From: a virus
DNA: 64,000 bases
Strand: one strand, 5' to 3'
Virus record (IMG/VR): IMGVR_UViG_3300023179_005355
Location: 27,876-91,875 of that record
Shown: piece after piece, positions 1-64,000 of the stretch
How positions within the stretch are numbered: position 1 is the first letter of the stretch
How the letters are laid out: each line of letters opens with the position of its first letter
Notes under the pieces: generated by a model
Seen by the model: the letters and a program-made list of their open reading frames with translations, nothing else
Database searches by the model: none
What the model was told of the DNA's origin: nothing
Translations under genes and position numbers: made by a program

Positions 1-1
1 A

Positions 2-331
2 GATGATAAGTTAATTAACGAAAGCAACATAGTCTCTTGTCCGCGTAAAATTTACAATAACCATACGGACTATCCTAATGGGGATAATACCGTAGAAAAT
101 ATTGGTTTTTTTGGGTATTTTCAATTCTTTCATAAGAATATCATAATGCCCGAATTACAAAACAAAATATATCCTTTGCCAGAGAATATTGATGTTTCAC
201 AGCATGATATGATGTTTGTATCAAAATACTGGCAAAATAAACCAAACAAAAAAATTTATCTACCAGATGTATATGCTGTACATTGTGGTTTAATAGGCAC
301 CCACTGGCAAGGAAGAAAGCATGACCGATAA
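2..331 (+). CDS. C-terminal end of a glycosyltransferase-like protein (5' partial)
   Basis: The reading frame is open from the left edge (frame starting at base 2) and stops at 331, so only about 109 C-terminal residues are visible; the ATG at 146 is internal. The visible part contains aromatic patches (FFGYFQFF), a PEL..KIYPLPENIDVSQHD stretch, and ends with VHCGLIGTHWQGR. His/Trp-Gly endings of this kind occur in phage family-2 glycosyltransferases. The gene overlaps the next glycosyltransferase gene by 11 bp, which supports a shared operon and role. No nucleotide-sugar binding motif is visible because the N-terminal part is missing, so the family call is inferred mainly from context. Confidence 0.5.
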   Translation, partial: DDKLINESNIVSCPRKIYNNHTDYPNGDNTVENIGFFGYFQFFHKNIIMPELQNKIYPLPENIDVSQHDMMFVSKYWQNKPNKKIYLPDVYAVHCGLIGTHWQGRKHDR

Positions 332-1055
332 TTATAAGTGTTCATTATTTTGTTCTCTCTATAAAGGAGAAAAATTTATTGACGGCTACCTATACGATGT
401 TCTCAGACAGTCTATTTTTGAAAATATTGAATTTATTTTTTTAGATTGTAATTCTCCAGAATCAGAACACAGATATATCGAACCATTAGTAAAAAGATAT
501 GAGAATATCAAATATTATAGACTAGATTCAGATCCTGGACTGTATGCTGGTTGGAATAAAGCTATTCAATTATGTACAGCTCCTATAATTGGCAACTGGA
601 ATATAGATGATCGAAAAAACATACACAGTACAGAAATTTTACTTAAAGCTTTTGAAAGAGATGATTTACTGGATATTGCATATGGAATCACTTATATATC
701 TAATATTGCTAATGAAAAATATGAAGACAATACATATGATTCGATCTATCCTTGTTTGCCACACTCATTTAATAATCTATTCCTAAACAATAGTCCTCAC
801 TGTATGCCTCTATGGAAAAAGAATTTGCATGATAGATTTGGTTGGTTCGATGAAAACTATAAGACGGCTTCCGATGGAGATATGTGGTTGCGTTGTGCGG
901 TCGGAGGTGCTAGAATAAAGATGGTCAACCACCCGGTTGGCCTTTACTATCACAATCCTACTGGTAGGTCAACAAATCCAGAGCATCTACAGCAAATGAT
1001 TGATGAAGTAAATAGTATGAGACAAAAATATATTGGATATTTTAAAAATGGTTGA
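321..1055 (+). CDS. Glycosyltransferase family 2
   Basis: A 244-residue GT-A type glycosyltransferase. The N-terminus fits the family-2 pattern: a beta strand with CSLYKGEKFIDGYL, then EFIFLDCNSPES (acceptor region, residues ~35-47), a GLYAGWNKAI stretch typical of family 2, and NWNIDDRK (residues ~92-99), which supplies the acidic DD pair expected to bind metal and nucleotide-sugar. The C-terminal half has SDGDMWLRCAVGG, the usual ED/GD-x-W-LR acceptor and catalytic region. Its full length fits a single GT2 domain. The ATG is preceded by a GGAAG ribosome-binding site and overlaps the upstream gene. It probably transfers a sugar to phage or host surface glycan; donor and acceptor are unknown. 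Confidence 0.85.
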   Translation: MTDNYKCSLFCSLYKGEKFIDGYLYDVLRQSIFENIEFIFLDCNSPESEHRYIEPLVKRYENIKYYRLDSDPGLYAGWNKAIQLCTAPIIGNWNIDDRKNIHSTEILLKAFERDDLLDIAYGITYISNIANEKYEDNTYDSIYPCLPHSFNNLFLNNSPHCMPLWKKNLHDRFGWFDENYKTASDGDMWLRCAVGGARIKMVNHPVGLYYHNPTGRSTNPEHLQQMIDEVNSMRQKYIGYFKNG

Positions 1056-1191
1056 AATTATATTAATGTTCTTGGCTTTGGCAATTGTATTTGGTATGGT
1101 CGATGGTCAATATAGGCTTAGTGATAGGTCTAGTTGTAGTAGGCTATATTCATCAAAAAATTTATTTACTTTTTTATTTACCGATAATTAA
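1048..1191 (+). CDS. Possible 47-aa single-pass membrane protein
   Basis: A short frame starts with ATG inside the last codons of the upstream glycosyltransferase and ends 13 bp before the next likely start at 1205. The first ~18 residues (MVEIILMFLALAIVFGMV) form a convincing membrane helix, followed by a polar Ser/Arg-rich tail. Another frame across the same DNA (from a TTG at 1085) also gives hydrophobic residues and is continuous with the downstream gene, so the downstream protein could instead carry an N-terminal membrane segment. The tight spacing on both sides favours a separate small gene, but only weakly. Confidence 0.35.
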   Translation: MVEIILMFLALAIVFGMVDGQYRLSDRSSCSRLYSSKNLFTFLFTDN

Positions 1192-1204
1192 TTTTACTAA
1201 ACTT

Positions 1205-1735
1205 ATGAACAGACTCCAAAATCAAAGAGTTTATTTGGCCGGTGCGATGGATAGGGTTGCTGACAGGGGTGCGACTTGGAGAGATAATATTACGCCGTTT
1301 TTGGAAGAAATGGGTGTTGTAGTTTTCAATCCTATAACAAAACCCACTAACACAGGGATGGAAGATAGAGATTCTCATGTTGTTAAAACTAAACTAAAGC
1401 AAAAAGAACGATATGACGAATTATCAGAAATGATGAAAGTTATTCGTAGGGTGGATTTAAGACTCGTAGACATTAGTGATTTTTTAATAGTTAATCTAAA
1501 TCTAGATATTCATCCTTGCGGCACATATGAAGAAATTTTTTGGGCTAATCGACAAAAAAAACCAATAATCATTCATATGGAGCAAGGCAAAATCAATGCC
1601 CCAGACTGGTTGTTCGGCACCATTCCTCATCAAACCATTTTTTCTTCATGGGGTGATATAAAGGACTATCTGTCTCATATTAATACTTCCGAAAATATAG
1701 ACACATACAAACGATGGTATTTTTTTTCGGTTTAA
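1205..1735 (+). CDS. Nucleoside 2-deoxyribosyltransferase-like protein
   Basis: A protein of about 176 residues if started at the ATG at 1205. The opening VYLAGAM followed by an aromatic/Trp-Arg segment, a VFNP strand, a long charged helix, VDLRLVDISDFLIVN (residues ~78-92) and GTYEEIFWA (~100-108) match the nucleoside 2-deoxyribosyltransferase fold, in which the acidic residue of the G-T-x-E-x motif is the catalytic nucleophile. The family exchanges bases on deoxyribonucleosides or hydrolyses dNMPs. The same frame extends upstream to a TTG at 1085 with a hydrophobic leader, but the family core starts with the beta strand after 1205. Its neighbour is a GMP reductase, so a purine nucleotide role is plausible. 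Confidence 0.65.
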   Translation: MNRLQNQRVYLAGAMDRVADRGATWRDNITPFLEEMGVVVFNPITKPTNTGMEDRDSHVVKTKLKQKERYDELSEMMKVIRRVDLRLVDISDFLIVNLNLDIHPCGTYEEIFWANRQKKPIIIHMEQGKINAPDWLFGTIPHQTIFSSWGDIKDYLSHINTSENIDTYKRWYFFSV

Positions 1736-1736
1736 T

Positions 1737-1940
1737 ATGCCCAAATACTATGTTAAATCTGGTCAGATAAAATATATTATAGATTGTAATGACCCAATAT
1801 CTGCAATCTTATCCGCTCTTTATCATTTTAAAGGCCGGGGTATGATCACCGGACCCAAAATTTGTGTTAGCGAATGTGGATTTGATAGCCATCAAACATG
1901 GAAGTGTTATAATACAGACGAGTTTTTAAAGAAAATATAA
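1737..1940 (+). CDS. Small conserved-type phage protein of unknown function
   Basis: This 67-residue protein begins one base after the preceding stop and ends two bases before the GMP reductase start, so it is clearly part of the same transcription unit. It starts MPKYYVKSG and contains mixed beta-type segments (IKYIIDCNDP, KICVSECGF) and four Cys residues (positions ~17, 43, 47, 57) without a clean zinc-finger spacing. No membrane segment. I do not recognise a family with known function. Confidence 0.6.
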   Translation: MPKYYVKSGQIKYIIDCNDPISAILSALYHFKGRGMITGPKICVSECGFDSHQTWKCYNTDEFLKKI

Positions 1941-1942
1941 CT

Positions 1943-3043
1943 ATGCAAAAAATTATTGATGAACTTAAGCTTGATTTTGATGATGTTTTAATAGTACCTC
2001 AAAGATCAACACTGACTAGTCGTTCAGAAATTCATTTGGAACGCACATTTAATTTTTATCATTCTCCCAGACAATGGACGGGAATACCCATTATGTGTGC
2101 GAATATGAGTTTCTGCTCATTTGGATTAGCTCAAGAACTGGCAAAACTAAAAATGATAGCCTGTTTACACAAGTATCATTCGGTTGATAGTTTGTTGCAG
2201 TATTTTACCGACCATCCTAATAATCTTGACTATACTTTTGTCTCTATTGGATACAAGAAAAGCGACCTCAATCACCTGCTAGAACTCAAGGACAAACTTG
2301 GAAAACAACCTAATATTTGCATAGATGTTCCTAATGGACACATGGATGTGTTTGTAAAATATTGCAAAAAAGTTAGGGATCAATTCTCTGAGTCTATTAT
2401 CATAGCTGGTAATGTTACGAATACCTCATCTACTCAGGAATTATTGATATATGGTGGTGTTGATATTGTAAAAACCGGAATAGGAGGAGGGTCAGCTTGT
2501 ACTACAAGGTTCTTGACAGGCTGCGGAGTGCCTCAATTGTCCTGTTGTTTAGAAAATGCCTATGTAGCCCACGGTCTTCAAAACGGAGCTAAAAAGCTTG
2601 GATTAATATGTTCTGATGGAGGACATAGAACTGTTGGAGATGTATGTAAGGCTTTATGTGCTGGTAGTGACTTTGTGATGCTCGGAGGATATTTTGCTGG
2701 TAGCGAGCCGTGCGAAGGAGAGTGGGAATTAGGCGGAGATTATTCAACAATAGTTGGAACTGATAAAAAAACCAAGGGCAGATTTACGTATTATGGGATG
2801 AGCACGCATCATTCACAAGACACATTTGAAGATGGAACAAAAGACTACAGAGCATCCGAAGGAACAAAAATAACAGTTAATTACAAAGGAACAATCGGTG
2901 AAGTTACGCAAGAGTTATTGGGAGGAATCCGCTCATGTTGTTGCTATGTAGGAGCCTCTCATATCAAATACATGGCTAAATGCAGCCAATTCTGTAAAGT
3001 CAATAAAATACATAATAACAACAATCCAATTTTAGGTGTTTAA
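1943..3043 (+). CDS. guaC: GMP reductase (IMPDH/GMPR family)
   Basis: A 366-residue TIM-barrel enzyme predicted to convert GMP to IMP with NADPH. The N-terminus has the family start LDFDDVLIVPQRST. The catalytic loop GIGGGSACTTR places Cys at residue 186, the position I recall for E. coli GuaC. It is followed by TGCGVPQLS, the SDGGHRTVGDV phosphate-binding strand, AGSDFVMLGG and YYGMSTHHSQ. YRASEG (Glu ~306) matches the GMP-reductase glutamate region, and GGIRSCCCYVGA matches the C-terminal signature. There are no CBS domains and no IMPDH flap, and the length is near that of GuaC (about 347), so reductase is favoured over IMP dehydrogenase. It lies next to a deoxyribosyltransferase-like gene. 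Such a gene is uncommon in phages. Confidence 0.88.
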   Translation: MQKIIDELKLDFDDVLIVPQRSTLTSRSEIHLERTFNFYHSPRQWTGIPIMCANMSFCSFGLAQELAKLKMIACLHKYHSVDSLLQYFTDHPNNLDYTFVSIGYKKSDLNHLLELKDKLGKQPNICIDVPNGHMDVFVKYCKKVRDQFSESIIIAGNVTNTSSTQELLIYGGVDIVKTGIGGGSACTTRFLTGCGVPQLSCCLENAYVAHGLQNGAKKLGLICSDGGHRTVGDVCKALCAGSDFVMLGGYFAGSEPCEGEWELGGDYSTIVGTDKKTKGRFTYYGMSTHHSQDTFEDGTKDYRASEGTKITVNYKGTIGEVTQELLGGIRSCCCYVGASHIKYMAKCSQFCKVNKIHNNNNPILGV

Positions 3044-4110
3044 TGAATATTAACTTAGCAGCGCCCATAAACAGTACCGGCTACGGTATTGCTTCATTTA
3101 ATATAATTAAGGCTTTAAACGCATCGGGAAATACAATATCTTATTTTCCTATAGGACAACCTTCAGTCGAGTCTCAATCAGATCATGACTATGTAATACA
3201 AATATTAAAGCAAAGATATTTATGTGATATCAATGCGCCCTTTCTTAAAATTTGGCACCAATTTGATTTATTAGAACACGTTGGTCGTGGAAAATATTTT
3301 GCTTTTCCTTTTTTTGAATTAGACACTTTTAATGATATAGAAATCAATAGTCTTAGAGTCCCCAATGGAATTTTCGCTACCAGTAAATGGGCAGCAAATA
3401 TAATATCCAATCACGTTAATACTCCTACATTTGTGGCTCCGCTAGGGGTGGACTTGTCTTTATTCGATCCGGTCAAATATAACAATGTTTCACCATCATC
3501 AGATAAATATGTGTTTATCAACATAGGAAAATGGGAAGTTCGTAAAGGTCATGATATTTTATTAGAATTATTTACGAATGCTTTTCCAAATAATAATAAT
3601 GTAGAATTATGGATTTTAGCTTCAGAAACAACAAATTCCTATTCTTCACCGACAGAAATACAGCAATGGAAAAATATGTATAAACACGATAATATAAAAA
3701 TATTTTCAGGTTTTAATAATCACGCAGATATTGCAAAATTAATTTCTCAAGCTAATTGTGGAATTTTTCCTTCTAGAGCAGAGGGTTGGAATATGGAGCT
3801 ATTAGAGTGTATGGCTATGAACAAGCCGGTTATCGCGACTAATTACTCTGCCCATACTGAATTTTGTAATACGGACAACTCATATTTAGTAGATATCCTA
3901 AATACTGAAAAGGCTAATGATGGTAAGGCTTTTGTTGGCCAAGGTAATTGGGCTAAAATTGGAGCTTCAGAAAAAGACCAGTTTATAGACCACATGCGAT
4001 ATATGGTCAATAATAACATAGTTAATAATAATGCTGGTGTAAATACAGCTAGACAACTTTCCTGGACTAATACAGCACAAACCATTTTAAATCATATTAA
4101 CGGTAATTAA
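3043..4110 (+). CDS. Glycosyltransferase family 4 (GT-B fold)
   Basis: A 355-residue GT-B glycosyltransferase. The N-terminal domain starts with a beta strand and Gly-rich loop (MNINLAAPINSTGYG). The linker VFINIGKWEVRKGHD (residues ~162-176) is the standard 'G-x-x-x-x-KG-x-D' entry to the C-terminal Rossmann domain. The donor-binding motif GIFPSRAEGWNMELLECMA (residues ~242-260) shows the family-4 E-x7-E pattern and is followed by KPVIATNYSAHTEF. The start overlaps the GMP reductase stop as TAATG. It uses a nucleotide-activated sugar; acceptor and sugar are unknown. Confidence 0.85.
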   Translation: MNINLAAPINSTGYGIASFNIIKALNASGNTISYFPIGQPSVESQSDHDYVIQILKQRYLCDINAPFLKIWHQFDLLEHVGRGKYFAFPFFELDTFNDIEINSLRVPNGIFATSKWAANIISNHVNTPTFVAPLGVDLSLFDPVKYNNVSPSSDKYVFINIGKWEVRKGHDILLELFTNAFPNNNNVELWILASETTNSYSSPTEIQQWKNMYKHDNIKIFSGFNNHADIAKLISQANCGIFPSRAEGWNMELLECMAMNKPVIATNYSAHTEFCNTDNSYLVDILNTEKANDGKAFVGQGNWAKIGASEKDQFIDHMRYMVNNNIVNNNAGVNTARQLSWTNTAQTILNHINGN

Positions 4111-4112
4111 TT

Positions 4113-4649
4113 ATGCCAATTCCTAAGCCAAATTCAGATGAAAAATCTAAAGATTTTGTTGCTCGTTGCATGAGTAATGAAACAATGCAAAAAGAATATC
4201 CAGACTCAGGACAAAGAGTGGCTATCTGTCTTGGTCAAACAAAGTCATCCCTTATAGAGCAGGTCTGTGAAATTTTAAATTACTCTGATGCGACCCAAGA
4301 TGAAGACGGCGAAGAATTAACAAAATCAAATTTAGTAATACCAAATGATAATGATTATGTAGATATTGCCGAGCTGACAGAGGAATTCGATCTATATGCA
4401 ATATCATCCGAATATCAAGGTCGTAAAGTAACTTTAAATAAACCCTTTAGAACTCCGGGTGGGCCTAAAAAATTTAGCGTATATGTTAAAAACGAAAAGG
4501 GTAATGTTGTAAAAGTTAATTTTGGTGATCCAAACATGAAAATTAAGAAGAATATCCCAGAACGACGAAAAAGTTTTAGAGCCAGACACAACTGCGATAA
4601 TCCGGGACCAAAGTGGAAAGCAAGATATTGGTCTTGCAGAGCATGGTGA
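4113..4649 (+). CDS. Conserved phage protein with N-terminal MPIPKP and C-terminal RARHNC modules
   Basis: A 178-residue protein with two recognisable ends and a variable acidic middle. The N-terminus (MPIPKPNSDEKSKDFVARCM...YPDSGQRVAICL) is a short helical module common in tailed-phage proteins. The C-terminus (GDPNMKIKKNIPERRKSFRARHNC, then ARYWSCRAW) is a conserved basic, Cys-containing module found in phage head-assembly neighbourhoods, often near prohead proteases. The two Cys and one His of the C-terminal module could bind metal. The exact role is unknown. It is followed 17 bp later by a ferritin-like gene with a good AGGAG site. Confidence 0.6.
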   Translation: MPIPKPNSDEKSKDFVARCMSNETMQKEYPDSGQRVAICLGQTKSSLIEQVCEILNYSDATQDEDGEELTKSNLVIPNDNDYVDIAELTEEFDLYAISSEYQGRKVTLNKPFRTPGGPKKFSVYVKNEKGNVVKVNFGDPNMKIKKNIPERRKSFRARHNCDNPGPKWKARYWSCRAW

Positions 4650-4665
4650 TAGGAGTAATTATACG

Positions 4666-5229
4666 ATGTCTTTAAAAAGTTTAGAAGAATTAATTAAGGA
4701 ACAACAGAACATGAATCATGAAAAAACAAAAGCTGCTGAATATGTAGCAGATGAAACCTTTAAGAATATGGCTCAAGATTCAGTTATTGAATTACTGAAA
4801 GAAGCTCTTGTTATTCACTGGGAACAAACACAAATGCTTACTGCAATAGGTGAGCATCTTGATAGGTGGGGCTATAAAAAAATAGCAGATATTATCAAGA
4901 AAGATGCAGAAGAAGAGCATGACCATGCCAGAATAGTTTTAAATAGGCTAGAGTTTTTTGACACTACAGTGGTCTACAATGCTCCTCAAGTAGTGTGGCC
5001 CAGACATGATATGTTAGGTATATTAAATGCAATATTAGCTTCGGTGGTTAAAGCTGCTGTAAACGAAAGAGCACTCATAACGTCTGCTAGAAATGCTGGA
5101 GATGAACTTACGGCTAATATAACGATACCTTTGCTACAGGGGTCTGAGAAAGGCATCATAGAGATGCAAGCATATCTGAAACAAGCAGAACAAATGAGTC
5201 TACAAAACTTTTTAAGCATTTTAGTATAA
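4666..5229 (+). CDS. Ferritin-like / bacterioferritin-like diiron protein
   Basis: A 187-residue helical protein. Residues ~35-105 resemble a bacterioferritin/ferritin-like four-helix bundle: SVIELLKEALVIHWEQTQ, then GEHLDRWGYKKIADII and KKDAEEEHDHARIVLNRLEF, which carries an E-x-x-H diiron-type motif. Later helices (KAAVNERALITSARNAGDEL and GSEKGIIEMQAYLKQAEQM) complete the bundle. It lacks the Dps N-terminal tail and its length is near that of Bfr (about 158) with an extra N-terminal helix. In the family, iron is oxidised and stored or held at a di-iron site. Here it could protect phage DNA or serve as a virion or metal-handling protein; this is inference. It is preceded by AGGAG 11 bp from the ATG. 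Confidence 0.6.
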   Translation: MSLKSLEELIKEQQNMNHEKTKAAEYVADETFKNMAQDSVIELLKEALVIHWEQTQMLTAIGEHLDRWGYKKIADIIKKDAEEEHDHARIVLNRLEFFDTTVVYNAPQVVWPRHDMLGILNAILASVVKAAVNERALITSARNAGDELTANITIPLLQGSEKGIIEMQAYLKQAEQMSLQNFLSILV

Positions 5230-5252
5230 ATAAAGAATAAGGAGTTTTACCA

Positions 5253-5858
5253 ATGAGCAGATTTCATGATCTTTTAAATTCACTTAATGAAAGCATTAAA
5301 GCAAGCATGGGCTGTGGAGGTAACTGTGGAGAATATGAACACGATATGGAAACAGAGGATTCTTCTACTGAACAGCGCAAAGAAGATTTAGAAGATGAAT
5401 TAGAACTAGAAATGATTAAGAGAAAGCTCAAAGAACTCCGAAAAACTAAAGCAGAAGACGGAGATTTTCTCGAAGTAGAAGACATGGAAGTCGAAACCAT
5501 TGAGCAAGAAATGATGGAGTATAAGAAAGACTTTTATGAGATGAGCGTCGGCTCTATCAGAGCCATCATGACTCATGCTCAAGAGATTTTAGCAGCATTG
5601 GAAAACCCATCGGTATCAGAGAACTTGACAGAGAGCTGGTTACAGGGTAAAATCGCCATTACTGAGGATTACATGCGTACTATTCACGATTTTGTCATGT
5701 TTGTCTCAGACGCTGCCGATACTAAGTCTGCGGAGCGACCTGGATTATGGGAAAATATTCGTAAAAAGAAAGAACGCATGGGCAAGAAATATCGACCAGC
5801 AAAACCTGGAGATAAGGACCGTCCAGATTCTGATCAGTGGAAAAAGTTAACTAAGTAA
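5253..5858 (+). CDS. Acidic, helical phage protein (possible scaffold-like)
   Basis: A 201-residue protein preceded by AAGGAG. Residues ~30-95 are very acidic and predicted coiled coil (EDLEDELELEMIKRKLKELRK and following). Residues ~95-160 form a helical domain (SVGSIRAIMTHAQEILAALE, then LQGKIAITEDYMRTIHDFV), and the C-terminus is basic (GLWENIRKKKERMGKKYRP, AKPGDKDRP). The helical domain followed by a 'GLW-x-NI-x-x-K' basic tail recurs in large phages as a protein of unknown function. A Cys cluster (CGGNCGEYEH) lies near residue 21. Charge layout and neighbours suggest a head-assembly or DNA-associated accessory role, without proof. Confidence 0.6.
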   Translation: MSRFHDLLNSLNESIKASMGCGGNCGEYEHDMETEDSSTEQRKEDLEDELELEMIKRKLKELRKTKAEDGDFLEVEDMEVETIEQEMMEYKKDFYEMSVGSIRAIMTHAQEILAALENPSVSENLTESWLQGKIAITEDYMRTIHDFVMFVSDAADTKSAERPGLWENIRKKKERMGKKYRPAKPGDKDRPDSDQWKKLTK

Positions 5859-5892
5859 TTTTCAAGTTTTAGGATTCTAAAAAGGACACATA

Positions 5893-6492
5893 ATGCAAAG
5901 AACATATGACAGTTTGGACTCGTATATAAATTTAGCTAAAAAAACGATTGCGAAATTTGGACCAAGATTTTATAATGGTCTGTCGGCAGAAATGTTAAAA
6001 AATACAGATGCGGTATCAGATGTTGCTACCGCTATCATGTATGCAGATTGGCGCTTTGATCCTAATAGGTCTGGTAAAAGCGGACAAAAGAAAACTCTAT
6101 ATTCTTATCGTAATCAATGTGCTATATGGGCTATTAAAACCTATGTAACTAATAAATATAAAAAGCATATTGATACAAATATTAGCTTAAACTTCAGCGA
6201 AGATGGTGCTGACTCTTCTTTTTATTCCTCTATACCCGATAATAAGGCAGCAGACCCAGTAGATGTGCTGATTGCTAAGGAAGAATCAGAGTGCTTGAGT
6301 ACAAACATAGATCAATTGCTGAATAATAGTATCTTGTCCGAAAAACAAAAAATACAAATTAAAATGTATTATCTAGAAAATCATACGTTGTCTTATATTG
6401 GTAAAAAGTTTGGAGTGTCTAGAGAAGCTATTCGACAAAACATTAAACGAGCACTGGATATTATTAGATCTTATGATAAATGCACAGCTTAG
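5893..6492 (+). CDS. Phage RNA polymerase sigma factor (sigma-70 family)
   Basis: A 199-residue sigma-like protein. Residues ~44-95 (VSDVATAIMYADWRFDPNR, then LYSYRNQCAIWAIKTYVTNKY) resemble sigma region 2. Residues ~148-192 are a clear region 4 helix-turn-helix: LSEKQKIQIKMYY followed by HTLSYIGKKFGVSREAIRQN, then IKRALDIIR. The 'G-V-S-R-E-x-I-R-Q' helix is the -35 recognition helix signature. Length and domain order fit small phage sigma factors that redirect host RNA polymerase to middle or late promoters. The repeated GGTGTATWA motif upstream of several genes here is a candidate target. The start is chosen after an AAAGGA site. Confidence 0.8.
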   Translation: MQRTYDSLDSYINLAKKTIAKFGPRFYNGLSAEMLKNTDAVSDVATAIMYADWRFDPNRSGKSGQKKTLYSYRNQCAIWAIKTYVTNKYKKHIDTNISLNFSEDGADSSFYSSIPDNKAADPVDVLIAKEESECLSTNIDQLLNNSILSEKQKIQIKMYYLENHTLSYIGKKFGVSREAIRQNIKRALDIIRSYDKCTA

Positions 6493-6826
6493 TCTCATTG
6501 TACCAATATTTATACCATCACTTAATACATATCAGATACTTTCAACAATAGACTATGATATCAATTTTCCGTCTATTGAAATATCTGTGAATCAAAACAT
6601 AGACGAGACTATACCAGTATTACTGAGTAGGTATTTGAAAGAATCTGATGGGGTTACGCCCAAATTAACTGATGTTAAAATAGATGACATATTAACTATT
6701 TATTATTTATGTTTTGTTAACTATGAAATAAAAACTATCAACGGAGTGCTAAAAAATATAGATGTCAATACAAACATATTTCCATCGAATGCTAAAAAAA
6801 TTATTTCGCTCCTCGTCAAATCATAA
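6473..6826 (+). CDS. Hypothetical phage protein
   Basis: The ATG at 6473 overlaps the end of the sigma-factor gene by 20 bp and gives 117 residues; the same frame is open upstream but inside the sigma gene. The protein begins with a beta-rich, hydrophobic segment (LSLIVPIFIPSLNTYQIL), has a middle part FPSIEISVNQNIDETIPVLLSRYL, and a helical part IDDILTIYYLCFVNYEIKTI. No catalytic or zinc motif. I recognise no family. Its position between the sigma factor and another unknown gene, with overlaps on both sides, suggests translational coupling. Confidence 0.5.
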   Translation: MINAQLSLIVPIFIPSLNTYQILSTIDYDINFPSIEISVNQNIDETIPVLLSRYLKESDGVTPKLTDVKIDDILTIYYLCFVNYEIKTINGVLKNIDVNTNIFPSNAKKIISLLVKS

Positions 6827-7202
6827 AGAAGATGGGGAACTATCAATAAATAATAATGTCATAATAAATAATATCCACACTCTTAGCATAGTCCTGCATC
6901 CAAATGATAACGTAGATATTATTATGATGCATCCAAATTTAGAGAACTTGTCATTAACAGAAATTGCTTTTGAGGCAGAAAAATTTGCTGAGTTATTAGT
7001 TTATATAACCAATCCTTTAGTAGAACCGAAATTATTGACGACTATAACAAATAAAACAAAGAAAAAAGATACGACCACCAAAGAGCATTTATTCTACGAT
7101 AATGTAATTACCTACTATCGCTTAGTAAAAGCCGAATTCGAAAAAAACCTAGGTGATAATGGTCCCGTAGTCAGGCCAAGAGCAGCGTTTAGTCTGAAAT
7201 AG
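6789..7202 (+). CDS. Hypothetical phage protein
   Basis: About 137 residues from the ATG at 6789 (an earlier in-frame start at 6762 is possible); it overlaps the previous gene by 38 bp. The N-terminus is basic (MLKKLFRSSSNHKE), followed by a beta-rich part (NNVIINNIHTLSIVLHPNDNVDIIMMHPN), a helix (TEIAFEAEKFAELLVYITNP) and a C-terminal GPVVRPRAAFSL tail. No known motif was recognised. It is the last gene before an intergenic region with a GGTGTATAG motif, so it probably ends a transcription segment. Confidence 0.5.
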   Translation: MLKKLFRSSSNHKEDGELSINNNVIINNIHTLSIVLHPNDNVDIIMMHPNLENLSLTEIAFEAEKFAELLVYITNPLVEPKLLTTITNKTKKKDTTTKEHLFYDNVITYYRLVKAEFEKNLGDNGPVVRPRAAFSLK

Positions 7203-7240
7203 CTCTTGTTTATTGGCCAAGTTTTCCTTACTATATTGTG

Positions 7241-7249
7241 GGTGTATAG
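7241..7249 (+). promoter_or_regulatory. Candidate phage promoter motif GGTGTATAG
   Basis: In the 91-bp gap before the gene at 7294 the sequence GGTGTATAGTATA occurs, 53 bp before the ATG. Close relatives of this motif occur at similar distances before 9119, 9775 and 23924. No sigma-70 -35/-10 pair is visible in the same gap, so this may be a promoter class read by the phage sigma factor. Confidence 0.4.
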
Positions 7250-7293
7250 TATAGTATATCTGTCTGTTCTTACCTAAGAAATAAGTATCAACT

Positions 7294-7734
7294 ATGACCA
7301 ACCTTATATCCTGGCAAAAATGGTTCGATCCATTCGGATCTGATGATATTGAAGATGTTGATCATGACCCATATTTGGGAGACTACGAGGACTCGGAATC
7401 GGATAAGTCTAAATACAACGATAGTCATGAAGAAACAGATTCAGAGAAAGAAGAATTACATAAAGCACACCGTGTAAGAGTTATAGCCACTCCTATGGGC
7501 ATGATACCTGTCACAGACAATACCATGAGTGGTAAAATTTTTAATTTTTGGATTGGTCATACTAATTTTGATATCACGCAGAAAGTAGCGGATGTGATTG
7601 AGACCACTGACGGTGTTGAAACTTTAGATATTTTTACCAGATATAGATTCCGAATTGCTATAGGTAAAGCATTTGATGATTCGTCTGTTATGAGAGATGT
7701 TAATCGCAGAGTATACTCGGAGCTATCTGAATAA
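7294..7734 (+). CDS. Conserved phage protein of unknown function
   Basis: A 146-residue protein. The first ~60 residues are strongly acidic and likely disordered (DDIEDVDHDPYLGDYEDSES region). The C-terminal ~85 residues form a compact domain: HRVRVIATPMGMIPVTDN, FNFWIGHTNFDITQKVADVI and DGVETLDIFTRYRFRIAIGK. This domain resembles a widespread large-phage protein of unknown function. It begins a transcription segment preceded by the GGTGTATAG motif, and its stop overlaps the ClpP-like start by one base (TAATG). Confidence 0.6.
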   Translation: MTNLISWQKWFDPFGSDDIEDVDHDPYLGDYEDSESDKSKYNDSHEETDSEKEELHKAHRVRVIATPMGMIPVTDNTMSGKIFNFWIGHTNFDITQKVADVIETTDGVETLDIFTRYRFRIAIGKAFDDSSVMRDVNRRVYSELSE

Positions 7735-8402
7735 TGTCCACCAAACCCTTTAATGAATTAGATAGTGAATTGCAGTCAATTCATGGTTACAACATAGATC
7801 CTAAAAATAGAGAAATTTATTTACATTCTCATATAGAAGGCATAGAAGAAGGTGGGGTTGACTATAGGTCCGCTGTGAATTTAGAAAAAAATTTAAGATA
7901 TCTTAATCTTGCATCTAATGAGCCTATATTAATTCATATGCATTTGTGTGGAGGTGACTGGGAGGATTGTTTAGCTATTTATGATACTATAAAACATTCT
8001 AGATCTAAAACAGTAGCACTAGCCTATGGAAAAGTACAATCATCAAGCAGCGTAATTTTTCAAGCATTTAAAACCAGAATACTGATGCCAAATGTGAACA
8101 TGTTAATACATTATGGTTCTATTAGTTTGGATGCAGAGCACAGCAAGGCCGCGTCTAGTAACGTCCAATGGAATGAAAAAGAGAGCGATAAGATGATTGA
8201 TATTTTTACAGATAGGTGTATGGATAGTATAATTGCTAAAGAAAAAAATTGGAAAAAAATGATGGCCAAAAAACATATAATGTCACAACTTGCTAACAAA
8301 TGCGATTGGATATTAACGGCCGAAGAAGCCGTGTATTATGGTTTTGCCGATGGTATTCTTGGCAGTAAAAAATATCCTAACATAGATTCACTCAAAAAGT
8401 AA
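7734..8402 (+). CDS. ClpP-like serine protease
   Basis: A 222-residue ClpP/crotonase-fold protease. Landmarks are: a beta strand EPILIHMHLCGGDWEDCLAIYDTI (residues ~63-86), the usual G-G-x-x-x-x-x-x-A-I-Y-D oxyanion element; GKVQSSSSVIF with the predicted nucleophile Ser103; MLIHYGS with His126; and the C-terminal ILTAEEAVYYGFADGIL, which aligns with the ClpP end 'L-A-x-E-A-x-x-Y-G-L-I-D'. The Ser-His spacing (23) is near that of ClpP (25). In phages such proteins act as prohead proteases or as stand-alone peptidases; the capsid genes are not in this window, so its substrate is unknown. Confidence 0.78.
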   Translation: MSTKPFNELDSELQSIHGYNIDPKNREIYLHSHIEGIEEGGVDYRSAVNLEKNLRYLNLASNEPILIHMHLCGGDWEDCLAIYDTIKHSRSKTVALAYGKVQSSSSVIFQAFKTRILMPNVNMLIHYGSISLDAEHSKAASSNVQWNEKESDKMIDIFTDRCMDSIIAKEKNWKKMMAKKHIMSQLANKCDWILTAEEAVYYGFADGILGSKKYPNIDSLKK

Positions 8403-8407
8403 CATAA

Positions 8408-9049
8408 ATGCTATTAGAATATTCTTACTATGATATAGCTTCAAATGACACAGAGATTCAAAACAATTTAACAGAAACTCTTAAGTATAATATTCAAGCC
8501 ATATCAGTTCTACCCCCGTATGCAAAACTGGCAAAGTCTCTAACATCGCCAGCAGTTAAAATTTCTTGCCCCATTGACTATCCAATGGGTGTTCTAGATT
8601 TAAAGTCTAGACTAAGTGCTGTTGATTTTTGTCTTAAAAATAATATAGACATTATAGAAGCTGTCTGTCCAGCACAGCTATTATGCAATAGAAAGTATGA
8701 TAAGTTTCGTGAAGACATTAGACAATTATCCTCTTTATGTGCTAATCTAAATGTAGAACTAAGATATATATTAGAATATAGACAATATTCTTACGAATTA
8801 TTATATAAAGTTGCTCAAATTTTATATGATTTCAATATAAACACAGTCTATCCATCAACCGGCTACTCTTTAGATGATATTAGTGATAATATAATTGCTT
8901 CAGCTTTAATTAATAAAAAAGTACCTAATATCAACATTATTTGTAATGGAAATCTATGGAATAGTAATCAAATAAAACTGGTCAAAAATAATCAACTCTA
9001 CGGATTAAGAGTAAATTCAATAAACGGCCTAAAACTAATAAATAGTTAA
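8408..9049 (+). CDS. DeoC-like TIM-barrel protein, probably lacking the Schiff-base lysine
   Basis: A 213-residue protein resembling deoxyribose-phosphate aldolase. ISVLPPYAKLAKSL matches the 'VNPxYV' strand, VKISCPIDYPMGVLDLKSRLSAVDFCL matches 'VGFPLG...K..E', DIIEAVCPAQLLCNRKYDKF matches the 'DMVINIG-L' region, and TVYPSTGYSLDDI matches the 'KTSTGF' strand. The lysine that forms the Schiff base in aldolases, just before T-S-T-G, is replaced (V-Y-P-S-T-G), and no clear second lysine motif is seen later. The fold is therefore likely but aldolase activity is doubtful. The protein may have another lyase, binding or virion role. Confidence 0.55.
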   Translation: MLLEYSYYDIASNDTEIQNNLTETLKYNIQAISVLPPYAKLAKSLTSPAVKISCPIDYPMGVLDLKSRLSAVDFCLKNNIDIIEAVCPAQLLCNRKYDKFREDIRQLSSLCANLNVELRYILEYRQYSYELLYKVAQILYDFNINTVYPSTGYSLDDISDNIIASALINKKVPNINIICNGNLWNSNQIKLVKNNQLYGLRVNSINGLKLINS

Positions 9050-9062
9050 TTACTAATTTTTA

Positions 9063-9071
9063 GGTGTATAA
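9063..9071 (+). promoter_or_regulatory. Candidate phage promoter motif GGTGTATAA
   Basis: GGTGTATAA lies 56 bp upstream of the ATG at 9119, in a 69-bp gap, with no sigma-70-like -35/-10 pair. It matches the motifs at 7241, 9712 and 23865. The gene it precedes is followed by a strong terminator, so the pair may bound a single-gene transcript. Confidence 0.45.
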
Positions 9072-9118
9072 GAAACATAAGTATACTTGTTTCTTTTTAA
9101 TCTTCATGGAGATAAACA

Positions 9119-9646
9119 ATGGCCACAATGCAACAAAACGGTAGTGCCGTAACAGGCACATCCACTAGCAATAACAGAGGTACTGCTAAGAATGTTGGAA
9201 CAGCATCTAGCGTACTAGAAAATAGTGTTTTAGGTACAGTTAATGTTGGCGTCTTTGGTTCAACCGTCATAAATGATGCTTATGCAGATGCCGCTCTATC
9301 TGGCGGTGTTTTTGCCTATAACCAAAGGAAGCCAGTAGCTGTAAGATATAGCACAACTTTAGCCACTGTTAGTAATAGAGTTTTACTTAGCGGAGCCAAT
9401 GTTCCTGCTAATTTAAGAGCTATTAATAAGAGAGAAGGCTACAGGTCCAGTGGTTATGCTACTGCTTTTAGAGCTGGTTATTTTAATCTATATACAGGTA
9501 GATGGACGGTTAATCCAACAGCCACCACAGAAACACCCGGAACAGATAATGCCGCTTCTGTAACCAGAAGTGCTCCCGGCACACTCCGTTTCAAGACCGG
9601 TGCCCCTGTAGCTGTTAGCAAAAACTATCCAGCTAAAAATGGCTAA
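9119..9646 (+). CDS. Probable abundant virion structural protein
   Basis: A 175-residue protein rich in Ala, Ser, Thr, Gly and Asn, with no Cys. The first ~55 residues are low complexity (AVTGTSTSNNRGTAKNVGTA), then a beta-rich part follows (FAYNQRKPVAVRYSTTL, NRVLLSGANVPANL, RSSGYATAFRAGYFNLYTGRW) and an Ala/Thr-rich end. This composition is typical of phage decoration, neck or tail-tube-like proteins, but no family was recognised. It has its own upstream motif (9063), a strong GGAG site 8 bp before ATG and an excellent terminator after it. This layout fits a highly expressed gene. Confidence 0.6.
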   Translation: MATMQQNGSAVTGTSTSNNRGTAKNVGTASSVLENSVLGTVNVGVFGSTVINDAYADAALSGGVFAYNQRKPVAVRYSTTLATVSNRVLLSGANVPANLRAINKREGYRSSGYATAFRAGYFNLYTGRWTVNPTATTETPGTDNAASVTRSAPGTLRFKTGAPVAVSKNYPAKNG

Positions 9647-9674
9647 TTATTAACTATAAATATAGCTTAAGAAG

Positions 9675-9708
9675 AGAACCAGGAATGCAAATTTCTGGTT
9701 CTTTTTTT
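9675..9708 (+). terminator. Strong intrinsic terminator
   Basis: A 12-bp stem (arms AGAACCAGGAAT and ATTTCTGGTTCT, one G-T pair) closes a GCAA tetraloop and is followed directly by seven T residues. It lies 29 bp after the stop of the 175-residue structural gene and before the motif at 9712. It is the clearest rho-independent terminator in the window. Confidence 0.92.
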
Positions 9709-9711
9709 ATA

Positions 9712-9720
9712 GGTGTATTA
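9712..9720 (+). promoter_or_regulatory. Candidate phage promoter motif GGTGTATTA
   Basis: GGTGTATTAGTATA starts four bases after the terminator T run and 63 bp before the ATG at 9775. Its place right after a strong terminator makes a new transcription start here likely. It shares the core with the motifs at 7241, 9063 and 23865. Confidence 0.45.
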
Positions 9721-9774
9721 GTATAAAGAAGCTTTATTTATTTTCTCTATTAATCACATATTAAAGGTTAGATT

Positions 9775-10095
9775 ATGTCAGACAACCTTATTCATTTCTG
9801 GGAAAGCATAGCAAGTGCAGCCATTGGCATAATCATCACAATGAGTGGATTTTGGGTAATGTTTGGTCGCAACATGACTACAAAAGCAGATGTTCTAGCT
9901 ATGATAGAAACACAAAGTCCGTATGTTCATGATAGACAATTTATTATGGAGCGATTGAATACCAATAAAGAAACACAGGCCGCGTTTGCTGCTGCGTTAC
10001 AAAGAAATACAGAAGTTATGAATGAATTAAAAATACAAATTATGATATTGGGTAAAACATTAGAAGCTTTAGAAGATCGTATTGAACATAAATAA
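9775..10095 (+). CDS. Single-pass membrane protein with C-terminal coiled coil
   Basis: A 106-residue protein. Residues ~12-30 (SAAIGIIITMSGFWVMFG) form one membrane helix. The rest is charged and predicted helical or coiled coil (TQAAFAAALQRNTEVMNELK, then GKTLEALEDRIEHK). This layout resembles haemolysin XhlA-type and other phage lysis accessory proteins, but without a diagnostic motif. It opens a ten-gene run dominated by small membrane proteins and a papain-like protease, so a lysis or envelope role is likely. Confidence 0.55.
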   Translation: MSDNLIHFWESIASAAIGIIITMSGFWVMFGRNMTTKADVLAMIETQSPYVHDRQFIMERLNTNKETQAAFAAALQRNTEVMNELKIQIMILGKTLEALEDRIEHK

Positions 10096-10115
10096 TTTTA
10101 CAATGGAGAATATAT

Positions 10116-10325
10116 ATGCCCAGGCCATTCACTGATATTAGCAAAATTGACAATAGTAAAGACATTAATAATATAGCTGCTATATGCTCTACTCTGCCTA
10201 CTGGCGGATCATCTAAATTAATTACAAAAACTAGTTATCCTGGTGATCTTACTATAGAAAATATTCAACAAAAATATGGGGATAAATTCTATAATGGCAT
10301 ACTTGTAGAAACAGTTACCAGTTAA
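10116..10325 (+). CDS. Small hypothetical protein
   Basis: This 69-residue soluble protein is preceded by a TGGAG site. It starts MPRPFTDISKIDNSKDINNI and ends with IENIQQKYGDKFYNGILVET. No membrane segment, Cys pair or known motif. It sits between two membrane-protein genes of the probable lysis region, 20 bp after the first. Function unknown. Confidence 0.55.
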   Translation: MPRPFTDISKIDNSKDINNIAAICSTLPTGGSSKLITKTSYPGDLTIENIQQKYGDKFYNGILVETVTS

Positions 10326-10369
10326 ATAAAATACAATCATTGATATACATAATCAGCTTAACTAATATT

Positions 10370-10378
10370 GGTGTAATA
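10370..10378 (+). promoter_or_regulatory. Weak copy of the candidate promoter motif (GGTGTAATA)
   Basis: GGTGTAATAATTAATT occurs 29 bp before the ATG at 10399, in a 73-bp gap. It differs from the other copies in the last bases and is closer to the start codon than the 53-63 bp seen elsewhere, so it may be a weak or chance copy. Confidence 0.25.
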
Positions 10379-10398
10379 ATTAATTATGGAGAAACTCT

Positions 10399-10755
10399 AT
10401 GGTAAAACCCGGCTATCGCACAAGTGAATTCTGGTTTACTGTTGTTAGTTTTGTTTTTAGTGGTTTATATCTTGTTGGATTAATTGGAGACAATACTCAA
10501 AAAGAAGATCTCATACGAGATGTTAGTCATGGGGTGGAAAGTATAATTTTAATTGGTGGTCAATTAGCAATTCTTTGGAAATATATACAGAGCAGAAAAG
10601 AAATAAAAAAAACTTGGTGGGATACAGCAAATCCAGAAGAAAGAAAGATGGCAAATAAAACCAATGACAGGAGAACTAACAATGGAAACAATCAAAGAAG
10701 CAATAAAACCAGAAGTAGAAAAACTAATAAGTCAAGCAAAAATATCGCTAAATGA
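10399..10755 (+). CDS. Holin-like membrane protein
   Basis: A 118-residue protein with two predicted membrane helices: residues ~10-30 (EFWFTVVSFVFSGLYLVGLIG) and ~46-65 (SIILIGGQLAILWKYI). They are separated by a short charged loop and followed by a strongly basic, Asn/Lys/Arg-rich tail. The start 'KPGYRTSEFW' is typical of a group of phage holin-like proteins. Class II holins have two helices and a basic tail as here. The tail overlaps the next gene by 74 bp (from 10682), so part of it is dual coding. It is preceded by ATGGAG 9 bp from ATG. Confidence 0.65.
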   Translation: MVKPGYRTSEFWFTVVSFVFSGLYLVGLIGDNTQKEDLIRDVSHGVESIILIGGQLAILWKYIQSRKEIKKTWWDTANPEERKMANKTNDRRTNNGNNQRSNKTRSRKTNKSSKNIAK

Positions 10756-11110
10756 AATTAAAGTTGTAGCTTTAGCCCAAGCATGGAAAATTTTACAGCT
10801 TGCTGTAGCTAGTGTTATTCAAATTATAGAAAATACAGCATCAGATTTAGCTGGAAAAAATAAAAAAGCTATTGCTATGGAGCTATTAAGCAAATTCTAT
10901 GATAGTGTTTTTGTAGTTGTTGATGTTCCCTTTGTTCCAAATCTACTAGAGCCTATTATACATAAGTATGTAAAAACACTTTTGATGATTTTAGTCAGTT
11001 CAACAATTGACGCCATGGTAACTACCTTTAGAAATACCGGCGTTTTTGTGGACCCTGCCGCTAAAGTTAATGTTTTTATAGATGTTAAGCCACGAATTTC
11101 TGATAAATAA
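10682..11110 (+). CDS. Hypothetical protein of the lysis region, membrane-associating
   Basis: About 142 residues from the ATG at 10682, chosen because AGGAG lies 10 bp upstream; an in-frame ATG at 10664 has no such site. The N-terminus is amphipathic helical (METIKEAIKPEVEKLISQAK), then AQAWKILQLAVASVIQIIEN. A central hydrophobic stretch VFVVVDVPFVPNLLEPII and LLMILVSSTIDAMV suggest membrane contact. It overlaps the holin-like gene by 74 bp. It may be a holin partner; this is inferred from position only. Confidence 0.5.
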   Translation: METIKEAIKPEVEKLISQAKISLNEIKVVALAQAWKILQLAVASVIQIIENTASDLAGKNKKAIAMELLSKFYDSVFVVVDVPFVPNLLEPIIHKYVKTLLMILVSSTIDAMVTTFRNTGVFVDPAAKVNVFIDVKPRISDK

Positions 11111-11122
11111 GAGGATATACAA

Positions 11123-11515
11123 ATGAATTTTACTGAAAGTTTTCAAGAGTTTAGTAGTAAATTAAGCACAATGGATCTTGCTCTTTATGCTGGTATTGGT
11201 TTGGTACTATGGGTTATGTTTAAAGATAAACTAAGCCCAGTTCAGGCATTAATTGCGGGATTAATTGACAAGGTTAGTAATAAATCAGCTTCGGGAGCAG
11301 TACCAACACCAGTTGTAACATTACCTTCTGTTGGTCCTTCTAAGAAAGTTGCCGATACGCCAGAGGACGTATTCTTCAAATTGGTTGTATCTTGGAAACA
11401 AACCAGAGACTTAGCGGTACAAAGTGGTTGTGTTGAAGCTGTTAAGGTAGCAGATCAAATGTTTCCTTTTCTCAGCCCCAATGTATGCAATGATCAGAAA
11501 AAGGATGTAGTATGA
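11123..11515 (+). CDS. Single-pass membrane protein of the lysis region
   Basis: A 130-residue protein preceded by AGAGGA. Residues ~17-33 (MDLALYAGIGLVLWVMF) form a membrane helix, then a Ser/Pro/Val-rich linker (SASGAVPTPVVTLPSVGPS) and a C-terminal helical domain (EDVFFKLVVSWKQTRDLAVQ) with two Cys near the end. It overlaps the next gene by four bases (ATGA). An anchor, linker and small domain layout fits an envelope-spanning accessory protein, but no family was recognised. Confidence 0.5.
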   Translation: MNFTESFQEFSSKLSTMDLALYAGIGLVLWVMFKDKLSPVQALIAGLIDKVSNKSASGAVPTPVVTLPSVGPSKKVADTPEDVFFKLVVSWKQTRDLAVQSGCVEAVKVADQMFPFLSPNVCNDQKKDVV

Positions 11516-12003
11516 ACAAAAATTTAATACTAAATATAGCAATAGTGTTGATTGGTATTGGTTTATTAAAACCAAGTATACCGGGTTTTATAAACAACAA
11601 ACCAATAGCCATAGATGTCTTAGAGCTAGCCGAACCATCTGATGATAAGCTGAAAGCAGAAGCAAATGATGTGGTGGCCATATTTAAACATGCAGGATCA
11701 GATGCTAAGTCTGATGCTAGAAGATTAAGAGACTTATATATGGACTTGGCTAAGTTAGTCTCTTTGGATGGTGAAGATGAGGTTATTAAAAACACAGAAG
11801 AAATTCGTCAAGCCAATAGTCTCACTGGAGTTATGTTAAGACTGGATATAAAAGATAAATATCCTAATCTTGCCAAAGAAGCCAAAGAGGTTATAGTTGC
11901 TGCAATTGGGGACGATAATATTGTACTATCTAAAGAATTAAGGGTAAAAACAGCCGATGCACTTAATGCACTAGCTTGGGCTTGTAATGAGGGTAGTAAA
12001 TAA
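11512..12003 (+). CDS. Membrane-anchored or exported protein of the lysis region
   Basis: A 163-residue protein with an N-terminal hydrophobic segment (residues ~4-20, LILNIAIVLIGIGLL), likely a signal anchor. It is followed by a helical, charged soluble domain (KLKAEANDVVAIFKHAGSDA, ARRLRDLYMDLAKLVSL, EVIVAAIGDDNIVLSKELR). It starts four bases inside the previous gene and ends where the papain-like protease starts (TAATG), so the three are coupled. Possible chaperone, inhibitor or partner of the protease; no sequence motif supports a specific role. Confidence 0.5.
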   Translation: MNKNLILNIAIVLIGIGLLKPSIPGFINNKPIAIDVLELAEPSDDKLKAEANDVVAIFKHAGSDAKSDARRLRDLYMDLAKLVSLDGEDEVIKNTEEIRQANSLTGVMLRLDIKDKYPNLAKEAKEVIVAAIGDDNIVLSKELRVKTADALNALAWACNEGSK

Positions 12004-12929
12004 TGCCAAGATATACTCCGAAAGAATTATACGATAATTATCGTCAAGGATTTAGTGGATGCATTTGGGAAGAGCATGTATTCAATAACCTAATGGAGAA
12101 GTCCAAGTATCCATTATTTGGAGCAGCAAGTGGGAAGATACGCGGCACTGGTAAGGGAAAATTATCAACACCATACAAAAGTGTTCTTAAATTTGATAAA
12201 AATCCTTATAATGAACGACAAACTACAGGAGATTGTGTATCTCATGGAACACGGAACGCTTGTGATGTTTCCAGAGCAGTAGAAATAGATGTTCATAATG
12301 AAAGAGAGGATTGGATAGCTAGAGGTGCTACAGAAGCTATATATGGATATAGAGGCTTTTCTGGTCAGGGTATGAGTTGTGCTAGAGCGGCTGAGTTTGT
12401 TAGTAAAGTTGGTGGAGTAGTAGTAAGAAAAAATTATCCCGGTATTGTAGACTTTAGTAAATACAACGGTAATTTAGGAGCCGGTTGGGGCGGCAGAGGT
12501 CTACCAGATAAAGTATTAGATTTAGCAAATGATCATCAAATTAAAACAGCATCATTAATTAGAACAGTAGAAGAAGCGCGAGACGCTCTTCATAATGGCT
12601 ATGGTTTAGCAGTATGCTCTAATTATGGATTTAGTAGTACAAGAGACAAGAAGGGGTTTGCTAGAGCATCTGGTAATTGGGCTCATTGTATGGCCTGGAT
12701 AGCCTGCGATGATACTAATGGAGAACCAGCATTTTTAGTGCAAAATAGTTGGGGTAAATGGAATGATGGTGGACATCCAGAATGGGGTCCGATACCCGAC
12801 GGGTCATTTTTAATACACACCGATGTGGCGGCAGGGATGCTTGCTCAAAACGGGTCTTATGCTTTTAGTGGATTTGATGGATTTCCATTACAAAAGCTTC
12901 CTTCTTACGGTTTTGAGGATTATCTATGA
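12003..12929 (+). CDS. Papain-like (C1-type) cysteine peptidase
   Basis: A 308-residue protein with a complete papain-type catalytic set: oxyanion Gln73 and nucleophile Cys78 in QTTGDCVSHG, His228 in GNWAHCMAW, and Asn248 in FLVQNSWGKWN. The N-S-W-G motif is diagnostic of the C1 family. There is no clear signal peptide or long inhibitory propeptide; about 70 residues precede the active Cys. Its place directly after membrane proteins and a holin-like gene suggests it may act on the envelope as a lytic enzyme, or process virion proteins. C1 peptidases are unusual in phages. Start chosen at the TAATG overlap. Confidence 0.82.
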   Translation: MPRYTPKELYDNYRQGFSGCIWEEHVFNNLMEKSKYPLFGAASGKIRGTGKGKLSTPYKSVLKFDKNPYNERQTTGDCVSHGTRNACDVSRAVEIDVHNEREDWIARGATEAIYGYRGFSGQGMSCARAAEFVSKVGGVVVRKNYPGIVDFSKYNGNLGAGWGGRGLPDKVLDLANDHQIKTASLIRTVEEARDALHNGYGLAVCSNYGFSSTRDKKGFARASGNWAHCMAWIACDDTNGEPAFLVQNSWGKWNDGGHPEWGPIPDGSFLIHTDVAAGMLAQNGSYAFSGFDGFPLQKLPSYGFEDYL

Positions 12930-13141
12930 ATCTAAGAGAAAGATTACAATTCAGGGCTTTGATCAATTTAATAATTACTATTATAGAAAAATTAGCTAAT
13001 ATTTTAGTAAAACTTGCTCCCAAAACCAAACCAGACATTCCTCCTCCTGACGATGTTCCATCTCCACGCAGACCAAGACCACTTAAAAAGGTGATAGATA
13101 CAATAGATAATGTTATACCATTACCGTGGAGAAAAAAATGA
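12926..13141 (+). CDS. Small amphipathic, proline-rich protein
   Basis: This 71-residue protein overlaps the peptidase gene by four bases (ATGA). Residues ~10-30 (RALINLIITIIEKLANILVKL) form a hydrophobic or amphipathic helix likely to sit in a membrane. The rest is Pro/Lys/Arg-rich (PDIPPPDDVPSPRRPRPLKK). The layout is compatible with a spanin-like or membrane-active peptide, but there is no lipobox. Function unknown. Confidence 0.5.
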   Translation: MNLRERLQFRALINLIITIIEKLANILVKLAPKTKPDIPPPDDVPSPRRPRPLKKVIDTIDNVIPLPWRKK

Positions 13142-13371
13142 ATAAAGTTTCTATCGGATTATTGTGTGTTGGTTTTTTGTTTTTTCAACAAAATTATTAT
13201 GGATCAACGCTTGCTCCAGTGGTCATAGCTGGGGGCATTATTAAAGCCAAGCATGTACAGGCCGAAACAATAAAACACAAAAGAAAAGATTGTCCTGTGT
13301 GTAAAGGCAAGGGTTGGTATATGAGCGGCGATGGTATCAAAAAAATAGATTGCAATTATTGCGAACCCTAA
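13138..13371 (+). CDS. Membrane-anchored protein with a single CxxCxGxG zinc motif
   Basis: About 77 residues from the ATG at 13138; a GTG at 13126 is in frame, but GGAG lies 9 bp before the ATG. The N-terminus is hydrophobic (IGLLCVGFLFF) and a second hydrophobic part (LAPVVIAGGII) follows. The C-terminal half has CPVCKGKGW and, 12 residues on, CNYC, like one half of the DnaJ cysteine-rich domain. It probably binds one zinc ion next to the membrane. The unit is too small to be a DnaJ. It overlaps the previous gene by four bases. Confidence 0.55.
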   Translation: MNKVSIGLLCVGFLFFQQNYYGSTLAPVVIAGGIIKAKHVQAETIKHKRKDCPVCKGKGWYMSGDGIKKIDCNYCEP

Positions 13372-13391
13372 CATTAAAGAGTTTATAATTT

Positions 13392-13796
13392 ATGAATAAT
13401 CATCAAAGCGAAAAACTTAAAGACATAGCTGTTAAAATATTAAATAAATCCCAAGTGCCAACTGATGGTAATCATGGTTTTGCTATTATTACCATTTTAA
13501 TGATTATAAGCGTCATATTAACTTGTATTAGAATTTTACAAGAATGCAATAAGAGTAAACTGGTGGGGATGTCAACACAACAAGATAAATATAATCTATA
13601 TGGTGAACAAATCAAGTATTTTAGTTCTAATAGGGGCTGGTTTACTAAAATGCGTATCAAAAAAATTCTAAGGCAAGAAATGAGTAGGGAAGACTATGCC
13701 AAATATGGTCTATCTATATTGACTGCTTTGTTAGACACAGGAGAGGTTCTTACGGAGGAGGAGATTATTACACTAGCGGAGGCTGCAAATGTTTAG
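13392..13796 (+). CDS. Single-pass membrane protein, unknown function
   Basis: A 134-residue protein with one membrane helix at residues ~28-46 (HGFAIITILMIISVILTCI). The soluble C-terminal part is helical (WFTKMRIKKILRQEMSREDY, then LTALLDTGEVLTEEEIITLA). It overlaps the next membrane gene by eight bases. It belongs to the membrane-protein run that includes the holin-like and papain-like genes. No family was recognised. Confidence 0.5.
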   Translation: MNNHQSEKLKDIAVKILNKSQVPTDGNHGFAIITILMIISVILTCIRILQECNKSKLVGMSTQQDKYNLYGEQIKYFSSNRGWFTKMRIKKILRQEMSREDYAKYGLSILTALLDTGEVLTEEEIITLAEAANV

Positions 13797-14046
13797 CATA
13801 TTAATATGGGCTGTTTATGGAATTTTCGTTGGCAGTATTGCAAAAAGCATAGTTCCGGGAGAAGAGAGATTTGGATTTTTACAAACTGTTGCTTTGGGCA
13901 TAGCAGGGTCGTATGTTGGCGGAGCCCTATTATATCTGCTTGGTAAGTATGAAGCTGTGAGTCCAGCAGGATTATTTATGGGCGTAGTGGGTTCAGTAAT
14001 CGCTTTAGTGGTATACAATAAGCTAACATCACCTACTCCTAAATAG
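13789..14046 (+). CDS. GlsB/YeaQ/YmgE-family membrane protein
   Basis: An 85-residue protein with three hydrophobic segments and the Gly-rich pattern of the GlsB/YeaQ/YmgE (transglycosylase-associated) family: an N-terminal helix IWAVYGIFVGSIAKSIVPG, then GFLQTVALGIAGSYVGGALLYLLG and LFMGVVGSVIALVVYNKL. Length matches the family (about 82-90). In bacteria these are small inner-membrane proteins linked to envelope stress; the biochemical role is unknown. Its presence at the end of a phage membrane-protein run is unusual and suggests an envelope function during infection. Confidence 0.75.
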   Translation: MFSILIWAVYGIFVGSIAKSIVPGEERFGFLQTVALGIAGSYVGGALLYLLGKYEAVSPAGLFMGVVGSVIALVVYNKLTSPTPK

Positions 14047-14049
14047 TTT

Positions 14050-14976
14050 ATGGTTGATGTCTATTTATGGCTATATCATATTGATTTGTGGCCCGAGTTT
14101 TATGACTTACTGTCTCCTATTAAAAACAGGATAGTTTTACATCTTGGATTATGTGAAGAAACGTCTCTAGCTTCTAATATAGAGACAGATGTAAAAAATA
14201 ACTTTCCTAGCTTTCAAATTAATTATCATAAAAATGTTGGTGGAGATATATTACCTTTTCTTTCTGATTTTGCTAATAATATGAACAAGCAATCTTTTTT
14301 TATAAAAATACATAGTAAAAAAAGTAAATTAATGTCTAAAATAGAATGGAGACACGTTTTATTACATTCCTTGCTAGGAAACGGTGGTAAAAATTTTGAT
14401 TATAACTATACATACATGACTAAATATAACAAAATAGGCTTAATAAGTCATGCTAATTTACTATTAAATAATAAAGAGTTTTTAAATTTCTCCAAAATTA
14501 ACGAAATATTACAATACTATGAATGGCCCAAACCCCCGATTAACAAACGAAAGTTCGCTGCTGGCACAATGTTTATGGCCAGAAGTGACTTATATCATAA
14601 GTTTATTAATACTCAGTCTTTATCTTATCTAAAGCCTAGACTAGAGACAGAAAAAGGATACGTGATCGATTATAAAGAAGGAAAATATTGCCATAGTATA
14701 GAAAGAATATTTGGATATATTTCTCAATATAATGGATATAAAATTGCGTCTACCAAATACCCAAATATCAGAATCATAAATACTAAATCTACTACTAAAA
14801 AATTACATTTATCTATGGCATACGATAACTTTGTTTTTTTGGAAGAAGATCTTTCTGTACACGGTCGGCTATTGCAGCGAGACGCCAACTCATTTACTAT
14901 AGAGTGGCATCATCTATCTGAGTCTACCATTAGAAATTATAAAAAATTAAATAATAGAAGCTATATAGGGCATTAA
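14050..14976 (+). CDS. RgpF-like rhamnan synthesis family glycosyltransferase
   Basis: A 308-residue protein with the signatures of the rhamnan synthesis F family: NVGGDILPFLSDF (residues ~60-72), FIKIHSKKSKL (~84-94, the 'K-x-H-x-K-K-S' motif), a W-R-H-x-L-L-H-x-L-L segment (~100-109), and FAAGTMFMAR (~170-179, 'GTMF-x-x-R'). The family contributes to rhamnose-containing cell-wall polysaccharide synthesis. The gene opens a cluster with a sugar-nucleotide dehydratase-like gene and several transferases, so it probably builds a sugar chain on virion or host surface. Confidence 0.75.
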   Translation: MVDVYLWLYHIDLWPEFYDLLSPIKNRIVLHLGLCEETSLASNIETDVKNNFPSFQINYHKNVGGDILPFLSDFANNMNKQSFFIKIHSKKSKLMSKIEWRHVLLHSLLGNGGKNFDYNYTYMTKYNKIGLISHANLLLNNKEFLNFSKINEILQYYEWPKPPINKRKFAAGTMFMARSDLYHKFINTQSLSYLKPRLETEKGYVIDYKEGKYCHSIERIFGYISQYNGYKIASTKYPNIRIINTKSTTKKLHLSMAYDNFVFLEEDLSVHGRLLQRDANSFTIEWHHLSESTIRNYKKLNNRSYIGH

Positions 14977-14982
14977 TACCCA

Positions 14983-15984
14983 ATGTCAAAATTTTCTAAA
15001 CCAACAATTCTTATTACTGGTGCTGCTGGATTTTTGGGTTCTCATTTGGTAGAAGAAATTTTGGTCAATACTAATTGGAATATTATAGGTTTATGTCGCA
15101 TGACCTATGTAGGGGATCTAAGAAGACTAATGGATAGTCTACATGTTCAGAAGCATGCTAATAGAATTAAATTAGTTTATCATGATTTAAAATTTGCATT
15201 ACCTCCACACTTAATAGAAGAAATAGGACAAGTAAACTATATAGCACATATAGCGGCTAATAGTCATGTGGACAGAAGCATTATGTATCCTAAGCAATTC
15301 TTTGAAGACAATGTAATGGGAACAGTCAATCTCTTAGAGTGGTATCGACAATATTCTCCAGAAGCTATTTTTATCAATTATTTAACTGATGAAGTATTTG
15401 GTCCAGCCCCACCGGATTATGACTTTGTAGAAACAGACAGATGGAGACCGTCTAATCCATATAGCGCTAGTAAGGCTGGTCAAGGAGCTGTTGGAATCAG
15501 TTATCATATTACATATAAATTGCCTATTATTACCACCTATACTATGAACTTATTCGGAGAAAGACAGCATAAAGAAAAACTTGTATCTAAAAGCATAGAT
15601 TATATTTTACAAGATAAAACCATTCCGATACATGCTAAATTAGATGATTTTGGTAAAGTTGAATATGTTGGAGAAAGACATTGGTTACATGCTAGAAATG
15701 CAGCTAACGCTACTGTTTTTTTATTCACACATGGTATTGCTGGTGAGCATTATAATATAGTTGGAGATACAAAACTAAAAAACGATGAAATGGTAGAAGC
15801 TATAGCATCTATTCTAAATAAACCATATAAGATAGAATATATAGATTTTCATAAAACTAGACCAGGGCATGATAGAAGATACGCACTAAACGGTAAAAAA
15901 CTTAAAGAAATGGGCTGGGAACCTCCACTCTGTTTTGATATGTCTCTTAAAAAAACTATTGATTGGACACTTAGTCATGGCTAA
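14983..15984 (+). CDS. NAD-dependent sugar-nucleotide epimerase/dehydratase (RmlB-like)
   Basis: A 333-residue short-chain dehydrogenase-type enzyme. The N-terminal Rossmann motif ITGAAGFLGSHLVEE gives the NAD-binding G-x-x-G-x-x-G. The catalytic Tyr and Lys lie in YSASKAG (residues ~161-167). NYLTDEVFGP matches the 'S-T-D-E-V-Y-G' catalytic loop of dTDP-glucose 4,6-dehydratase, with Asp-Glu kept. HAANSHVDRSI is the other RmlB-type landmark. RPGHDRRYAL is the C-terminal substrate-binding signature. The likely product is a 4-keto-6-deoxy sugar nucleotide; exact donor unknown. It fits next to the RgpF-like gene. Confidence 0.85.
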   Translation: MSKFSKPTILITGAAGFLGSHLVEEILVNTNWNIIGLCRMTYVGDLRRLMDSLHVQKHANRIKLVYHDLKFALPPHLIEEIGQVNYIAHIAANSHVDRSIMYPKQFFEDNVMGTVNLLEWYRQYSPEAIFINYLTDEVFGPAPPDYDFVETDRWRPSNPYSASKAGQGAVGISYHITYKLPIITTYTMNLFGERQHKEKLVSKSIDYILQDKTIPIHAKLDDFGKVEYVGERHWLHARNAANATVFLFTHGIAGEHYNIVGDTKLKNDEMVEAIASILNKPYKIEYIDFHKTRPGHDRRYALNGKKLKEMGWEPPLCFDMSLKKTIDWTLSHG

Positions 15985-18007
15985 TCGATACGATAATAAA
16001 AATATCCCAAACGATTTTGATTGGGAATACTACTTAAAAAATCATCCTGATCTACAGAAAGCCGGATTAAAAACTGAAGCACACTGTAGGACACATTATT
16101 TACATTATGGTCAATATGAAAATAGAGTATATAAGCAGAGCAATGCTTTTTTTATTCCCTCAAAAATAGTGGCCCAACAACAAAAATATCAGAACACCAA
16201 TGATAATTTTAAGATATTGTTTGTTCAATGGTATTGCGATGATAATACTAAAGAAAATAGACTTGTATGTTTAAAAAAAAATATTAATAATTCTTATATT
16301 GATCATATTCATATATTCTCAGACACTAAAAATATCGGCCCCATCTCAGATTTGCAACAAGAACTTAATTCTACAAAAATTTCTATTTCTTTTATAAAAG
16401 ATCGATTATCTTATTATGATTGGATAAAATATGCAAATGAACATTACGCTAATGCTATCAAAATACTAATCAATTCTGATATTTATTTAGATGAGACAAT
16501 AGATAAATTAAATAATCAAACATTTGATCAGCACACTTTCTATATGGTAACCCGCAAAGATTTGCACCATGAAACTAAAAAAATCATACCAAGCAAAGAT
16601 TACTATGACGAAAGTGCTCCACCAACAAATCCACTCTATTCTCACGATTGCTGGATTTATAGACATTCGCCCAGACTATCTGATATTTCAATTTTAAATT
16701 TTAAACTAGGTTATGGTAACTGTGACCGACTACTTAAACAAGCGTTAATAGAGCAAAAAATTAATTGCGTAAATTTATATCCAGAAATTAATGCTATTCA
16801 TATAGATTATAGAGCAAACAAACAACGCACCAGCTATTCGTTGAACGACAAACCTAGTCACAATCCTATTTTCAGTATTGATCCATATATAAATAATAAT
16901 TTTTTATCAGCTTATGATAATAAACTAGAATGCGTAGCATTACTTATAACCGGGTCTGAATTACAAGACAATCAATACTCTTATTTTTTAAAGAATATTC
17001 AAAAATCAATAGCTCAAAACCCCATCAACGCCCACTTCGCAAAACTATTGGATTTTAAGATTTTTTGTACAACAGACAACTATAGTTTAATTGATATAAA
17101 TTTATTATCTAGTTTATTTAAAAAAGTAGAAATCATAGATATTAATATTCCAGATAAATATAATTTTTATAATACAACAAAGACGAATAGCGACCTAACC
17201 TATGGATATAAATCTGGACCCAATTATAGTTTTTTTCAAACATTTAAATTTTTAACAGTATATAATACTACTTTATTTTTAGAGTGTGATTGCTATTTAA
17301 CAGATGAATGGTTGGAAAGAATATATAATTATACTAGATTCTCTGGGTCTTTTTGGATATCTGGTTCAATATATGACGGATATAATGAAGCCACATACAG
17401 CAATATTGTAAATCAGCATCTTAATGGCGGGATTTGTTTATATGCCACCGGCTGTTCTACATTTATACGGTTCATGGATTTTTGTTTTAATCTTCTACCA
17501 AGCTATATTCTAAATGTCATGGATCATATGCCTTATGATTATGTTATTTATCAAATTATTGAAGATTATTTTAATTTTGACGATTCTCATAGGCTGTTAT
17601 GGCAATTTATTAAACGAAATTATAGCATTAATAATTTAATTTATAATTATAGCACTAAAGATTCACATGACACCAATGTAAAAGTATCTGATATTATAAA
17701 AAAATATAACCCGGCAATTATTCATAAAAAAATAACAGAATTATCTATTATTAAGATAGAAAACTGTTTAAATCCCCCAGAAGATTTCGATAGCTACTTT
17801 TATTTATCAGAATACCCAATAGTTCAAAATTACTATATGTCTCCAGAAGGATATAGCGAATATAGTCCAGCACAAAGAGCGTATCATCACTATCTACTAT
17901 ATGGTCAGACTATGGGATTTTATCAAAATAGTATACAAAAAAATAATATAACAAAAACTAGCAAACAATTCAATAGTTATAATAATGAGGTTTTAAGAGG
18001 ACATTAA
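15977..18007 (+). CDS. Large glycosyltransferase-like protein with a duplicated terminal motif
   Basis: About 676 residues from the ATG at 15977, which overlaps the previous stop as ATGGCTAA; an earlier in-frame ATG at 15935 lies inside the dehydratase gene. Residues ~13-51 carry a motif DFDWEYYLKNHPDL... HYLHYGQYENR, and a diverged copy is found near residues ~603-650 (DFDSYFYLSEYP...HHYLLYGQTMGFY). Such W-x-x-Y-L-x-x-x-P-D-L / H-Y-x-x-Y-G modules are seen on bacterial and phage glycosyltransferases. The central part has LFLECDCYLTDEW (E-x-D-x-Y) and a Gly-rich GGICLYATG, resembling a GT-A-type domain. Role: probable sugar transfer; substrate unknown. Confidence 0.6.
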   Translation: MANRYDNKNIPNDFDWEYYLKNHPDLQKAGLKTEAHCRTHYLHYGQYENRVYKQSNAFFIPSKIVAQQQKYQNTNDNFKILFVQWYCDDNTKENRLVCLKKNINNSYIDHIHIFSDTKNIGPISDLQQELNSTKISISFIKDRLSYYDWIKYANEHYANAIKILINSDIYLDETIDKLNNQTFDQHTFYMVTRKDLHHETKKIIPSKDYYDESAPPTNPLYSHDCWIYRHSPRLSDISILNFKLGYGNCDRLLKQALIEQKINCVNLYPEINAIHIDYRANKQRTSYSLNDKPSHNPIFSIDPYINNNFLSAYDNKLECVALLITGSELQDNQYSYFLKNIQKSIAQNPINAHFAKLLDFKIFCTTDNYSLIDINLLSSLFKKVEIIDINIPDKYNFYNTTKTNSDLTYGYKSGPNYSFFQTFKFLTVYNTTLFLECDCYLTDEWLERIYNYTRFSGSFWISGSIYDGYNEATYSNIVNQHLNGGICLYATGCSTFIRFMDFCFNLLPSYILNVMDHMPYDYVIYQIIEDYFNFDDSHRLLWQFIKRNYSINNLIYNYSTKDSHDTNVKVSDIIKKYNPAIIHKKITELSIIKIENCLNPPEDFDSYFYLSEYPIVQNYYMSPEGYSEYSPAQRAYHHYLLYGQTMGFYQNSIQKNNITKTSKQFNSYNNEVLRGH

Positions 18008-18195
18008 TGGATGGTTATATCAATGATTATAATCGAAACTATATGATAGATATATTTACAGAATTATAGATAGAATGTCAGATCAAGATAAATAAAGCAT
18101 ATTTATATTCCGACCTCAGCAATAAAAATAACTTAGAATTAACAAATATTATTTCTATGCATGATATAGATATTATCTTAGGCGAAATTATATGA
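18007..18195 (+). pseudogene. Remnant of a decayed gene
   Basis: An ATG overlaps the previous stop (TAATG), as in intact coupled genes here. The frame runs 20 codons to an in-frame TAG at 18067-18069, then stays open another 41 codons to TGA at 18193-18195, with normal-looking residues (AYLYSDLSNKNN, NIISMHDIDIILGE). TAG is an ordinary stop in this genome (e.g. at 7200-7202 and 14044-14046), so this looks like a truncated gene, probably from the surrounding sugar cluster. The remaining DNA to 18278 is A+T-rich with several stops in all frames and no feature I can name. Confidence 0.5.
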
Positions 18196-18278
18196 TACCA
18201 AAAAATATAGACGAATACTCTTACCGACTCTAAAAAAATATTAACTTTTTTATACTAAAAATTTAAATATTATTAATT

Positions 18279-19043
18279 ATGAATAAAACAATTTTAATTA
18301 AATGTCCTGATGGTTTTATTAACCAACTAAGACTATCTCTAGCGGCTAATTTTTTAGTTAGTATTGGAGAAGCACAAGCAGCACAGCAAGAATGGATTAT
18401 AAATAATCATAATAATGTACGATTTGATAAATTTTTCTTTCCTTTTAGATATTTATATCATTTACAGCCTACTGATAAGCCAATTAATAATGATCCAATT
18501 ATTACACAATCTTTTTCTAATATGGTGAAAGAATTTAATGCTAAAGATATTATTAGATTGGCATATAAAAAATTAAAATACAAACCTATGCCAGTACAAT
18601 TATTTGAGTCATATATTAAAGAAAATAATATTAATCAGTGTATCGGAGTACATTTAAGAACAGGATGCAAAACAGCTCTACTGGAACAAGATAAAAATAG
18701 ACATCCGCCCATAGATGAAAAAAGTATTATTGATACATTATTATCAAAAACAGAATCTATTTTTTTAGCTACAGATAATGCAGAAACTCAAAACAAATGG
18801 TTCAAAATTTTTCAAGACAGACTACATGTGTATCAGACAATACACAATGGCAAATCCAAATTTCATGGTCCTTATAACAGATCGAATGTTACGAGATACA
18901 CAACAGATCTACACACAGTAGCAGACTTTTACATCTTGCAAAAGTGCAAAGTCTTTATTGGTTCTAATGAAAGTTCTTTTTCTATAATGATAAATTGGCT
19001 GCGAAACAATCCGACGGATTCAGAAATTAAAGGCATCTTATAA
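18279..19043 (+). CDS. Fucosyltransferase-like glycosyltransferase (GT-B, NodZ/GT11-type)
   Basis: A 254-residue protein. The core GVHLRTGCK (residues ~126-134) resembles the 'G-V-H-I-R-R-T-D' donor-binding motif of alpha-1,2/1,6-fucosyltransferases. Further on, ESIFLATDNAE matches the 'F-x-x-T-D' strand, and DLHTVADFYILQKCKVFIGSNESSFS matches the C-terminal 'E-x-x-L-x-x-C-D-x-x-I-G-S-x-x-S-S-F' signature. The Arg in H-L-R is the conserved GDP-sugar contact. The sugar is probably a GDP-linked deoxyhexose, but that is inferred. It starts after the decayed gene with an A+T-rich leader. Confidence 0.65.
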   Translation: MNKTILIKCPDGFINQLRLSLAANFLVSIGEAQAAQQEWIINNHNNVRFDKFFFPFRYLYHLQPTDKPINNDPIITQSFSNMVKEFNAKDIIRLAYKKLKYKPMPVQLFESYIKENNINQCIGVHLRTGCKTALLEQDKNRHPPIDEKSIIDTLLSKTESIFLATDNAETQNKWFKIFQDRLHVYQTIHNGKSKFHGPYNRSNVTRYTTDLHTVADFYILQKCKVFIGSNESSFSIMINWLRNNPTDSEIKGIL

Positions 19044-19829
19044 ATGAAAAATTTATATTTTATAATTACAAACTATGGGTATCTAGATATTGTAAAAAAT
19101 TTTTTACAGAGGTGCATAGAATTAGACAGTATATTGCTTAATTCTTTAGTTATAGTGTGCTTAGACAAAACTAGCTATAATGCTTTAGGTAAATATACTA
19201 AATATGGCTGTATTTTGCTGGTAGACGAGTGTGACGATTCGATTACCGATAAATTTTTAGAGTGGCAAAGCACAGACTACAAAACATTAGTATTTTATAA
19301 GCTTAATATTAAAACCAAAATCTTAAAAATGTTTCATAACATATATGACAACATTATTTATATAGATACAGATATATGGATCAATAATAATTTTATAACA
19401 TTATTAAATACGTATTTAGCTAATAGCGATTATGATGTTATTTTTCAAGATGGCGAGGACTACTTATTAAATCACGACGAGTGTACAGAAATTATAGACT
19501 CTAAATTAGTGTATAAACATTATTGTTACAGTTATTGCACCGGTTTCATGATCATGAATACTAAAAATTATCAAAAAATTATTGATGATTTATTTACCTA
19601 TAATCACAAAGATATGTCGGAAAATAGCGGTAATCAATCGTTCATTAACAAACAATTACTTTCCAGCGATTTGAAAATATTGACTTTGCCCAAATCTGTA
19701 TTTCCAAATTTATCTGTAGATTATTTATACAAACAAAATAAAAATTATTGGATGCTACATTATACTTACGTTACTGGTAAAAATAAAATATCTAATATGA
19801 AAATTAACAATCATTGGCTACTATCGTGA
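19044..19829 (+). CDS. GT-A glycosyltransferase (nucleotide-diphospho-sugar transferase type)
   Basis: A 261-residue protein beginning directly after the previous stop. The segment YKTLVFYKLNIKTKILKMF and NIIYIDTDIWI (residues ~98-118) match the pattern 'K-x-x-x-x-x-x-L-L ... V-x-x-x-D-x-D', the metal and nucleotide-sugar binding D-x-D of GT77-like and glycogenin-like transferases. A later YCTGFMIMNTKN gives the 'G-F-M-x-x-x' acceptor strand. Conserved order and length fit a single catalytic domain. It overlaps the next transferase start by a few bases. Confidence 0.7.
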   Translation: MKNLYFIITNYGYLDIVKNFLQRCIELDSILLNSLVIVCLDKTSYNALGKYTKYGCILLVDECDDSITDKFLEWQSTDYKTLVFYKLNIKTKILKMFHNIYDNIIYIDTDIWINNNFITLLNTYLANSDYDVIFQDGEDYLLNHDECTEIIDSKLVYKHYCYSYCTGFMIMNTKNYQKIIDDLFTYNHKDMSENSGNQSFINKQLLSSDLKILTLPKSVFPNLSVDYLYKQNKNYWMLHYTYVTGKNKISNMKINNHWLLS

Positions 19830-20467
19830 ATAAAAAATGCCATACATATTATGAGTTAATTAGTGATATAAATAATAATAGAAACTATGATCAAGAACAA
19901 CTCATAGGATTGTGTCAAAGGTCTTGGAATAGGCACGGTTGGGATTTTAAAGTCTTATCAGAAGATATGGCTAGACAACATTCTAAATATGATTTTTATA
20001 AATCTATATTTGCGAGTATACCGAGTGCCAATCCTATTCCGTATGATTATCATTGTTTTATGAGGTGGGTGGCTATGGTTGTTGTCGGTGGTGGAATAAT
20101 GATTGACTACGATGTATTAAACCTAGGTATGACAGATCTGGATATGTTTAACAGAGACGGCCTCACGATATACCAAAACCATGTGCCTTGTGTTGTGTCC
20201 GGTACAGATGTAGATTTTCAAAAGGCAATAGATCACTTTGTTTACATGGCGCACCAAAAAGAATTTTATATCAAAATTGATGATAAAGCACATTCTTCTG
20301 ATATGGTCATGCTATCTTATCATAAACTGATATATAGATCAATAATGGCTGTGGTTGATTATCCATTAATTGGGTCGTTAGTTCATATACCTCAAGTGTC
20401 ATGCGTATCTACTAATCAAAGTAAATTTGAAATTATGGAAAAATTATTGCAATCTATAGTTTATTAA
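19826..20467 (+). CDS. DXD-motif glycosyltransferase (GT32-like)
   Basis: About 213 residues from a GTG at 19826 that overlaps the previous TGA (GTGA); a TTG at 19814 is an alternative. The central segment CFMRWVAMVVVGGGIMIDYDV (residues ~80-100) is the 'R-x-x-x-L-x-x-x-G-G-x-Y-x-D-x-D' motif of the DXD sugar-binding family, with D-Y-D as the metal site. The rest includes VVSGTDVDFQKAIDHFVYMA and a C-terminal helix. It is the last gene of the second sugar cluster. Confidence 0.7.
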   Translation: MNKKCHTYYELISDINNNRNYDQEQLIGLCQRSWNRHGWDFKVLSEDMARQHSKYDFYKSIFASIPSANPIPYDYHCFMRWVAMVVVGGGIMIDYDVLNLGMTDLDMFNRDGLTIYQNHVPCVVSGTDVDFQKAIDHFVYMAHQKEFYIKIDDKAHSSDMVMLSYHKLIYRSIMAVVDYPLIGSLVHIPQVSCVSTNQSKFEIMEKLLQSIVY

Positions 20468-20536
20468 GTGTAATAATGTTTATTTGTGCAAGACGCCGGT
20501 CGATTATTTGAATTGGACGATTCTATGAAATGGTGG

Positions 20537-20564
20537 TTGACTTTGGGTTCTGTAGTGATATAAT
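20537..20564 (+). promoter_or_regulatory. Sigma-70-type promoter before the dCMP deaminase and RNR genes
   Basis: TTGACT (20537-20542), a 16-bp spacer and a perfect TATAAT (20559-20564) lie in the 137-bp gap before 20605. This gap holds no gene. The element should be read by host RNA polymerase, placing the nucleotide-metabolism genes under early host-type control. It shares the unusual 16-bp spacing with the ssb promoter at 38515. Confidence 0.75.
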
Positions 20565-20604
20565 AACCTCATCGTCGATACACGGCTTTTGAGACAACTA
20601 TACT

Positions 20605-21069
20605 ATGAGACCACAATGGACTGATTATTTTCTTGGGTTGGCTCGTGTGATTTCTCAACGCAGTCACGACATTCACACGCAGCACGGCTGCGTAATCACA
20701 GATACAAATAATAGAATATTGGGTGTAGGATACAATGGTTTTCCTAGAGGCTTATCCGATACAAAACTGCCTACTACTAGGCCAGAAAAATATCCTTGGA
20801 TGATTCATGCCGAACGTAATGCTCTAAGCAATTGTGTTGTTAGGCCGGATAACGGAATAGCTTATGTTACAGGTCAAAGTTGCAATGATTGTATTATGGC
20901 CTTGTGGCAAGAGGGTGTGACTACTGTTGTTATGTCGGACGATCACGGTACACATTTATTTGACGAAAATGCTAAAGCAAGATTTGATTTATTTGTTAAG
21001 ATGAGTGGCATAAAAATCGTTCGAGTCAAACCAGATTTATCATGGCTCAAAAACATTCCTGGTGTATAA
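20605..21069 (+). CDS. Deoxycytidylate (dCMP) deaminase
   Basis: A 154-residue zinc enzyme that converts dCMP to dUMP for thymidylate synthesis. The zinc and catalytic sites are clear: HAERNALSNC (H-A-E, residues ~72-81) and GQSCNDCIMAL (C-x-x-C, ~92-100). The N-terminal MRPQWTDYFLGLARVISQRS and GCVITD, GVGYNGFPRG segments match the dCMP deaminase family. Its length is typical. The gene follows a consensus host-type promoter and precedes a ribonucleotide reductase, forming a dNTP supply unit with the dUTPase. Confidence 0.9.
   Translation: MRPQWTDYFLGLARVISQRSHDIHTQHGCVITDTNNRILGVGYNGFPRGLSDTKLPTTRPEKYPWMIHAERNALSNCVVRPDNGIAYVTGQSCNDCIMALWQEGVTTVVMSDDHGTHLFDENAKARFDLFVKMSGIKIVRVKPDLSWLKNIPGV
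21061..21069 (+). promoter_or_regulatory. Possible copy of the GGTGTATWA motif at the dCMP deaminase stop
   Basis: GGTGTATAA overlaps the last two codons and stop of the dCMP deaminase gene. It matches the candidate phage promoter motif, but here the bases are also required by coding. It lies 151 bp before the reductase ATG, unlike the 53-63 bp seen elsewhere, so coincidence is likely. Confidence 0.15.
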
Positions 21070-21071
21070 TC

Positions 21072-21212
21072 ATGTCTATAGCATTTTACATATCCACAAT
21101 AGTATATATGTATCAACGTTTTTTTAGTGATAATATTGACACTATAAATTATTCTTTTCACGCCGTTGTTATAATCGGATTAGCGGCTATTCTAAACTCT
21201 AGGAGATCATAA
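21072..21212 (+). CDS. Small 46-aa membrane protein
   Basis: A short frame starts 2 bp after the dCMP deaminase stop and its TAA overlaps the reductase ATG (TAATG). It encodes two hydrophobic segments (MSIAFYISTIVYMY and FHAVVIIGLAAIL) separated by a polar loop, ending in NSRRS. It fills the 142-bp interval completely, and the last codons contain the AGGAGAT ribosome site of the reductase. The perfect fit and coupled stop/start argue for a real gene. Function unknown. Confidence 0.5.
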   Translation: MSIAFYISTIVYMYQRFFSDNIDTINYSFHAVVIIGLAAILNSRRS

Positions 21213-23410
21213 TGTCAGCTCTGCAAGAATTACAAAATTACACGTTTGTTAGTAAGTATGCAAGATGGATCGAAGATAAGAACCGCAGAGAGACATGGAA
21301 AGAAGCTGTAGATCGTGTTAAAAACATGATGCATAGTTTCTATGCCGATAAGAATATCTCCGAAGATATTAACTGGGCATATGAGCTAATGTTTAAAAAG
21401 AAAGTATTAGGCTCACAAAGAGCTTTACAATTTGGCGGCGAGCCAATCCTAAAAAGACATGCCAAAATTTATAATTGCACAAGCTCTTATTGCGACAGAT
21501 TAAGATTTTTTCAAGAATGTTTTTGGTTATTATTGTGCGGTAGTGGTACGGGCTTTAGTGTGCAAAAGCACCATGTATCTAAGTTACCGACACTATCACA
21601 AAATCCTAAAACTCCAGAGGTTGGTGTTAAATATATCATTGAAGATAGCATAGAAGGCTGGGCTGATGCTCTAGGAGTATTACTCAGTTCATACTTTACT
21701 AAACCTAGTGAAGAAGCATTTAAAAAATATAAAGACCAATATGTAGTGTTTGATTATTCTAATATTAGAACTAAGGGATCTAAATTATCTTCCGGTGTTG
21801 GCAAGGCACCCGGTTTCGAACCACTTCAAAATGGTCTAGAAAAAATTAGAACTCTATTAGATAGATGTATCGCCAATGGACAAAAGAAACTTCGCCCTAT
21901 TGACGCATATGATATTATTATGCATAGCAGTGATGCTGTTCTGTCTGGTGGTGTTAGACGCAGTGCTTCTTTAGCTCTGTTTAGTGCGGATGATGAAGAG
22001 ATGGCTAAGGCTAAAACGGGCAATTGGTATATTGATAACCCTCAAAGAGCAAGAAGCAATAACTCAGCCCTATTACTTAAAGACTCGACTACTTTCGAAG
22101 AATTCAACGCTTTGATGGAATCTGTCAAAGAATTTGGCGAGCCAGGATTTATCTGGAGCGATTCAACAGAAATGACTTTTAATCCATGTGTAGAAGTAGG
22201 TATGTGGCCAGTTGATGAAACCACAGGAGAAAGCGGATGGCAAGGGTGCAATCTTTCAACCATTAACTGTTCGTCAGTTACTGATGAAGAAGATTTTTAT
22301 GAGAGATGCAGAGCCGCTGCCATCATCGGAACACTACAAGCTGGATTTACTAATTTAGATTATCTAGGCGCAACTAGTAAGAGAATTTTCGACAGAGAAG
22401 CCTTACTTGGCGTATCCTTAACTGGTATTATGGAAAAGCATGATATTATTCTTACAGAGAAAATATTAAAGAATGGGGCAAAGATCGCTGTAGATACCAA
22501 TAAGAGTATATCTGAAAAAATTGGCATAAATCAAGCGGCCAGAGTAACTTGCTTAAAACCAGAAGGCACTTCTAGCTCAATGTTGGGAACAAGCTCAGGT
22601 ATCCACCCACATCACGCTAAAAGATACATTAGGCATGTTCAGGCTAATATTTTAGAAGCACCATATCAACACTTCAAGAAACACAACCCTCAAGCTTGTG
22701 AGAAGTCTTCATGGTCTGCTAATAATACAGACGAGGTTATTAAGTTCCCTATCGAGGTGCCGGATGGTGCCAAGTTAAAGAATCAATTACCTGCTACTGA
22801 GATGTTAGCTGTCGTCAAAGAAACTCAGAAAAATTGGGTTTATTCTGGCAAAAATAGATCACTATGTACACAGGACTACCTTAGTCATAATGTGAGTAAT
22901 ACTGTAACAGTAAAACCGGACGAGTGGGAAGAGGTAACTAAATATATTTATAATAATCGCAAATACTTTGCTGGAATTAGTTTAATTCCTCAAAGTGGAG
23001 ATAAAGATTATCCACAAGCTCCATTTACTACAGTCTATACTAGTAGAGAAATTGTTAAAGAATACGGAGATGCTGCATTGTGGTGCTCTGGCTTAATAGA
23101 GCTTGGATTAAATGCATTTAATAATAATTTATGGGCAGCATGTGATTATGTTAGCATGAACCAAGTCAAAGAAACAGATGATGCTAGTAAACTAAAGTTT
23201 ATGACAAAAATGAAGAATTTTGCCGGTAAATATTTTGATTCTGATTTGCGTCGTTTAACATATTGTATGAAAGATGTTTATAATTGGAAAATTTATTGTG
23301 ACCTATACAATAGTTATAATAAAGTTGACTATACACAGTTATCAGAGTCAGAAGATAATACTGTAGGTATAGAAGAAATTAGCTGTGCTGGCGGAGCATG
23401 TTTATTATAA
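21212..23410 (+). CDS. Adenosylcobalamin-dependent (class II) ribonucleoside-triphosphate reductase
   Basis: A 732-residue class II reductase, close to the length of the monomeric lactobacillus-type enzyme (739). It reduces ribonucleoside triphosphates to dNTPs using coenzyme B12. Landmarks: CTSSYCDRLRFFQECFWLLLCGSGTGFSV (the first redox Cys and glycine-rich region), SGGVRRSASLALFS, NPCVEVG (active-site N-x-C-x-E), LTGIMEKHD, TCLKPEGTSSSMLGTSSGIHPHHAKRYIRH, and two C-terminal Cys in ISCAGGACLL, expected to shuttle electrons. There is no separate radical-generating subunit. The host must contain adenosylcobalamin. AGGAG precedes the ATG. Confidence 0.9.
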   Translation: MSALQELQNYTFVSKYARWIEDKNRRETWKEAVDRVKNMMHSFYADKNISEDINWAYELMFKKKVLGSQRALQFGGEPILKRHAKIYNCTSSYCDRLRFFQECFWLLLCGSGTGFSVQKHHVSKLPTLSQNPKTPEVGVKYIIEDSIEGWADALGVLLSSYFTKPSEEAFKKYKDQYVVFDYSNIRTKGSKLSSGVGKAPGFEPLQNGLEKIRTLLDRCIANGQKKLRPIDAYDIIMHSSDAVLSGGVRRSASLALFSADDEEMAKAKTGNWYIDNPQRARSNNSALLLKDSTTFEEFNALMESVKEFGEPGFIWSDSTEMTFNPCVEVGMWPVDETTGESGWQGCNLSTINCSSVTDEEDFYERCRAAAIIGTLQAGFTNLDYLGATSKRIFDREALLGVSLTGIMEKHDIILTEKILKNGAKIAVDTNKSISEKIGINQAARVTCLKPEGTSSSMLGTSSGIHPHHAKRYIRHVQANILEAPYQHFKKHNPQACEKSSWSANNTDEVIKFPIEVPDGAKLKNQLPATEMLAVVKETQKNWVYSGKNRSLCTQDYLSHNVSNTVTVKPDEWEEVTKYIYNNRKYFAGISLIPQSGDKDYPQAPFTTVYTSREIVKEYGDAALWCSGLIELGLNAFNNNLWAACDYVSMNQVKETDDASKLKFMTKMKNFAGKYFDSDLRRLTYCMKDVYNWKIYCDLYNSYNKVDYTQLSESEDNTVGIEEISCAGGACLL

Positions 23411-23849
23411 ATGAATACCAATCTAAGTGTCAAATTTATTAAGCTTGACCCTTCGGCTCGGACTCCAATCAGAGCCAATAATAATGACGCAGGAGCGGAT
23501 TTTATACTCAATAGAAAATACTGAGATTCTTCCGCTCTCTCGTAAACTGGTGCGAACCGGGTTGTCTCTTGCTATACCAGATGGAATTTATGGCCGCATA
23601 GCACCACGTTCTGGACTAGCATTTAAAAACGGAATCGACGTTCTAGCAGGAGTTATAGATCCGGGCTATAGAGGAGAAATAGGGGTAGTGCTATATAATA
23701 CTGATCAAAATAGCACATTTACTATTACATGTGGTGATAGAATAGCACAAATTATTTTTGAAACTTTTCATTGCCTAAATTTTCAAAAAGTTGATTCTTT
23801 AGAAGATACTTTAAGATCAGAGGGTGGATTTGGTTCCAGCGGTAGATAA
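23411..23849 (+). CDS. dut: dUTPase, reading frame broken by one base after motif 1
   Basis: Trimeric-type dUTPase, which hydrolyses dUTP to dUMP. The natural N-terminus starts at ATG 23411 and carries motif 1 (NNNDAGADF) but runs into a stop 38 codons on. Motifs 2-5 (PRSGLAF; GVIDPGYRGEIGVVLYN; RIAQIIFE; RSEGGFGSSGR) are in another frame to 23849. The two parts join exactly if one T is removed (or skipped) in the run at 23500-23503, giving DAGADLYS or DAGADFYS. All five motifs would then be intact, at about 145 residues, a normal dUTPase length. Cause: assembly error, real mutation or +1 recoding. Confidence 0.85.
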
Positions 23850-23864
23850 TATTATACCCATAAT

Positions 23865-23873
23865 GGTGTATTA
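23865..23873 (+). promoter_or_regulatory. Candidate phage promoter motif GGTGTATTA
   Basis: GGTGTATTATTAA lies 59 bp before the TTG at 23924 that I choose as the phoH start. This distance agrees with copies at 7241, 9063 and 9712 (53-63 bp). The gap between the dUTPase stop and phoH holds nothing else recognisable. Confidence 0.4.
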
Positions 23874-23923
23874 TTAATGCATAATTGGTAATTATAAGTC
23901 CCCCACATTATAAAGGAATACTC

Positions 23924-24655
23924 TTGAGAAAAAACAATAAAGCTTCCAAGAAGAAGTCCAAAGTAGTCGATTTAACCAATTCTCTAGAACCCAATAATTC
24001 GTTTTCAACTTATCGCAACAGATTAAAACCTCGCAGTGAAAATCAAAAAGAGTATATTAGAACGATAGCAGAAAATACCATAACCTTCTGTCAAGGATTA
24101 GCGGGTAGTGGAAAGACCCATATTGCAATTGGTATGGCTATAGAGCATCTGCTTGACGAGAAGGTAAAGAAAATTATCATAACTCGACCCATATTGGAAG
24201 CAGGAGAAAAGATAGGTTATTTACCAGGATCAGCAGAAGAGAAATTACATCCGTATCTTTTACCTGTTCTTGATGAAATAAATTACTTCATATCAACAGC
24301 CCAATATACAACACTTAAACTAAATAATAGAATAGAGGTTGTTCCACTGGGGTTGATGAGAGGCAGAAACTTTCATAACGCATTTATTGTCGCAGATGAG
24401 TGTCAGAACGCTTCATACGAGCAGCTTAAAATGTTATTAACTCGTACCGGCACTGATAGTAAAATGGTATTAACAGGAGATACTGGACAATCAGATTTAA
24501 ATAGACATTTGCAAGGTGGATTTGCTGGTATGATTAATGCATTGCAGGGCTTGGAAGGCATAGGCTGTGCTAAACTGGAGTCTTGTGATATAGTACGCAA
24601 TCCTATAATTGCTAAGATTTTATCCAGATTAGATGGTTATGAGCAACAAAGCTGA
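23924..24655 (+). CDS. phoH: PhoH-like ATPase
   Basis: About 244 residues. I choose the TTG at 23924 because AAGGA lies six bases upstream; another in-frame TTG at 23885 has no site. A basic N-terminal tail (KNNKASKKKSK) precedes the P-loop ATPase core: NQKEYIRTIAEN, Walker A GLAGSGKTH (residues ~58-66), ITRPILEAGEKIGYLPGS, the Walker B FIVADECQN and the sensor VLTGDTGQSDL. These are classic PhoH landmarks. PhoH-like genes are frequent in large phages; a role in RNA or nucleotide metabolism is proposed but not settled. Confidence 0.9.
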   Translation: MRKNNKASKKKSKVVDLTNSLEPNNSFSTYRNRLKPRSENQKEYIRTIAENTITFCQGLAGSGKTHIAIGMAIEHLLDEKVKKIIITRPILEAGEKIGYLPGSAEEKLHPYLLPVLDEINYFISTAQYTTLKLNNRIEVVPLGLMRGRNFHNAFIVADECQNASYEQLKMLLTRTGTDSKMVLTGDTGQSDLNRHLQGGFAGMINALQGLEGIGCAKLESCDIVRNPIIAKILSRLDGYEQQS

Positions 24656-25229
24656 ACACAGTAAATGCTTATTATTAAATGCAGATATGACGCCATTGAG
24701 GATAATCTCGTGGCAACGTGCTATAGTTTGGTCTATGAAGTATGAAAATGATAGCAGTTATGGTATAGAAATAATATCTTATTATAAAGATAAATTTATT
24801 CATGGACCTAATGACAAAAGATTTCCCGTACCTTCTGTAGCAAAAACAATCAGATATTTTAATCTCTACAATAGAAAGATTAATTTTTCTAGACACAATC
24901 TTTTTATTCGTGATAATTTTACATGTCAATATTGTGGACAAAAATGTTCTAATTCACAATTAACATATGATCATATCATACCTAAAAGCAGATACTCGCC
25001 CAATCGTAAAGCATCAACCAACTGGTATAATATAGTCACTGCCTGTAGACAATGTAATCATAAAAAGGGCAATAAAACTCCTAACGAAGCTGGTATGACT
25101 TTGTTGCAGTCTCCAGTCGAGCCTAGATATTCTGTGGAGTACTTGCCTTGGTACAAGGAACTAACTACTATATGTGGTACGCCCATATTGTCTGATTGGG
25201 AGCCATTTATTCAATACCGGAAAGACTAA
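24633..25229 (+). CDS. HNH endonuclease
   Basis: About 198 residues (start at 24633 or the ATG at 24639), overlapping phoH by 23 bp. The N-terminal LLLNADMTPLRIISWQRAIVW is the standard lead-in of this HNH group. The nuclease core is CQYCGQKC (zinc pair), LTYDHIIPKSR (D-H catalytic), NWYNIVTACRQCNHKKGNK (N and H-N-x-x-K with the second zinc pair). This HNH group is frequent in large phage replication regions; it may be a homing endonuclease or a recombination/packaging nuclease. There is no additional DNA-binding domain. Confidence 0.82.
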   Translation: MVMSNKAEHSKCLLLNADMTPLRIISWQRAIVWSMKYENDSSYGIEIISYYKDKFIHGPNDKRFPVPSVAKTIRYFNLYNRKINFSRHNLFIRDNFTCQYCGQKCSNSQLTYDHIIPKSRYSPNRKASTNWYNIVTACRQCNHKKGNKTPNEAGMTLLQSPVEPRYSVEYLPWYKELTTICGTPILSDWEPFIQYRKD

Positions 25230-25630
25230 TGGAACATATTTTTAGGACTAAGCCAGATATTACTACTGAAATGTTTTTTTGTTTAAAGGGTAGTGAGGAT
25301 TTTCTAGACGAGAATAACAAAGCTAGAGTTTCTGACCCAAACTCTAAACACATAGCAGCTAAATGCATCCAAAATAAAAAACCCAAACATTTTGATAGTG
25401 TGGGTCAGCATTATAGGTATTTTATTAAAATTTCTCCAACAGGAGAAGCATATAATCCTATCCCATATCTCAGTGCATTTAAAGACAAAAAACATAACAT
25501 AATTCATCAGGTTTGTAAAACAGAGTGGGCATTTAAAGAAGTCAATAAAATTTTATTCGATAAATATGTTGAGTTTTTAAATACACAAAATATTTCTTGG
25601 TTAAGAGAAGTTGAGAGAGATACGAAATAA
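25229..25630 (+). CDS. Hypothetical phage protein, paralogue of the gene at 26327
   Basis: 133 residues from the ATG at 25229, which overlaps the HNH stop (TAATG). It aligns along its length with the protein at 26327-26707. Shared landmarks: FFCLKGSEDFLD versus FYCLIGDEEYLD; YRYFIKISPTGEAYNPI versus PQYLIRLATNNKLYNPV; NKILFDKYVEFLNTQNISWL versus NQTVFNYYLQFLSSKNLLWL; and an ending EVERD versus KAERE. The gene pair flanks a zinc-ribbon gene and another unknown. Function unknown; mixed alpha/beta without catalytic motif. Confidence 0.65.
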   Translation: MEHIFRTKPDITTEMFFCLKGSEDFLDENNKARVSDPNSKHIAAKCIQNKKPKHFDSVGQHYRYFIKISPTGEAYNPIPYLSAFKDKKHNIIHQVCKTEWAFKEVNKILFDKYVEFLNTQNISWLREVERDTK

Positions 25631-25633
25631 GTC

Positions 25634-25984
25634 ATGCCAATATATACTTATAAATGTAATAAGTGCAACAGTAAGTTTGAATTGTTTGCTCATTTTTCGG
25701 ATTATACCGAGAGTCCACGATGCGTACACTGCTCTAATAAACAGACAGAGCGATCTTATGAGGACGACGTAACAAGTGTTGCTTGTGCTATTAAAAAACA
25801 CTCTAGTGAATTAAAAACTATAGGAGATTTGGCAAATAGAAATAGGGACATGTTAAGTGATGATCAAAAAATGGCCCTACATGCAAAGCACAACGACTAC
25901 AAAGATAAAGACGAACCCCTTAATCTGCCAAAGGGTATGTCCAAAATGAAGAAACCTAAAACGAAAATCAAATGGACTGAATAA
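25634..25984 (+). CDS. FmdB-type zinc-ribbon protein
   Basis: A 116-residue protein. Residues 1-45 are a textbook FmdB zinc ribbon: MPIYTYKCNKCNSKFELF (first C-x-x-C) and CVHCSNKQTERSYE (second C-x-x-C). A helical, charged tail follows (SSELKTIGDLANRNRDMLSD) ending basic (KMKKPKTKIKWTE). The family is found in bacteria and phages as possible DNA- or RNA-binding regulators. It starts 3 bp after the previous gene and its stop overlaps the next start. Confidence 0.75.
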   Translation: MPIYTYKCNKCNSKFELFAHFSDYTESPRCVHCSNKQTERSYEDDVTSVACAIKKHSSELKTIGDLANRNRDMLSDDQKMALHAKHNDYKDKDEPLNLPKGMSKMKKPKTKIKWTE

Positions 25985-26334
25985 TGAGTGATAGTGCAAA
26001 TATTAGTGATGAAGAAAAGAAGAGTATACACGACGCATTAGATAGTGTTTTAAAACAATATTCACTAGCTAATGAAATTAGTCAAGAATATGAAAAGCTT
26101 TTAGAGTGTAGGCATGAAATTGTTATTACTGTCACTGCCAAGGTTCTGGAACAAGACGATACTGGTAACACAACAGGCGTTAATGAAATTTGTAAACAAA
26201 ACTACCACGTTCCAGTTCCTCAAAACAAACACTACCATGAGTATATGGCGGGGTTCTTTGACCGTTTACAGAAATGTATTATGATGTCAGATAAAGAAGC
26301 CACAGATTCGGCATCGGAGATTAATAATGGATAA
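25984..26334 (+). CDS. Hypothetical protein
   Basis: A 116-residue protein with an N-terminal helical part (DEEKKSIHDALDSVLKQYSL), a middle beta-type part (ECRHEIVITVTAKVLEQDDT) and a His/Tyr-rich segment (PQNKHYHEYMAGFFDRLQKC). Two Cys at ~42 and ~70 and one near 97 have no zinc-finger spacing. It overlaps genes on both sides (TAATG and ATGG), so it belongs to the same transcript as the paralogous pair that flanks it. No family was recognised. Confidence 0.55.
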   Translation: MSDSANISDEEKKSIHDALDSVLKQYSLANEISQEYEKLLECRHEIVITVTAKVLEQDDTGNTTGVNEICKQNYHVPVPQNKHYHEYMAGFFDRLQKCIMMSDKEATDSASEINNG

Positions 26335-26707
26335 TTTTATATTTACAATCGATAAAAACAAAAATGACACCCCAGAATATAAATTCTATTGCTTAATAGG
26401 GGATGAAGAATATTTAGATGCAGAAGGCAACCCTATGACAAGGACCGACAATAATAAGGTTTTGGCAAAAGTTATTACCAAGTTTAGCGCTCCTCCTCAA
26501 TATTTGATTCGTCTAGCAACAAATAATAAGTTATATAATCCTGTATCTCAAGTGGGAGAAGATAAGTCTACTAGCATTATAGACAATACATGTCGCCCAA
26601 CTAATCGCTTTACTGCTGTAAATCAAACTGTATTTAATTATTATTTACAATTTCTTAGTTCAAAAAATTTATTATGGCTTAATAAAGCAGAAAGAGAGAA
26701 GATCTGA
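26327..26707 (+). CDS. Hypothetical phage protein, paralogue of the gene at 25229
   Basis: A 126-residue protein that resembles the gene two positions upstream (see that entry for the shared motifs). It contains EYKFYCLIGDEEYLDAEGNP at ~16-35 and VNQTVFNYYLQFLSSKNLLWL at ~99-119. It lacks a short insertion present in its paralogue around residue 60. It overlaps the previous gene by eight bases and ends at the next ATG. Tandem duplication followed by divergence is the likely origin. Function unknown. Confidence 0.6.
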   Translation: MDNFIFTIDKNKNDTPEYKFYCLIGDEEYLDAEGNPMTRTDNNKVLAKVITKFSAPPQYLIRLATNNKLYNPVSQVGEDKSTSIIDNTCRPTNRFTAVNQTVFNYYLQFLSSKNLLWLNKAEREKI

Positions 26708-27030
26708 TGGCTAAACTTACTAAAGTCAACACATACGCAATACTTTGGCTACATCAATCTGGCCATACTACAGATCAGATAGTTGAAGAACTAGACGTTA
26801 CAGAAAAACAGGTTAGTTCTGTATTAGCTGATCATGCTAAGGTTGCAGCAACAACTTCTAAAACAAATCCTAAAAATTTAATGATAACGCATACGTCTGG
26901 TAAAAAACTAAATAATGTAGCTATCATGACAAAGGATGCTTCATCGATTGGCGATGAAACCAGAAAACAAGCATCTGTTAGTCAGGGTCGTAACCAAGAA
27001 AAGAATATCTTTCGACCAAATAATAAGTAA
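26707..27030 (+). CDS. Helix-turn-helix phage protein
   Basis: A 107-residue protein. Residues ~9-40 (TYAILWLHQSGHTTDQIVEE, then LDVTEKQVSSVLADH) form a helix-turn-helix like those in sigma region 4 or small repressors. The remainder (NLMITHTSGKKLNNVAIMTK, ASVSQGRNQEKNIFRPN) is polar. It may bind DNA to regulate transcription or assist the sigma factor; the second part resembles nothing I can name. It begins at the TGATG overlap with the previous gene. Confidence 0.6.
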   Translation: MAKLTKVNTYAILWLHQSGHTTDQIVEELDVTEKQVSSVLADHAKVAATTSKTNPKNLMITHTSGKKLNNVAIMTKDASSIGDETRKQASVSQGRNQEKNIFRPNNK

Positions 27031-27446
27031 TGCATAAAGCTAAATACCCGTCACGGTATTCTAACGGCAAAGACGTTTCTGCTGCTCAGTATATTACCGA
27101 GTTGATTTGTGAACACAAAGCACAATTAAACTCGGTTGATTTACATTATAGGTTTTGGGTCACTAAAGAATGGGCCGCCTATTATAGAAATCAAATTAGT
27201 TCAGCAAATAAACTATTGCAAAAATACCATCCTAGAGCCATTATCAAGGCACTAAACGATAACAAAGCAGCGAAAATTTATTCTTTGCGTGCTCCTCATC
27301 TGATAGTTATTATAGAACAATATCAGAAGTCTGTGGAGCAGGAGAATACGGAGTTGACTACAGATTATGATCGTAAAGAAAATGTAGTTCACAGAAAAAC
27401 TACAAATAAACCTAATATCATTTCCAAACTACGGGACTTAGAATAA
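27030..27446 (+). CDS. Conserved phage replication-region protein, unknown function
   Basis: A 138-residue protein. The N-terminal half reads MHKAKYPSRYSNGKDVSAAQ and YITELICEHKAQLNSVDLHYRFWVTKEW, a helical domain that appears in large phages just before the recombinase gene. A positively charged middle (QISSANKLLQKYHPRAIIKALND) could contact DNA. It overlaps the recA-like gene by one base (TAATG). Possible recombination mediator by position, without motif evidence. Confidence 0.6.
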   Translation: MHKAKYPSRYSNGKDVSAAQYITELICEHKAQLNSVDLHYRFWVTKEWAAYYRNQISSANKLLQKYHPRAIIKALNDNKAAKIYSLRAPHLIVIIEQYQKSVEQENTELTTDYDRKENVVHRKTTNKPNIISKLRDLE

Positions 27447-28468
27447 TGGCTACTACACTTAAAGAAGATGTGATTAAAAATTTTGGTGATGAAATCATTT
27501 TATCGGGCAATGCTCTTGTAGATAAAAAGGTTTTGACCATACCAGTTAGTCCAGCATTGGATATAGCTCTGAACGGAGGAATACCTGAGGGTAGTTTTGT
27601 TGTATTAACGGGGCAGCCTAAGTGTGGTAAAACAACATCCTCGTTGGACTTTGCCGCTACAGCACAAAAAAAAGAATACGCTCACGGATCTTTTAAAGAT
27701 GGTCGGCAAGTGTACTACCTTAACATCGAAGGTAGATTGAAAAAGAGAGATTTGGAAGGTATACCAAATTTGGACTTAACTCGATTTCATGTGATTGGAT
27801 CTCAACAAGGAAAGATTCTACATGGAGAAGAGTACTTACAGATAGCTGAAAGAATTATTAATGAAGTTCCTGGTTGTATTCTAATTATAGACTCATATTC
27901 TGCATTGTGTACAGAGGCTGAAATTACTTCCGATATGGATAAAATGCAGAGAGCAGACGGTGCCAAGTTATTAGCTAAATTTTGCCGCAAGGTGGCTAAT
28001 GTTATTCCAGTAAATAAAAATATAGTTATTGGCATTACTCATTTAATGGGTAATCCTACAGGCTATGGTGCTGAATTTAAAGAAAAGTCTGGACAGGCTA
28101 TTGCTTATCAAACAGACATTAAGCTTAGAGCTAAGACCTTTAAGCCTTGGCTACTAGGTTCTGATAATACACAAATCGGACAAGAAATAGAATGGCAAGT
28201 AATATGCTCTGCTCTTGGTCCGCCCGGAGCTACAACTACCAGTTTTATTCGATATGGACAAGGTATTGATAAATATACAGAAATTATTAATTTAGCCTCT
28301 GATGTTGGTATAATTCACAAGGGTGGTGCTTGGTACACAATTACAGTTCTTGAAGATAAGCCAAAATTCCAAGGGGCTGAAAAGGTTAGAAATTATCTAT
28401 TAGAAAATCCCGAGTCCTATACTATTGTAGAAAATGCTGTAAAAGAGGTTCTTGGAATCAAGAAATGA
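27446..28468 (+). CDS. RecA/UvsX-like recombinase
   Basis: A 340-residue RecA-fold ATPase for strand exchange. Walker A: VLTGQPKCGKTTSSLDFA (residues ~51-68). Walker B: GCILIIDSYSALCTE (~147-161). The loop and sensor region NIVIGITHLMGNPTGYG (~192-208) and the DNA-binding L2-like segment FKEKSGQAIAYQTDIKLRAK follow. The N-terminal ISPALDIALNGGIPEGSF is the standard RecA lead-in. The C-terminal domain is short, as in UvsX-type phage proteins. It overlaps the nuclease gene downstream by four bases (ATGA). Confidence 0.85.
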   Translation: MATTLKEDVIKNFGDEIILSGNALVDKKVLTIPVSPALDIALNGGIPEGSFVVLTGQPKCGKTTSSLDFAATAQKKEYAHGSFKDGRQVYYLNIEGRLKKRDLEGIPNLDLTRFHVIGSQQGKILHGEEYLQIAERIINEVPGCILIIDSYSALCTEAEITSDMDKMQRADGAKLLAKFCRKVANVIPVNKNIVIGITHLMGNPTGYGAEFKEKSGQAIAYQTDIKLRAKTFKPWLLGSDNTQIGQEIEWQVICSALGPPGATTTSFIRYGQGIDKYTEIINLASDVGIIHKGGAWYTITVLEDKPKFQGAEKVRNYLLENPESYTIVENAVKEVLGIKK

Positions 28469-28875
28469 ATATTATCGATTTGGACAACAATGTGGTTGCT
28501 TGGCACTTGACAGGATGCATCTCAAAGGGTAAACTACAGAACAAGTCATCTCTTCATTTGCAGGCCAGGAAAGTTATCGTACAGAACTATCCTACTATGC
28601 AGATCTTAGAGGAAGTACCAGTTCCTTTAAGAAGGTCGGAAACTCTGTATCTGGATTTCTACATTCCCTTGTTAAAGATGGCTATAGAAGTGCATGGAGA
28701 ACAGCATTATAAATTTATACCATTCTATCATAATTCTATAATGTCTTTTCTCAAGGCTCAAAAAAGAGATCATGATAAGCAAGAATGGTGTGAAAAAAAT
28801 GGTATTAAATATATAGTATTCGGATATATGGAAGAAGCTGACGTATGGGGAAAAAGGATATCTCAGAATGACTAG
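28465..28875 (+). CDS. PD-(D/E)XK-type endonuclease (Vsr/DUF559-like)
   Basis: A 136-residue nuclease. The catalytic core YLDFYIPLLKMAIEVHGEQHY (D...E-V-x-G-x-x-H) and a Lys/Asp-rich segment FLKAQKRDHDKQEWCEKNGIKYIVFGY match the restriction-endonuclease fold used by Vsr and DUF559 proteins: Asp ~67, Glu ~77 and His ~82, then 'D-x-x-K-x-x-x-C-x-x-x-G'. Such proteins act in repair, as resolvase-like nucleases or as free-standing homing endonucleases. It sits between the recombinase and the helicase genes, which favours recombination or repair. A related core is found in the gene at 44811. Confidence 0.7.
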   Translation: MNIIDLDNNVVAWHLTGCISKGKLQNKSSLHLQARKVIVQNYPTMQILEEVPVPLRRSETLYLDFYIPLLKMAIEVHGEQHYKFIPFYHNSIMSFLKAQKRDHDKQEWCEKNGIKYIVFGYMEEADVWGKRISQND

Positions 28876-29359
28876 AACAGCAAAAGAAGATTTACAGCAT
28901 TGGGACAAAATACTGGATGAGTATGAAAAGAGCATTGCTTTGCCTGAATATACTCAGACATATGGTGTATCCGAACAGGAAATAAATAACTATCTTACTA
29001 TGTCGAGAGACGAGATAGAAAAGTTATCACCAGAGGACTGTGCCCAAATATCATATAGGCTGGCACAGTTTGCTTTTCATGTTCAAAGAACAATAAACAG
29101 AGAAATTGCTAGACAAAACTGGGCCGATGAATCTATTAAAGAAACCATTGCTGATGAAATTAATAATTATAAGGGTTACGGATATATAGAGAAATCCTTG
29201 CAGGCGATTAAGCATAATGAAAAAGCCCAATCTCTGAACAATATTAAGAAATTTGCAAAGCAAAGATCTGATAGATTATCTTATATAGCTAATAGTTTAA
29301 AGAATTTATCTGATATTATGTTATCTATTCAACGAGCCAAGGTGAACCATGGATCCTAA
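28868..29359 (+). CDS. Helical hypothetical protein of the replication region
   Basis: A 163-residue protein, almost wholly alpha-helical and charged: HWDKILDEYEKSIALPEYTQ, RDEIEKLSPEDCAQISYRLAQF, and a long C-terminal helix from ~110 (YIEKSLQAIKHNEKAQSLNN, IKKFAKQRSDRLSYIANSLK). Coiled coil is likely in the C-terminal part. It overlaps the nuclease gene by eight bases and the next gene by eleven. Possible helicase loader or accessory by position only. Confidence 0.55.
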   Translation: MTRTAKEDLQHWDKILDEYEKSIALPEYTQTYGVSEQEINNYLTMSRDEIEKLSPEDCAQISYRLAQFAFHVQRTINREIARQNWADESIKETIADEINNYKGYGYIEKSLQAIKHNEKAQSLNNIKKFAKQRSDRLSYIANSLKNLSDIMLSIQRAKVNHGS

Positions 29360-29780
29360 AGAAGTATTAAACAATCCAGAAAATGTTAAGCTTTTAATTA
29401 ATTTACTACAGAGTCTTCTGCCAAATGACGATACTGTTACTGCCGCAGAAGCAGATGACGTACCAGAAACTGCTCCTAATACAAGAAAACCAAAAACAGC
29501 ACCAACAAAGCTGAAAACTAAAAGTCGTCAAAGAAAAAGAAAAGATGATGATGAATTTGAGAACAAGTTTGCTAATATGCCAGAATTTAATATGCATAAA
29601 GAGGATGCAGCAGTAGACAAAAAACTTGCTAAGCATCCTCCTGTAGCGAGGATGAGGGAGTTTGAACCAGTAGAAGTAACCTGTAGAGTATGTGGGAGAA
29701 CCGAAATAGTAAGTCCAGGACTTATTTTTGAAGGCGCATCGAGATATAAGTGTAATAATTGTTCAACTCAAGCGGGGTAA
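29349..29780 (+). CDS. Zinc-finger protein of the replication region
   Basis: A 143-residue protein. The first ~100 residues are acidic and then basic and likely disordered (TAAEADDVPETAPNTRKPKT, LKTKSRQRKRKDDDEFENKF). The C-terminal ~35 residues hold a zinc ribbon: VTCRVCGRTE and YKCNNCSTQ, two C-x-x-C pairs 22 residues apart. It ends 9 bp before the helicase gene. It may bind nucleic acid as a helicase partner; this is inferred from position. Confidence 0.6.
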   Translation: MDPKEVLNNPENVKLLINLLQSLLPNDDTVTAAEADDVPETAPNTRKPKTAPTKLKTKSRQRKRKDDDEFENKFANMPEFNMHKEDAAVDKKLAKHPPVARMREFEPVEVTCRVCGRTEIVSPGLIFEGASRYKCNNCSTQAG

Positions 29781-29789
29781 AAGCTATTT

Positions 29790-31262
29790 ATGATTTTATG
29801 TGATCCTTCCGCAGAGCGTGCGGTATTGAGCGGCATCTTAAAGTATGGTGAGGATGCCTATTTGGATATTTGTGATATTCTTAAAGAAGATACATTTACT
29901 ATTGACAGCAATCAAATAATCTATAAATGTATTAAGAATATCTGTGATAAAAATTCACAAACTAAAATCGATCTGGCTTCGATATACTCTTCTGCCCAAG
30001 AACTAGATCTTTCTCATATTCTATCAAAGAAAGAAGAAGCGCAGCATCTCAAAGCAATTTTTGACTTCCCAGTTAATTTGGAGAATGTTAGAAAATTTGC
30101 TGCAAAGATTAAGAAACTCGAAATAGCGAGATTGCTCCATAAGGAACTTGAAGGTGTGCAAGAACAGCTATTAGATGTTACTGGCTCAGAAAACATATCT
30201 TCTATAATAGGCATTGCAGAAGATTCCATCTTTAACTTTGCTTCATCATTATCAAGTGACGGAGAATCTACTCCGTTGGCTATTAGTAAAGATATTGATG
30301 ATTATATTAAGTCTTTACAAGAGAATAAAGTTGATCAGATTGGTATCTCAACAGGTTTTCCTGTATATGACCAGTCTATTGGTGGAGGATTACGTCGCGG
30401 AACTGTTAATGTGATAGCAGCTAGACCCAAAGTAGGTAAAACACTACTATCAGACAATATGGGTTATTATATTGCTAGCAAGTTAAAAATACCGGTATTG
30501 AATATGGATACCGAAATGACTAGAGAAGATCATGTGCATCGTATACTTGCTATGTCATCAGAATTAGAAATATCTAAGATAGAAACAGGCAAATTTGGAG
30601 ATACGCCCGGATCTTTAGCCAAGATGAAAGCGGCTGTTAATGAGCTTAAGGAGAGTAGACTTTACCACCATAGTATTGCAGGAAAATCATTTGAAGAACA
30701 ACTAGCTCTAATGAGGAGGTGGATAGTTAAAGAAGTGGGGCTCAATGATGACGGCACTGCCAAAGAGTGTGTAATTTTTTATGATTATCTAAAGCTCATG
30801 GACTCTGCTGGTATTTCTCAGGATATGAAAGAATACCAAGTCCTTGGGTTTATGATGACATCATTACATAATTTTGCCGTTAAATACAAAGTACCTATTG
30901 TAGCCTTTATTCAATTAAATAGAGATGGCATATCTAAAGAAAGTACTGATACTGCCAGCGGTTCCGATAGAATTATATGGTTGTGCAGCAACTTTACTAT
31001 TTTTAAACGTAAATCAGACGAAGAGATTGCAGAAGATGGCGGAGAACATGGAAACAGAAAACTGGTTCCGTTAATTAGTCGCCATGGTGGAGGATTAGAC
31101 GATAATGACTACATCAACTGTCATATGAAGGGGTGGTGTGCTAAAATTACAGAGGGCAAGACCAGATTAGAATTAATGAATAATGTTCAAACTAAAAAAG
31201 ATGGGTTTATAGTTAGCAACAATGAAAACAATGAAGAAACAGAAGAAATACCTTTCGTATGA
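29790..31262 (+). CDS. dnaB: Replicative DNA helicase (DnaB family)
   Basis: A 490-residue DnaB-type hexameric helicase. The N-terminal domain (SAERAVLSGILKYGEDAYLD) resembles the DnaB amino-terminal region. The motor domain has the Walker A NVIAARPKVGKTLLSDNM (residues ~205-222), VLNMDTEMTRED (H1a), the Walker B-like ECVIFYDYLKLMDSAG (~325-340) and the IVAFIQLNRDG sensor. The length is near that of E. coli DnaB (471). Its end overlaps the primase gene by 41 bp, indicating coupled translation of helicase and primase. Confidence 0.88.
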   Translation: MILCDPSAERAVLSGILKYGEDAYLDICDILKEDTFTIDSNQIIYKCIKNICDKNSQTKIDLASIYSSAQELDLSHILSKKEEAQHLKAIFDFPVNLENVRKFAAKIKKLEIARLLHKELEGVQEQLLDVTGSENISSIIGIAEDSIFNFASSLSSDGESTPLAISKDIDDYIKSLQENKVDQIGISTGFPVYDQSIGGGLRRGTVNVIAARPKVGKTLLSDNMGYYIASKLKIPVLNMDTEMTREDHVHRILAMSSELEISKIETGKFGDTPGSLAKMKAAVNELKESRLYHHSIAGKSFEEQLALMRRWIVKEVGLNDDGTAKECVIFYDYLKLMDSAGISQDMKEYQVLGFMMTSLHNFAVKYKVPIVAFIQLNRDGISKESTDTASGSDRIIWLCSNFTIFKRKSDEEIAEDGGEHGNRKLVPLISRHGGGLDDNDYINCHMKGWCAKITEGKTRLELMNNVQTKKDGFIVSNNENNEETEEIPFV

Positions 31263-32388
31263 TCAGCATCAGTTAAAGCATTTATCTGATGTTGTTTGTG
31301 ATGATATTGAAAACCTTTTGAGCCATCTTGGTATAACTTCTTATAGAATGTTAGACAAAATGATCATTATGAGTTGTCCCATTCATGGTGGGGATAATGA
31401 CTCTGCTTTTAATTTATATCATCAAGGAGATTCTTATAGGGGAAATTGGAAATGTCGTACTCATCAATGTGAGGAAACATTCAAGTCCTCTATCATAGGA
31501 TTTATTAGAGGATGCTTATCTCATGAAAAGGGATGGGTAAAACCCGGAGACCCAGTAGTGTCTTTTGCAGAGGCTCTTGGGTATGCTATTGATTTTAGCA
31601 AAGAGGATCCTGCTAATATAAAGGTGTCTAAAAAGGCTAAAGAAAAGTCCACTTTTATTAATGCTATTAAAAATATTCAGCCTTCTGATAGGTTGGCCAA
31701 TATCAGCACTGTGCCCCGAGCATCGGTTGTTAAAGCATTGTCGATTCCTTCCACTTACTTTTTAAATAGAGGGTTCAGCGAGGAAGTATTGAGACGGTAT
31801 GACGTAGGAGACTGCTCTGATCCCAACAAAGAAATGCACTCTAGAGCGGTTGTCCCTGTCTATGATGATAGTGGCCAATATATGATTGGGTGTACGGGTA
31901 GAACAATACATGATAAATGCGGCCAATGTTCAGGATATCATATACCAGACAGCGACTGTCCATCAGATAGTGAAATTTGGAAATATTCTAAATGGAGACA
32001 TAATAAAAACTTTAAAACCCAAGAGTGTCTGTACAACTATTGGTTTGCAAAAGACCATATTTCTACTTCTCATACCGTTATTCTTGTAGAGAGTCCCGGT
32101 AACGTATGGAGACTAGAAGAAGCAGGAATACACAATGCTGTTGCCATCTTCGGCGCATCATTAAGCCACAAGCAGAAGATGTTATTGGACATTTCGGGCG
32201 CAATGAACATAATTACTATTATGGACAATGACCAAGCTGGTCAGGCAGCTGCTAAAAATATTGAAGAGAAATGTTGTAGAACATATAACATTAAACATAT
32301 ACAATTAACTTCTAATGATATTGCAGATATGACAATAGAACAGATTCATGAAAGCATAGTACCACAACTTAAAGGATATACTATATGA
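31222..32388 (+). CDS. DNA primase (zinc finger plus TOPRIM)
   Basis: A 388-residue DnaG-type primase that makes RNA primers. Zinc site near the N-terminus: MSCPIHGGDNDSAFNLY then WKCRTHQCEETF (C-x-x-H ... C-x4-C; residues ~51-85). TOPRIM domain: VILVESPGNVWRLEEAG (Glu at ~285) and ITIMDNDQAGQAAAKN (D-x-D, ~328-343). An RNA polymerase-type core lies between (FLNRGFSEEVLRRYDVGDC, SRAVVPVYDDSGQYMIGCTGR). It overlaps the helicase gene by 41 bp, and its stop overlaps the dNMP kinase start. Confidence 0.85.
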   Translation: MKTMKKQKKYLSYDQHQLKHLSDVVCDDIENLLSHLGITSYRMLDKMIIMSCPIHGGDNDSAFNLYHQGDSYRGNWKCRTHQCEETFKSSIIGFIRGCLSHEKGWVKPGDPVVSFAEALGYAIDFSKEDPANIKVSKKAKEKSTFINAIKNIQPSDRLANISTVPRASVVKALSIPSTYFLNRGFSEEVLRRYDVGDCSDPNKEMHSRAVVPVYDDSGQYMIGCTGRTIHDKCGQCSGYHIPDSDCPSDSEIWKYSKWRHNKNFKTQECLYNYWFAKDHISTSHTVILVESPGNVWRLEEAGIHNAVAIFGASLSHKQKMLLDISGAMNIITIMDNDQAGQAAAKNIEEKCCRTYNIKHIQLTSNDIADMTIEQIHESIVPQLKGYTI

Positions 32389-33116
32389 TAGTGTTGGGTG
32401 TTTCTGGTCGCAAGCAGTCTGGGAAAACAACGGTGGGTAATTTTATTTTATCGTTATATATTGCTAAACTTAATTTGGCTGAAAAAATATTTTTTGATGA
32501 AGATGGGCAGGTTCTTATATCGGACCTTGGTGGAAATAAACAATACGAAGGGGTGTTCTCTCCGTTATCTATACCCAAAACAGATACAGAAGCCCAATCT
32601 CTATTAGCCAAACTAAATAGTCAAATTAAAATTTATAACTTTGCTGATGTGTTAAAACAAGATATTTGTATGAATATTTTGGGTTTAACATATGATCAGT
32701 GTTATGGCTCAGATATGGACAAAAACCAACCAACACACTTGACATGGAATGATCAGCCGCTAACTGCTAGAGACGCTATGCAGATTATCGGGACCGATAT
32801 TTTTCGCAAGCTAGATTCTGACGTATGGGTTAAAGCTACAGTTACTAAAATTGTGAGAGAACAACCCAAACTAGCCGTTATAACCGATTGCCGTTTTCCA
32901 AACGAAGTTGAGGCTATACAAAATATCGGAGGTAAAGTATTAAGACTTACTCGGAATCCGCACAACTCTGATCATTTAAGCGAATGCATCTTAGATAAAG
33001 ATAGGTATGATTGGTCCAAATTTGATCATGTGATAGACAATGCTGAGTCGTCTATATATGATCAGGTTAGTCAAGTAAAAACATTAATAGAAAAAATCCT
33101 AGGATTGACCAGATGA
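32385..33116 (+). CDS. Deoxynucleoside monophosphate kinase
   Basis: A 243-residue P-loop kinase of the phage dNMP kinase type (like T4 gp1), which phosphorylates dNMPs for DNA synthesis. The P-loop is VLGVSGRKQSGKTTVGNF (residues ~2-19). TARDAMQIIGTDIFRKLDSDVWVKA (~125-149) is the characteristic 'R-x-x-M-Q-x-x-G-T-x-x-x-R ... D-x-W' substrate motif. VITDCRFPNEVEAIQ (~166-180) is the Walker B-like strand and lid region. Overlaps of four bases at each end show co-translation. Confidence 0.82.
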   Translation: MIVLGVSGRKQSGKTTVGNFILSLYIAKLNLAEKIFFDEDGQVLISDLGGNKQYEGVFSPLSIPKTDTEAQSLLAKLNSQIKIYNFADVLKQDICMNILGLTYDQCYGSDMDKNQPTHLTWNDQPLTARDAMQIIGTDIFRKLDSDVWVKATVTKIVREQPKLAVITDCRFPNEVEAIQNIGGKVLRLTRNPHNSDHLSECILDKDRYDWSKFDHVIDNAESSIYDQVSQVKTLIEKILGLTR

Positions 33117-34153
33117 TTATAACATATTTTCGTAGTTCCAGTTACAATACACACTCAATGTGTGAACAACAATATTTTGGGGAATATGTTTTAGGGTGGC
33201 GTGGTCTATCTGGCCAAAAGGCAGACAAAGGCACTATTACCCATAAGGTTTTAGAAATTTTAGCAGTCATCAAGAAGGCTCAACAAGATAATTTGGAGTC
33301 TATTGACGATGATGTAGTTGGTTTAATAAATGTAAATAAATATAACTTAAATAGCATTATTGAACAAGTATATAAGCACTATACTGACCTCACACAACAC
33401 CACAAATGGTCGGCTAAAGATTATAAGGATTGTCATGCCTGGGTCTATAAGGCTATAAAATTTAATAATGGAATGTTTGATCCAAGAAATAGACAGATAC
33501 TGTGTCCAGAACAACACTTTGATTTTGAGATTAAAAAACCATGGGCTAAATACTCATATAATGTTGGGTCTCAAACGATAGCAGGTAATTTAGCAATGAA
33601 GGGGACTATAGACCTTATTACTTTAGTGAATGAGGATACTATAGAGATCATAGACTGGAAAACAGGCAGAAGGCTTGATTGGGCAACCGGGGAAGAAAAA
33701 ACACAAGAAAAACTAGAAAAAGATCCTCAATTACGCATTTATCATTATGCTATCAAGCACTTATATCCACATATTAAACATATTATGTTTTCGATATATT
33801 TTATTAATGATGGCGGACCATTCACCATTTGTTTTCATGATTCTGATTTAGCAGATACTGAGAATATGCTACGGGCTAAATTTGAAGCTATTAAAAGCAC
33901 ACGGAAGCCAAGACTAAACAAAAGCTGGATGTGTAGCAAGCTATGTCATTTTGGTAAAACCACATTTGAAAACACCAATATCGAACCCATAGTCGAATAT
34001 AGGGACGGTCAGGTGTGTCAGATTGGACAGAAAATGACTAAGTGCGAGCAGATAAAGCACGACCTTGATCTTTACGGTATCGACACTACAATGGAACTGT
34101 ACAAACACCCGAATCACTCTTTTGGATCTTATAAGGCACCAGGATCGGTATGA
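33113..34153 (+). CDS. PD-(D/E)XK exonuclease, Cas4/RecB-like, possibly iron-sulfur
   Basis: A 346-residue RecB-family nuclease. Motif GTITHKVLEI near residue ~43 gives the conserved His. GTIDLITLVNEDTIEIIDWKTGR (residues ~163-185) supplies the catalytic D and D-W-K, followed by QLRIYHYAI, the 'Q-x-x-x-Y-x-x' motif. Cys residues near the start (SMCEQQY) and in the C-terminal part (WMCSKLCHFG, then two more Cys) fit the one-plus-three pattern of iron-sulfur Cas4/AddB nucleases. It may process DNA ends for recombination. It lies between dNMP kinase and Pol III alpha, coupled by ATGA overlaps. Confidence 0.78.
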   Translation: MIITYFRSSSYNTHSMCEQQYFGEYVLGWRGLSGQKADKGTITHKVLEILAVIKKAQQDNLESIDDDVVGLINVNKYNLNSIIEQVYKHYTDLTQHHKWSAKDYKDCHAWVYKAIKFNNGMFDPRNRQILCPEQHFDFEIKKPWAKYSYNVGSQTIAGNLAMKGTIDLITLVNEDTIEIIDWKTGRRLDWATGEEKTQEKLEKDPQLRIYHYAIKHLYPHIKHIMFSIYFINDGGPFTICFHDSDLADTENMLRAKFEAIKSTRKPRLNKSWMCSKLCHFGKTTFENTNIEPIVEYRDGQVCQIGQKMTKCEQIKHDLDLYGIDTTMELYKHPNHSFGSYKAPGSV

Positions 34154-36018
34154 CAAAAACATACGCCTCTTTGCATAATCATTCTCACTACAGTTTATTG
34201 GATGGAATTAGTAAGCCTCATCAAATAGCACAAAGATGTGCTAGTGTAGGCATAAAGTCTTGTGCCCTTACTGATCATGGCACCATATCTGGTTCCTTAC
34301 AGTTTTTTCAAGCACTTAGGGCTCAAAACATCAAACCTATTTTGGGGTGTGAACTATATATTTCTCATGATGATTCTACTATCAAGTCTAAAGAAAATAA
34401 TGGCTTAAGTCATTTTTTAGTATTGGCTAAAAACTTGGCTGGTTGGCGTAGGCTTATTTCTATAGTTTCTGAAACTAATAGAGAAGAAAATTTTTATCAT
34501 AAGCCTAGAATTAGTATGGATAAATTAGCAAATTTCTTAGATGGAAACATTATAGGATTTTGTGGCCACCTAGGGTCTTTGTTGCCAGATTTGGTTGAAA
34601 CATCCTCAAACACTGCTGAAAAGACTGGCATAGATTTTGTAGCCAAGATGAAAGAAATTTTTGGTCCAGAAAATTTTTTCCTTGAGGTACAACTAATGGA
34701 TAGGGTGTTAAACCCTATGCAGCAAGAGGTTACTGATTTTGTTCGTGCTCTTGGACAGAAAACCAATACAAAAGTAATCTGCACTCCAGACGCACACTAT
34801 TGCAATAAAGAGGATGCTATAGATCAACGTATATTGTTGTGTAATAATCTTAAAACAACACTAGTAGACGTTAACAAAAAACTTTTAGCCAATCAGGAAG
34901 TTCCTCTAAGTTGTTTTTTTCAGTCAGATAACTATCATATTCTGTCTCCAGAAGAAATGTTTGCACTACACACAGAAGAAGAAATTGAGAATACTCTCTA
35001 TGTTGATTCTTTGTGTGAAGAATACAGCATTTTAAGCAAACCGGCTTTGCCTAAATTTGATTGTCCTAATAATTTAGAACCAGACGAATACCTCAGACAA
35101 CTATGCCGAAATGGTTGGCGAGATAAAATATCTAATAAAATACCCGAAACTGAACACGAAACTTATTTAAACAGAATTAAATTTGAACTCAGTGTTTTAC
35201 AAAATGCGGGTTTGTCCAGCTACTTTCTAATTGTTCAGGATATTGTGAATCACGTTAAATCCCATGGCTGGCTTCCCGGTCCCGGAAGAGGTAGTGCTGC
35301 TGGTTGTCTGGTATCATATCTAATAGGTATAACAGATATTAATCCTATCAAATATGATTTGTTATTCGAAAGATTTTATAATGAGGGGCGAAATACAGTC
35401 GATCACATATCCATGCCAGATATAGATGTTGACGTACCTATCACCAAACGAGAATATATTATTGACTATATTAAAAATAAGTATGGTGCAAATAAGGTTT
35501 CTCAGATGATTACTTTCAATACTATGAAAGGTAGAGGGGCTCTTAAAGAAGTTTTAAGAGTATATGGCAATATTTCGTTTGATGAAATGAATAGGATTAC
35601 AAAAAATATTCCAGACGAAGCCAAAATTGCAGACGAGCTTCAAGAAATGAAAGAAGATACCGGTGAAGCTTCTATTATTCAGTGGGCATTAGAAAATAAT
35701 GTTGACAAGCTCAAGGAATGGTGCTATATATCTAATGACAACGTGCTCGAAGGTCCGTTGGCAAAAAGATTTGAGCAGGCAATACGATTAGAGGGTACTA
35801 AATCTAATCAATCAAAACATGCTGCCGGTGTAGTTATTAGTAGTGAAAATCTGAGTTCTGTATGTCCTATGGTATATGACACCAGAAATAAACAAGCCAT
35901 AGCCGGTATGGAAATGCAGGACTTAGAAGGTCTTGGTTTGATCAAATTTGATATTCTAGGTGTTGCAATGTTGGATAAGATTATGACAATATCAGATATA
36001 TTACAATATGGAGAGTAA
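34150..36018 (+). CDS. dnaE: DNA polymerase III alpha subunit, N-terminal part (PHP plus palm)
   Basis: A 622-residue protein covering the PHP domain and polymerase palm of bacterial-type replicase. PHP motifs: ASLHNHSHYSLLDG (residues ~6-19) and ALTDHGTISG. Palm: LPGPGRGSAAGCLVSYLIG (~375-393); the catalytic pair Asp424 and Asp426 in PDIDVDV; and the third, Asp601, in LIKFDILGV. The gene ends 20 residues after this Asp, so all three catalytic Asp are here. The fingers, beta-binding and OB parts are in the gene at 36893. Combined length (1163) equals a normal DnaE (~1160). It overlaps the previous gene by four bases. Confidence 0.9.
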   Translation: MTKTYASLHNHSHYSLLDGISKPHQIAQRCASVGIKSCALTDHGTISGSLQFFQALRAQNIKPILGCELYISHDDSTIKSKENNGLSHFLVLAKNLAGWRRLISIVSETNREENFYHKPRISMDKLANFLDGNIIGFCGHLGSLLPDLVETSSNTAEKTGIDFVAKMKEIFGPENFFLEVQLMDRVLNPMQQEVTDFVRALGQKTNTKVICTPDAHYCNKEDAIDQRILLCNNLKTTLVDVNKKLLANQEVPLSCFFQSDNYHILSPEEMFALHTEEEIENTLYVDSLCEEYSILSKPALPKFDCPNNLEPDEYLRQLCRNGWRDKISNKIPETEHETYLNRIKFELSVLQNAGLSSYFLIVQDIVNHVKSHGWLPGPGRGSAAGCLVSYLIGITDINPIKYDLLFERFYNEGRNTVDHISMPDIDVDVPITKREYIIDYIKNKYGANKVSQMITFNTMKGRGALKEVLRVYGNISFDEMNRITKNIPDEAKIADELQEMKEDTGEASIIQWALENNVDKLKEWCYISNDNVLEGPLAKRFEQAIRLEGTKSNQSKHAAGVVISSENLSSVCPMVYDTRNKQAIAGMEMQDLEGLGLIKFDILGVAMLDKIMTISDILQYGE

Positions 36019-36020
36019 TT

Positions 36021-36200
36021 ATGGAAAAGAAATTTGAAGAGGTTGCCGTTGGCACACAGTTTACAGTCAACGGTGTTGAGTACGTTAAAACAGAAGAGGT
36101 TAGAGTTAGTTGCTGTAGGTCAATTAATTGTCAGGTAGCATCAGACACTAACCAAAAGGCATTTTTTCCAGGTTCAACAGTAGTAGTGGTGAATGGCTAA
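36021..36200 (+). CDS. Small 59-aa conserved-type phage protein between polymerase parts
   Basis: A short gene 2 bp after the first polymerase part and overlapping the exonuclease start by eight bases (ATGGCTAA). Sequence features: MEKKFEEVAVGTQFTVNGVE, then YVKTEEVRVSCCRSINCQVA and a beta-type end FFPGSTVVVVNG. The 'F-x-x-V-x-V-G-x-x-F-x-x-N-G' opening looks like a small beta barrel and recurs in large phages as a protein of unknown function. The three Cys are not in a zinc pattern. Confidence 0.6.
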   Translation: MEKKFEEVAVGTQFTVNGVEYVKTEEVRVSCCRSINCQVASDTNQKAFFPGSTVVVVNG

Positions 36201-36891
36201 TCTACAAAAAATTTGTGTATTTGACTTAGAAACGGACGGGGCTAATCCGGATCTTTGTAGCCCCGTTCAGATTGCTGCTCTAATGATTGATCCGTATCGA
36301 TTAGAGATTATTCCAGACTCTGAATTTAATATAACTGTTAAACCAGAAGCGCTAGAGAATAATATTGAATATGCATATGCAGATTCTGATGTGCTAGATT
36401 TTCATGCCAAGGTCAGATCAAAGCCCAAAGAAGAAATTCTTTGTGACTGGAAATCTTATCAAAAACAAGAAAATGGCTGGAAGTTATTCATATCATACCT
36501 GAATATGTATCATTCTCGCTCAACCGGCAAAAAATCATGCTTTACGGCACCGATTGCAGCTGGTTATAATATAAACAGATTCGATCTTCGGATTATTGAG
36601 AGACTAAGTAAAAAATATGATAATCTTAACAAAGAGGGTAGGTCGGATATATTTTATCCAAGAGATGTTATAGATTTAATGAATTTGGTATTTTACTGGT
36701 TTGAAGGAAATAATGAACTCAAAAATTATACACTCGATAACCTGAGAGACTATTTAGGCATAGATAAAGAAGGCGCTCATGATGCTCTAAAAGATGTTAG
36801 AGATACGGCGGATATTCTTATTAGATTTTTAAGATTACATAGAAATATAGCGACAAAGGTAAAGTTTAAATCAGCTTTTAGTATTAGATAA
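36193..36891 (+). CDS. DEDDh 3'-5' exonuclease (DnaQ/epsilon type)
   Basis: A 232-residue proofreading-type exonuclease. Exo I: VFDLETDGANPD (Asp11, Glu13). Exo II: IAAGYNINRFDLRII (the catalytic Asp lies in NRFD). Exo III: GAHDALKDVRDTADIL (His and Asp of the DEDDh set). It lies between the two polymerase III alpha genes, so it is very likely the epsilon-like proofreading partner of this replicase. Length is similar to E. coli epsilon (243). It overlaps the small gene upstream and ends one base before the second polymerase part. Confidence 0.85.
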   Translation: MANLQKICVFDLETDGANPDLCSPVQIAALMIDPYRLEIIPDSEFNITVKPEALENNIEYAYADSDVLDFHAKVRSKPKEEILCDWKSYQKQENGWKLFISYLNMYHSRSTGKKSCFTAPIAAGYNINRFDLRIIERLSKKYDNLNKEGRSDIFYPRDVIDLMNLVFYWFEGNNELKNYTLDNLRDYLGIDKEGAHDALKDVRDTADILIRFLRLHRNIATKVKFKSAFSIR

Positions 36892-36892
36892 T

Positions 36893-38518
36893 ATGTCAGA
36901 CTTTTTTGTATTTGATTGCGGTTGTAAGTTTGAAGTGTTGGACAAAAGTGGAGAATTTCCTAAAATTAAATTTTCTCCTAAGTTATCTGATATTAGTCTT
37001 GATTGTTATAAAACATGGGAGCTTATTTCTGCTGGAAATACCAAGGGGTGCTTTCAATTAGAATCAAGGCTTGGTCAAACCATGGCCAGAAAATTGAAGC
37101 CTCAAAATATTGAACAGCTATCTGGGCTTATTAGTATTTTAAGGCCGGGGTGTCTAGAGGCTCATCGTGACGGTAAGAGCGTAAGTAGTCATTATATAGA
37201 TAAGAAAAATGGTTTAGAGTCTATTGATTATTTTCATCCGGCATTAGAACCAATTTTAAAAGACACTTATTCTGAAATGATTTACCAAGAACAAGCTATG
37301 TCTATCGCTAAAGAGTTAGCTGGTTTTAATCTTAAAGAAGCGGATGACTTAAGAAAAGCGATTGGAAAAAAACAGGCTGACAAGATGGCAAAGGTACGCA
37401 AACAATTTATAGAAGGAGCTAAAAAAACAGGAAAACTATCAGAAGCAGAGGCCGCACAAATCTTTGAATGGATTGAAAAATCTCAAAGATATTTATTTAA
37501 TGCTAGTCATTCTATCAGTTATGCAATGAATGCATATTTGTCGGCATATGCCAAGGCACATTTCCCAAAAGTTTTCTTCGCATCATATTTAAGGTTTGCT
37601 AAAGACAAAATCGATCCACAACAAGAAATTAAAGAATTAGTTAGAAATGCAATGGAAATGGACATAGAAGTTCATATTCCTGATTTTAGAAATACCAATG
37701 AGTTTTTTGTATTAAAAGATAAAAAAATATACTTTGGCCTGACTGATATAAAGGGAGTTGGCAAATCTGTATATACTAAAATTTTACAACTAACAAAAAA
37801 CGTTAATATATCAGAAGTATCTTGGCCAGAAATGATAGGCACCATACTAATGAATATTAATTCTGTCGCCGCCAAGGCATTGATTAGCTGTGGTGCATTT
37901 GATTACTATAAAAAGAATAGATCAGAAATGTTATTTGAATACGATATTTGTTCCGGCCTAACAAAGAAAGAACAAACAGCATTTAATGTATATGCTAAAA
38001 CAATGATTGGTAGCAGTGTAAAAGAAATTATGCAAAGGCTGTTTGTTGAGACCAAACTAATTCGTGGCCGTAAAGAAACAGTATCTAATTATATCAAATC
38101 ACTAGAGCATCCACCATATTCTTTAATCGATAAAATTGAATGGTTATCCGATCAAGAAAATGAGCTTTTGGGTGTGGGTATTACGTGTTCCAAATTAGAT
38201 GTTTATGATATTACTATGGCCAATTGCAATTGTAAAACATTTAAAACATCTTTATTAAAAGAAAATATTGTATTGGTTGGAGAAATTAGTAATATTAATG
38301 TGACAAAAACTAAGAGTGGAAAAAATCCAGGGTTGGAGATGGCATTTGTTACTATAGAAGATCAATATGGAACATTAGATTCGGTAGTATTATTTCCAGA
38401 ACAATTCTCCAAATATCGTTCATATTTATTTTTAGGAAATATTCTAGTATTTTCTGGGAATAAAAGCAAAAGCAAGGATGGTCTGATCGTAGAAAAGTGT
38501 TTTGAGCCCGTGGCTTGA
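36893..38518 (+). CDS. dnaE: DNA polymerase III alpha subunit, C-terminal part (fingers to OB fold)
   Basis: A 541-residue protein that continues alpha from just after the palm. It starts with a novel segment MSDFFVFDCGCKFEVLDKSG, then DISLDCYKTWELISAGNTKGCFQLESRLGQTMARKLKPQ aligns with the DnaE fingers (normally 'DTVGVFQLES'). Further landmarks: LISILRPGCLEAHRDG, SEMIYQEQAMSIAKELAGF, DDLRKAIGKK, and LFNASHSISYAMNAYLSAYAKAHFP. GAFDYYKKNR ends the helix-hairpin region, and an OB fold follows (IVLVGEISNINVTKTKSG to SKDGLIVEKC). No catalytic Asp is needed here. The split falls between palm and fingers and has no intein sequence. Confidence 0.9.
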   Translation: MSDFFVFDCGCKFEVLDKSGEFPKIKFSPKLSDISLDCYKTWELISAGNTKGCFQLESRLGQTMARKLKPQNIEQLSGLISILRPGCLEAHRDGKSVSSHYIDKKNGLESIDYFHPALEPILKDTYSEMIYQEQAMSIAKELAGFNLKEADDLRKAIGKKQADKMAKVRKQFIEGAKKTGKLSEAEAAQIFEWIEKSQRYLFNASHSISYAMNAYLSAYAKAHFPKVFFASYLRFAKDKIDPQQEIKELVRNAMEMDIEVHIPDFRNTNEFFVLKDKKIYFGLTDIKGVGKSVYTKILQLTKNVNISEVSWPEMIGTILMNINSVAAKALISCGAFDYYKKNRSEMLFEYDICSGLTKKEQTAFNVYAKTMIGSSVKEIMQRLFVETKLIRGRKETVSNYIKSLEHPPYSLIDKIEWLSDQENELLGVGITCSKLDVYDITMANCNCKTFKTSLLKENIVLVGEISNINVTKTKSGKNPGLEMAFVTIEDQYGTLDSVVLFPEQFSKYRSYLFLGNILVFSGNKSKSKDGLIVEKCFEPVA

Positions 38519-38542
38519 CAGAAAGGGGCTCTTCACTATAAT
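38515..38542 (+). promoter_or_regulatory. Consensus sigma-70 promoter for ssb
   Basis: A perfect TTGACA (38515-38520), 16-bp spacer and perfect TATAAT (38537-38542). The -35 overlaps the stop of the polymerase gene. It lies 41 bp before the ssb ATG, leaving a short leader. Such a match implies strong transcription by host RNA polymerase. Confidence 0.88.
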
Positions 38543-38582
38543 GTAATAGTTGCGTGGTTTCTTTTTTACCAAGGAGTTTGAA

Positions 38583-38954
38583 ATGAATATAACATTGCTA
38601 AGGGGTAATCTTGCTCGTGATCCAGAACTAAGGGTTGTGAATACTGGAGGCAAGCAAACATCTGTTGTCAATTTTACTGTAGCGGTATCACGCGAGTATA
38701 CCAAGACCAGTGGAGACAAGGATAAGATTACATCCTTTATTAATTGTGAGGCTTGGGATAGTGGCGCCGAGATGATCGCTGAATCTTTTAAGAAGGGCGA
38801 TCTAGTAATGGTCGAAGGATCATTACGTAATGACACATGGGAAAAGGATGGCGTTAAGCATAGTAGTCTTAAGGTTAGGGTTAATAACTTCTCTAAGATT
38901 ACCCGCCTTACCAAGAACAGTAAGCAGGAATCATCTGAGCCTGTAGCATTTTAA
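38583..38954 (+). CDS. ssb: Single-stranded DNA-binding protein
   Basis: A 123-residue bacterial-type SSB. The start at 38583 (AAGGAG 8-9 bp upstream) gives the family beginning MNITLLRGNLARDPELR. The OB fold follows: VVNFTVAVSREYTKTSGDKD, FINCEAWDSGAEMIAESFKKGDLVMVEGSL and WEKDGVKHSSLKVRVNNF. The C-terminal tail is short and ends EPVAF instead of the acidic DDDIPF tip, so binding to host SSB partners may be altered. It forms a one-gene unit with a consensus promoter and terminator, consistent with very high expression. Confidence 0.92.
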   Translation: MNITLLRGNLARDPELRVVNTGGKQTSVVNFTVAVSREYTKTSGDKDKITSFINCEAWDSGAEMIAESFKKGDLVMVEGSLRNDTWEKDGVKHSSLKVRVNNFSKITRLTKNSKQESSEPVAF

Positions 38955-38979
38955 TTCTGATAGGAATTTAGGACAAATG

Positions 38980-39006
38980 CGGGGGTCTGTGAATAGCGGA
39001 CCCCCG
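38980..39006 (+). terminator. Intrinsic terminator after ssb
   Basis: An 8-bp G+C-rich stem (CGGGGGTC and GACCCCCG) with an 11-base loop, followed by TATTCTT, begins 26 bp after the ssb stop. The T tract is imperfect, but the stem is very stable in this A+T-rich DNA. It ends the ssb unit just before the third sugar cluster. Confidence 0.78.
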
Positions 39007-39013
39007 TATTCTT

Positions 39014-40681
39014 ATGATGACAAAAAACAAACTTAAAGTCTTAATGTGTTCAGAAGCCAGCTTTGTTAATTCTGGTTTCGGTATTTATGCGAAAGAGCTA
39101 CTCTCTAGGCTGCACAAAACAAATAAGTATGAAATAGCAGAATTTGCTTCATATGGATTTGTCAATGATCCTAGAGATTCTTCTATTCATTGGAAATATT
39201 ACGCCAATGCGGTGAGAGATACCGACCCAAGACATAAAGAGTATATGTCGAGGGTAGACAATCAATTTGGTCGCTGGAGATTTGAGAAAGTTTTATTAGA
39301 CTTTAAGCCAGATGTTGTCATTGATGTTAGAGACTACTGGATGAGTGCCTATCAAGCAATGTCTCCACTACGAAAATTTTTCCATTGGATATTGATGCCA
39401 ACGGTCGATTCCTCTCCTCAACAAGAAGAATGGATAGATACTTTTTTAGGTGCGGATGCAATTTTTACTTATTCTGACTGGGGCGCAGAGGTATTAAAAG
39501 AGCAGTCATCTAATAAAATCAACTATATAGATACAGCATCTCCCGGTGTGGATATTAATGTATTTAAAATTAAAAACCGTGCCGAAGTTAAACAACAACT
39601 AGGCTTATCTCAAGACTCCATTATTATTGGTTCTGTTATGAGGAACCAAAAACGAAAGCTGATACCAGAATTATTTAGTGTTTTTAGAAAAACGTTAGAT
39701 AAACTACAATCAGACAATAGTCCCATAGGACATAACCTATATCTTTATTTACACACCAGCTACCCTGATATGGGTTGGGATATTCCTGAGCTACTAAGAC
39801 AGTATAGAGTGGCCAATAAGGTACTTTTTACGTATATTTGCAAAAGTTGCAAAGTGACTGAATGTTCTGTTTTTAGCGGTGCTCAAAAAGTATGCAAGAG
39901 ATGCATGAGCAAAACAATGACATTCCCGTCAGTTACTGACGGCGTTACACCAGAAACACTAAGCAGCATCTATAACATATTTGATTTATACATACAATAT
40001 TCAATATGCGAAGGCTTTGGGATGCCACAAGTCGAAGCAGGGGCTTGCGGAGTGCCCATTGCTACAGTTAATTATAGTGCAATGTGCGACATAGTTAAAA
40101 AACTTAAAGCATATCCAATTAAGGTTCGTACATTATTTAAGGAACTAGAAACTAAGGCCCTAAGAGCCTATCCAGATAATGAAGACCTTAGTAACTATAT
40201 TCTAGACTTTATTAACAAACCAGCACCAACCAGAGAAAGTCTTAGGCATGAAATACAAGAATTAGCACATCAGTATTATAATTGGGATATTATTGCTAAA
40301 AAATGGGAACAATATCTAGATTCTTTGAATGCCAAGAGCTACAGAGCCAACTGGAATGATGGAGAATATCAAGTAAATGTCAAACCACAAACCAACGTAC
40401 AGCCACAAGAATATTTTGATCAGCTAATAGCGATTTGTAATAATAATTTTAAAGATCCTGGAATCATAGGATCTCACAAAATGCTAGAATTATTAAACAA
40501 CGCCGATTACGGCTTTGTTCAAAGTAGTGCTATGTCTATGGCCGCGTTTGATTTTAATGGAGTACTAGACTATATTAATACTCTAATCAACAATAATAAC
40601 CAAGCACATAATGTAAAAATAAATAATACTAAGTTTGATGAAGACTTTATACAATATTCTCACTTAAAAAGTAATACATAA
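39014..40681 (+). CDS. GT-B glycosyltransferase with an inserted zinc-ribbon-like segment
   Basis: A 555-residue family-4-like glycosyltransferase. The N-terminus LMCSEASFVNSGFGIYAKELL is the Gly-rich acceptor loop. The C-terminal donor domain has the E-x7-E motif in SICEGFGMPQVEAGACGVPIA. Between them (residues ~276-300) lies a Cys-rich insertion, YICKSCKVTEC and VCKRCMSKTM (two C-x-x-C pairs), which looks like a zinc ribbon. About 120 residues after the GT domain are of unknown function. The insertion is unusual for GT4 and may bind the acceptor or another protein. ATG at 39014 or 39017. Confidence 0.75.
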   Translation: MMTKNKLKVLMCSEASFVNSGFGIYAKELLSRLHKTNKYEIAEFASYGFVNDPRDSSIHWKYYANAVRDTDPRHKEYMSRVDNQFGRWRFEKVLLDFKPDVVIDVRDYWMSAYQAMSPLRKFFHWILMPTVDSSPQQEEWIDTFLGADAIFTYSDWGAEVLKEQSSNKINYIDTASPGVDINVFKIKNRAEVKQQLGLSQDSIIIGSVMRNQKRKLIPELFSVFRKTLDKLQSDNSPIGHNLYLYLHTSYPDMGWDIPELLRQYRVANKVLFTYICKSCKVTECSVFSGAQKVCKRCMSKTMTFPSVTDGVTPETLSSIYNIFDLYIQYSICEGFGMPQVEAGACGVPIATVNYSAMCDIVKKLKAYPIKVRTLFKELETKALRAYPDNEDLSNYILDFINKPAPTRESLRHEIQELAHQYYNWDIIAKKWEQYLDSLNAKSYRANWNDGEYQVNVKPQTNVQPQEYFDQLIAICNNNFKDPGIIGSHKMLELLNNADYGFVQSSAMSMAAFDFNGVLDYINTLINNNNQAHNVKINNTKFDEDFIQYSHLKSNT

Positions 40682-41685
40682 TGAAAAATATTCTATATAT
40701 AGGACCATATAGACAAAGAGATCTGAACGGCATATGGTCTAGGGCTTTAGCCCATAATATAATTAGTGGATCATCAAATAATGTTCAGCTTAGACCATTG
40801 TTTATTGATAGTAAATACGCTATAGACGCTATTGATAATGTACTAAGTACTAAAGAAAAAAATCAAATAGACAAATTAGATACGGTAATTCAGCATGTTC
40901 CATTAGAACAAGCGAGACCCATAAACGCCGTACAAAATAATATCTTAATCCCTATTATGAGTCCAGATCTAATAGATCAAACTGAAACACAAAACTTATC
41001 TAAATTTTCAACTATATTAATCGACAATAAGAGTGATGCCGTCAGGCTTTCTCAGGCATATCCATTTTTACAAAAAAACATCAAGAATATAGACTACACA
41101 TTTTCTGTAACAGCATCACCAGCTACTTCTTTTAATATTGGTTTGTTCGGGAATAGCAATACTAAGCTCTACATGGTATGTAACTATAAATTAAATGCCA
41201 GAGTCATTTATGATATTATAGTTGCGTTTATCGCTAATCTAAAATCTAAAGACATGGTGTTGATATTATTTACTCTAGATATAACAGCAAATGAAAAGTC
41301 AGAATTAGAAAAATTTATTCAAGATGCCTATAAGGCAATGGGTATAAACCATACACTTAGTAGAGTGATTATAGCGCCTATATCTTCTGATTTAAATAAT
41401 ATCTGTATTGCACATAAATCAGCTAATACTTATATAGACGCAATAGACTATGGTTCTAATAGCATTAATACCAAACTAGCTTCTAGTCTCAACAATTCAA
41501 TACTAAAAATTAATACAGATTATCATTTTAATCTAACCAATCACGCTAATTATATTAGCTATAATGGATCATTAAAAATATCTTCTGAAAGCATAAACTC
41601 TGCTATAAAAGCATATATAGTTTCTAAAAATACTTCCAATCAAATCTCATTATTTAAAACACAACATATTAATAAGTATATCTGA
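40681..41685 (+). CDS. GT-B-like protein of the third sugar cluster
   Basis: A 334-residue protein starting MKNILYIGPYRQRDLNGIWSR, a typical opening of GT-B transferases (strand, Gly loop, N-G-x-W). The middle has repeated alpha/beta units (ILIPIMSPDLIDQTETQN, MVLILFTLDITANEKSELEK). The C-terminal half lacks an obvious E-x7-E motif, so the donor site is unclear; AHKSANTYIDAIDYGS may be its degenerate version. It overlaps the previous gene by one base (TAATG). It is likely a glycosyltransferase homologue that is diverged or acts as a non-catalytic partner. Confidence 0.5.
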   Translation: MKNILYIGPYRQRDLNGIWSRALAHNIISGSSNNVQLRPLFIDSKYAIDAIDNVLSTKEKNQIDKLDTVIQHVPLEQARPINAVQNNILIPIMSPDLIDQTETQNLSKFSTILIDNKSDAVRLSQAYPFLQKNIKNIDYTFSVTASPATSFNIGLFGNSNTKLYMVCNYKLNARVIYDIIVAFIANLKSKDMVLILFTLDITANEKSELEKFIQDAYKAMGINHTLSRVIIAPISSDLNNICIAHKSANTYIDAIDYGSNSINTKLASSLNNSILKINTDYHFNLTNHANYISYNGSLKISSESINSAIKAYIVSKNTSNQISLFKTQHINKYI

Positions 41686-42560
41686 TGTCTACTCTAAATA
41701 CAATATATAACATAGCATACAAAAATATAGACAGTCGAACCAATGTCTTATATGCTCCAACTAATCATGTTTTTGACTTATTAGTTAGGCTTACTGAACA
41801 TAGTTTGTATGATATGGGCAATCAATACCAACATTACTATTATGATTTATTTTGGAGCAATAATTTTTTTGAACATACACAGAATACTAAATCATTGGTC
41901 GCAAATGCCCACCTATTAGATCTGTTATGGTTTCATGCCAACCCTCCATTAAAATTTAAAAAAGAAGACATAGCACTAGTCAGAAATCAATTATCTAATA
42001 CATACAAAATATTTACTGACGAGGTTACCAAAAACGCTTGGGGTTTTAGCGACCAGCGTTCTTTTATTATACCATACGGTATCCCGGTTAGGTCTGAATT
42101 TGAGAATGTACCAAAAACCGAATCTGTGCTAGTAATGAATCTAAATGGTACTACAGATATTAATGGTTTATATCAACATATTAAAACGTCCATACCCACT
42201 GCTCAAATAATAGATAGCCTACAGAATATACAGTCTATTGATAGACTATACGAAATAATGTCTAAATATCAAGTGGTAATTGACATTTATAATCCTCTTC
42301 ATATTCTAATAGCCCAATACCTGGGCTGCAAAACAGTAACCTCAACGGCCCAATCAGAAAATTTAACTGGTATAACACAGTTATTTGATTATGGAAATAT
42401 TAATAATGTATTAAGCTCAATTATTAATGATTCATTAAGTTTAGAAGATATTAACAAAAACCAATCATGGATTAAGACAAACCATAATTTTGATCAGTTT
42501 ACCAATAGTATAAGTAATCTATTAAATAAAATTAAATTTGAGGAGTTTTTTACTGCATGA
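41685..42560 (+). CDS. GT-B-like protein of the third sugar cluster
   Basis: A 291-residue protein coupled to its neighbours by TGATG and ATGA overlaps. The segment SFIIPYGIPVRSEFENVPKTESVLVMNL resembles the interdomain linker of GT-B enzymes ('P-x-G-V-D ... I-x-x-V-G'), and HILIAQYLGCKTVTSTAQSENL resembles the end of a donor-binding domain ('E-A-x-x-x-G-x-P-V-I-x-x'), with the first Glu replaced. Probably a diverged glycosyltransferase. No metal-binding motif. Confidence 0.5.
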   Translation: MSTLNTIYNIAYKNIDSRTNVLYAPTNHVFDLLVRLTEHSLYDMGNQYQHYYYDLFWSNNFFEHTQNTKSLVANAHLLDLLWFHANPPLKFKKEDIALVRNQLSNTYKIFTDEVTKNAWGFSDQRSFIIPYGIPVRSEFENVPKTESVLVMNLNGTTDINGLYQHIKTSIPTAQIIDSLQNIQSIDRLYEIMSKYQVVIDIYNPLHILIAQYLGCKTVTSTAQSENLTGITQLFDYGNINNVLSSIINDSLSLEDINKNQSWIKTNHNFDQFTNSISNLLNKIKFEEFFTA

Positions 42561-42973
42561 GAAATTATCACATAGTCAGTGTATCAGAGCCACTCTCCAG
42601 TGTGGCGGGATATCAAAAAACCATCTATAATAATATAGATCAGATCGTTAATCATTCAGCAGATAATATTTTGTGCTCTTGTTTAGAATATCTAGATAAG
42701 GAAAATTTGCGAGATATTATTGCTAATAGTTTAGCCAAATTAAAACCAAGTGGTCAAATGGTGGTCAGTTTTACTAATTTCAAAAAATTATTCGAAGATT
42801 TTAGTAATTCTAAACTACCATCATCACAAATCTTTGATGCGCTACGAGGCAAAAGCAACATTATTATACCAGAAGATGTATTATCTTTAATTGATATTAA
42901 TACATTTAAATTAATGAATGTTAACTATAATAAATATAATATTACCATAACCATCGAAAGAATAATTGTTTAA
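42557..42973 (+). CDS. Possible partial methyltransferase-like protein
   Basis: A 138-residue protein overlapping the previous gene by four bases. The segment NILCSCLEYLDKENLRDIIANSLAKLKPSGQMVVSF (residues ~40-75) matches the later half of a SAM-methyltransferase fold ('H-x-L-E-H-L ... L-x-x-L-K-P-G-G-x-L-x-I'). The N-terminal half, where the D/E-x-G-x-G motif binds SAM, is missing or strongly diverged. It may thus be a remnant or a non-catalytic variant. It lies in a sugar cluster, where methylated sugars are common. Confidence 0.45.
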   Translation: MRNYHIVSVSEPLSSVAGYQKTIYNNIDQIVNHSADNILCSCLEYLDKENLRDIIANSLAKLKPSGQMVVSFTNFKKLFEDFSNSKLPSSQIFDALRGKSNIIIPEDVLSLIDINTFKLMNVNYNKYNITITIERIIV

Positions 42974-42976
42974 CAA

Positions 42977-43648
42977 ATGCTGAATGTTTTGATTTTAGTA
43001 CCAGAAATTACTAAGGGTATGAAGTCTATAGGTTCCAAAGCCCTATTAGAAATTAAAAAGCATACCAAGGTATTAGAATATCAGATACATACTATAAAAA
43101 GTCTGGATCTTAAAACACACATAACGGTCGCAACAGGATTTGAGGCTGATCGTATACATGATATGCTAGATTCTTTGAACGTGGGGTATAGTTTTAACCC
43201 CATGTATAAAGATACTAATCAAGCAGAATCAATTAGATTATATTTGCAAGATCATTCTCCAAAAAATTTATTAATTATTAATAATGGTATTTTATTAAAA
43301 AACAATGCACTTACAAGAAACCTGTTGTCTGGTAAGTCCAAATTATTTCTTCTTGACAAAACTAAAGAAAACTTTAATCTAGGATGTGTTACCACTAATA
43401 AATCTACAGAATACATTTTTTATGATTTGCCTGAGCCGTGGGCCGAATGTGTGTATTTGGATGGCGAAGCTGTTCTAGGATTGCATGATATTATACAACA
43501 AAAAAATATTGGTCAAATGTATTTGTTTGAATTATTAAATCAAATGATTGCTAATAATATAATTATTGATAAGCACTATATAAATAAAACTAAAGTTATG
43601 AAAATTAATACTATTAAGGATTTGCCAAAGGCTAAAACATTTATATGA
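42977..43648 (+). CDS. Nucleotidyltransferase-like (GT-A fold) protein
   Basis: A 223-residue protein resembling sugar-nucleotide pyrophosphorylases. It begins LILVPEITKGMKSIGSKALLEIKK, a diverged version of the 'L-x-x-x-G-x-G-x-R-x-x-x-x-T-x-x-x-P-K' motif. ITVATGFEADRIHDML and INNGILLKNNALTRNL match the strand positions of 'Y-x-x-x-x-I' and 'x-x-x-D' in GT-A folds. The Gly-x-Gly loop is missing, so nucleotide binding may be changed. Possibly makes an activated sugar for the cluster; confidence moderate. Confidence 0.5.
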   Translation: MLNVLILVPEITKGMKSIGSKALLEIKKHTKVLEYQIHTIKSLDLKTHITVATGFEADRIHDMLDSLNVGYSFNPMYKDTNQAESIRLYLQDHSPKNLLIINNGILLKNNALTRNLLSGKSKLFLLDKTKENFNLGCVTTNKSTEYIFYDLPEPWAECVYLDGEAVLGLHDIIQQKNIGQMYLFELLNQMIANNIIIDKHYINKTKVMKINTIKDLPKAKTFI

Positions 43649-44385
43649 AATCTCTTCTTATACAACAGGGTCCTGGTAAGTTTTTACAGAACTGTTCGTC
43701 TATATCATCAGAGAAAATAAGAATTATTGATATAGCAATAGATAATAATCTGTATCAAACCTTTTTTAGACACAAGCCCGACTATTGTATATTTGCTGCC
43801 AATGGAATATCTAATGAAATTGTACAGTTTTGTCAGGACTACTCTGGTACCACCAAAATATACTTTTTTGTTCTAAACCATAATGCTTTATCAAGTTTGC
43901 AAAATGCTATTCATGATAGCAATATTAAAACTATAGGATACGCCGATACAGATATTATCATACCTCCGTATCTCATCAATGATCAGCTGTTTTATAACAA
44001 AGACAATACCAATAGAACCGATGGTATAGTATGTTTCATGGAAGGTTTATCAAGTATTATTAATAGCATGTCTGATTTGCTATATCCAAAAACCAACATA
44101 CCTATTAAAATGTTTAATTGTCCTAGTATTAAGCACTATCAGAACTTGGGTATGGTGACAGAGCCAGATAAGGCAGCATTGCTACAAAATCATAAATATT
44201 ATCTAGATATTAATTTAGATATAGGGCTCAACTATAGGACAGAAGCAATTGCTTGTGGATGTATACCCATAACCATAGAAGATATTGCTCAAAATGTTTA
44301 TCAAAAAAAGTCTATAGACAATATAACTCAGTCAGATACTATTACATATGGTCGCTTTTTGAAAGAAATACTAAACTATGAATGA
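43645..44385 (+). CDS. GT-B-like protein of the third sugar cluster
   Basis: A 246-residue protein overlapping the previous gene by four bases (ATGA). It reads MKSLLIQQGPGKFLQN at the start and HKYYLDINLDIGLNYRTEAIACGCIPIT (residues ~189-216) near its C-terminus, like the end of a GT-B donor domain ('Y-R-T-x-E-A-I-A-C-G-C-x-P-I'), with Glu-Ala-x-Ala-x-Gly kept. This supports a glycosyltransferase relative, shortened compared with typical GT-B enzymes. Substrate unknown. Confidence 0.5.
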   Translation: MKSLLIQQGPGKFLQNCSSISSEKIRIIDIAIDNNLYQTFFRHKPDYCIFAANGISNEIVQFCQDYSGTTKIYFFVLNHNALSSLQNAIHDSNIKTIGYADTDIIIPPYLINDQLFYNKDNTNRTDGIVCFMEGLSSIINSMSDLLYPKTNIPIKMFNCPSIKHYQNLGMVTEPDKAALLQNHKYYLDINLDIGLNYRTEAIACGCIPITIEDIAQNVYQKKSIDNITQSDTITYGRFLKEILNYE

Positions 44386-44836
44386 AGATATAGGCTTTGT
44401 ATTAATTAAGTTATTGAATAACAAAATCTATGATAATATCTTATCAACTATTTCTGATTTTATAAAGCATAGACCTTATCAAGAACACTTAGTTTTTAAT
44501 AGTTATTCGGATCGTATCAATACGTTTAACGTTCCGTTGTTGCATCTTCAGCAATCCCAATTTTTTTATGGTAAGCTTATATTATTTGATATACCGAGTG
44601 TGATTTTAACTAATAAGTTTCCCAATATTAGCCAAAGAATACTCTTTACTTCGGATGCTCACTGGACACAATCAGGTTCGTCTTTGTATAGTCAGTGGAA
44701 GTCTATTTATGATCAAGATAATCTAGATATTATAGTCTCAAGCCCCGTATTAAACGACCTATATTCAATGTGCTGGAAAAAACCCGTAGCAGTAGTGGAG
44801 CGATTTACTTATGACGAAATCTCAAAATATATATGA
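44378..44836 (+). CDS. Hypothetical protein of the third sugar cluster
   Basis: A 152-residue protein overlapping the GT-B-like gene by eight bases and the downstream nuclease gene by 26 bp. It contains LIKLLNNKIYDNILSTISDF, PLLHLQQSQFFYGKLILFDIPS and RILFTSDAHWTQSGSSLYSQ. The alternation of strands and helices suggests a short alpha/beta protein. The latter half (DNLDIIVSSPVLNDLYSMCW) resembles a Rossmann strand. No family was recognised; by position it belongs to the sugar cluster. Confidence 0.5.
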   Translation: MNEDIGFVLIKLLNNKIYDNILSTISDFIKHRPYQEHLVFNSYSDRINTFNVPLLHLQQSQFFYGKLILFDIPSVILTNKFPNISQRILFTSDAHWTQSGSSLYSQWKSIYDQDNLDIIVSSPVLNDLYSMCWKKPVAVVERFTYDEISKYI

Positions 44837-45608
44837 TAATTTGTCTGATAAGCAAAAAGAACAGATTATTAGAACATGGTATGAACAATTAAATAAAAGC
44901 TTTGCTGATATAGCAGAGGCATGGTCTACCTATCCTAACAAAGTTAGAAGAGATGCTAAAAAATTTCATATAACCATTAGAAATAAGTCGGATGCACAAA
45001 AAAATGCTTTACAGACAGGAAAGCATAAGCATCCAACAAAAGGAACTGAAAGATCATCAGATATTAAACAAAAAATTGGCCTAGGTGTGTTAAATGCTTG
45101 GGAATCATTAGATGATCAAGAATTAGCATCACGCAAAGCCAAGGCTAAAGCAAATTGGGATAAATTAGATATCAACCAAAAAGAGAATATGCAACAGGCG
45201 GCTATTGTAGCAATTAGAGAGTCAAGCAAAGTTGGCTCAAAACTAGAAAAGTTTTTACTCAAAGAGTTATTGGGATCAGGCTATGTTGTAGAATTTCATA
45301 AAGAACAATCTCTAGTCAATACCAAGTTGCAAATTGACCTATTCTTGCCTACTATGGGTACGGCTATTGAAGTTGACGGACCTTCTCATTTTGAGCCGGT
45401 ATGGGGCGAGCAATCTCTTGATCGTAACATTAAATATGATAAGAAAAAAGAAGGCTTGATTACTGGTAAAGGATGGCATCTGATCAGAATCAAACAAACC
45501 AAAGATTTTTCAAATGCCAGAGGAATATTGATATTTAATAAACTAGTTGATACTATCAAATCTTGTGAACAGTCTAAAACACCACTAATTTTAACCATTG
45601 AGGATTAA
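44811..45608 (+). CDS. Vsr-like PD-(D/E)XK endonuclease with helix-turn-helix (homing endonuclease type)
   Basis: A 265-residue protein with a helix-turn-helix-like N-terminus (KQKEQIIRTWYEQLNKSFAD then AEAWSTYPNKVRRDAKKF), a basic linker, and a C-terminal nuclease core: LQIDLFLPTMGTAIEVDGPSHF (D...E-V-D-G-x-x-H) and KYDKKKEGLITGKGWHLIRIK. This core is related to the 28465 gene and to Vsr/EDxHD-type enzymes. DNA-binding domain plus nuclease is the plan of free-standing homing endonucleases. It lies at the border between the sugar cluster and the next gene, where such elements often insert. Confidence 0.65.
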   Translation: MTKSQNIYDNLSDKQKEQIIRTWYEQLNKSFADIAEAWSTYPNKVRRDAKKFHITIRNKSDAQKNALQTGKHKHPTKGTERSSDIKQKIGLGVLNAWESLDDQELASRKAKAKANWDKLDINQKENMQQAAIVAIRESSKVGSKLEKFLLKELLGSGYVVEFHKEQSLVNTKLQIDLFLPTMGTAIEVDGPSHFEPVWGEQSLDRNIKYDKKKEGLITGKGWHLIRIKQTKDFSNARGILIFNKLVDTIKSCEQSKTPLILTIED

Positions 45609-45613
45609 TAACT

Positions 45614-46348
45614 ATGGCCAAGGCCGACAAGGAAAAAAACAAGGACAAGGAAACCGAAACACCCACAACCGATACTGTTAAAGTTCCAAAGATTACGGAC
45701 TTAGAATGGACAGACTATGTATTGGGTTTGTTATCTGATGATGAGAAAATTTCGGACAACCCTACCACAGATGGATTACGCCGTATTTTTGAATTGGCCC
45801 TTAATTGTAAAGTTATAGCATCAACTAGCTCCGTTGTACAAACTCCGACTCCGGACAATGAAAAACGAGCAACCGTGGTTCATTCTATAACCTATGTTTT
45901 AAACGATGCCCAGTCGGACAGCAGGGATTTAAATACTGTGACTGTGGATGGCTCTGCTGACGTTTATTGGGGTAATTGTGACAAGGTATATCGTAATCAT
46001 CCGGTGGCTGTTGCCGAAACCCGAGCAGAAGGTAGAGCACTCAGAAGGGCACTAAGACTACGAAAAGTTGTTGCTGCTGAGGAAATTTCTAAGGAAATTG
46101 AGGACAATCCTGATCTAAACACAGTTTCTAAGATTAGTAATAATCAAATTAATTTCATTGACGTTATGGCCCAAAGACTTAATATTAATGTAATGAGATT
46201 GTTCTCAGATAGTCAACTACCGACCGATAATATTTATACGGTATCTCATGAGGATGCTGTTGGGATTATTAGACTATTATCTAAATACCAGCAAAATACA
46301 AATGATATACCAGAGAATATTATTGGGTATTCTAAAGATTGGAAATAA
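45614..46348 (+). CDS. Possible Rad52-like single-strand annealing protein
   Basis: A 244-residue protein. After a charged, Lys/Glu/Thr-rich start, residues ~18-160 form the main domain. The segment PVAVAETRAEGRALRRALRLRKVVAAEEI (residues ~135-165) is the 'A-x-A-E-T-R-A-x-G-R-A-L-R' helix common to Rad52-type and related phage annealing proteins. The remaining C-terminal part (NQINFIDVMAQRLNINVMRL) looks like a small helical domain. If right, it would anneal strands in recombination with the RecA-like protein. The family call rests on one motif. Confidence 0.45.
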   Translation: MAKADKEKNKDKETETPTTDTVKVPKITDLEWTDYVLGLLSDDEKISDNPTTDGLRRIFELALNCKVIASTSSVVQTPTPDNEKRATVVHSITYVLNDAQSDSRDLNTVTVDGSADVYWGNCDKVYRNHPVAVAETRAEGRALRRALRLRKVVAAEEISKEIEDNPDLNTVSKISNNQINFIDVMAQRLNINVMRLFSDSQLPTDNIYTVSHEDAVGIIRLLSKYQQNTNDIPENIIGYSKDWK

Positions 46349-46350
46349 CG

Positions 46351-46698
46351 ATGAAAGTATTATACAAGGCTAATGACAAGCTAACTTTTGAATTAGAGAG
46401 TTCTGGACAAAAGGAAATTTTTAAAGAGCTGGCCGTTATACAAGAAATTTTTGCAGAAGAAAAGTGCGGTCTCTGTTCATCCACAAATCTGCGATTTATC
46501 GTGCGAAATGTGGAGGGCAATGATTATTATGAGTTACGCTGTGCTGACTGTGGTGCCATATTAGCATTTGGTCAACACAAGAAGGGTGGCACTCTATTTC
46601 CGAAGCGAAAAGATGACAATGGAGTCATTCTTCCAAATAAGGGCTGGCATAAGTGGTCTAAAGAACAGTCAGAAAGCAAGGGCGGTAAAAAGAACTAA
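46351..46698 (+). CDS. Zinc-ribbon phage protein
   Basis: A protein of about 115 residues from the ATG at 46351, two bases after the previous stop. A beta-type N-terminus (MKVLYKANDKLTFELESSGQ) is followed by CGLCSSTNLRFIVRNVEGND and LRCADCGAILAFGQHKKGG, i.e. two C-x-x-C pairs in a treble-clef or ribbon, and a Lys-rich end. It is a frequent large-phage protein next to annealing proteins, and may bind DNA. It is the last rightward gene; its end overlaps the end of the leftward gene by four bases. Confidence 0.6.
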   Translation: MKVLYKANDKLTFELESSGQKEIFKELAVIQEIFAEEKCGLCSSTNLRFIVRNVEGNDYYELRCADCGAILAFGQHKKGGTLFPKRKDDNGVILPNKGWHKWSKEQSESKGGKKN

Positions 46699-47102
46699 TC
46701 TAGTTTACCCCACTTGCCAACTGGACATTCTGATGATGCCCACGATAGCTTGCTAATAAAGCGCTTGTTACGAACAATAGGACAGCCGCATTGATTGCAT
46801 GTTGAGTTTACAAAATGCTCACATGTTTGACATATGTTATATCGCTGTTCTATTTGTTCGTCTGTGCAAAGTTTAGCGCCATTGTTTATATGCTCAGAAG
46901 CCGCCATAATAAAGTTTTTAACTTTAGTAGAAAAGGCTACCAAGGGTTGCTCCTCTGGCTCATTAGACGGCACACTGCACAGGATGGCGGGAGGACCATC
47001 TTCGGATGATATTTGTGTTCCGCACTTAGAGCAAAGATAAGTATCTAATCCTACTTCTATAAAGTTGCAAAACCACATATTATTCGAATCTTGAGTACTC
47101 AT
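46695..47102 (-). CDS. Cysteine-rich protein at the end of the leftward operon
   Basis: A 135-residue protein on the minus strand. It has an N-terminal C-x-x-C (LCSKCGTQ) and a C-terminal cluster (YNICQTCEHFVNSTCNQCGCP, ending SECPVGKWGKLD) that can bind one or two zinc ions. The 'R-x-x-I-C-x-x-C-x-x-x ... C-x-x-C-G-C' cluster occurs in many phage and plasmid proteins of unknown function. Its start overlaps the large tail gene end by 23 bp, so it is the last gene of the leftward transcript. Confidence 0.6.
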   Translation of the reverse strand: MSTQDSNNMWFCNFIEVGLDTYLCSKCGTQISSEDGPPAILCSVPSNEPEEQPLVAFSTKVKNFIMAASEHINNGAKLCTDEQIEQRYNICQTCEHFVNSTCNQCGCPIVRNKRFISKLSWASSECPVGKWGKLD

Positions 47103-50100
47103 ACGGAATAAGCTCCCATGGATAATACGAAATCATTAAATCTGTTCTGTTCTCTATACGGTCTACACTACCAAAGAAACTTCTGAAGATCATCTCGTTT
47201 TGATGCTGTAGAAATGGTGGTATTGATGCATATCTGAGTTTATTGTCTTGAGCACTTTGTTGTAAACATATCCAACAGTATAAACTATTATTTAACGGCC
47301 CATTAATACCAATACCGTCTACTTCAAATGGTACTCTTGGATTTGCCGAAGACTGTTGTCTAAATAAACTACGATTACCATACCTGTATACAGTGCCTAA
47401 TAAGTCACAACCACGTAAAAGTCTTGGTATACGTTTAATTTGTACTTCAATACTATTAATATCGTCTAAATTAAATATATTCTGTACCCTTGTACTTTGT
47501 CCAACTCTGGTACCAAGATAATCCGGACCTAATAATCCGTATCCGCCTGGACTTCCTAGGTTTGTTTGACATACGCCGATACCGGGAACTGATTGAGCGT
47601 CAGCAGATCCATCATTATAAGATGGGGCTGTGGAGATTTCGGGCACTAAATATGTTTCTGTAGAGGCTACAGTAATCTCCGAACCGACCCCTTCTAAGCC
47701 CAAACTATTATCAGCATTTATATTAAAATAACGTTCTTTAGTTAGAGTTTTCCAACCCGTTATAGCAGGATACTGTGAAGTGTATGTATTTTTTTGTGTG
47801 TCAACAATATTAACAGGTATTGTATATTTATATTTTTTATTATTCGACGAAAAACCCTCGTCTCCTATCGCTTCGGAGGGGAATTGTGGAACTCCTTCTT
47901 TGGTGGCAAAATCCGGACACACATTATTATCTGCTACCAGACTAACAACAGAGTTTAATAAAGACTCATTAGCTCTGATGCATTGATATTCTGTAGATAC
48001 TAAAATCTTAGGATTGCTAGTAAAGTCCAGCACACATGATTGTTTGGGGTCAATATTTATCCAATAATGATTTAAGTTTATTGGAGAATATACAATATCA
48101 ATACTGCCATCGGTATTAGTGGTGATAAGAGGTTCTATTTTAGGTAAAACATCGGTGGGTATTTTTTGAATATGGTTACTGGGCAACAAGTCTTTTCTAG
48201 TATATGTTTTAGTTAGACCATACTCAGTATCTGTGTTTATAATACTTGATTTAGAAATTTTAGACACTCCGCTGGTATTAGAAACCGTAATAAAATCCAC
48301 ACCCTCTGCGATAATTTCACCAGTAACAGTTTGTCTATTATTAGAATCATCAGCATATATAACAGTTGCAAAGGCTACGGCCTGTTGCTCTAACAGTTTT
48401 AATAAATCAGTACGTTCATTATACAGCTTATTTAATTTAGTTTGTGTTCTGAGTTTTGGACAATTAGAGACAGTAGCATTGGGGCGATGACATTCAGCAG
48501 GATCGTCTTTGGTGAGTCTGTCTAAATGCTTTTGTACATATTTAATACTGTTTGACGCTAGTACAGATGATGTTTGGCTAGGATCTCCAACAATGTTTTC
48601 TAAGCTGGGTTGTGTTTTAATACTATCTATAGTGTCTAGTCTTGAGACAATACCGTCTAAATCTACTAATTTAATAGGAATATGTTCTATATAATTATTC
48701 TCTATTGTTAAGCAACCAGATAGAGGAATGGCTATTGGGGAGCTTTGAGATGTGGCTGTAGATGTTCTAACATACATAAAGGAATAATTTTTTTCATTAT
48801 AGCCAGTTGATTGTTTTAACTGTTCTATCAAGCTACGTTCTAGATCGCCAAAATCAGCATTAGCCTGACGCATGTTCTCGGTAGAAACGGCTACGTTTTG
48901 TGTATTGGTTTGAAAAATGCTAGGTTCGTATAAATCTACTTCGCTGTAAGCAAATCCACAGGACATATCGTTAGTAAAACCAGTGATAGGTAATAGGGCG
49001 CCATTATTAAAATTATAGATATTAATTTTATTGTATTTAATTTTATCATTTTGATGGTTATTCAAAACTTCGTGTGTGGGTTGTATTTGATTAAATCTGA
49101 AATTTTTATCTAATAAATTTTTATTAACAAATGGCGATATATTGCCATAAGAGCCGACGCTATGAGCAGAAAACCCTGCGTATGGGGGAGTTTCTTTAAA
49201 GTAGCCATTAGAATCTAATCCCCACGCACTATATTCTTTGTTAATGCCCTGATCCCTAGTAGTATTATTTGAATAAACTAATAATGTATTTGTGTCTGGT
49301 GTTGGAGACAGAGTATCTTGGGTGGTAATTGCTGTATCTATAACAAAAACAGAATATAAACTATTATTTTTGGTAATTAATGCCTTCTTTAAAATTTTCA
49401 CAGTAATAATTTCGGCACTGCTAGACGATAGACGCTCTGTATTGGGATAACATTCTATACTATCTCCCACTAAAAAGATATCATAAGGTATTCTACTTTT
49501 GCAGATAATCGTTTTTGAATCAGTAATTGCGGCTTTCAATTCATTCGTAAAAAAGCTATTATTATAGGATAAAGCAGCATTATGTTCTAACATAGATATT
49601 GTTTGAGATAAATTTGCTAAATTGTCATTATCTACTTTTTTCCAACCAGTATCCAATGCAACATAGAGTCCATTATTTTCCGAACAAGTACCATCAGGAG
49701 TATTGGCAACGCCCGTAACAGAGATATTGATCAAATCACCATAATTTACTAATAGATTTCCATATGTTGCTGGATATGTTATACTGGTCTGATTAAATGG
49801 CAAATCTCCAGAACAATCAAAAATTAGTTCCGGCACATCTTTTGTATTAATCAAATCCTGATAATCCTGTACCAAACTAAATTTAAATTCTGTAGCATAT
49901 TTACTTATTCCTCTTTGCACTTTTAGATAATTATGTTTCTTTAATTGCAAAATTGGTGTGTTATGATATTTCATAATAAATGCTTCTAAAGAATACCATA
50001 ACGAATCATTCTTACGCACATTTAATAATATTTTTTCAGGAGAGCCGAATGGGTATTTGGTATACGATTGTGAATAGATCTGTCTACCAGAATCTTCTAG

Positions 50101-52197
50101 TGAACTTAAAAAACGGCTTTCTGCAAACCAGCTAATAATAGTATTAAATCCCTGACTATATCCAACACCCGGAGCGGTTGCTGTTCCAATTAGAGTGCCA
50201 GTAGTTGGAGAAACTAAAGAAGCTAATATCTGTACTATGGCATAGCTAGGAAAATCTACTGGTTTAACAACAAAACCTCCACCTGTTGGATCATTTTTAT
50301 TGGTTAAGCATAAAGAGGTATCTGCGATGCCCATATTTGGAGCATCTATATTCGCTAAAGGCAATAAATGTTGATAGTTTGTTAAATCGGCGATAAAACT
50401 ATATCCAGGATATTTTAAATTTTTAGTATAGTCTAGTAAAGACAAAGCATCACAATTACCATATGAAGCAAGATTGGGGTTGGTGTGTGGTACGAATTTT
50501 GGAACATCTCCTACATGTAGAATTAACTCCCAATTACATAATGAGTTAAATATATCATTAGAAGTTTGTGTTTTGGATGCTGAAGAAAGACCCGTTAGAT
50601 ATTGATTACTGATCAATGTATCATTCGGAGCCATGTCCTCTGCTTCGTCCAATACCATAATTTTGAGTGTAAATACTGTAGTCCCATTCAAGTCTCCGTC
50701 TTTCTGCTTAGGAGATCTTTCTGGAGGACAGGGACCACTCTCTGGTGCTGCATTTTTAAATAGTGTGTTTGTATAAAATTTACTGAAACTTGCAGCAGTC
50801 GGGTTAAGTCTATTGGTTTTTAGAATTTTGCTAAATTGACAAGCCTGTCTATCTGAGTATGATACTGCCGACAAAGATGGTCTCACTTCCCCCATGCTGC
50901 GTACTATATTTTGTTGTTTTTCTAAATCGGATAAGGTGTGGGCTGGGTATGTTGTACTATTAGTTACCTGTGTTCCGTTGATAATGTTTTGATCATATAA
51001 AACATTATATTTAGAGGCATTATCAGAAAATTTAATACTAAAGTTGTATCCATTATTTTCTATATGCTCTTGGTTTAACAATAAGAGCCTTAATGGGCCG
51101 CCGGGGGAATCATTCTCAGCATTTAATAAACAATCTAAATAATTAGCAATTTTATTATTTGGTATATTGCTATATAGTAGCTGTGAATCTATGCCCGTTT
51201 GATAATTAATGCCAGATACTACGGATGGTGGGATAGTCTGGTCTAAAAACTTTTTGGAAGCTTTAATTGGTGAAGGGTATTTACCGTTTCTGTCTGGTCC
51301 TCTAGTTTTCGTTTCAGTACCGTCTGGTTGTACTTCTAACCATATGACTAAATTCTTAGTATTGACATAATTTAAAAAATTTAATTTGACTTCAATATCT
51401 TTGATACCAAATGATTGTACTGTCGGTATTCGTAAATTGATTTTTCCGTCAGCGCCCATAACTTCGCTAGGTAGAGACGCAGGCCCGGTGACAGCAAATG
51501 AATATGAGAATGTATCATTATCTTGATCAGCCCCGAATTCATCATTATAAGTCGCAACATTAGTTAGTGCCGTTCGTTCAATAGGCTTGGGTTCTCCACC
51601 ATGTAGATACCTATATCCATGTGACGATCTGTGTGTTGTAGTATCAATATATTCTTTATGTTTTTGATTAGTGTTGTAAAGTTCTAAACTAGCATTTTCA
51701 CCAGGATTTTCACAATAACAAGGAGGATCCCACTGTACTCCATTTGCCATCTTTAAAGATATTGAACTGGACAATGTATTCGGCTCAACTACTCCGCTTG
51801 CTATATTAGCAGATAGTGCTGATATATTGGATACTTTTGGTCCAATAAAACTAAATGTACTTCTAGCTCCTGGATTAAATTTCAAGACACTGCTACGATT
51901 AGCATGAATAGCATAATCACTAGATGTATGTGGTATCCATCCGCTATTTGGATGTAACACACCCTTGGTGAAAGTAATAGGTCCGCCACCAACATAGGGA
52001 ACTTGCCTTTGATAACATAATTTGTGTTTGCTAGGATCATCATCGTTTGCTATATCTAATGGAAAACCCGTAACAGGAGGCAGCGTGGCTGGTGTTGTCG
52101 CCGCTAATGATCCGGCATCTGATGCATTTGCTCGTGGTCGTTCTAAACCGGGTATATTAGTACCATAAAAAGAATTAATATTATTTTGTATGCCCAA
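47080..52197 (-). CDS. Very large virion (tail/baseplate-type) protein, C-terminal part of a frame-broken gene
   Basis: An open frame of 1705 codons from a TTG at 52197 with no ribosome site. The real reading frame continues upstream past 52197 as natural-looking protein (FSYPKISTTSAPAVKTYGGY, then TNSVINNLGIQNNINSFYGT), reaching the T run at 52276-52278, where it meets the other frame of the upstream gene. It is therefore probably the C-terminal two thirds of a ~2645-residue protein. The sequence is beta-rich and Asn/Ser/Thr-rich, with no known enzyme motif, and ends with EYSRFE. A role as a tail, baseplate or fibre component is inferred from size and context. Confidence 0.6.
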   Translation of the reverse strand: MGIQNNINSFYGTNIPGLERPRANASDAGSLAATTPATLPPVTGFPLDIANDDDPSKHKLCYQRQVPYVGGGPITFTKGVLHPNSGWIPHTSSDYAIHANRSSVLKFNPGARSTFSFIGPKVSNISALSANIASGVVEPNTLSSSISLKMANGVQWDPPCYCENPGENASLELYNTNQKHKEYIDTTTHRSSHGYRYLHGGEPKPIERTALTNVATYNDEFGADQDNDTFSYSFAVTGPASLPSEVMGADGKINLRIPTVQSFGIKDIEVKLNFLNYVNTKNLVIWLEVQPDGTETKTRGPDRNGKYPSPIKASKKFLDQTIPPSVVSGINYQTGIDSQLLYSNIPNNKIANYLDCLLNAENDSPGGPLRLLLLNQEHIENNGYNFSIKFSDNASKYNVLYDQNIINGTQVTNSTTYPAHTLSDLEKQQNIVRSMGEVRPSLSAVSYSDRQACQFSKILKTNRLNPTAASFSKFYTNTLFKNAAPESGPCPPERSPKQKDGDLNGTTVFTLKIMVLDEAEDMAPNDTLISNQYLTGLSSASKTQTSNDIFNSLCNWELILHVGDVPKFVPHTNPNLASYGNCDALSLLDYTKNLKYPGYSFIADLTNYQHLLPLANIDAPNMGIADTSLCLTNKNDPTGGGFVVKPVDFPSYAIVQILASLVSPTTGTLIGTATAPGVGYSQGFNTIISWFAESRFLSSLEDSGRQIYSQSYTKYPFGSPEKILLNVRKNDSLWYSLEAFIMKYHNTPILQLKKHNYLKVQRGISKYATEFKFSLVQDYQDLINTKDVPELIFDCSGDLPFNQTSITYPATYGNLLVNYGDLINISVTGVANTPDGTCSENNGLYVALDTGWKKVDNDNLANLSQTISMLEHNAALSYNNSFFTNELKAAITDSKTIICKSRIPYDIFLVGDSIECYPNTERLSSSSAEIITVKILKKALITKNNSLYSVFVIDTAITTQDTLSPTPDTNTLLVYSNNTTRDQGINKEYSAWGLDSNGYFKETPPYAGFSAHSVGSYGNISPFVNKNLLDKNFRFNQIQPTHEVLNNHQNDKIKYNKINIYNFNNGALLPITGFTNDMSCGFAYSEVDLYEPSIFQTNTQNVAVSTENMRQANADFGDLERSLIEQLKQSTGYNEKNYSFMYVRTSTATSQSSPIAIPLSGCLTIENNYIEHIPIKLVDLDGIVSRLDTIDSIKTQPSLENIVGDPSQTSSVLASNSIKYVQKHLDRLTKDDPAECHRPNATVSNCPKLRTQTKLNKLYNERTDLLKLLEQQAVAFATVIYADDSNNRQTVTGEIIAEGVDFITVSNTSGVSKISKSSIINTDTEYGLTKTYTRKDLLPSNHIQKIPTDVLPKIEPLITTNTDGSIDIVYSPINLNHYWINIDPKQSCVLDFTSNPKILVSTEYQCIRANESLLNSVVSLVADNNVCPDFATKEGVPQFPSEAIGDEGFSSNNKKYKYTIPVNIVDTQKNTYTSQYPAITGWKTLTKERYFNINADNSLGLEGVGSEITVASTETYLVPEISTAPSYNDGSADAQSVPGIGVCQTNLGSPGGYGLLGPDYLGTRVGQSTRVQNIFNLDDINSIEVQIKRIPRLLRGCDLLGTVYRYGNRSLFRQQSSANPRVPFEVDGIGINGPLNNSLYCWICLQQSAQDNKLRYASIPPFLQHQNEMIFRSFFGSVDRIENRTDLMISYYPWELIPYEYSRFE

Positions 52198-55019
52198 GTT
52201 ATTAATAACACTATTAGTATATCCTCCATAGGTTTTAACAGCGGGGGCCGAGGTTGTGGAGATTTTAGGATAGCTAAAGCAACCGTGCCATCTTCTTCGG
52301 CCGAAATTAAGCCGGGACCATTAGCGGTTTTGTATTTATATAATTTAAAGCCTTCTGGAAATTTATTGATACGATCATATCTAACAGTATTAGTTCTACT
52401 GCTTCCAGTAAAAACACTACTTTTTCTTGCTCTTAGTTTAGGCTCGTATAAACTAAAACATTGCTCACAGTTGGGTAGGTTACTTCGAATTTTTTCTACA
52501 TAAATAGCTGATAACTTAGCTATAGTATTAGATTCTAAGTTATATGTTATAGCCAAATTAGATACTGATGAAGCCGTATACTCTTTATTGGTTTTAAATT
52601 TGTATAATTCGTCTAATTTAACTACTTCGGTTTCTGGAAGAGAGCCTATCACGCCAACCATTTCTCTAACAGTAAAGCCGGTACTAATCGGAACAAAAAC
52701 CGCTCCAATTTGACTAATAGCCACCCTATTAAATTTAGAGCAACGTACCCTTAGATTGTCTCGATTAAGATAAATAGGAGTAAATTCGGGCTCATTAGGA
52801 AGTAAAACGGGCACATCTGCCCAAGACTGTGTATTTTCATCATACCATTTGTTGAGCATAACATTGGGTACGTATGATATCGTGATGCTAAAACCGTTGT
52901 CATTATATTTTTCCATCAGATCGGCACCATCATAAACATATATTGTTTTTTGTTTTTTAAATGTACCATATGGTGAATTAATAGTACATTGAACAACATA
53001 TTTGCCCGAAGTTTTTATTTTTAATCTTATATATCTACTATTAGCTGTAGTATTAGACGGTTTAGCAGTATTGGTGAAGCCTCCATTATTCTCTATAAAT
53101 TCACAATCTGGGCCAGACAATTTTTCCCACAAAAAAGACATCTGGTTTTCAATATATCTATCGTGTAATAGTAATGATGTTTTATCTCTAACATTGAGCA
53201 ATAAATCCATGGCGTCTAATTCTGGCCCATTCTCTTCTCCCTTTATTAAATCTGGGCTGGGTATCAGAGTACCATTTGTATCAATACGAGACGATGTTTT
53301 CATTGCGTATTTATAATATGAACCAATATTATTTGCCACATTAAATAATGTACCATTAGACATATATTGTCTATCAATATATCCAGTATATAACAGCTTG
53401 GGTTGGAATAACGTTTGCGCACCATCTATGTCTGGTTTGGCTATATCGTATAATGGTATAGATACGGTTTCTTCATTAGAAAATGTATTTCTAATAGAAA
53501 GACTAGAATTTGTTGGAGATATATTACTAACTATTGAGGTGCCTTCATAAGTAATTTTTTGATTATTATAGATTAAACTTTCTTTAGTGTTCTTAGGACA
53601 GTAATAATCCATAGCTTGTGTAATAACGGCACCAGCATTATCTGAGAATAAACTACTATTAACACTTAAGGTCACAGGTCCGCTGGACAGAACCAGATTA
53701 GCTCCATATTTTGTAATCAGTTTTGTGAATAGCTGGTTTTTATTAGTAATTAAATTATTGTTAAGACTATATGGCGATGGTTTAGTATCTAAATATAAAC
53801 CGGTATTAGCTGTGCCACTACCGACAGTAATGGTTTTTTGTAAAAATAGACTAATGTCTTTTAATGCTGTCTTTAATAAATTGGTTTCAGTAGTTATGCT
53901 TGTTGATGTAGCACTATTATTTATATACGTGTCAACAATAGTCTTAACCGCTGCTGAGTCTAATGACCTAATAGCAAAATCTGTAATAAAAGGACTAGTA
54001 CTTAAAGCATGTGCTAGCTTTCTATAGCATCTGGCGATTCGTAAATTCTTTTTAGCAAAACTACGAGTTTGATCAAGTGTCAAGATACGATATATGGCAG
54101 TATATGATCGAGTTAGGCACGGGGAGACAAAACCATTCGAAGGTATGCCCTTTATTTCAGCCACCCTCTTTTCAGCTTCAGAAGCATAATAGAATATACA
54201 ATCCCCGTCTGGCACCCATAGTCTAACGTTATTATTTAATTGGGCGATGGTGAAACCATCTACGTTTTCTGTATTCGTTGTTGTGGATGATGGGGTCCAG
54301 GTTTCTTTAGTAACAACAGGCGCTAAAGTATAAGAGTCTGTTAGCGTCGATGCTTGAATAATAAACATATTTTCATCAGGATGTAATACGGCTGTGGAAA
54401 CAGTGTACCTTTGACTGTTAACTAAATATAATGTATTATTATCAATTTTAATCAATACATCATTGGGTTTGGTGGAGTGCTTTAGTCTAGTGCCGGGCGG
54501 AAAGCTCTCTAATTTAGAGGCGGCTCCGCCTATAATCATAGGATTAGATGTGCTATTGCGTCTAACCCAACACATTATACCATAATATACTGCATATGGA
54601 ATGTTATGTCGATTTAAAATCCAGTCAATAGACATCTGTCCGGCGTTGGAGAAACTTCTAAAACTCGGAGTAAATGATAGAAAATTTTCCATGCCTATGC
54701 GACCGCTAATTAACGCAGAGTTGCCGTTGGCATAACTACCATCATCAGACAATAACTTATTCTCTATATGCGCATCGTCTGTAACAAAAACCGGCAGCCA
54801 ACAATCGGCTAATGCATCATTATTAATATCTGAATAAGACTGGACAGCTAGTGCTCCTATGGTATCTAATTTGTTATAAGATATAGTTTGGCTAGAATTA
54901 TCACTATATAAAATAGATGAGCCGTCAGTAGATATCTTATATGGATATAAATCATCTACAAATGATCTATATACAATATTACATTTATTAGTTTTGTCTA
55001 TAAGTCTTGAAGATAGCAT
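52143..55019 (-). CDS. Very large virion (tail/baseplate-type) protein, N-terminal part of a frame-broken gene
   Basis: A protein of 958 codons starting MLSSRLIDKTNKCNIVYRSF. It is beta-rich and Asn/Ser/Thr-rich, and contains an Ig-like segment near residues ~635-680 (GKYVVQCTINSPYGTFKKQK, TIYVYDGADL), of the PKD/Ig-like type common in phage structural proteins. After the natural stretch ISAEEDGTVA (residue ~913) the frame becomes unnatural (PQPRPPLLKP then DILIVLLITWAYKIILILF), while the natural continuation lies one frame away in the neighbouring gene. The T run at 52276-52278 marks the break. Likely function: tail or adhesin structure. Confidence 0.6.
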   Translation of the reverse strand: MLSSRLIDKTNKCNIVYRSFVDDLYPYKISTDGSSILYSDNSSQTISYNKLDTIGALAVQSYSDINNDALADCWLPVFVTDDAHIENKLLSDDGSYANGNSALISGRIGMENFLSFTPSFRSFSNAGQMSIDWILNRHNIPYAVYYGIMCWVRRNSTSNPMIIGGAASKLESFPPGTRLKHSTKPNDVLIKIDNNTLYLVNSQRYTVSTAVLHPDENMFIIQASTLTDSYTLAPVVTKETWTPSSTTTNTENVDGFTIAQLNNNVRLWVPDGDCIFYYASEAEKRVAEIKGIPSNGFVSPCLTRSYTAIYRILTLDQTRSFAKKNLRIARCYRKLAHALSTSPFITDFAIRSLDSAAVKTIVDTYINNSATSTSITTETNLLKTALKDISLFLQKTITVGSGTANTGLYLDTKPSPYSLNNNLITNKNQLFTKLITKYGANLVLSSGPVTLSVNSSLFSDNAGAVITQAMDYYCPKNTKESLIYNNQKITYEGTSIVSNISPTNSSLSIRNTFSNEETVSIPLYDIAKPDIDGAQTLFQPKLLYTGYIDRQYMSNGTLFNVANNIGSYYKYAMKTSSRIDTNGTLIPSPDLIKGEENGPELDAMDLLLNVRDKTSLLLHDRYIENQMSFLWEKLSGPDCEFIENNGGFTNTAKPSNTTANSRYIRLKIKTSGKYVVQCTINSPYGTFKKQKTIYVYDGADLMEKYNDNGFSITISYVPNVMLNKWYDENTQSWADVPVLLPNEPEFTPIYLNRDNLRVRCSKFNRVAISQIGAVFVPISTGFTVREMVGVIGSLPETEVVKLDELYKFKTNKEYTASSVSNLAITYNLESNTIAKLSAIYVEKIRSNLPNCEQCFSLYEPKLRARKSSVFTGSSRTNTVRYDRINKFPEGFKLYKYKTANGPGLISAEEDGTVALAILKSPQPRPPLLKPMEDILIVLLITWAYKIILILFMVLIYPV

Positions 55020-55022
55020 TTA

Positions 55023-58000
55023 TTATGATTTAATTGAAATTAAAGTCCACGTTCCGTTGATAAATGTAAACATTCCTATCATTCCTGTATTTGTTGTAAA
55101 TCCCATCGGGTTAGTATAATCCATCATAACAGAAGGTACTGTACCAGATCTTCTCCCTTGAACATAGTGTAGTTCTATAGTAGCTTTATTGCTGCTAGCG
55201 ATAGATCCTTTGGCCATAATCGCCGGTTTACTGATTGGTTCATAAAAGCCGGTGACTCTATTGTATCTACATAATAGCTTGGTTCCTTTTGGAGCAGAAT
55301 ATCCGCACTTATCTTTAACATATATTAAACGTCTATAACCGGCCAGCAAAGGATCTTTTGAATATTCTAAATCATCTATAAAAGCTCTTGTAGCATAAGT
55401 TTCATCAAAATCTGGTTGTTTAATTAAATCTTCTTCTAATGTAGCATATATGTTTTGATATGATGCTTTTTTCTTTTTTCTTTTGCGTAAAAACTCTTCT
55501 AAAGTACTAATATCATTACTATTAGTAACAATATATGGAGGCATTAATTCGGCCCCACCATCTCCTCCACTCCATACTTTTCTTTCGTCATCCCAAAATA
55601 AATCAATAGGACCAACCTTCCATAAATCGGGCCTTTCTGCCCAATTCAAATAAAAATCATTGGTAGCAACTTTTTCAGTCCATCTTGATCCATTCCATTT
55701 TTGGGTTTTGCCAATAATATCTCCAGTGTATCCCTGATTAGGATCATAACCACCATTTGTTTTAAGGTCGTTTTCAATATCAACAGGATATACGTCAGTA
55801 TTGTCATTTACTCCACTTGGAAGATATTCATTATTAAATGTTTTTGCATAAATGGGGGCGTTGGAGTCGTTTTGTAGAGCAAAAGATTCTCCTATATTTA
55901 ATGATTTATATTTTTTAGTATTAGTTTTTCGAGTAATTTTAATTTTGAATCTCATGGGTCTTCCATAAGAGTCAAAAGCATAAGGTTCATCCGCAGCATT
56001 GGGCACTGGAGAACCATCTTGGTCATATCCCCAAGAATGTAATACTAATGGACCTCTTAAACCGATAAACCTCTGATTATTCTCATGAACAACACCATTG
56101 TTCACACTATCACCATATTTAGATCTCATATGACTAAGCATAATGTCTTGATGATAATAGTCTAAATTATTTTTGTTAGATGTTAGATTGGTACTAGCCT
56201 TATTGACATTACGACTAGTTTCTAGAGCATAGCCAGCCTTAGATGGTGGAACAGACCCTCTGGCGACAATTTCAATACAGTGTCTGAGTCTGTCTCTAAA
56301 ATATCTGGTTTGGCCAGTGTATCCTCCTATATTCGACAAATCACCGTGCAATTTATCTGGATGATTCCCGCTATAATTTTGACTATTACTATTTTTAAAT
56401 TCACCCTTAGGCACGACAATGGGGTTTAATGTAATTAGATTAATAGGAACATCATTATTGTCTGTATTTAAGGTAGCATTAAGCTTCTTATTAAGATAAG
56501 TACATTTATCACAGGCTACGTCGATAGTTGTTTTGTTTTTTTGACCACTGTCTAAATACTCTATTGTTTCCATTTTGCGAATTTTAGTTCCCTTGCAAAA
56601 CGGACACCGTGCTGTGTCATGTAAAGAATAAGAGAAGGTTGCGTTTTTGTATGTAGGATAAAAAGAAATAGGAGACAATAGTCCGTCTAGACTCATTGCT
56701 GATTGCATCCCATAATCTTTGTCTAATTGACCATTGACTTCTTTTCTTTCATAAAGTTGTACGGTTGATGTTATGCGTCCTGTGCTTTTTAAGAAAGTCC
56801 TAGCATTGCTGCTATTGGTTAATAATCCATTTTTTTCTACCGATGAATCTCCAACGTCACTACCAGACGGCACTCTCCATTGTGTTGCAGATCCGGGTTG
56901 GGTATTAAGTCCACCGGGATTACTATTTAATGTGAAGTCTTCAGCATATTTAGGTGTCCTCAATGGCTCTTCAATATATGGTCTAGCTTGGCCAATAATA
57001 ACCATACTAGGACTCCAGCCATATAATTTAGATGATAAGTCTTGACTTCCAAACTCGGCTTTATTCAATCTTTCATCTGTAATAAATTTTTGCTGTTGCT
57101 GTTGAATATTCTGCATTTGGTTATGCAAATTGGCTATCTGTTTGTTTCTCTGCATATTGATTTTAGCCAATCGTTTCATTCGATCATTTTCTTCTTTATT
57201 AAAAAGTCCAATTTTTCTAGTATATGTTCTAAAAGTATATGTGGTACTAATACCCTGTTGGCCAATTGAAGTTTGAATACTTGTAATGATTGGGCCAGCA
57301 ACAAAAGCGGCTACCTGTTTTACATCTATAATTTGATAATTAAAAGTATTGGTATTCATAGAATTAGGAGAAAATACCAAACTTCCACCAGCGTATGTAA
57401 GATCTACTAATGGATTAGGGTCATAAGAAGACGACTCATAATTAATATCTCTAGTGGTTACAGCATCATAACCCAAGCCTATATTTCCATATACAAAATT
57501 TCCGCCCAAATTGAATAATGGCAACCCAGGCATCTCAACCTGTGCTGTTTCTATAATTGTTTGATAATTGACTTTGGTTTCTATTTCTTTAAATGCAGCT
57601 ATGTCTAAATTATATATTCCACCATAGTTCCAAGGTACAAAATCTTCTTGTACCTCAATTTCTGTAGCGGTTATCATATTATTGACGGCTTTTTCTGCCA
57701 TCTCAGCCGTTGTTGTAAAAGTGCTTGGTGTGCATGTTACCGGCAAAGTTGTACTTTGATCAATTGTCGTAGCCTCTGGAAAAATGCCTGTTCCGGTAAT
57801 ATGAGGATAATTTGTCCATGGACCATAAACAAAGATATTAGATTTGATGGGAATAGCAGCAAAAAATGGGTGTGCTGCTTTTGGTGCTAATTCCACATTA
57901 TTCGCTGTTGTATTACTAGCTGCTGCAATCGTACCATACATAATATCTCCACCAAGCACACCATTGCTTTGGCTCATTGGCACAATATAACTAAGCATGT

Positions 58001-61000
58001 ATCTTATCCACTCATAATCATATTGTTGACGGGTCTTTAAATATATTATGAGGTCTTCAGCAGCAACGTTAGAGATTACTGTCCTATTAGGATCTTTAGC
58101 ATTTTCCTCACTAGATAAATAGAGACTTAATCCTGGAGAATCAATTAATATCTTAGCATATTGTTTATTGATTGGGTCCAAGAATACATAATTTTCTTCT
58201 ACACTGGTTGGAACATATATTTTAGATTTAGTTAGGGGTACCTCTGCGCCCTGAGCATCCCTAGACTTTAACTGCTCACCCCATGCATTATATGATGCTA
58301 TATTGTTAGTTAGGCTAATTGTGCCGTATGTGCCGTTACTATTGGATACGACACTCAATGTGGGTGTCAGCCCGGTTGTTTTTTGATCAATGACAATATA
58401 ATCAGAACTAGATAAATTAGATATGTCCAGAGATGGGAAAACATAGGTATCAGAACAATTGGTGGTTTTAGCCTCTTGCAAAGTTAACCAGGTATTAAAA
58501 CTAAAATAAGGATTGGCATTGGCTTGATTCCATTCGTCATTAGGATCATTAAATTTCGCATTTTTAGCTGCTTGACATTTAGCATATCGAACATGGTCAA
58601 AATTATAGTTGTTATTAAAGCCTAGTAATGGCTTAATTCTACCCTGTTCATCTGTAATAGCATACCATTCTGGACTACCAACAACGATACTGTCATCGAT
58701 TATATTACCATACTCTTCCCAGGCGCCTTCATTAGTAGGCATGTAATTATATGTTAATTTACCATCGCCTTGAAAGATATAGCCATATCCTTGTGCAGTA
58801 CTGAAAGCGGCTCCGAACAAACTCTCGTCTTTATATGATTGCAAGCCCCACGCAGTAACCATGTATTTTTTACCGTAATGCTTGCCCACTTCTGCTACGA
58901 ATTTATGTAATAATTTGAGATCTTGCAAAGCTTTCTCTTGTATATATTGTGAACCATCAGTTTTGTCTGGGCTAATGGGCACAGGATATAATTCATCTCC
59001 ACCTATATTACCACCTAATAGTTTCCAATACCAGTCAGTTTCTTTATGGGCTATAGTCTCGGCTTCTGTTGCCGATACTCCTCTGTCTACTAGTTTTTGT
59101 TTAGTCTGTAGAAAATATGCCCTTCTAACCATTTCTATTAAATCTGGTTTATATGTCTTTGACAACGAATAAACCAAAAAGTTATCAAATCCAGCCAAAG
59201 CTGCTCTAATCTCAGACTCTGTAATATAAAAATATTCAACATCTGGTAACGAGGTAATCTGTCCTGTTTTGTCTAGAACCTTGGTGTTTTGTGCAATGGA
59301 TCTTGTGTACGTGTATGGTAATGTGAAGCTGGAACCTAAACTAACCTTATTTAATTTTACATTAAGGGTTGGCAATTCATTAACATTGATTACAACATTA
59401 ATTTGTCCAGTCCAAGAGTCTAGCCATACTGGACGAATTTGTCTGGCATCCGTATTGGAGTCATTATCTATTCCTATAGATACCGTAGCGTTCTCATCAT
59501 TAACAAAACCAAAAAATGGACAAATAGCGTCCATATACAAAGGAATCCATCTATCATTGGCCGCTATGGGGGCTTGTGCGGTTAATTTTATTGCTGTTTT
59601 ATAGTTGCCATGTGTCGAAGATATTCCACTACCCGTTTCTGAGGCATCAGCCCACACACTGTCTGCTACAGCAAAAGATGCGGTAGTACCCGTTGCCCTA
59701 TCTTCATCATTAACTATATCGTGGTATGTAAAACCAGCATTGCTATTTAAATGATCCGTTAATAGTTTATTTCGAGTTGTACAAAAGTTGACTGGTCTTA
59801 TCTTACCATGACCATATTGAGCAGCTTGAGAGAAGAATGGTAGTGAATTGGGGGTGCTATTGGGTTGGTTATATACTCTATAGTTAATAAAGTTTCCGGT
59901 TTTAGGATTATAAATAAAACTAGATTGAGAATATGCTAATCTATAACTTTTAACTTGAAATAATCTTTGCTGTTGACCTCCAATAATCATCGCTCTTGCT
60001 GGTGTTTCGTTCTTTTCTTTGCCAAAGGAATTAGAAGATATATAATATCCATTACATTCCATGTTTTTAATAGTATTTTCTATAATATTTGGTCTAGGCT
60101 GTTGTAGTCTGGATATTGTTTTAACTTTAATAACGTGAGTGATAGTGCTATTATATACCGTTGGAACCATCTCAATAAAAATATCTTGCCCAGTTTTTTC
60201 TGCTACTGTATTAATTAGCTCCATAACGCTCATTACTGGGCCAGTTAGTCTAATATCGTCTGGTAGTCTTTTTGTTGTTCTGGTTCTGTCTGTATAGATT
60301 AAATCATTTAAATCTAAAACAAACTGACAGCGATCACCCCCTTCTGTATTAGGGGCGCCAATACCGGCAATAGTTGGCTGAGGTGGTATAACTCCAAACG
60401 AAGAAAATGCACTAGTGATAGGAGAATACAAATCTGAATCTGCTTTGTCTTTAACCATACACTTGGAAATGATTCTTCCAAATGGTGAAAATGCTGTACG
60501 AGGTAGCTCTGTTCCGGTTGTCCATAGTTTTTTAGACGAAGATGGAGATAGTGAGGTTAATACAGATAGCGCATCTAAAATATAATTAATACTCACTCCG
60601 TTATCATTTTTCCCTGAACCTCCAAAACCATTAGTTCCAAAAGATTCAAGAAAACCATAAACATTAAAGACATTTGGTAAAATACCTTTTTTTAGGTGGG
60701 TATTATCGTATGTGATGTTTGTATCGACACCCAGATAATTTTTAGGCGAACCATATATGGTGGAAGACGACGCCTTGCTAAATACTGAGCCCGCAAACTT
60801 ATCTATAATAACATAACAAGAGTTTAAGATAGATGATGGTCCATTAATTATAACGCTATATTGCTTACCTCCACTATTAAGATTCCTGGTCCAAGACTGT
60901 ACAAAACCGCCAAACATAAAATCTCCCATACGAAAATATACCGGCGTATCGATAATATCATATCTAAAGGTTGTAGTACCGGTAGTTTGATCAACACCTC

Positions 61001-61415
61001 CACCATCTATTTTAGTACTATTGCCAAAAAATCCAGGGTCTGGTTTACTCCAATATCGTGATTTTAATAATCCTGTTGTAGAATCTAAAAAATAATATAC
61101 CTTACCGGGGATGATTCTATTATCCACAGGTGTGTTGTTGGTGGCTTGCTGTCCGGTATACTTATCAATATAACAGCCTACCCCTGTACAGGTTGAATAA
61201 TGATTATCGGCAAAAGAACTATTTGCAAATTGATTATATGTCTGAGCGCCTTCTGGCAAACATTTTGATGCTGCCTCGTCCTCGATTAAATTAACAGTTA
61301 TCTGTGAAGGCTGGCCGCCCCACCCTGCGCTAGTATTATAACTAGATACACTAGCTCCTAAAAATAATGTCTGAGCGATCTGCTTAGGTTCGGTATTACA
61401 GCTTTGTGTTGGCAT
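55023..61415 (-). CDS. Giant virion protein (2130 aa) with coiled coil and zinc knuckle
   Basis: A 2130-residue protein starting MPTQSCNTEPKQIAQTLFLG. The N-terminal two thirds are beta-rich and Asn/Thr/Ser-rich. A coiled coil lies at residues ~1397-1453 (EENDRMKRLAKINMQRNKQI, ANLHNQMQNIQQQQQ). Residues ~1600-1636 contain CPFCKGTK and CDKC, a four-Cys zinc-binding knuckle separated by ~30 residues. The C-terminal end (FINGTWTLISIKS) is beta-rich. The size, composition and operon position suggest a tail-tip, baseplate or long tail-fibre-associated protein. It ends 3 bp before the next gene's start. No peptidase or lysozyme motif was recognised. Confidence 0.65.
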   Translation of the reverse strand: MPTQSCNTEPKQIAQTLFLGASVSSYNTSAGWGGQPSQITVNLIEDEAASKCLPEGAQTYNQFANSSFADNHYSTCTGVGCYIDKYTGQQATNNTPVDNRIIPGKVYYFLDSTTGLLKSRYWSKPDPGFFGNSTKIDGGGVDQTTGTTTFRYDIIDTPVYFRMGDFMFGGFVQSWTRNLNSGGKQYSVIINGPSSILNSCYVIIDKFAGSVFSKASSSTIYGSPKNYLGVDTNITYDNTHLKKGILPNVFNVYGFLESFGTNGFGGSGKNDNGVSINYILDALSVLTSLSPSSSKKLWTTGTELPRTAFSPFGRIISKCMVKDKADSDLYSPITSAFSSFGVIPPQPTIAGIGAPNTEGGDRCQFVLDLNDLIYTDRTRTTKRLPDDIRLTGPVMSVMELINTVAEKTGQDIFIEMVPTVYNSTITHVIKVKTISRLQQPRPNIIENTIKNMECNGYYISSNSFGKEKNETPARAMIIGGQQQRLFQVKSYRLAYSQSSFIYNPKTGNFINYRVYNQPNSTPNSLPFFSQAAQYGHGKIRPVNFCTTRNKLLTDHLNSNAGFTYHDIVNDEDRATGTTASFAVADSVWADASETGSGISSTHGNYKTAIKLTAQAPIAANDRWIPLYMDAICPFFGFVNDENATVSIGIDNDSNTDARQIRPVWLDSWTGQINVVINVNELPTLNVKLNKVSLGSSFTLPYTYTRSIAQNTKVLDKTGQITSLPDVEYFYITESEIRAALAGFDNFLVYSLSKTYKPDLIEMVRRAYFLQTKQKLVDRGVSATEAETIAHKETDWYWKLLGGNIGGDELYPVPISPDKTDGSQYIQEKALQDLKLLHKFVAEVGKHYGKKYMVTAWGLQSYKDESLFGAAFSTAQGYGYIFQGDGKLTYNYMPTNEGAWEEYGNIIDDSIVVGSPEWYAITDEQGRIKPLLGFNNNYNFDHVRYAKCQAAKNAKFNDPNDEWNQANANPYFSFNTWLTLQEAKTTNCSDTYVFPSLDISNLSSSDYIVIDQKTTGLTPTLSVVSNSNGTYGTISLTNNIASYNAWGEQLKSRDAQGAEVPLTKSKIYVPTSVEENYVFLDPINKQYAKILIDSPGLSLYLSSEENAKDPNRTVISNVAAEDLIIYLKTRQQYDYEWIRYMLSYIVPMSQSNGVLGGDIMYGTIAAASNTTANNVELAPKAAHPFFAAIPIKSNIFVYGPWTNYPHITGTGIFPEATTIDQSTTLPVTCTPSTFTTTAEMAEKAVNNMITATEIEVQEDFVPWNYGGIYNLDIAAFKEIETKVNYQTIIETAQVEMPGLPLFNLGGNFVYGNIGLGYDAVTTRDINYESSSYDPNPLVDLTYAGGSLVFSPNSMNTNTFNYQIIDVKQVAAFVAGPIITSIQTSIGQQGISTTYTFRTYTRKIGLFNKEENDRMKRLAKINMQRNKQIANLHNQMQNIQQQQQKFITDERLNKAEFGSQDLSSKLYGWSPSMVIIGQARPYIEEPLRTPKYAEDFTLNSNPGGLNTQPGSATQWRVPSGSDVGDSSVEKNGLLTNSSNARTFLKSTGRITSTVQLYERKEVNGQLDKDYGMQSAMSLDGLLSPISFYPTYKNATFSYSLHDTARCPFCKGTKIRKMETIEYLDSGQKNKTTIDVACDKCTYLNKKLNATLNTDNNDVPINLITLNPIVVPKGEFKNSNSQNYSGNHPDKLHGDLSNIGGYTGQTRYFRDRLRHCIEIVARGSVPPSKAGYALETSRNVNKASTNLTSNKNNLDYYHQDIMLSHMRSKYGDSVNNGVVHENNQRFIGLRGPLVLHSWGYDQDGSPVPNAADEPYAFDSYGRPMRFKIKITRKTNTKKYKSLNIGESFALQNDSNAPIYAKTFNNEYLPSGVNDNTDVYPVDIENDLKTNGGYDPNQGYTGDIIGKTQKWNGSRWTEKVATNDFYLNWAERPDLWKVGPIDLFWDDERKVWSGGDGGAELMPPYIVTNSNDISTLEEFLRKRKKKKASYQNIYATLEEDLIKQPDFDETYATRAFIDDLEYSKDPLLAGYRRLIYVKDKCGYSAPKGTKLLCRYNRVTGFYEPISKPAIMAKGSIASSNKATIELHYVQGRRSGTVPSVMMDYTNPMGFTTNTGMIGMFTFINGTWTLISIKS

Positions 61416-61417
61416 AA

Positions 61418-63415
61418 TTAATGATCTAACCAGTTCTTACTTGTTGTACATTGTTGATACGTCCACGATACAGATCGAACAAACTTTCCATTAGTCGGAT
61501 CCCAAGTTTGATTATCTGATGAAACAAATACTTGTCCTGTTGCGTTGGTTGATCCTCCTCCTCTCATAACATTTGATGATCCAAAAAATGCTGTCGGCCT
61601 ATCTCCGAATGGTTTTAATCCTTCTACAATTCCCGCTATAGCTTGATACACCGTTCCCCCTGTCCATAGCGGACAATCGCTATTTTGTACAAAAAACCCC
61701 TTTAGGCTAGACGGTGGTACTACTGTAACTTCTACAATAACATTTTTTTTGGCCGAAGTTTTAGTTCCTAAATTTTGTAAAACTGGCCCAAGTGCTCTAC
61801 CTAGCACAAAAGCTTCTCCAATTACGTCGGTAGGACCACTATCCTCAATATTTATACTTTCAGATATAACGCCGCTAATAATGGTAAATTTATTATTAAA
61901 ATCATAAGAGTAAGAAATTATACCCTTTCTAGTATTATGTGATTCTGAAGTAGATATTGGAATAATATTTAATAAACCATGTTTAGAATAAACAGGATTG
62001 TTGGGAGGGGATTGAGAACCTCCACCAGCATTATATGGCGGAACATATCCAACCGTTCTATCGCTGGTGCTCATAGCAATGCAAGCTCTGCGATATAAGT
62101 ACGGCTTTATATCGTATATCCATCCACTAAGAGCATTTTGATATTTATTAACGGTTATTGAAGCAGTGGTGCTGCTAGAGCCGAGGGTGTCTGGAACCTG
62201 ATGAACTAATGATCCAGCATATGCTCCTCCTGTCGGAGCTATAATCCTAGATGGATTACCAGAACTTAAGTTGGATACTCCACTACCTAATGAACCACTA
62301 GCTAGGGATAACCCTCGTATTTCTCCTTTTACTGATACGGTATGGATGTATCGTTCATCTGTAGACATATCTATAGTATAGTCTTCAATAAAGCCGATAC
62401 CTGTAGGCATCGCAATCCAATTATCCACAACCTCATATCTACCTTCTGTAATACTAAAATTAGTATTCCTTATATGGTTATATAGATAACCTGTGGCCAA
62501 ATGAGGAGGAGGAGTCCCACCTGCCCCAGACAGAGATACCACGCCGGTTCCGGGAGAATTAGTTAAGCTCAGACCAAGCCTAGAATCAACCCATGCTTTC
62601 GCATTAAGATAGGTATTATTCATGAGGCCGCTGGTGGCACCAGTACCACTCGGAATACCAATAGCGCTTAGAGTACGGGTAACTTTAAATTGTGGAATAT
62701 TAATAATGTCCAGAGTAGCAGATGACGAAGATGGTGTTTGTCCTCCTGATGTTCCGCCAGTTTGAGTACTTCCTGGTTGTAGCGATTGTGCTGTAGGCGC
62801 TGTTGGTTTGAGATTAGGATTATGATATTCTACTTTTTGTGTAATACCATTAATAGTAAAATTACTATAGGTATAGTCTTCTAATGATTCTATGGACCAA
62901 GAATCAACGAGTCCTTTAACCGAATACCCTGAGATATAACTTTTGTATCCTTCTAGTACAATAGTATAGTCGGCAGTTTGTATCCAGTTGTTATCAGTTT
63001 TAGACACATCAACACTAATCACCTTAACACCGGTTAGTGCATATATGTCTGTTGATGGTGATCCATTACTATTGCATGTGATTTTAAATTCACCAAATTG
63101 ATCCGGAGTAAACAAATCATTTAGTTGCTTGACTCCGCTTAATACATGGCTAATACCACTACCGGTAGCATTAGTTGCTTGGGGGCGCACAATTTTACCA
63201 GTTAGTGTTATTTTGGTAGTGGCAGCTTCTGGAATACCTATGCTATTACTCTCTACATTCATAGATATATCTACAAATGGTGTTGGTCCACCAATAGTAT
63301 GAATACCAGAGCCTTTAAATAGTACCTGTACTGTAGGGCCGGATCCAGTAGATAGTGCTGTAAAATTATTAACATTATCTAATGTAGCATCTAAAAAATC
63401 TTGAGAGTATACCAT
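61418..63415 (-). CDS. Large virion (tail/baseplate-type) protein, 665 aa
   Basis: A 665-residue beta-rich protein starting MVYSQDFLDATLDNVNNF. Residues ~1-200 are a structured, strand-rich domain (GPTVQVLFKGSGIHTIGGPT, FGEFKITCNSNGSPSTDIYA). A linker rich in Gly, Ser, Thr and Pro lies at ~205-235. The second half is also beta-rich and ends with FVRSVSWTYQQCTTSKNWLDH. Lack of catalytic motifs and the neighbouring giant genes suggest a tail or baseplate structural component. It ends 2 bp before the giant gene start at 61415. Confidence 0.6.
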   Translation of the reverse strand: MVYSQDFLDATLDNVNNFTALSTGSGPTVQVLFKGSGIHTIGGPTPFVDISMNVESNSIGIPEAATTKITLTGKIVRPQATNATGSGISHVLSGVKQLNDLFTPDQFGEFKITCNSNGSPSTDIYALTGVKVISVDVSKTDNNWIQTADYTIVLEGYKSYISGYSVKGLVDSWSIESLEDYTYSNFTINGITQKVEYHNPNLKPTAPTAQSLQPGSTQTGGTSGGQTPSSSSATLDIINIPQFKVTRTLSAIGIPSGTGATSGLMNNTYLNAKAWVDSRLGLSLTNSPGTGVVSLSGAGGTPPPHLATGYLYNHIRNTNFSITEGRYEVVDNWIAMPTGIGFIEDYTIDMSTDERYIHTVSVKGEIRGLSLASGSLGSGVSNLSSGNPSRIIAPTGGAYAGSLVHQVPDTLGSSSTTASITVNKYQNALSGWIYDIKPYLYRRACIAMSTSDRTVGYVPPYNAGGGSQSPPNNPVYSKHGLLNIIPISTSESHNTRKGIISYSYDFNNKFTIISGVISESINIEDSGPTDVIGEAFVLGRALGPVLQNLGTKTSAKKNVIVEVTVVPPSSLKGFFVQNSDCPLWTGGTVYQAIAGIVEGLKPFGDRPTAFFGSSNVMRGGGSTNATGQVFVSSDNQTWDPTNGKFVRSVSWTYQQCTTSKNWLDH

Positions 63416-63438
63416 TAGTCCTAAATCCTTGTAACTTA

Positions 63439-64000
63439 CTAACCGCTAGAAGATGGTGTTGGAGTAGGGGTCGTTGTACGAGTTGGTGTGGGTGAGGCAT
63501 TTGGGATCTCACTCAAAATACTCAAATTAGGCAATAATTTACCTTGTAATAAAAACCCCTTATGAAGTACTTGTATATCATCATTAACATACACTGAGCT
63601 TTGATATAACAATTCGCCAAGTTTTTTGGATGCACACAGGCTTTTTGACGGAGTAACGGTAACCGTTGCTGTGGGTGTACTAGTAGGAGTTAAACTCCTA
63701 GTCATAGTAGGGGTACGTGTTGGAGATATAGAAACCGTTATGGTAGGAGTAATAGTTGGTGTTATAGATGGTGTGGGCGTTACCGTTCGCGTAACTGTTG
63801 GAGTGGGAGTGGCACTCTTAGTAGGAGTTACTGTTGGTGTAACTGTATTTGTTGGGGTCACTGATGCTGTTGGAGTTGGTGTAGCAGACGAAGAGATGGT
63901 AACACTCGGTGTAACCGATGGAGAAACGGTAATAGTTGGAGTAATCGAAGGGGTTGGCGTTGGGCTGATGCAAATATTAGGATTGCTAAATGTATTATTT
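63439..64000 (-). CDS. Thr-Pro repeat protein of the tail operon (5' partial)
   Basis: The frame is open through the right edge of the window, so the start lies outside; a GTG at 63861 is only an internal codon. The visible ~187 residues consist of Thr/Pro/Ser/Val repeats (units such as TPTVTPTxS and VTPTPS) broken by a Cys-containing insert KSLCASKKLGELLYQSSVYV with following strands NDDIQVLHKGFLLQGKLL, then more TP repeats (SPTPTRTTTPTPTPSS). Such extended stalks occur in phage tail and fibre proteins and in surface adhesins, and are good O-glycosylation targets. The repeats and the insert suggest a flexible linker; glycosylation by the local transferases is a guess. Confidence 0.7.
   Translation of the reverse strand, partial: NNTFSNPNICISPTPTPSITPTITVSPSVTPSVTISSSATPTPTASVTPTNTVTPTVTPTKSATPTPTVTRTVTPTPSITPTITPTITVSISPTRTPTMTRSLTPTSTPTATVTVTPSKSLCASKKLGELLYQSSVYVNDDIQVLHKGFLLQGKLLPNLSILSEIPNASPTPTRTTTPTPTPSSSG
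63640..63990 (-). repeat. Low-complexity Thr-Pro codon repeat
   Basis: The DNA carries dozens of short, imperfect units (forward-strand GTTGGAGT, GTAGGAGT, GTTGGTGT and similar) encoding alternating Thr and Pro on the minus strand. Unit sequences vary at third codon positions, so the repeat is maintained at the protein level and not by recent DNA duplication. Confidence 0.8.

Follow-up and report, generated by a model that had tools for sequence, protein, structure and literature searches.

The stretch of viral DNA analysed here (64,000 nucleotides of virus record IMGVR_UViG_3300023179_005355; hereafter the window) carries a replication gene cluster in which the alpha subunit of DNA polymerase III (Pol III) is encoded in two pieces, designated alpha-N and alpha-C (Table 1). 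Together with the genes of a 59-residue protein and of a DnaQ-type exonuclease (epsilon), which lie between them, they form a tightly packed operon in which each has its own ORF. In the window, 1 base separates the epsilon and alpha-C ORFs; in 86 of 122 distinct loci these two ORFs overlap when the longest start is used, most commonly by 8 or 4 bases. In one set of 80 loci, 78 have SSB as the next gene after alpha-C, and the remaining two (L021 and L056) stop at this point.

Table 1. Features of the replication gene cluster in the window.
Feature	Position	Strand	Basis
Upstream replication genes: DnaB helicase, Toprim primase, dNMP kinase, PD-(D/E)XK exonuclease	29790..34153	+	Pfam, PHROGs
alpha-N: PHP and palm, DnaE-type Pol III alpha, 622 aa	34150..36018	+	ORF, Pfam, profile A2
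PHP domain (alpha-N residues 8-181)	34171..34692	+	Pfam, column survey
Palm (alpha-N residues 313-604; contains Asp 424, 426, 601)	35086..35961	+	Pfam DNA_pol3_alpha, invariant columns
59-aa small beta protein, Cys31-Cys32	36021..36200	+	ORF, alignment, AF2
epsilon: DnaQ-type DEDDh 3'-5' exonuclease, 232 aa, conserved C-terminal tail	36193..36891	+	Pfam, PHROG
alpha-C: fingers, HhH region, OB fold of Pol III alpha, 541 aa	36893..38518	+	Pfam, AF2, VIA
alpha-C N-terminal beta hairpin with CGC (C9, C11)	36902..36943	+	strands 4-6 and 12-17 in model
SSB gene, next in operon after alpha-C	38586..38954	+	Pfam SSB

The two halves of alpha and the exonuclease

Alpha-N matched the Pfam families PHP (5.6e-34) and DNA_pol3_alpha (1.2e-74), and both halves matched phrog_405, of which alpha-N spans positions 41-612 and alpha-C positions 622-1052. 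The alpha-N profile A2 aligned with M. tuberculosis DnaE1 in a single stretch (9-598) and with Taq alpha in three separate ones, located between residues 6 and 637. Asp 424, 426 and 601, which we take to be the three catalytic aspartates, are invariant across 89 aligned alpha-N sequences; these columns and the Pfam matches agree with a first-pass annotation of the sequence, which had assigned PHP and palm with all three catalytic residues to this gene. The window protein ends shortly after the palm, D601 being located 21 residues ahead of the C-terminus, and the same holds for all 115 single-piece sequences, in which the C-terminus lies 20-32 residues past the third Asp. According to a survey of alignment columns, the window protein also possesses H9, H11, H43, H88 and H140 as well as H216 beyond the PHP domain, which presumably are metal ligands.

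Alpha-C matched DNA_pol3_finger (3.6e-44), HHH_6 (4.9e-9) and, under Pfam's cut-off, OB-fold (2.1e-5), and its fingers residues are strongly conserved in the alignment of relatives. Comparison of its AF2 model (pLDDT 91.7) with E. coli alpha (5fku) using VIA yielded a Z score of 21.6 (rmsd 8.8, 463 aligned residues), model residues 19-541 superposing on residues 576-1075 of the E. coli chain. Judged by profile and model, the halves map end to end onto known alpha structures: the alpha-N profile extends up to Taq residue 637, while alpha-C sets in at Taq 640 or E. coli 578. Since the model aligns from residue 19 onward with E. coli alpha from 576 onward, the extra stretch at the N-terminus of alpha-C comprises about 18-21 residues rather than the ~35 originally assigned to it. 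At the other end, alpha-C stops at the equivalent of E. coli ~1075 or Taq ~1125 in the structure alignment, and therefore the domain that follows the OB fold, which we take to be tau-binding, is absent. The first-pass annotation had regarded the sum of 1163 residues as a full DnaE length with nothing missing; this length match is coincidental. The locus thus encodes the N-terminal PHP domain, the Pol-beta-like palm with three Asp and the fingers, HhH and OB elements typical for DnaE, but neither a single polypeptide nor the C-terminal domain after the OB fold. Matches of both halves to PolC were much weaker than those to DnaE, and epsilon is an ORF of its own, not fused inside the polymerase chain as it is in PolC.

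Epsilon matched RNase_T (Pfam, 1.2e-10) and phrog_192. The motifs Exo I-III are complete (D11, E13, D131, H196, D201), including the His in Exo III, as had been read from the sequence before. In the alignment of 122 sequences, D11 is kept in 119, E13 in 120, D131 in 121 and H196 and D201 in all 122; F229 is kept in 121.

Distribution of the split among relatives

Relatives were collected in five viral scans, three of which took the best 80 of 239, the best 80 of 235 and the best 80 of 96 relatives. Among the 350 viral loci fetched, 315 are split and 35 are incomplete, and a fused alpha was sought in all of them but found in none. Because no fused locus stands against these 315 split ones, the split is genuine and not an error. 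The same numbers, together with ORFs and Pfam matches, confirm the initial description of alpha as two genes with a DnaQ-type exonuclease between them, and answer its proposal to look for the split and for unsplit homologues in relatives. In all 122 distinct loci, epsilon is located between the two halves. The split is present in every complete relative examined, down to ~36% identity for alpha-C and ~41% for alpha-N, suggesting that such a core can function without covalent continuity. In the alpha-N tree, the 33 sampled members form one well-supported branch (100/100). Gene comparisons show signs of purifying selection: of 19 comparisons, 9 had a finite dS (all above 1) and gave dN/dS values of 0.045-0.131, whereas dS was infinite in the other 10.

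Outside the viral set, the best 80 of 538 loci listed from bacterial and archaeal assemblies comprised 71 single-ORF DnaE, 6 split and 3 unclassified loci. Five of the split ones (L366-L370) belong to the family of the window or lie near it, and the sixth (L422) is a bacterial dnaE into which a reverse-transcriptase-like ORF is inserted. Among ten phage isolates whose alpha genes were examined, eight have single ORFs, Rossellomorea phage phiT1 is split between palm and fingers, and in Bacillus phage Jayan alpha is broken at DxD. The 'Bacteriophage sp.' records MT83xxxx were rejected as nearest unsplit phage relatives; in the three examined, housekeeping-like genes, as judged by eye, lie next to dnaE.

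In ten virus records, which come without completeness estimates and include two nearly identical viruses (G000 and G001), exactly one palm and one fingers match were detected each, while PolA and PolB were found in none of the ten. Going by these matches, no replicative polymerase other than the split DnaE was recognised in these phages. We also considered that the halves act apart, alpha-N as a PHP nuclease and alpha-C as a DNA-binding factor, with the host replicase copying the phage genome. The PHP histidines retained in the window would fit such roles, and so would the failure to detect a phage sliding clamp (PF02767) in any of seven records, which leaves processivity without an explanation if the phage does not use the clamp of its host. 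However, the invariance of the polymerase aspartates in 89 sequences, the strong conservation of the fingers residues, the presence of helicase, primase and SSB genes in the phage and the lack of PolA and PolB in the ten records speak against a mere nuclease and DNA-binding function, and we consider it improbable.

Proposed assembly of two chains and possible origin of the break

As alpha is split between palm and fingers, the active site would have to be assembled from two proteins. Covalent ligation by a split intein, the route taken by cyanobacterial DnaE, has parallels in relatives that bear intein-like sequences elsewhere in alpha: intein-like splits occur at GPGRG^S (L005, L131) and at FNK^SHS (L228, L224), and L230 carries such a sequence in cis at FNK^SHS. 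At the palm/fingers break, however, there is no space for intein halves, because the alpha-N tails are short in all 115 cases and the alpha-C N-termini inspected begin with a short hairpin or straight at the fingers. Ligation by an intein is therefore hardly credible here. That the break is free of intein sequence and lies at a site other than the cyanobacterial one had been stated from the window alone, and the comparative data bear this out.

Intron-like insertions interrupt alpha elsewhere (L422, Jayan), raising the question of whether the halves are joined by an intron, by frameshifting or by translational bypassing. Against this, the gap contains conserved genes, with epsilon in every one of the 122 loci, and alpha-C has its own start, so that joining at the RNA or translation level is very improbable. 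Rfam yielded no match at E up to 0.5 in window positions 33000-39100, a weak negative since the same kind of search found nothing at Jayan either.

Two small elements had been proposed as joints between the chains, the CxC N-terminus of alpha-C and the 59-aa protein. In the model, the CGC hairpin is extra relative to unsplit DnaE: none of the alignments listed with DnaE structures includes alpha-C residues 1-18, and no match was reported for them, which is a weak negative. CGC is present in 112 of 122 distinct loci; among the other ten, two retain CxC as CAC or CDC and eight are devoid of the segment. The 59-aa protein likewise occurs in 112 of 122 loci (106 detected by BLAST, six more by the CC motif). 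It belongs to no Pfam or PHROG family, gave no match among phage isolates (E up to 0.01), and is predicted with high confidence (AF2 pLDDT 93.6) to adopt a fold with weak likeness to SH3-like/EF-P domain I (best Foldseek E 0.11). Its Cys31-Cys32 motif is invariant in 110 aligned sequences. This conservation on both sides, and the prediction of both as compact beta elements, would suit a zinc-linked joint formed by the CGC hairpin and the CC motif, which locks the chains together. Yet the split is maintained in the eight loci without the CGC segment, Cys31/Cys32 persist in 7/7 aligned 59-aa proteins from segment-less loci, the deep members L230, L232 and L239 carry CGC but no 59-aa protein, and L370/L371 are also without CGC. 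When Cys/His columns of alpha-N, alpha-C, epsilon and the 59-aa protein that are conserved in at least 80% of CGC-bearing sequences were inspected for loss in both loss groups, only C9 and C11 themselves qualified, and a cross-chain Cys/His ligand for CGC was rejected. Alpha-C residue C38 is retained in 122/122 loci, yet is missing in L370/L371. Hence, we regard a zinc joint as unlikely. Because eight loci without the hairpin and ten without the 59-aa protein remain split, both elements are dispensable and are not universal joints; they may be accessories that help folding or docking.

Taken together, we assign a probability of roughly 85% to the reading that the window encodes a two-chain, non-covalently assembled C-family (DnaE) replicase core with a separate proofreader. 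Alpha-N would supply PHP and palm with all three catalytic Asp, and alpha-C the fingers, the HhH region and the OB fold; both would dock at the palm/fingers boundary to give one polymerase, with epsilon as separate proofreading chain. From the multi-chain replicase sketched in the first-pass annotation, the separately encoded chains, the missing intein and the non-cyanobacterial break site are retained, whereas the joint proteins are not.

The fission itself may have arisen through a homing endonuclease gene landing at the palm/fingers boundary. Endonuclease genes are present in the gaps of L239, L246 and L370, three of four deep members whose gap ORFs were scanned; a 305-aa ORF in the gap of L245 matched nothing, and L247 has no extra ORF there. 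They are not confined to the gap, since an HNH gene also adjoins the split of L246 just from outside. Additional breaks occur in alpha. In some relatives (the L023/L049 type) alpha is in three pieces, with a further intein-free break just before the catalytic Asp pair, ahead of MPDID, for which Rfam provided no match indicative of an intron; the extra 92 codons stay in frame (pN/pS 0.57, from effectively two independent sequences). The endonucleases in three gaps and the further breaks in relatives, intein-like at two sites and intein-free at this one, suggest repeated fission of alpha by homing endonucleases. As a tentative extension, to which we give slightly less than even odds, this would be an ancient phage lineage whose entire replication depends on an obligately heteromeric C-family polymerase with an active site divided between two chains, and in which homing endonucleases keep fragmenting alpha (at palm/fingers in all members seen, before the Asp pair in some, and at two split-intein sites), some of the breaks being healed by protein splicing and others by non-covalent docking. 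If true, these phages would represent a natural series from endonuclease or split-intein insertion to a permanent multi-subunit enzyme.

Comparison with known polymerases

Bacterial DnaE (E. coli 5fku, Taq 2hpi/4iqj, M. tuberculosis 7pu7) has the same order of PHP, palm, fingers, HhH and OB. In contrast, the window has two chains, a CGC hairpin at the break and the epsilon gene inside the split, and lacks the domain following the OB fold. Apparently, uncultured phages of a large family build their sole recognisable copying enzyme from two separately made halves, which makes a natural two-piece DnaE available for biochemistry. Relatives in which alpha is interrupted at different points, some with inteins and some without, make it possible to test how the insertion of a mobile element turns into a multi-subunit enzyme. 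For annotation, caution is advised, as such phages appear to have two partial alpha genes.

Cyanobacterial DnaE is likewise encoded by two genes, but there the break falls within the fingers and a split intein rejoins the products; the break in the window lies upstream of that site and is intein-free. The 'fractured genes' of Dassa et al. (2009) reportedly combine split inteins with free-standing homing endonucleases, a phage replication gene being divided in two by an endonuclease gene. L005 and L131 resemble such fractured genes at another site of alpha, whereas the palm/fingers break has no intein and the window no endonuclease. According to one paper, a number of cyanobacterial polymerases are intein-split (PMC3919608). 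Among the papers listed, titles and abstract openings revealed no Pol III alpha split between palm and fingers with epsilon in between, nor did the passages on 'split' in PMC12926913 and PMC3919608 mention such a palm/fingers case.

Group 2.2 jumbo phages encode a minimal Pol III alpha core as two standalone proteins, which according to the authors likely reconstitute the enzyme; other Pol III domains are lacking, and the genes are far apart and accompanied by a family B polymerase (PMC7824862). By comparison, alpha in the window is near full length, lies in one operon and includes PHP and OB, and PolB was found in none of the ten records. In Rossellomorea phage phiT1 (gp20-gp19-gp18, PV767480), for which no literature was found, the break in alpha falls at the same position between palm and fingers, a small ORF occupies the gap, and each half carries the annotation 'DNA polymerase III subunit alpha'. 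It differs from the window in that the gap is devoid of epsilon and CGC is lacking. In the alpha-N tree, which has long branches here, phiT1 falls outside the clade of the window, and its break is therefore probably a separate fission. As precedents for the arrangement, we regard phiT1 and the minimal split enzyme of the jumbo phages.

Complementary halves of Pol III alpha

The profile of alpha-N, the first part of the window's Pol III alpha, produced three stretches of match to Taq alpha within residues 6–637 and a match to M. tuberculosis DnaE1 over 9–598; the match of alpha-C, the second part, started at 640 in Taq, 578 in E. coli and 610 in M. tuberculosis. AlphaFold2 modelling of alpha-C alone gave a mean pLDDT of 91.7. 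Residues 19–541 of the model superimposed on 576–1075 of E. coli alpha (5fku chain; VIA-align Z 21.6, rmsd 8.8, 463 aligned), and the model likewise matched M. tuberculosis 7pu7 (Z 21.1, rmsd 4.1, 458 aligned). Profile and structure alignments therefore place the break between palm and fingers, as the first-pass annotation had claimed, leave ~18–21 extra residues at the start of alpha-C and reveal no domain past E. coli ~1075. Alpha-N and alpha-C complement one another. However, the claim that nothing is missing from alpha was wrong, because the tau-binding domain that E. coli alpha carries past about 1075 has no counterpart here.

The window belongs to a virus record of 91,875 bases, and its polymerase region matches L001, a 197-kb IMG/VR contig, at 100% per compared gene and 99% for SSB. 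The plus-strand block comprises, in order, DnaB helicase, Toprim primase, dNMP kinase, PD-(D/E)XK exonuclease, alpha-N, a 59-aa gene, epsilon, alpha-C and SSB. At the C-terminus of epsilon is a conserved KFKxAF-like tail (residues ~223–229; F229 kept in 121/122) that may be a peptide for docking or clamp binding. In three relatives' loci the PD-(D/E)XK exonuclease ORF is ~315–330 aa longer owing to a stretch inserted near residue 183/184, perhaps an intein, which the window copy lacks. Four further window genes represent sugar and nucleotide cargo.

Coordinates of features in the window and in relatives' loci (L-numbers)
Locus	Position	Strand	Feature
Window	34150-36018	+	alpha-N, PHP and palm
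Window	36021-36200	+	59-aa gene
Window	36193-36891	+	epsilon, RNase_T-type exonuclease domain
Window	36893-38518	+	alpha-C, fingers, HhH and OB
Window	1943-3040, 3043-4107, 14983-15981, 39014-40678		IMPDH/GMP reductase-type gene, nucleotide-sugar epimerase/dehydratase, glycosyltransferases
L011; L023; L039	1281-3266; 2-2026; 1269-3257		long PD-(D/E)XK exonuclease ORF
L005; L131	1327-4406; 2068-5128		intein-like halves at GPGRG^S, split, ORF between
L230	10763-12844		intein-like insert in cis at FNK^SHS
L228	8706-11653		intein-like split at FNK^SHS, LAGLIDADG gene between
L224	11943-12830		intein-like insertion at FNK^SHS, split
L287	10522-12627		alpha-C, 701 aa
L023	2140-3441 + 4252-5133		alpha-N pieces
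L049	2126-3424 + 4235-5119		alpha-N pieces
L366	1942-3240 + 4051-4935		alpha-N pieces
L365	2983-6390		Bacillus phage Jayan (PQ299153), alpha as two annotated DNA polymerase genes
L422	1389-7971		Clostridiales MAG dnaE, interrupted
L297	5998-7889		alpha-N over five short ORFs
L114	3205-4933		alpha-N over two overlapping ORFs
L340	5710-6315		tiny DnaE-like ORF
L344	5087-5647; 10755-11486		tiny DnaE-like ORFs

Conservation and origin of the split

With alpha-C, alpha-N and more remote members as starting points, we collected 350 viral loci, many being the same contig repeated; the first three scans covered the best 80 of 239, of 235 and of 96 relatives. BLAST of the ORFs found alpha split in 315 loci and fused in none, with a recognised half missing from 35, mostly short fragments plus mini-polymerase loci. 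When different alpha-C residues 50–150 were counted once, 122 distinct loci were obtained, and the epsilon gene lay between the halves in every one. Alpha-N ended 20–32 residues past the third Asp in all 115 single-piece sequences and was itself in two pieces in the remaining 7/122. In 9 of 19 comparisons dN/dS was 0.045–0.131, dS being infinite in the others. The split is no error, and the proposed arrangement of two alpha genes with epsilon between them is thereby borne out. The broken alpha-N readings of L297 and L114 are perhaps sequencing frameshifts. The same phage-type block occurs on Lokiarchaeota (L368, L369), SAR202 and Verrucomicrobiales (L370, L371) MAG contigs, probably phage contigs binned into archaeal and bacterial assemblies.

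A maximum-likelihood alpha-N tree (45 rows; L370 and L371 left out) united the 33 sampled clade members on one branch (100/100, length 1.94). Unsplit phage DnaE, bacterial DnaE and Rossellomorea phage phiT1 fell outside it, at places that are unsure because several branches are long. The isolate phiT1 shares the palm/fingers break, and its gap contains a 49-aa ORF and no epsilon; its break looks like a second, independent fission.

When the gap ORFs of four deep members were scanned, genes of HNH or endonuclease VII type turned up in the gap of L239, L246 and L370, and nothing was matched in L245; L247 has no extra gap ORF, and L246 carries an additional HNH gene directly upstream of alpha-N. 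Bacterial assemblies are the source of L370 and L371. The former keeps the split with epsilon and lacks C38 and the CGC motif (C9-G-C11) of the alpha-C start; the latter has an alpha-C start of this kind, its contig stopping before alpha-N. An endonuclease insertion may have caused the fission of alpha, an inferred origin with which these genes agree.

Alpha is broken elsewhere in relatives as well. Intein calls relied on motif inspection and comprise the sites GPGRG^S, where the intervening ORF of L005 weakly matches phage endonuclease families, and FNK^SHS, a few residues from the cyanobacterial DnaE site. The alpha-C of L287 aligns over its full length with that of L230 and may carry such an insertion too. 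An intein-free alpha-N break immediately before MPDID occurs in L023, L049, L051 and L366; the gap holds an ORF (a LAGLIDADG gene, tested in L023) and the second piece has a new 92-residue extension. Alpha might consist of three chains here; joining of the pieces at the RNA level is likewise possible. In phage Jayan, the MP^DIDTD break, with a 76-aa ORF between the genes, looks like an intron and had no Rfam match. The reverse-transcriptase/maturase-like ORF interrupting L422 near the third catalytic Asp is, by eye, probably a group II intron. Both window halves match PHROG families of 421–823 positions that cover only parts of alpha (phrog_7513, phrog_13169, phrog_21652, phrog_4335, phrog_12219), which suggests that other phages too have alpha in pieces, with other break points.

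The CGC hairpin and the 59-aa protein as candidate joints

The extra alpha-C start is a predicted hairpin (strands 4–6 and 12–17 in the AlphaFold2 model) with CGC between the strands. The motif is present in 112/122 distinct loci, replaced by CAC or CDC in two and lost with the entire segment in eight. The alpha-N tree includes five of these eight, which fall into two groups apart from each other (L332, L335 and L197, L221, L227); the CAC and CDC loci (L268, L329) group with L332 and L335. Among Cys/His columns kept in 80% or more of the sequences bearing CGC, no other one was lost in both groups; the first group also lost PHP histidines. Because H43, H88, H140 and H216, all kept in the window, are retained in 0/4 of L331, L332, L335 and L336, these relatives have probably lost PHP nuclease activity; epsilon is retained.

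The 59-aa protein, with Cys-Cys (residues 31–32) invariant in 110 aligned sequences, was modelled confidently as a small beta structure (pLDDT 93.6) weakly resembling SH3-like/EF-P folds (best E 0.11). BLAST identified it in 106/122 distinct loci, and the Cys-Cys motif occupied its place in L112, L160, L224, L329, L221 and L121. By BLAST or motif, none was seen in L230, L232, L233, L239, L243, L245–L247, L284 and L287, all still split. The loci without the hairpin are split all the same. Neither element, both earlier suggested as joints, can be a universal one. According to PMC7824862, a small SH3-fold protein gene adjoins another jumbo-phage polymerase, a parallel and no more.

The split polymerase and known systems

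Ten virus records, nine of 170–231 kb and the window's own, which represents almost the same virus as another of the ten, each yielded one palm and one fingers match. PolA and PolB matched 0/10 and the clamp family PF02767 0/7, absences that are provisional because the records carry no completeness estimate. Provisionally, the split alpha is the sole replicase recognised in the ten. Three phage records (MT836213, MT836494, MT835501; ‘Bacteriophage sp.’) were set aside: their dnaE adjoins housekeeping-type genes, and they resemble stretches of bacterial chromosome.

We class the window polymerase as C-family with a putative permanently two-chain core. Fractured genes were reportedly treated by Dassa et al. 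in 2009. PMC6892783 describes phage MIJ3, in which a putative split intein breaks the PolB gene. Jumbo phages with a minimal Pol III alpha in two distant genes, carrying PolB as well, are reported in PMC7824862; tiny DnaE-like ORFs of L340 and L344 (186–244 aa; pieces of palm or of palm/finger; phrog_11778, phrog_405), on contigs T4-like by eye, fit that description. Among the literature matches listed, we found no report in which a DnaE of nearly full length is divided at palm/fingers and has epsilon between the parts.
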